NCBI GenBank assembly: GCA_030431355.1
Contig: JAUIJG010000098.1
Location: forward strand, 1 to 13,993
From: a bacterium
GTDB lineage: Bacteria > Cyanobacteriota > Vampirovibrionia > Obscuribacterales > Obscuribacteraceae
Reading direction: 5' to 3'
DNA: 13,993 bases
Made by a program: the position numbers and the translations under genes
Notes under the pieces: generated by a model
The model's database searches: none
Seen by the model: only the letters and a program-made list of their open reading frames with translations
Told to the model about the DNA's origin: nothing
Shown here: positions 1 through 13,993 of the stretch, one piece after another
How the letters are laid out: each line of letters begins with the position of its first letter
Position numbering within the stretch: position 1 is the first letter of the stretch

Positions 1-503
1 ATGGTCAGAACGGCCCGGATGGAGGTCAGGGGTGTGCGCAGGTCGTGGCTAACCATGGCAACCAGGTCTTTTCTCAACGTTTCCAGACGATGTCTCTCGG
101 TAATATCCTGGAGGTGGATAGAGACCCGCTTTTCTGCGTCACTGTCGAACTCATTCACATAGATTTCCACCGGGATAGATTCTCCCGATTTGCCCTGGGC
201 CATGGTTCGCACCGGTCGAGGGTCTATCTTTACCGCCTCAATCTCAGGCAGAATTGACTTGAGCGGCTTGCCCACTATCTCTTCGGGCTTGTAGGCGATA
301 ATCTCCTGAAGCTGTCTGTTTACCACCTCGATTTTGCCGTCATTATTGAGCACTATCAATCCCAGGGGAAAGCTCGTCAACATGCTCCTTACCCGATTTT
401 GATATCGGGTAAGGTTCTTGGTCAGATAGTGGATGGTCTCGGCTTGCTCCCGGGCAAGATTCTTCAGCTCTTCGTAAGTTCTTGGACTGTCTTGATTTTC
501 CAT
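1..503 (-). CDS. PAS-domain sensor histidine kinase, N-terminal part (runs off the window)
   Basis: The reading frame starts at an ATG at 503-501 and stays open to base 1, giving about 167 residues; the rest lies beyond the window. Residues 1-40 are a helical, probably coiled-coil lead. Residues ~42-138 form a PAS domain ending in the usual LQDITER hinge. Next is a HisKA dimerisation helix with an intact H-box (MVSHDLRTPLTS), whose phospho-accepting histidine is His153. No transmembrane segment or signal peptide is seen in this part, so a soluble cytoplasmic sensor is likely. The ATP-binding domain should follow beyond base 1. The start has only a weak GGA at Shine-Dalgarno distance, and the frame stays open further upstream, so the exact start is less sure than the identity. 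The signal sensed by the PAS domain cannot be read from sequence. Confidence 0.9.
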   Translation of the reverse strand, partial: MENQDSPRTYEELKNLAREQAETIHYLTKNLTRYQNRVRSMLTSFPLGLIVLNNDGKIEVVNRQLQEIIAYKPEEIVGKPLKSILPEIEAVKIDPRPVRTMAQGKSGESIPVEIYVNEFDSDAEKRVSIHLQDITERHRLETLRKDLVAMVSHDLRTPLTSIRAVLT

Positions 504-547
504 TTTTCCGAATTCGATATCTAGGATTTTGCCCTGCGGACTAGCTA

Positions 548-556
548 ATTTTAGCA
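548..556 (-). promoter_or_regulatory. Candidate extended -10 promoter for the PAS kinase
   Basis: On the minus strand the sequence reads TGC-TAAAAT, an extended -10 type element, 45 bases upstream of the kinase ATG and downstream of the preceding gene's terminator. No good -35 hexamer sits 16-18 bases further upstream. This is a weak call from motif and position only. Confidence 0.25.
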
Positions 557-584
557 AGGTAGAAATGCCAATAGAGCATGGATG

Positions 585-612
585 AAAAATGCCGACCGCG
601 TTGGCGGTCGGC
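585..612 (-). terminator. Intrinsic terminator of the small LRV/HEAT-like gene
   Basis: A perfect 9-bp GC-rich stem (591-599 pairing with 604-612, 4-base loop) is followed on the minus strand by A and then TTTTT (589-585). It lies 38 bases after the stop codon of the minus-strand gene ending at 650, so it separates that gene from the histidine kinase downstream. Confidence 0.85.
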
Positions 613-649
613 TGTGACAATTAATCGAGGATTACTAGCGGATTGGGAT

Positions 650-955
650 TTATTCCAGGGCTGCCTGGCCGAAGTGGAAGATGGAGCGCTGGGCTTCAAT
701 CTCACCCTTATCTATGGCTTCTAAAGTCTCCCTGGCTTTAGTAGCCACTGTGGAATTCTCGTCTTCGCTCAAGGATTCCAGGACCATTCCCGGAATGTTG
801 GCGTTGGAAGCCAGTTCGTACCGGACATCCACGTTGTCGTCGCCAGCCAAAATCATATATTTGGATACCGGCAAGTGGCTGCTCTGAGCCATCGAGATTC
901 TTTCTTGAAGTTCGGCTTCAAGAGCTTCCAGCTGTTTCAGTACAATTTCTTGCAT
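650..955 (-). CDS. Small HEAT/leucine-rich-repeat-variant (LRV) like protein
   Basis: This is a 101-residue cytoplasmic protein with no signal peptide or membrane segment. Residues ~1-25 form a charged, Leu-rich helix. Residues ~38-82 resemble one LRV/HEAT-like unit: a DDNVDVRYELASN helix, a short turn with Ile-Pro, then a second helix (MVLESLSEDEN) leading into another charged helix. Families with this pattern (DPxVRxxLAxNPxxPxxLLxxLAxD) act as binding scaffolds, so a role in protein binding is the most that can be inferred. One to one and a half units is very short for the family. The start ATG at 955 has GGTGG about 7 bases upstream. The gene is monocistronic: it has its own terminator and a divergent neighbour. 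Confidence 0.7.
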   Translation of the reverse strand: MQEIVLKQLEALEAELQERISMAQSSHLPVSKYMILAGDDNVDVRYELASNANIPGMVLESLSEDENSTVATKARETLEAIDKGEIEAQRSIFHFGQAALE

Positions 956-1051
956 AGTTTTTCCACCATGTAGCTATTCGGCTCAGGACCGAATGGCTGT
1001 TTCTATGATTTCTCTACTCACTAGGATACTTTCCCGTTTTTTCAGATATAT

Positions 1052-1066
1052 ACACCCCCGGGGTGT
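1052..1066. promoter_or_regulatory. Operator-like palindrome ACACCCC-C-GGGGTGT
   Basis: Two perfect 7-bp arms surround a single C. On the minus strand it lies directly before TATATAT, a possible -10 of the LRV-like gene. A GC tract flanked by A/T-rich arms recalls operators of CsoR/RcnR-type metal sensors, but that likeness is loose and no such regulator gene is present in the window. Confidence 0.35.
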
Positions 1067-1155
1067 TATTTGACAGATTAATTGAACCTGCTTTCGATGA
1101 AATTGCCTGGAATGCCGCCCGGGCGCGGAGGTCGAAGCTCTTGGAAACCGGGAGC

Positions 1156-1213
1156 GATTGATCCTGATTGAGCGAAAGATGCCGGAGAGAGCTGGAGAGA
1201 GCTGGTGAGAGTC
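1156..1213. repeat. 10-bp-period direct repeats upstream of the Ser/Thr kinase
   Basis: Two phased sets are visible. GATTGATCCT/GATTGAGCGA occupies 1156-1175. GGAGAGAGCT occurs twice in tandem (1184-1203) and is followed by a degenerate third copy (GGTGAGAGTC, 1204-1213). The spacing is about one helical turn, as seen where a protein binds repeatedly along one face of the DNA, though simple slippage could also make it. Confidence 0.5.
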
Positions 1214-1334
1214 AAATAGGTTCGAAATGAACCAATGAGAGCCCCTGGGAGCAAATCAGGGACTCTATGGATCAATAAAAAAGCCTTCCAAAGTGGGTAC
1301 GATCTTCTTGCTTCCTTTTATATGCTCTTTTTAG

Positions 1335-3623
1335 ATGACCGAATCCATAGAGAAGATCTGCAAGAAGTGCGGAAGACCCAAAAATAGCAAGGATGCCGGG
1401 ACTCTGACCCAGTATCTGAGCCTCTGCAATTGCGATATTGTCCTGGAGAATTCTCCTGAAGTCGAAGAGGAGCGTTTTTGTGATGATTGCTGCAAGAAGA
1501 TAGGCTCGGGAAGAAGGGGCTCTTTTACCCAGTTTATATTTCAATCCCATCTATGCGCTTGCAACAGACCGGTTGCTTCTGAAGGCAGTGAGTTCACGCT
1601 GCTTGATTCACCTGCTTTCAAGGCGGATTCGGAGGAGGTAGAGGACGAGGCTCTCAAACTTTCCTCGGACCAGTTCCCCACTGACCGGTACAAGCCGTTG
1701 CGCAAGCTTGGTCAGGGTGGTAGCGGTGAAGTGTATCTAGCCTTCGACCAGCTTCTGCGAAAGCGAGTAGGGGTAAAGATTTTGCATGTTCTAGAGCCTG
1801 AGATGCTTATTGCCTTTCAGGAAGAGGCAAAAGCGACCAGCCGCCTGGAAGATCCCAACATCATCAACATTCTTGATTTTGGAATAACCGACTCCGGAAT
1901 ACCGTATATGGTGCTGGAGAATTTTGAGGGGCGAGCCCTGTCGGCGATTTTGGAAGAAGATGGTCCCCTCACCCTGGAAGAGTGCTGGATAGTTTTTAGC
2001 CAGGTGTGCGGCGGTCTCTCCTATGCCCATGAACAGGGGATTTACCACCGGGATGTGAAGCCTGGCAATATCCTGATAAAAGGACTTGGTTCCGACGATG
2101 TGGAAGTTAAGATAATCGATTTCGGAGTGGCTAAAGTATCTGAGCTGACTGGAAGAGGTGTCGACTATCAGGGCAACACCCTGGCAGGTAGTCCCGGATA
2201 TATGGCACCGGACCAGGTGCTTGGTCATGAGTATGATCAGCGTTCGGAAGTCTACTCAATCGGATGCGTACTGTTCGAAGCGCTCACGGGAAAGAAACCC
2301 TTCGAAGCCGATAGCGCCCTGGAGCTTCTATCGATGCATGCTCACAATGAGATTCCGCGCCTTGCCGATCATGGAGTCAAGCTTTTTCAGATCGAGTCGG
2401 TGCAAGAGATAATTAATAAATGTCTTGCCAAAGACCTGAACGAGCGCTTCCAGTCCATGGATGAGTTGATGCAGGCTATAGAAGCATTGTTCAAAGAGGA
2501 CTCCTTCGCCCCCGAGTCAAGCTTCCGCCATGAAAGACGGCCAGGACGAAAGAAAAGTATAGCACCGCTGGTGGTTTTATTCGTCTTATTCTCAATGCCC
2601 CTGATCTTAGTTATAGGATACGTTATTAATGGCAGTGACTCTCTGGATACTTCGAAAGTGAATTCGGAAAGTCATATTAGAGCTAAATCCGATCATCGCG
2701 ACCCTCTTAGTGATGCCTCAGTAGTCAAAAATTCATTTGGGGCGGTCAAATCTGAAGCCGCCGGTGCATCTTCCGAAAGTTCTGCCGGAGCGGCAGGAGA
2801 GGACTTGCTCAAGCCGCGTCTGATGCCTGTGGGAAGAACTCCTTTTCAGTTTTACGCATCGGGAGACTGGTCCGACGATGATCTCAAAGGAATCCAAAAA
2901 ATTCGGAATCTCAAAGGACTGTCGCTGAAAGGCAAGCAGATCACCGGAGCCGGGCTAAAGCATCTCACCGCCATTCCCCTGGAAGGTATTGATTTGAGCA
3001 GTACTCCGGTTAAAGACGAGCATGTAAAAATATTGGCGGAGATAAAAACGCTGAAGCGTATTCGCCTGGAAGATACCGGTATTACGGATGCGGCTATCTT
3101 ATCGATCAACACTTTGCCTGTTCTCAACTATATTGATCTGAAAGGAACTAAGGTAACGGACATTGCCGTCGGAAGTCTTGGCCAGCTAAAGATGCTTTCG
3201 GTTATTGATTTGCGCAAACTTCCCAATGTTAGAGGAGAGTCTTTGGAGAAGCTCAAGGGTCAGAAGTTCATATTGTGGCTTGTTCTCAATGGTACCAAAT
3301 TAAGTGCGGAAGGTTGCAGGCAGTTAGGCACCCTGGGTAATGTCAGAAACGTGAGTCTCGCCTATAGCGGGCTGGATGACGATAAGGTCAAATTTCTCAA
3401 GGAGATGAATGTGGACGCCCTGGATATAAGTGGCAATAATATTACCGACCGGAGCCTGATTGAGCTATCTAGAATGAAGGCGTTGAAACGGCTGGTGGTT
3501 GCTGATTGCTCGAAGATCACAGAGAAAGGGCTGAAAGAATTTAAATCTCGGCGCGGAGACCTGCCCCACTGTGCGGTCGAGAAGAGACTGAGTCCCCAGC
3601 TCAAATTTTTCTACAACCTTTAG
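1335..3623 (+). CDS. Membrane-bound Ser/Thr protein kinase with N-terminal paired-Cys region and C-terminal leucine-rich repeats
   Basis: This 762-residue PknB-type kinase phosphorylates Ser/Thr on cytoplasmic proteins. Residues 9-77 hold two similar Cys-rich units (CKKCG...CNC at 9-33, CDDC...CAC at 49-76), probably zinc-binding. The kinase domain spans ~119-388. It shows a Gly-rich loop (GQGGSG, 126-131), Lys148, an HRD loop (His238-Asp240, then KPGN), DFG (262-264), and APD (291-293) in place of APE, so catalytic activity is expected. A basic stretch precedes a single membrane segment at ~409-430. A Ser/Ala-rich linker (435-490) follows, then about eight leucine-rich-repeat units (515-740), expected outside the membrane as a sensor or binding domain. 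The ATG directly follows an in-frame TAG and has no clear Shine-Dalgarno. It is the only start that keeps the first Cys unit. A strong terminator follows the gene. Confidence 0.95.
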   Translation: MTESIEKICKKCGRPKNSKDAGTLTQYLSLCNCDIVLENSPEVEEERFCDDCCKKIGSGRRGSFTQFIFQSHLCACNRPVASEGSEFTLLDSPAFKADSEEVEDEALKLSSDQFPTDRYKPLRKLGQGGSGEVYLAFDQLLRKRVGVKILHVLEPEMLIAFQEEAKATSRLEDPNIINILDFGITDSGIPYMVLENFEGRALSAILEEDGPLTLEECWIVFSQVCGGLSYAHEQGIYHRDVKPGNILIKGLGSDDVEVKIIDFGVAKVSELTGRGVDYQGNTLAGSPGYMAPDQVLGHEYDQRSEVYSIGCVLFEALTGKKPFEADSALELLSMHAHNEIPRLADHGVKLFQIESVQEIINKCLAKDLNERFQSMDELMQAIEALFKEDSFAPESSFRHERRPGRKKSIAPLVVLFVLFSMPLILVIGYVINGSDSLDTSKVNSESHIRAKSDHRDPLSDASVVKNSFGAVKSEAAGASSESSAGAAGEDLLKPRLMPVGRTPFQFYASGDWSDDDLKGIQKIRNLKGLSLKGKQITGAGLKHLTAIPLEGIDLSSTPVKDEHVKILAEIKTLKRIRLEDTGITDAAILSINTLPVLNYIDLKGTKVTDIAVGSLGQLKMLSVIDLRKLPNVRGESLEKLKGQKFILWLVLNGTKLSAEGCRQLGTLGNVRNVSLAYSGLDDDKVKFLKEMNVDALDISGNNITDRSLIELSRMKALKRLVVADCSKITEKGLKEFKSRRGDLPHCAVEKRLSPQLKFFYNL

Positions 3624-3635
3624 GGCTAGCAAGAG

Positions 3636-3678
3636 AAAAAAATACCCGGATGCGATGAACGCGATCCGGGGCATTTTT
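3636..3678. terminator. Bidirectional intrinsic terminator between convergent genes
   Basis: The stem CCCGGATGCG/CGCGATCCGGG (3645-3654 with 3660-3670, one bulged G, 5-base loop) is followed on the plus strand by ATTTTTAA. On the other side it is preceded by seven A residues (3636-3642), which read as a T-tract on the minus strand. It can therefore end both the kinase transcript (stop at 3623) and the convergent small gene (stop at 3708). Confidence 0.85.
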
Positions 3679-3707
3679 AATTCTTAAGTAATGTTAACTG
3701 AAGGCTA

Positions 3708-3998
3708 TTACTTAGCTGTTGCTCTACTTCCGAAGAACTGAAGTAATTCATCGGGTTCGTAAGGGACGGAGCCACCGGCGTTGTCTCTCTCGATGAGCTT
3801 TCTTAAACGCTGCCAGCGGATACCCAGGCTGCGATTGTTCCTCTTGTAAACTATGCCGAGCTTATCTAACTGTTTGAAATTCTCTTTGTACTCTTCGGGC
3901 ATCTCCTTTATGGCAGGATCTTCCTCGTTGTGCAGCCATGACAGAAAGTCGTGGGATTCACTAATGACTCCAAACAACTTATTAGCTCCGTTATTCAT
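3708..3998 (-). CDS. Small protein of unknown function (96 residues)
   Basis: No family is recognised. The chosen start is the ATG at 3998-3996, because GAGG sits 6 bases upstream. The frame remains open to a further ATG at 4040 that lacks a ribosome-binding site and would add 14 residues. The protein is soluble, charged and probably helical. Its N-terminal half is acidic (HNEEDPAIKEMPEEYKENF), and a basic middle (YKRNNRSLGIRWQRLRKLIE) could bind nucleic acid or a partner. There is no signal peptide or membrane segment. It is a single gene ending at the two-way terminator. A GTTAAC-GTT-GTCAAC inverted repeat (4011-4025) lies just before the ribosome-binding site and may regulate it. Confidence 0.65.
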   Translation of the reverse strand: MNNGANKLFGVISESHDFLSWLHNEEDPAIKEMPEEYKENFKQLDKLGIVYKRNNRSLGIRWQRLRKLIERDNAGGSVPYEPDELLQFFGSRATAK

Positions 3999-4435
3999 AG
4001 TTACCTCTTGGTTAACGTTGTCAACTGGTGGCAATTGCATTCAGGACCTTGTCCGGCATTGCAGTGTCTGCTTTTAGAGCATTTCCGCTAGTTGCCCTGA
4101 CAGGCCTTTCGTGGCTTCTTGACAGCATCTTTGCGCTCTATCTTTCTGGCTTCCTGCAGCAAAGCAAGCGCTGTTCATGCCTCTATTACTTAAACTAAGT
4201 CAAGTCAAGCATGCAACACTTCCACGAACTACAGTCTATCGTATTTGGGGGGCCACGTCAATTCTTTTGTGACAAACAGAAACGTTGTTTCGGTGATTTG
4301 CAAGCCATCATATATGGTGTCATGTCTTTTGTCGTTTGTCGAAAAAATTACCTGGTGATTTTACGGAAAGTTCTTCTCCTCCCTTGCACAAATTGAGTCG
4401 TTTCAAGGCAAAGAACAATTTGGACAATCTTACTT
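3999..4435. other. Intergenic region upstream of the small orphan gene
   Basis: This ~437-bp stretch lies between two minus-strand genes. It should hold the promoter of the gene starting at 3998 and the end of the transcript from 5599-4436. Visible structure includes the inverted repeat at 4011-4025, a lone TTGACA (4119-4124, plus strand), a perfect inverted repeat GAAAC-GTT-GTTTC (4279-4291), and a tandem 7-mer TTTGTCG x2 (4328-4341). No clear terminator hairpin follows position 4436, and no promoter pair is convincing. A 61-codon plus-strand frame at 4211-4396 lacks a ribosome-binding site and family likeness, so it is not called as a gene. A small RNA is possible but not supported. Confidence 0.5.
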
Positions 4436-5599
4436 CTAATTGCTTTTCAATTCGGTCAATTTAACCAGGTCGTCCACATGATCCATTAAATAGATCCCCC
4501 GGGCTCCCTCTTTATATCCCAGGCTCTGGTTTAGTTTTTCCAGGCGTCGAGGCAGGTGTTCCCCCTCCAGGACTTTGCCGTATAGCTTCTGTTCGCACCA
4601 GGCAACTCTTGTCAGCAGTTTTGAGCCGGGCGGGGGCGGCTCCTTTGCCAGGATTGCCGGATCTAGCTCTCTGGCGACGTTCTTATCCTCATCGCTTTCC
4701 GGTTTAGAGCCTTTGCGCCTGGCTTCCTCGGCGGCTACATCCTGGCGGTGCCTGATTCTCACTCCTCCGAAACCTACCGGTCCTGGACCCATGGCCGGTC
4801 CATAGGGACTTGTTACCGGTCCAAGAAGGGCGGTGCTCACGGCGTTTATGATCCCCGGAATGCGCGAGCGCCTGGGGCGCGGTTGTTCTTCCGGGACGCC
4901 GGCTTCCAGTTCCTCTGCCGAGCGGGCGTTTGCCTCTTCTTTAAACAGGGGGCGTTTCATCTCTTTTTCGGCGAAGGCCTGGAGATCGTCGGTTCTAGTG
5001 CTCAAGTCCTTGTCGGTGGAAGGCTTTCCGAATACTTTTGTCTCCATCCTTGCCAGGCGGATTTCAAGGGGCTCGTTGGCTCTGGCGTAGGTCTTTTCCA
5101 GAATCGCTTGTTCCAGGGCGGTTATGCGAGGATATTGTGGCTCTTCCTTGTCCTCACCAGATTCATCCTCTGAGCTTTGATACTGCTGATTCACATCTGT
5201 TTCGGTCTGCCCTCTGCCGTCGACGGAGGCATTTGGGTGACCAGAGTTATTGTCAGGATCATAGTCAGGAGTCGCAGATAAGTCAGAAGTATTAGAGCCG
5301 GAATCCGTTTTTTGGCTGGGCACCGCCTTGAGCAGTGTGCCCAGTCTCGCATTCAGGTCACCGGAACTGCTTTCTCCGAACACCAGCTTTTCCAGCCGTT
5401 CTACACGCGTCGTCTCCGGTGCGTTTTTATAGACAGTTCCCAGCAATCTGTTTTCAAGTTTTTCCAGGGCTGATGTCTCGTCCCGGTCCAGTTGCTTTGT
5501 CTCAGTTTCATTCTGGCTGGTGTTACTGGTAGTAGCACCAACGGGAGCACAAAAAGAAAAAGTGAGAGACAAAAATAATGAAACTGCTATTACTTTCAT
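4436..5599 (-). CDS. Secreted protein with three LE...FG/YG repeats
   Basis: A 387-residue exported protein of unknown function. The frame is open up to 5809, but the start is set at the ATG at 5599-5597. It begins a signal peptide (MKVIAVSLFLSLTFSFCAPV, cleavage probably after VGA, residue 22), and the longer form would overlap the divergent gene at 5647. Three ~48-residue repeats occur at ~43-90, ~159-206 and ~328-375. Their consensus is LExxxxxxxY....RLxRLExxVFG....LxxRxxxL. Repeats 1 and 2 are joined by an acidic, Asn/Ser-rich low-complexity linker (97-155). Repeats 2 and 3 are joined by a linker with a Gly/Pro-rich patch (residues 259-280). Repeats of this kind recur in secreted proteins of Obscuribacterales-like genomes as far as I recall; their role is unknown. 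TACAAT (5614-5609) could be a -10 element, which would make the leader only a few bases long. Confidence 0.8.
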   Translation of the reverse strand: MKVIAVSLFLSLTFSFCAPVGATTSNTSQNETETKQLDRDETSALEKLENRLLGTVYKNAPETTRVERLEKLVFGESSSGDLNARLGTLLKAVPSQKTDSGSNTSDLSATPDYDPDNNSGHPNASVDGRGQTETDVNQQYQSSEDESGEDKEEPQYPRITALEQAILEKTYARANEPLEIRLARMETKVFGKPSTDKDLSTRTDDLQAFAEKEMKRPLFKEEANARSAEELEAGVPEEQPRPRRSRIPGIINAVSTALLGPVTSPYGPAMGPGPVGFGGVRIRHRQDVAAEEARRKGSKPESDEDKNVARELDPAILAKEPPPPGSKLLTRVAWCEQKLYGKVLEGEHLPRRLEKLNQSLGYKEGARGIYLMDHVDDLVKLTELKSN

Positions 5600-5646
5600 G
5601 ATCCCAAGATTGTACCATTTGAAAGTAGTAGACCCAGGAGTTTCCA

Positions 5647-6294
5647 ATGCTTTCCAGATGTTTTGATCAGTTGAGAGTACGCCTGAAGAGAATTCTCGTT
5701 CCGGCTTTGTCTCTGGCACTGCTTCTGGGCTGTGCTTACTTTCCCTCGATGTTGGCATCATCTTCCGAGGGTAAACACGCTGAGATGGCTGCGGATATAA
5801 AGAAGACATTGAATGCCCAGGTGGCAGCTTGGAACAGTGGCGACCTGGACTTGTTCATGAAATTCTATTTGAACTCGCCCAATACTTCCTACGTATCCCA
5901 GGGAAAGTCTATAAGGGGCTATGAGAATATTCGGGCCCACTACGTGGAAAAGTACGGAGAGCCTGGTCCTTCAGCTGATTCCAATAAAGCGGAAAATGCT
6001 TCCGCCAGTGGCGAGGAAAGGCTCAAGCCCTCAAGCTCAGGTGGAAAAAAGGATATGGGCAAACTCTCCTTGTCCAATCTGGATGTGCGAATTTTGAATA
6101 AGGATCACGGTCTCGCTTCTGGGGACTGGAAGCTTCAATTGGATAAAGAGAACGAGAAAGAGAAAAATACTTATCAGGGACGATTCAGCCTTGTTTTGAT
6201 TTTGAAAGAAGGTGCCTGGAAGATAGTTCATGACCATACCTCTTCAAGCGATGCCATCGAGACTCGCGATTTTGGTGAGAGCATGGCCAAATGA
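5647..6294 (+). CDS. Lipoprotein with NTF2-like (SnoaL/DUF4440) domain
   Basis: A 215-residue protein starting at an ATG preceded by AGGAG 6 bases upstream. A basic N-terminus and hydrophobic stretch end in the lipobox LLGC, so Cys29 is the likely lipidated residue and the mature protein is anchored outside the cytoplasm. Residues ~45-104 and ~139-205 make up an NTF2-like cone fold of the DUF4440 type: AAWNSGDLDLFMKFY near the start, then GxxxIRxxYxxxYG, and the typical end WKIVHDHTSS. Residues 105-138 are a Ser/Lys/Glu-rich insertion splitting the domain between the helices and the sheet, which is unusual. Many such domains bind small ligands or act as enzymes; neither can be assigned. Its stop overlaps the next start (ATGA), so it is translationally coupled to the M28 peptidase. 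Confidence 0.85.
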   Translation: MLSRCFDQLRVRLKRILVPALSLALLLGCAYFPSMLASSSEGKHAEMAADIKKTLNAQVAAWNSGDLDLFMKFYLNSPNTSYVSQGKSIRGYENIRAHYVEKYGEPGPSADSNKAENASASGEERLKPSSSGGKKDMGKLSLSNLDVRILNKDHGLASGDWKLQLDKENEKEKNTYQGRFSLVLILKEGAWKIVHDHTSSSDAIETRDFGESMAK

Positions 6295-7421
6295 AGTCGC
6301 CGTTTGCTAAAGGTGAAGGCGCTGGATCCGGCTCATGGTTGAAACGAGTTCTTCTGGTGCTTGCTGCCATCCCCCTTCTCCTTGCCCTTCTCTTCTGCGG
6401 ATTGATTCTGGTCGGTATGTTTACCATGCTGAATATGCCTGGTAAGTCTTTTCAGGGAAGCCCGCCGCCTTTGAACCTTGAGGAATCTCAGATTAAAGAG
6501 CGCTTCAAAAGCAAGTTAAAGGTTCTTGCCGGTGATATAGGCGAGCGAAACAGCGAGAAGTTTGAGAACTTGAATCGAGCTGCGCAGTTTATCGAAGACA
6601 GCCTTGCCGAGTGCGGTTATGAGGTAGAGAAGCAGGAGTATGAAGCTCTGGGCAAGAAGTACAGGAATTTGATCACTACTATAGATGGTGCCAATAAGCC
6701 GGAGCGAATTATTGTGGTTGGTGCCCACTACGATACTGTGGTTGGTTGCCCGGGGGCTGACGATAATGGCACCGGCGTGATTGCCGTTTTGGAGTTGGCT
6801 CGTTTGCTCCGTCAGTATTCAGGCGATCTTTCGGTTCGGTTTGTACTTTTCCCAAACGAAGAGTATCCGTTCTTCTGGTCCCAGGCCATGGGCTCTTATG
6901 TTTATGCCACCAGATGTAAACAAAGGAAAGAGGACATTTTGGGTATGCTTGCCCTGGAGACCATAGGATATTACTCGGAAGATACCGGGTCTCAAACTTA
7001 TCCAATCGGAACCCTCGGCTTCTTGCCGGAAAAAGGGAATTTTATTTTCTTCGTGGGCAATTATCGCTCAAGGGATTTCTTGACCTCATCCATTGCAGCA
7101 TTTAGAAAGTCCGCCACTTTGCCATCCGAAGGAATAACCGCATATGATTGCTTCAGGGATGTTTCACGATCAGACAATAATTCTTTTTGGGCCCATGGCT
7201 ATCCGGGTTACATGGTTACTGATACAGCCAACTTTCGCAATCCCAACTATCATCTTCCCACAGATACCATCGATACCATCGACTATGGTCGAGCGGCAAG
7301 GGTGGTATCAGGAATAAAGGCGATGCTGGTGGAGATGGCTGGTTTGAAGCCTGTTAAGAAAGGGGGTGTTCAAACCTCCCAGGAGACTGCCGGTAAGGGT
7401 GATACATCCGGTAGCAACTAA
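6291..7421 (+). CDS. Membrane-anchored M28-family zinc metallopeptidase
   Basis: A 376-residue protein. A single membrane segment (~17-47) near the N-terminus predicts an anchor with the peptidase domain outside the cytoplasm. Residues ~70-350 match family M28 (aminopeptidase Y/S-like). HYDT carries His146, and GADDNGTG carries the bridging Asp at 157 or 158. NEE supplies the general base Glu190 and zinc ligand Glu191. LETIGYY contributes Glu223, and YHLPTD contributes His321. All expected two-zinc ligands are therefore present and activity is likely, most probably removal of N-terminal residues from peptides. The C-terminal tail (~355-376) is low complexity. The ATG overlaps the upstream stop by 4 bases, so co-translation with the NTF2-like lipoprotein is expected. 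Substrate range cannot be told from sequence. Confidence 0.92.
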   Translation: MKSPFAKGEGAGSGSWLKRVLLVLAAIPLLLALLFCGLILVGMFTMLNMPGKSFQGSPPPLNLEESQIKERFKSKLKVLAGDIGERNSEKFENLNRAAQFIEDSLAECGYEVEKQEYEALGKKYRNLITTIDGANKPERIIVVGAHYDTVVGCPGADDNGTGVIAVLELARLLRQYSGDLSVRFVLFPNEEYPFFWSQAMGSYVYATRCKQRKEDILGMLALETIGYYSEDTGSQTYPIGTLGFLPEKGNFIFFVGNYRSRDFLTSSIAAFRKSATLPSEGITAYDCFRDVSRSDNNSFWAHGYPGYMVTDTANFRNPNYHLPTDTIDTIDYGRAARVVSGIKAMLVEMAGLKPVKKGGVQTSQETAGKGDTSGSN

Positions 7422-7475
7422 GACCAAAACAAATTGTTGCGGCTTCGGATTGCACTCGACGCGCTAGTTAATTTC

Positions 7476-7505
7476 AGGACAGAAAATCCGTACCTGCTGT
7501 ATAAT
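7476..7505 (+). promoter_or_regulatory. Sigma-70-type promoter for the TPR-RlpA operon
   Basis: A perfect TATAAT (7500-7505) is preceded at 18 bases by AGGACA (7476-7481, four of six matches to TTGACA). It lies ~48 bases upstream of the TTG start at 7553, in the gap after the peptidase gene, so it fits as the promoter of the TPR gene and rlpA-like gene. Confidence 0.55.
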
Positions 7506-7552
7506 TCTTCTGTTCAAATCAAGTCTATTTTGAGCCATCATCGAGGTCTTTT

Positions 7553-9157
7553 TTGCTCAGTTATCGAAAATCCATCGTTTTGATTGCGCTTTCTTGTCTT
7601 CTTTATCAGGCAGGCAGTTTAACTGTTGCCTGGGGAGACACTAAAGAGGATACTCCTGCCACCGCCGCAGACTCCCTGGAGTCGGCTGCCGATGATGCTT
7701 TTAAGAGTCAACAATATTCCAGGGCGCTGGATGCGTATAAAGAGGCGCTGGATAAGTTGCCGGAGAGCAATTGGAGTGACCGAGCCCGGTTGATGAACAA
7801 CATCGGTATGGTCCATGACCGCCTCAAGCAATACCGGCGGGCGCGGAAGTATTATCGTGAGTCCCTTACTCTGCGCGATGCCCACGGCGATAAAGGAAAA
7901 GAGGAGAGCATCAGCTGCCTCAACAATCTCGCTTCCTCCTATATGGAGGACGGAGACCCGGAACTTGCCATCAAGTACCTGGAAGAAGCCAACGAGCGTA
8001 TCGTGCGGTATAGAGGGGAAGATCATCCCAGTCTCTCGGTCAATTTGAACAGGCTGGCTGGTTTATACAAGCGTGAGCGCCGCTACAACCTGGCGGCGGA
8101 GACTCTGAGGCGGTCTCTTGCCGTGGCTAAGAAGTGTTTCAGCGCCGGGCATCCTGCTGTTACTGTGATTCAGAACAACCTTGCCACCATGTTGCGTTAT
8201 CTTGGCAAACAAGGCGAAGCCCAGGCTCTATATTCGGAGTCATTGAAAATCCGCGAGGAGACCCTGGGCAAAACTGATCTGCGGGTGGCATCAGGCTTGA
8301 ACAGCCTGGCTCGCAGCTATCGCGAACAGGGGCATTACGAAAAAGCTCTGCCACTTTTGGAGCGTTCCCTGGAGATTGTCAGACAATCTAAAGAAGCCAA
8401 AGTAAATGATAAGGTGGCAGCTCTTAAAAACCTCGGCTTGTTAATGCGTGAGTTAGGAGAGAGCAAGAAGTCCATTCCTTACTATGAGGAAGCGCTGAAG
8501 TTGCAGAGCACCAGCTATGGAGACCAGGATCAATCGCTGATCGATACATATCAGGACCTGGCTGCCGCTTATCAAGAGCTTGAAGGCTATGAAAAGGCCA
8601 GGGACCTTCTGGAAAAAGCCCTTCTCATCTGCGACAAGAACAAAGACGGCACCAAAGATTTGCGGTTGAAAGTATTGGCTCAGCTAGAGGATATATACGG
8701 GCAGACCGATGATTTCGCCAGGGCTATCGATATTAATAAACGGGAGAGAGGCTTCATAGAAGCTGAGTCCAAAGTCGACAATGATCTGCTTGCCATCAAG
8801 TTGAACAACCTGGCCCTATTGCACCGCCGCCAGGGTGATTTGAAAGAGGCTGAGAAGCGTTTGAAAGAAGGTCTTAGCCTGGTGGAAAAAGAGTATGGCA
8901 AAGGCTCTATCGAGACCTCTCTTTTCGTCAACAACCTGGCCAGGTTGTATGGTGCCACCGGAGACTTGGAGAAATCAGCAGCTCTTTATAGAGATCTGAT
9001 TGATATCAGATCCAGTGCCTACGGTGCTGACTCCCTGCCTGTGGCGGCAGCCATGCAGAATTACTATCTGGTTTTGATCAAATTGAATAAGCCTGAAGAG
9101 GCGGAGTCTATTTTGAAGAAGGCAGAAAGTATAGAAGAGAGAGAAAAGAAGCAGTGA
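7553..9157 (+). CDS. Exported tetratricopeptide-repeat (kinesin-light-chain type) protein
   Basis: A 534-residue protein starting at TTG, with GAGGT 5 bases upstream and no better start nearby. Residues 1-28 look like a signal peptide (hydrophobic run [11 protein letters not shown], cleavage near AWG). From ~42 to the end there are about eleven TPR helical pairs, mostly of the 42-residue kinesin-light-chain/TPR_12 kind, marked by repeated LNNLAxxYxxxGxxxxAxxxxxxSLxIxxxxxG. Such arrays are protein-binding scaffolds. With a signal peptide this one should work in the periplasm or at the envelope, with an unknown partner. The next gene begins 7 bases after its stop, so it is in an operon with the RlpA-like protein, a cell-wall factor. 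That suggests an envelope role, by inference. Confidence 0.9.
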
Positions 9158-9164
9158 AGCAATC

Positions 9165-9584
9165 GTGAAAGGAATCCCTGACATATACTCTATAAAATGT
9201 TTGAAGGCTCTGTGTGTCATGACTTTGCTGTCACTTGCTCTTATAGTCTTTTGCTGCGGAGAGGCCCAGGCGCGAAAAGCTGTTAAACAATTCAGTGGCA
9301 AAGTCTCCTGGTACGGAAAAAAATTTCATGGCAGAAAAACCGCTTCCGGTGAGAAGTTTGATATGAACGACCTCACCTGTGCCCATCGCACCCTTCCTTT
9401 TGGTACCAAGATCTTGATTGAAAATCCCAAGAATGGAAAGTCTGTGGTGGTGAAAGTCAATGATCGGGGACCCTATGCTAAAGGAAGGTTAATTGATCTG
9501 AGTCGGGGGGCGGCAAAAAAATTAGGCACGCTTTTAGGGGGCGTTGCCTATGTAGACTGCACTGTTTTGCCGGGTAAAAGTTAA
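9165..9584 (+). CDS. RlpA-like septal ring/double-psi beta-barrel protein
   Basis: A 139-residue exported protein with the DPBB domain of the RlpA family. Residues ~45-135 carry the hallmarks [27 protein letters not shown] and [11 protein letters not shown], including the conserved Asp100, then GRLIDLS. In Gram-negative bacteria RlpA is a lytic transglycosylase acting on denuded peptidoglycan at the septum. Activity here is inferred. The C-terminal SPOR domain of classical RlpA is missing, which is common in short cyanobacterial homologues. The GTG start keeps a full signal peptide (cleavage after AQA, residue 37) but has a weak ribosome-binding site. An internal ATG at 9219 would give a shorter signal. 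There is no lipobox. It is co-transcribed with the TPR gene and converges on the minus-strand gene ending at 9609 with no visible terminator. Confidence 0.9.
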
Positions 9585-9608
9585 GAACAGTTAGAAAGTA
9601 ATATTCAC

Positions 9609-10286
9609 TTAGCCGTTGGCGTTGCTGGGAATCGAGCTTACCGAGAACCAGTACAAGAGCACGTTGTGTATCGCCTTTTCATATTCCACCGGGTCCACCG
9701 GCTTGGTTAGAAAAGAGTTGCTGAATTCTCCGAAGGATTTGCGGACATCCTTCGGATTGGCTGAGGTGGTCAAGATAATTACCGGGATATGTCTCAAGAA
9801 CTCATTGGATTTTATATCTCTCAATAGCTCATGACCGGTGCGACCAGGGAGATTCAAATCAAGAAAGACGATATCCGGGTGATCTTCGGAGGTGCTTTCG
9901 GGAAGAGTCTTTATGTATTCCTCGGCACGGGTGCCGGAGTCTATGACATTTACGGTTGTATCGAGGGAGCTTTTCTTGACGCAGCGCTTGAACATGAAAA
10001 CATCCGCCGGATTATCTTCCACCAGCAAGATCTTGATCGGGTTCTCCGAACCGGCCGAACTCTCTTCCGCCTGGCTCATCAGGTCACTGACAGTAGTGCT
10101 CAGGGAATCAGCAATTTTTTTCAAACTCTCGATGCTGATATTTTTTGAGCCTCGTTCGATGTTGTTTATGTAGGTACGATGCAACCCCGACTTTTCAGCC
10201 AGGGAAGTTTGTGAAAGTCCTAGTTCTTCGCGGCGTTGGCGTATAATCTTGGAAAGGGCTGTCAGTAGCTGGTCAGATTCTGGCAA
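9609..10286 (-). CDS. XRE-family HTH fused to an Rcp1-type response-regulator receiver
   Basis: A 225-residue transcription regulator starting at TTG, with GGGAGAG just upstream. Residues ~8-70 are an XRE/Cro-type helix-turn-helix (LGLSQTSLAEKSGLHRTYINNIERG). A short Ser/Glu linker leads to a receiver domain at ~83-213. All phosphorylation residues are present: acidic pair Glu90-Asp91, phospho-accepting Asp143 (FLDLNLPG), Thr173/Thr174 as switch, and Lys195 (LTKPVD). The VEDNPADVFMFKR start is typical of the Rcp1/CheY-like receivers that partner cyanobacterial phytochromes. DNA-binding first and receiver last is the reverse of the usual OmpR/NarL order. Phosphorylation may control dimerisation or DNA binding. 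The histidine kinase at 11285-13831 is the nearest candidate donor, though this is inference. It appears monocistronic with its own 134-bp upstream gap. Confidence 0.9.
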   Translation of the reverse strand: MPESDQLLTALSKIIRQRREELGLSQTSLAEKSGLHRTYINNIERGSKNISIESLKKIADSLSTTVSDLMSQAEESSAGSENPIKILLVEDNPADVFMFKRCVKKSSLDTTVNVIDSGTRAEEYIKTLPESTSEDHPDIVFLDLNLPGRTGHELLRDIKSNEFLRHIPVIILTTSANPKDVRKSFGEFSNSFLTKPVDPVEYEKAIHNVLLYWFSVSSIPSNANG

Positions 10287-10420
10287 GATTCTCTCCCTTG
10301 AAAGTATCCAATATTACACTAAAGTCCGAGAGTAAAATCGGAAGGCGCTAATTTATTTGACTTAGTGGAGAGATCAAAAAGAATTAACGCCTGGTTTCAT
10401 CTCCAGATAAATTCGAATTC

Positions 10421-10768
10421 TTACTTTCCTGCCGAGCTTTTCAGAACAGCTTCCGTTAAAGGGGTGAGCCCGAGCTTTATAGAATAAAGCTGTTTGTCGA
10501 ATTTCTCCAATATGGAGATGGCGGAGTATATCTCCGTGGATGTTTTTTTCTCATGGTCGGCGATTATGACACCATCACCTTCGAATGCCTTAACCATAGG
10601 CCTGGCTATCTCTTCGGTGAGCTGGCCGGTGGAGAGCCAATCAGGTATACATAGCTCCAGATTGTCTTTTTCTTCGGCTGCCATCTGCTTGAACTGCAAG
10701 ACCTCCTCGGTGGAAAAGGGCAAAGCCAGCAGTTTTGCCGGAGTTTTATTAGACTCGGTCTTGGACAT
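10421..10768 (-). CDS. Protein of unknown function (115 residues) downstream of an XRE regulator
   Basis: Not recognised. The ATG has an unusually strong leader: AAGGAGG (10784-10778) followed directly by AAGGAGA (10777-10771), two overlapping ribosome-binding options. The protein is soluble and of mixed alpha/beta character, with no signal peptide, membrane segment or obvious catalytic motif. Residues ~17-60 are helical and acidic; ~65-73 (FEGDGVIIAD) looks like a buried strand; the C-terminal part is helical. It lies 50 bases after the XRE gene on the same strand, so the two are probably one transcript. It may be a partner or effector of that regulator. The length, solubility and place next to HTH genes would suit an adaptor. 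Confidence 0.7.
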   Translation of the reverse strand: MSKTESNKTPAKLLALPFSTEEVLQFKQMAAEEKDNLELCIPDWLSTGQLTEEIARPMVKAFEGDGVIIADHEKKTSTEIYSAISILEKFDKQLYSIKLGLTPLTEAVLKSSAGK

Positions 10769-10770
10769 AA

Positions 10771-10784
10771 TCTCCTTCCTCCTT
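10771..10784 (-). promoter_or_regulatory. Double Shine-Dalgarno before the 115-residue gene
   Basis: Two tandem anti-16S-complementary 7-mers, AAGGAGG and AAGGAGA, sit immediately before the ATG. This predicts very efficient initiation and fixes the start at 10768. Confidence 0.7.
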
Positions 10785-10818
10785 TCGGAATATTTCTTGA
10801 TCTTCTCTACTCTCGGGG

Positions 10819-11145
10819 TTACTCAGAGTCTTCCTGGTTGACATCTTTGTATTCGTTTGCTTTTTCCAAAAGCTTCAGCAAGCTTGAATTGAGGGCTTTC
10901 GCCAGGGCATGCAGTTGCAGCAAGCTTGCCGCTTTTGAGCCCTTTTCGATGGCTTCTAGATTGTCTGGTTTGACCCCGGCTTTGTCGGCAAGCTCCTCGA
11001 TACTAAAATCTTTCGATTTTCTAATTACCTCTATGGCTTTGCCTAAACCCTTCTTGTTTCTTTGAATAACCATGGCTTGTTCTATCTTGCGATCTGAGTT
11101 TCCACGCTTTACAGCATTATTTGGTTGATAGCGCACCCTGAACAA
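10819..11145 (-). CDS. XRE-family helix-turn-helix regulator
   Basis: A 108-residue DNA-binding protein. The start is TTG at 11145, preceded by AAGGAGG at a 7-base spacing; an internal ATG at residue 25 has no comparable site. Residues ~33-92 form an XRE domain (IRKSKDFSIEELADKAGVKP, then LEAIEKGSK, then LHALAKAL), with the recognition helix around 52-65. The basic N-terminal arm (residues 1-32) is an extension beyond the domain. The acidic tail (EYKDVNQEDSE) is short. It is the first gene of a two-gene unit with the 115-residue protein and is divergent from the phytochrome-like kinase across a 139-bp gap, so it may regulate itself and the kinase. Another XRE domain occurs in the receiver fusion nearby. 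Confidence 0.85.
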   Translation of the reverse strand: MFRVRYQPNNAVKRGNSDRKIEQAMVIQRNKKGLGKAIEVIRKSKDFSIEELADKAGVKPDNLEAIEKGSKAASLLQLHALAKALNSSLLKLLEKANEYKDVNQEDSE

Positions 11146-11284
11146 AATGATGCCTCCTTAAAGAGACTTCCTCATTTTGATTACAGGTACAATTAGCATT
11201 CTTTCGGGAGAGCTATGCTATTTATAGGTAGTCGAGTGCAGAAAAGTCCAATTTGCTGCGGAGTGGGAGGTTCTTTTTGCCGGT
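11146..11284. promoter_or_regulatory. Divergent promoter region of the XRE gene and phytochrome-like kinase
   Basis: This 139-bp gap must carry the promoters for both directions. A plus-strand TACAAT (11188-11193) and a TATGCTATTTATAGG stretch (11214-11228) are possible -10 areas, but no matching -35 is clear. The kinase ribosome-binding site GGAGG (11266-11270) is 14 bases from its ATG, longer than optimal. No upstream start is available because an in-frame TAG lies at 11225. Confidence 0.4.
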
Positions 11285-13831
11285 ATGGCAGAAGATAGAG
11301 TAAAAGAGACAACTGAGACGGTGGCTAATCGCGAAAGCGGATTGAAAAGCTTACAGATCCAACCTTTTGGGTTCCTTCTTGTCACGGATCTGAACTTGAA
11401 GATCCTTGGTGTCAGCGACAATATCGATGAATTCCTGGGGCTTAAGGCTGGTTCTCTTCTGGGCAAGGTCTTGCCGGAGTCTCTCAAATTCGTGGAGCTG
11501 GACGATTTTGACGAGATTGCTTCTGCTTTAGGTCCTGTCCCTGAAACATTCCGGGTATCCGTTAAGGATAAAGCCGGAGGCAAGAAAGATTTCCTTTTAA
11601 CCGGTCACAGAGAAGGCGATAAGTACTATCTGGAGTTTGAGGCTCTAATTCGCACCTCCAGATCGCTTGGAATGAAGCTGGTTAGTGAGTCGGTGGCGAA
11701 GTTTCGTACCTGCACCATGCTGGAAGATCTTCTCTATCAGATAGCCCAGAGCATAAGAGCGCTCACGGACTATGAGCGAGTTCTTGTATATAAGTTTGAT
11801 GAGAATTGGGATTCCCAGGTTCTGGCGGAAGCCCAGGCTGAACGTGTAGAAGAGTCTTTCCTCTATCGTTACTTCTCGTCCAAAGTTATTCCTTTCGAGA
11901 CCCGGGAGATTTACAAGAATAGCTTTATCCGAATCATTCCAGACCTAAACTATGAATCGGTGGGAGTTGCCACTGCAAATGGTGAAAATCTTGATTTGAA
12001 CAACTGCTTTCTGCGCGGGGTCTCCCCCAGCCATCTCAGCTACATGAAAAACCTGGGGGTCAATTCAGCGGTCATACTCTCCATTGTAATAAAAGGGGAG
12101 TTATGGGGACTGGTAGTCGCTTATGGCTACCAAGTCAAAGAACTCCCTCACAGAGTGAGAGAAGCTTGCGTGTCCCTCAGTCATCTGGCAGCGGCCAGTA
12201 TCGAGTATCAGGTAAGCAACGCTGAAAAAGAGCATATCAATGAAAAGGACGACAAGCTCTACCATCTGACGAACATTATCAACTCTAACAGCCTGCCGCT
12301 GATGGATATGATCGAGTTGAATAGAAATGACTTTTCCGAATTTATTGATAGCTCAGGATTTGCCGTTGTGGATGGAGACAAAGTCCACAACTATTTGAGC
12401 AGCCTCTCCAGACAAGAGATCCTCGACCTGAGAAATTGGATTGTCGAACAGAACTATGAAGGCATATACAGCGTCAGCAATCTCTCCCGGCATTTCGACA
12501 AAGCAAGGGGCTATTGCTCCAAGGTATCCGGAGTGCTTGCCATCAGTCCGAGTAGTGATTACAGCCGATGGATATTCTGGTTCCGAAAACCGGTGCTCAA
12601 GATGGAGCGACCGGGGGTGGAGGCCACCATCGTTCCTGGTTCCGAGAATCTAGAAAGTCCGACCAATGCCAGACCTTTCGACTCTGTGGAGGTGCAGTTT
12701 GCCGACAAGCTTAAAGAGCGACTGATCAAACACACCCTGGCCAGTACCCAGAAAGACAAAGAGAAGCTGGAGGCGCACCGGGAATTTCTTGCTTCCATCG
12801 TGGACTCATCTAAAGACGGTATTGTCGGTTTCTCCTCCAACAGGGAGATAATTTCCTGGAACCAGGGTGCTTCGGATCTCTTCGGGTTGAGCGCATCAGA
12901 GGTCATCGGTCAGCCCCTCTCGGAAATCTTCGGTGCCGATGATGAAGTATTCTCTCTCATCTCCATAGATCCTTCCGAAACCATCGAGAGGAAAATCACC
13001 CGGGTGGACGGGCAGACCCTGGAGCTTTCCATGAAGGTCTATCCGATTATGAACACCGGCGATAGCCCTATATTTGGTGCTGCTATTATCCGTGATATCA
13101 CCGCCCAGAAGCAGGCGGAAAGAGAGCTTTTGTTAATGTCCCAACAGCTTGTCGAGACCAACAGGCAGTTGGAAGAGTATGCCTGGGTGGCTGCCCACGA
13201 CCTTAAGGAGCCGGTCCGTACCATGGGGACATACGCCAGATTGGTCTTTCAGGACTATGAAGACAAAGTCGATGAAGAAGGCAAGGAGATGCTCAATATT
13301 ATCTTCTCGTCGGCTTCCAACGCCATGAATAGAATCGATGACATATTGAGCTATTCTTCCCTGGGTCGCAGCGAGTTCAGCACTGCGGTGGTTGATCTGG
13401 ATGATATTTTGAGTAGAGTCGTTAAGGATCTTGGTCATGCCATCAAAGAAAGCGGCGGCAAAGTAGTATCAAACGACCTTCCATCTATTATGGGCAATGC
13501 CGATATGCTTTCCCTGCTCTTTCAGAATCTGATCAGCAACGCAATTAAATTCAGGTCGGATAAGCCGCCTGTGGTCGATATCTCCGGTGAAGTTTTCGAC
13601 GATATAGTGCTGGTGAAGGTTGCCGACAATGGTATCGGAGTTAGTGAGAAGCACAAGGACCACATATTCGGAATGTTCAAGCGCCTTGATACCAAGTATC
13701 CCGGCACCGGTCTCGGACTCTCCATCGTAAGACGCATTGTCGAGTTGCACGGGGGCAAAATCTGGTTGGAAAGCGAGCCTGGAAAAGGCACCACCTTCAA
13801 CATTGAGTTCAGGGCCGCTTCCAAAGATTAG
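11285..13831 (+). CDS. Phytochrome-architecture histidine kinase lacking key bilin-binding residues
   Basis: An 848-residue soluble kinase with the order PAS_2 (~23-120), GAF (~140-310), PHY (~325-485), extra PAS (~498-608), HisKA (~625-695) and HATPase (~740-845). The first four match the phytochrome photosensory module plus a PAS (IQPFGFLLV, VLVYKFDENW, RGVSPSHLSYMKNLGV, WGLVVAYGY, FWFRKPV). His638 (AAHDLKEPVR) accepts phosphate; the N box (NLISNAIKFR), DNGIGV and GTGLGLSIV bind ATP, so the kinase should work. In the sensor the PASDIP Asp is Val201, the Cys after His250 is Leu251, CHH is replaced by Ala279-Tyr280-Gly281, the tongue PRxSF is not recognisable, and there is no Cys before the PAS. 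Covalent bilin attachment and normal photochemistry are therefore unlikely. The output half is of the cyanobacterial-phytochrome type that feeds Rcp1-like receivers. Confidence 0.93.
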   Translation: MAEDRVKETTETVANRESGLKSLQIQPFGFLLVTDLNLKILGVSDNIDEFLGLKAGSLLGKVLPESLKFVELDDFDEIASALGPVPETFRVSVKDKAGGKKDFLLTGHREGDKYYLEFEALIRTSRSLGMKLVSESVAKFRTCTMLEDLLYQIAQSIRALTDYERVLVYKFDENWDSQVLAEAQAERVEESFLYRYFSSKVIPFETREIYKNSFIRIIPDLNYESVGVATANGENLDLNNCFLRGVSPSHLSYMKNLGVNSAVILSIVIKGELWGLVVAYGYQVKELPHRVREACVSLSHLAAASIEYQVSNAEKEHINEKDDKLYHLTNIINSNSLPLMDMIELNRNDFSEFIDSSGFAVVDGDKVHNYLSSLSRQEILDLRNWIVEQNYEGIYSVSNLSRHFDKARGYCSKVSGVLAISPSSDYSRWIFWFRKPVLKMERPGVEATIVPGSENLESPTNARPFDSVEVQFADKLKERLIKHTLASTQKDKEKLEAHREFLASIVDSSKDGIVGFSSNREIISWNQGASDLFGLSASEVIGQPLSEIFGADDEVFSLISIDPSETIERKITRVDGQTLELSMKVYPIMNTGDSPIFGAAIIRDITAQKQAERELLLMSQQLVETNRQLEEYAWVAAHDLKEPVRTMGTYARLVFQDYEDKVDEEGKEMLNIIFSSASNAMNRIDDILSYSSLGRSEFSTAVVDLDDILSRVVKDLGHAIKESGGKVVSNDLPSIMGNADMLSLLFQNLISNAIKFRSDKPPVVDISGEVFDDIVLVKVADNGIGVSEKHKDHIFGMFKRLDTKYPGTGLGLSIVRRIVELHGGKIWLESEPGKGTTFNIEFRAASKD

Positions 13832-13993
13832 TTCATTGTCCCCTGGAAATCGGCATGGATTCTTTTCAGGGCAAGTTTGTAATGATATACCCTGACTCTA
13901 TGAAAGCCGCAGGCGACCATCTCCCGATAGGCGTCTTCGAAGGTCCAATTCTCTCTCATTATTCTATAGGCGGCTATGACTATTCCGGTGCGG
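13828..13993 (-). CDS. Tyrosine/dual-specificity protein phosphatase, C-terminal end (runs off the window)
   Basis: The minus-strand frame enters at the window end and gives 54 residues before a TAA at 13830-13828. It opens with RTGIVIAAYRIM, the end of the Cys-x5-Arg P-loop and the helix after it. It continues with WTFEDAYREMVACGF, the pattern of small cyanobacterial and bacterial DSP/PTP-like phosphatases. The first visible residue, Arg, would be the phosphate-binding Arg of the P-loop; the catalytic Cys lies outside. Its stop overlaps the stop of the histidine kinase on the other strand, so there is no room for a terminator between the genes. It might oppose Ser/Thr/Tyr kinases such as the one at 1335-3623, though that is speculation. 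Confidence 0.8.
   Translation of the reverse strand, partial: RTGIVIAAYRIMRENWTFEDAYREMVACGFHRVRVYHYKLALKRIHADFQGTMN

Follow-up and report, generated by a model that had tools for sequence, protein, structure and literature searches.

The 13,993-nt stretch of DNA analyzed here (the window) encodes an 848-aa phytochrome-type sensor histidine kinase, which is likely to be a light-independent two-component kinase whose repurposed phytochrome module has ceased to act as a bilin photoreceptor. Judged from its sequence, the protein probably senses something other than light, and covalent bilin attachment with normal photoswitching appears very unlikely. The module may hold no bilin at all, and the candidate signals set out below are likewise deduced. 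The initial annotation of this DNA had proposed that a phytochrome scaffold now serves another signal, a view that gains support from pocket losses extending across a clade of intact genes and from the better conservation of the output half.

The six Pfam domains of the kinase all score above their own cut-offs (Table 1), and the presence of PAS_2, GAF and PHY in this order places the protein among the phytochromes. The order PAS-GAF-PHY-PAS-HisKA-HATPase given initially agrees with the Pfam order PAS_2-GAF-PHY-PAS-HisKA-HATPase_c. The kinase half, which had been described as intact, is so at the motif level: H638, N748/N752, a DNGIG box and GTGLGL are present, and the HisKA His, N box and G boxes identify a sensor histidine kinase. 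According to the structure model, the protein keeps the phytochrome fold, with confidence below 50 at residues 439–461 in the tongue linker. An in-frame TAG stop lies at 11225–11227, 19 codons upstream of the kinase ATG. Because these 19 codons hold no ATG, GTG or TTG, a Cys encoded upstream is unreachable by a usual start; a missed upstream start adding a Cys is thus ruled out for these three codons, and the annotated N-terminus, which lacks Cys, is most likely correct. The second PAS domain was also considered as a LOV domain and rejected, since the translation contains no Cys in residues 501–605 and hence no LOV Cys motif. Searched against solved structures at a threshold of E 1e-6, this domain matched a single entry, a lectin (E 5.6e-7), which is uninformative. 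Rfam returned no match anywhere in the 13,993-nt window.

Table 1. Positions in the window of the kinase, its domains and pocket residues, and the neighboring genes.
Feature	Position	Strand	Basis or remark
Probable light-blind phytochrome-type sensor histidine kinase, 848 aa	11285..13831	+	ORF, ATG start, Pfam, fold
PAS_2 domain, residues 24–120	11354..11644	+	Pfam
GAF domain, former bilin pocket, residues 146–284	11720..12136	+	Pfam
PHY domain match, residues 341–438	12305..12598	+	Pfam
Second PAS domain, residues 501–605	12785..13099	+	Pfam
HisKA, residues 636–694	13190..13366	+	Pfam; phospho-acceptor His638 at 13196–13198
HATPase_c, residues 738–844	13496..13816	+	Pfam
Cys143	11711..11713	+	Aligned by hand with DrBphP A150
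Val201, replacing the PASDIP Asp (DrBphP D207)	11885..11887	+	Alignment
Ser249-His250	12029..12034	+	Ser occupies the Cys site of Cph1-type proteins; the retained His equals DrBphP H260
Ala262-Val263-Ile264	12068..12076	+	Residues 262 and 264 stand where DrBphP has S272/S274
Ala279-Tyr280-Gly281, replacing CHH	12119..12127	+	Tyr280 = DrBphP H290
Residues 435–464, 30-residue variable linker at the place of the PRxSF tongue	12587..12676	+	
XRE helix-turn-helix fused to phytochrome-type (Rcp1-like) receiver, 225 aa, probable partner	9609..10286	-	Pfam, structure matches
115-aa protein without Pfam match between two HTH genes, system membership only conceivable	10421..10768	-	
Small XRE-type HTH protein, 108 aa, divergent neighbor, system membership only conceivable	10819..11145	-	Pfam

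The pocket was read from a pairwise alignment with full-length DrBphP (8sgk, whose chain numbers were taken as 14 ahead of the usual DrBphP numbering). In DrBphP, D207 and H290 are photocycle residues of the pocket, and S272 and S274 belong to the bilin contacts. In this alignment, Y169, Y210, R216, R244, H250 and Y253 of the window kinase correspond to Y176, Y216, R222, R254, H260 and Y263, whereas V201, A262, I264, Y280 and S177 replace D207, S272, S274, H290 and G184. The assignments of Val201 to the PASDIP Asp, of a retained His250 and of Ala-Tyr-Gly (279–281) to CHH made in the initial annotation were all borne out. Canonical residues at shifted positions were ruled out by profile and pairwise alignments with DrBphP, in which V201, H250 and Y280 fall on D207, H260 and H290. 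The GAF Cys position had been given as Leu251; the absence of this Cys holds, but its site is Ser249, because the Cys of the dual-Cys phytochrome FiDCB (9jry) directly precedes the His and is matched by the Ser of the family.

These replacements were compared across the window protein and its four close relatives (the family) and 90 other phytochrome sensors, which were drawn from bacterial protein matches and genome loci, chosen blind to the pocket and aligned with the family; P0019 and P0056–P0058 were excluded before this alignment. A canonical set of 82 was obtained by dropping L067 and L069, both truncated by contig ends, P0055, which lacks PRxSF, and L070, L073, L077, L078 and L084, which themselves lack both the N-terminal Cys and PRxSF. 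The bilin thioether Cys is absent from the family: an N-terminal Cys within 22 residues before the IQP motif occurs in 0/5 members versus 82/82 canonical rows, and the 24 residues before Ile25 of the window protein include no Cys, as had been noted. The DIP Asp is Val in 5/5, versus Asp in 90/90 of the other phytochromes, a count that covers all aligned rows, and the CHH His is Tyr in 5/5, versus His in 77/82. The PRxSF motif of the tongue, also recorded as missing at the outset, occurs in none of the five versus 82/82, and the stretch from WFR to the next helix spans 21–35 residues in the family versus a canonical median of 45 (range 42–58). The S272 position holds Ala in four of the five and Ser in P0004, and the S274 position Ile or Phe in all five. 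Pocket replacements are themselves fixed, since the G184 position (Gly in 82/82 canonical rows) is Ser (Ser177) and the A212 position (Ala in 81/82) is Thr (Thr206) in 5/5. The equivalents of Y176, Y216, R222, R254, H260 and Y263 are retained throughout the family. Additionally, Cys143 is present in 5/5 members versus 5/82 canonical rows, near a helix that presumably contributes to the GAF dimer contact.

Among about 5.8 billion proteins searched, of which the 7,993 best-sharing candidates were scored, we identified the close sensor relatives P0002 (53% identity), P0003 (52%), P0004 (53%) and P0005 (48%); the further matches listed were all at or below 31%. Given that P0002–P0004 are mutually 83–89% identical, the family represents only three known lineages. 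Val201, Tyr280 and the absence of the N-terminal Cys and of PRxSF are common to the window protein and its four relatives, and we read the pocket losses as a property of a clade of intact genes, not of one decayed copy. P0003 and P0004 are named Candidatus Melainabacteria and Candidatus Obscuribacterales, in keeping with the earlier suggestion of a possibly non-photosynthetic lineage; PMC10151467 regards this group as probably non-photosynthetic. In a quick sensor tree, the five sequences cluster as a single clade (SH-aLRT 100) whose stem measures 1.25 changes per column; the family lies close to further long branches, at open forks, and outside any supported group of its own order. This tree comprised 85 rows, without L069, L071, L083, L094, half the cyanobacterial loci and most P rows. 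Identity between the window protein and its relatives is 52–54% in PAS-GAF, 45–59% in PHY, 72–76% in the second PAS and 74–76% in the kinase; on these figures, the output half is better conserved and the input half evolves faster.

No close family members were found in the reference genomes: a contig scan with two peptide patterns returned 19 relatives, all at 22–30% identity, and whole-genome searches with the family profile returned phytochromes only at 231 bits or less (E 1e-12 or better). Such profile matches occurred in at least 154 of 195 genomes in the order of G103 and at least 29 of 382 in the class of G240, where the best 8 and 4 candidates per genome were scored, and in 23 of 53 in the order of G567, where all candidates were scored. 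The kinase half alone matched 386/386 genomes of one phylum. A profile search with the five full sequences (7,992 best-sharing candidates scored) gave no sixth member among the best 120 of 188 matches, and a plasmid search with the whole protein gave at least 5,000 matching records, with identity below 60% among the matches listed.

The probable partner of the kinase is encoded divergently, 998 bases away, with two small genes in between. Its receiver belongs to the phytochrome-type response regulators by its best seven PDB matches: 8avv, 1k68, 1i3c, 1jlk and 1k66 bear the names of phytochrome regulators or Rcp1, and 6xvu (the best match) and 5te9 are called simply response regulator. The PDB group nearest the receiver includes the regulator fused to a bacteriophytochrome in 8avv, RcpA, Rcp1 and RcpB. 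The linkage of regulator and light-blind phytochrome probably recurs in a second lineage: P0151 is a partial copy of the window regulator (85% identical, from the protein search), and it and P0004 are taken to lie on one contig because the longest contig reported for both is 43,057 bases. XRE-REC orthologues at 57–66% identity were found in five of the 53 genomes of one order (G562, G561, G592, G517 and G575), where the other full-length regulator copies listed reach at most 43%. The regulators of G562, G561, G592 and G575 are identical from residue 2 to P0143, P0144, P0150 and P0167. Among these, P0143 and P0167 bear the name Candidatus Obscuribacterales and P0144 that of Candidatus Melainabacteria, from which we take this order to be Obscuribacterales.

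Different sensors accompany the orthologous regulators. In G561, G592, G517 and G575, a kinase 45–49% identical to the window kinase half lies 0.8–1.9 kb from the regulator, and in G562 the regulator and a related kinase stand at the ends of two contigs. None of these five kinases has a PHY match in Pfam; four (L118, L119, L121 and L135) carry ETR1_N (PF25487) above the Pfam cut-off, and the fifth (L120) begins at PAS with no sensor in front. The ETR1_N kinases thus resemble the window kinase in the PAS-HisKA-HATPase half and in their place near an orthologous XRE-REC gene, but they carry a membrane ETR1_N sensor where the window kinase carries PAS-GAF-PHY. Their CG..H motif, presumably a copper site, is intact by eye only in L119 and L135. 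Gene order is divergent in the window and convergent in L118–L121. The closest kinase overall is L134 of G561 (57%), which has no recognized sensor before its PAS-histidine kinase half. In the kinase tree, the light-blind phytochromes group with L134 (100/100) apart from the ETR1_N kinases, subject to a long-branch warning; because G561 carries both, the L134 line and the ETR1_N kinases are paralogous. We regard the kinases near orthologous regulators as relatives, not strict orthologues, of the window kinase, and read the combination of kinase and XRE-Rcp1-type regulator as a constant theme in which the sensor changes; the exchange could have run in either direction. The L134 kinase itself adjoins VirD4-like and TraG-type conjugation genes (L134:5637-14583), which suggests a mobile element. 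Further PAS-histidine kinases (L127–L133) are related at 35–39% identity; a PocR sensory domain is present in the three scanned (L127, L130 and L132), and some of the group adjoin Rcp1-like receivers by coordinates.

Heme oxygenase occurs in 34 of the 53 genomes of the order, in 20/23 with a phytochrome match versus 14/30 without one (Fisher p 0.0035). Each of the five genomes nearest by regulator (G517, G561, G562, G575 and G592) has it. As a result, biliverdin may well be available, and absence of pigment cannot be assumed. This distribution speaks neither for nor strongly against blindness.

The protein might still be a photoreceptor or pigment sensor, with bilin, heme or another tetrapyrrole held non-covalently in the GAF pocket and showing unusual or non-switching photochemistry. 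A tetrapyrrole could still sit there because His250, Tyr169, Tyr210, Tyr253, Arg216 and Arg244 are kept in 5/5, and the two Arg and His250 would hold it; heme oxygenase, present in the regulator-nearest genomes and accompanying phytochromes in the order, also speaks for this reading. Furthermore, no single loss proves blindness, since DrBphP-type proteins changed at Asp207, His290, His260, Cys or the tongue were crystallized as phytochromes, by their structure titles, and presumably still hold bilin. We nevertheless consider a remaining pigment function unlikely: all five proteins lack the Cys, PRxSF and the equivalents of Asp207, His290 and S274, and four lack that of S272; the substituted residues (Val, Tyr, Ile/Phe) are bulky or hydrophobic; and heme oxygenase also occurs in 14 of the 30 genomes of the order that have no phytochrome match.

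The module could instead be a mere dimerization scaffold, with sensing left to the second PAS or to nothing, and activity set by expression or a partner protein. Such an arrangement would fit L134, with its PAS-histidine kinase half without recognized sensor, and L120, with PAS only, as well as the stronger conservation of the second PAS relative to PAS-GAF. Within the family, however, many residues of the module do not vary, and Val201, Tyr280, Ser177 and Thr206 are fixed in 5/5. A bare scaffold would not need fixed pocket residues, an argument that is suggestive only with three lineages, and we judge a pure scaffold to be rather improbable. The long stem branch and faster sensor evolution might also be taken as signs of a decaying gene heading for loss; this is highly improbable in view of five intact frames, four of them 59–64% identical overall to that of the window, the conserved catalytic motifs and the probable regulator linkage in a second lineage.

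As a light-independent kinase, the protein would be a cytoplasmic enzyme of Obscuribacterales-type bacteria, with a PAS-GAF-PHY module that is dimeric like those of other phytochromes and passes a non-light signal to HisKA. Candidate signals are a small molecule bound by the altered GAF pocket, perhaps through an acidic group that meets the retained Arg pair; a thiol or redox change at Cys143; and a ligand of the second PAS. His638 would then be phosphorylated, and predicted phosphotransfer would carry the phosphate on to the XRE-REC protein encoded nearby, at its phytochrome-type receiver; once phosphorylated, this regulator may alter transcription. We offer one evolutionary account tentatively: the phytochrome module may have been added by sensor exchange to a kinase line that otherwise has an ethylene-receptor-like membrane sensor and feeds a shared XRE-Rcp1-type regulator, and the clade may have become a chemical or redox sensor, its pocket rebuilt (Val201, Tyr280, Ser177 and Thr206) for a new ligand.

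DrBphP, SaBphP and Cph1, with their Rcp1-type regulators, share with the window system the PAS-GAF-PHY fold and order, the HisKA/HATPase output and a phytochrome-type receiver nearby. Unlike these three, the window protein lacks the bilin Cys, DIP Asp, CHH His and PRxSF tongue and has an extra PAS between PHY and HisKA; in addition, the receiver near it, unlike their regulators, carries a fused XRE DNA-binding domain. To our knowledge, the main recorded case of a phytochrome that lost light sensing naturally is one Rhodopseudomonas palustris protein. This redox-sensing bacteriophytochrome, reportedly described by Vuillet in 2007 as a natural, light-independent phytochrome kinase without chromophore, is the closest precedent, and is said to concern strains of one proteobacterial species. 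In RpBphP4-like redox kinases, autophosphorylation is reportedly redox-controlled without a chromophore. Compared with that case, the window family makes up a clade of a different phylum and has lost more of the pocket. RpBphP2 and RpBphP3 of R. palustris are, according to PMC6879726, needed for the low-light LH4 response, in which light-quality sensing is dispensable; they resemble the proposed role of the window protein in functioning without photoswitching but, unlike it on our reading, do sense light quality under other conditions. Within the portions of open-licence literature covered, no report of a light-blind phytochrome in Melainabacteria was found; among the related phytochrome literature, PMC10151467 treats bilin enzymes. 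A clade with fixed loss, in an order where 23 of 53 genomes have other phytochromes, constitutes a natural comparison for a pigment-free module. It opens to testing the gating of kinases by phytochromes through other ligands and the exchange of sensor modules while the kinase-regulator theme is retained.

Several further loci were observed. By coordinates, a heme oxygenase gene closely neighbors each of two phytochromes with a canonical pocket, L080 (G517:C1) and L065 (G569:C77); of these, L080 is an open frame of 503 aa with PAS-GAF-PHY and no Pfam output domain. A second, separate odd group in the order of the 53 genomes comprises L070, L073, L077, L078 and L084 (G576, G584, G595, G538 and G586), with frames of 513–547 aa that lack the N-terminal Cys and PRxSF and keep the Asp and His. 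Their DIP is changed to DIT or DIS, the R254 equivalent is Ala in 5/5, and Pfam finds only PAS_2, GAF and PHY in all five, with no kinase. P0055 (Rhizobium azibense, 510 aa) is likewise a kinase-less PAS-GAF-PHY protein, without PRxSF and several pocket residues and with the Asp kept. The window itself additionally encodes a Ser/Thr protein kinase fused to leucine-rich repeats (1335–3623, + strand) and another PAS-HisKA histidine kinase, cut by the window edge (3–620, - strand).
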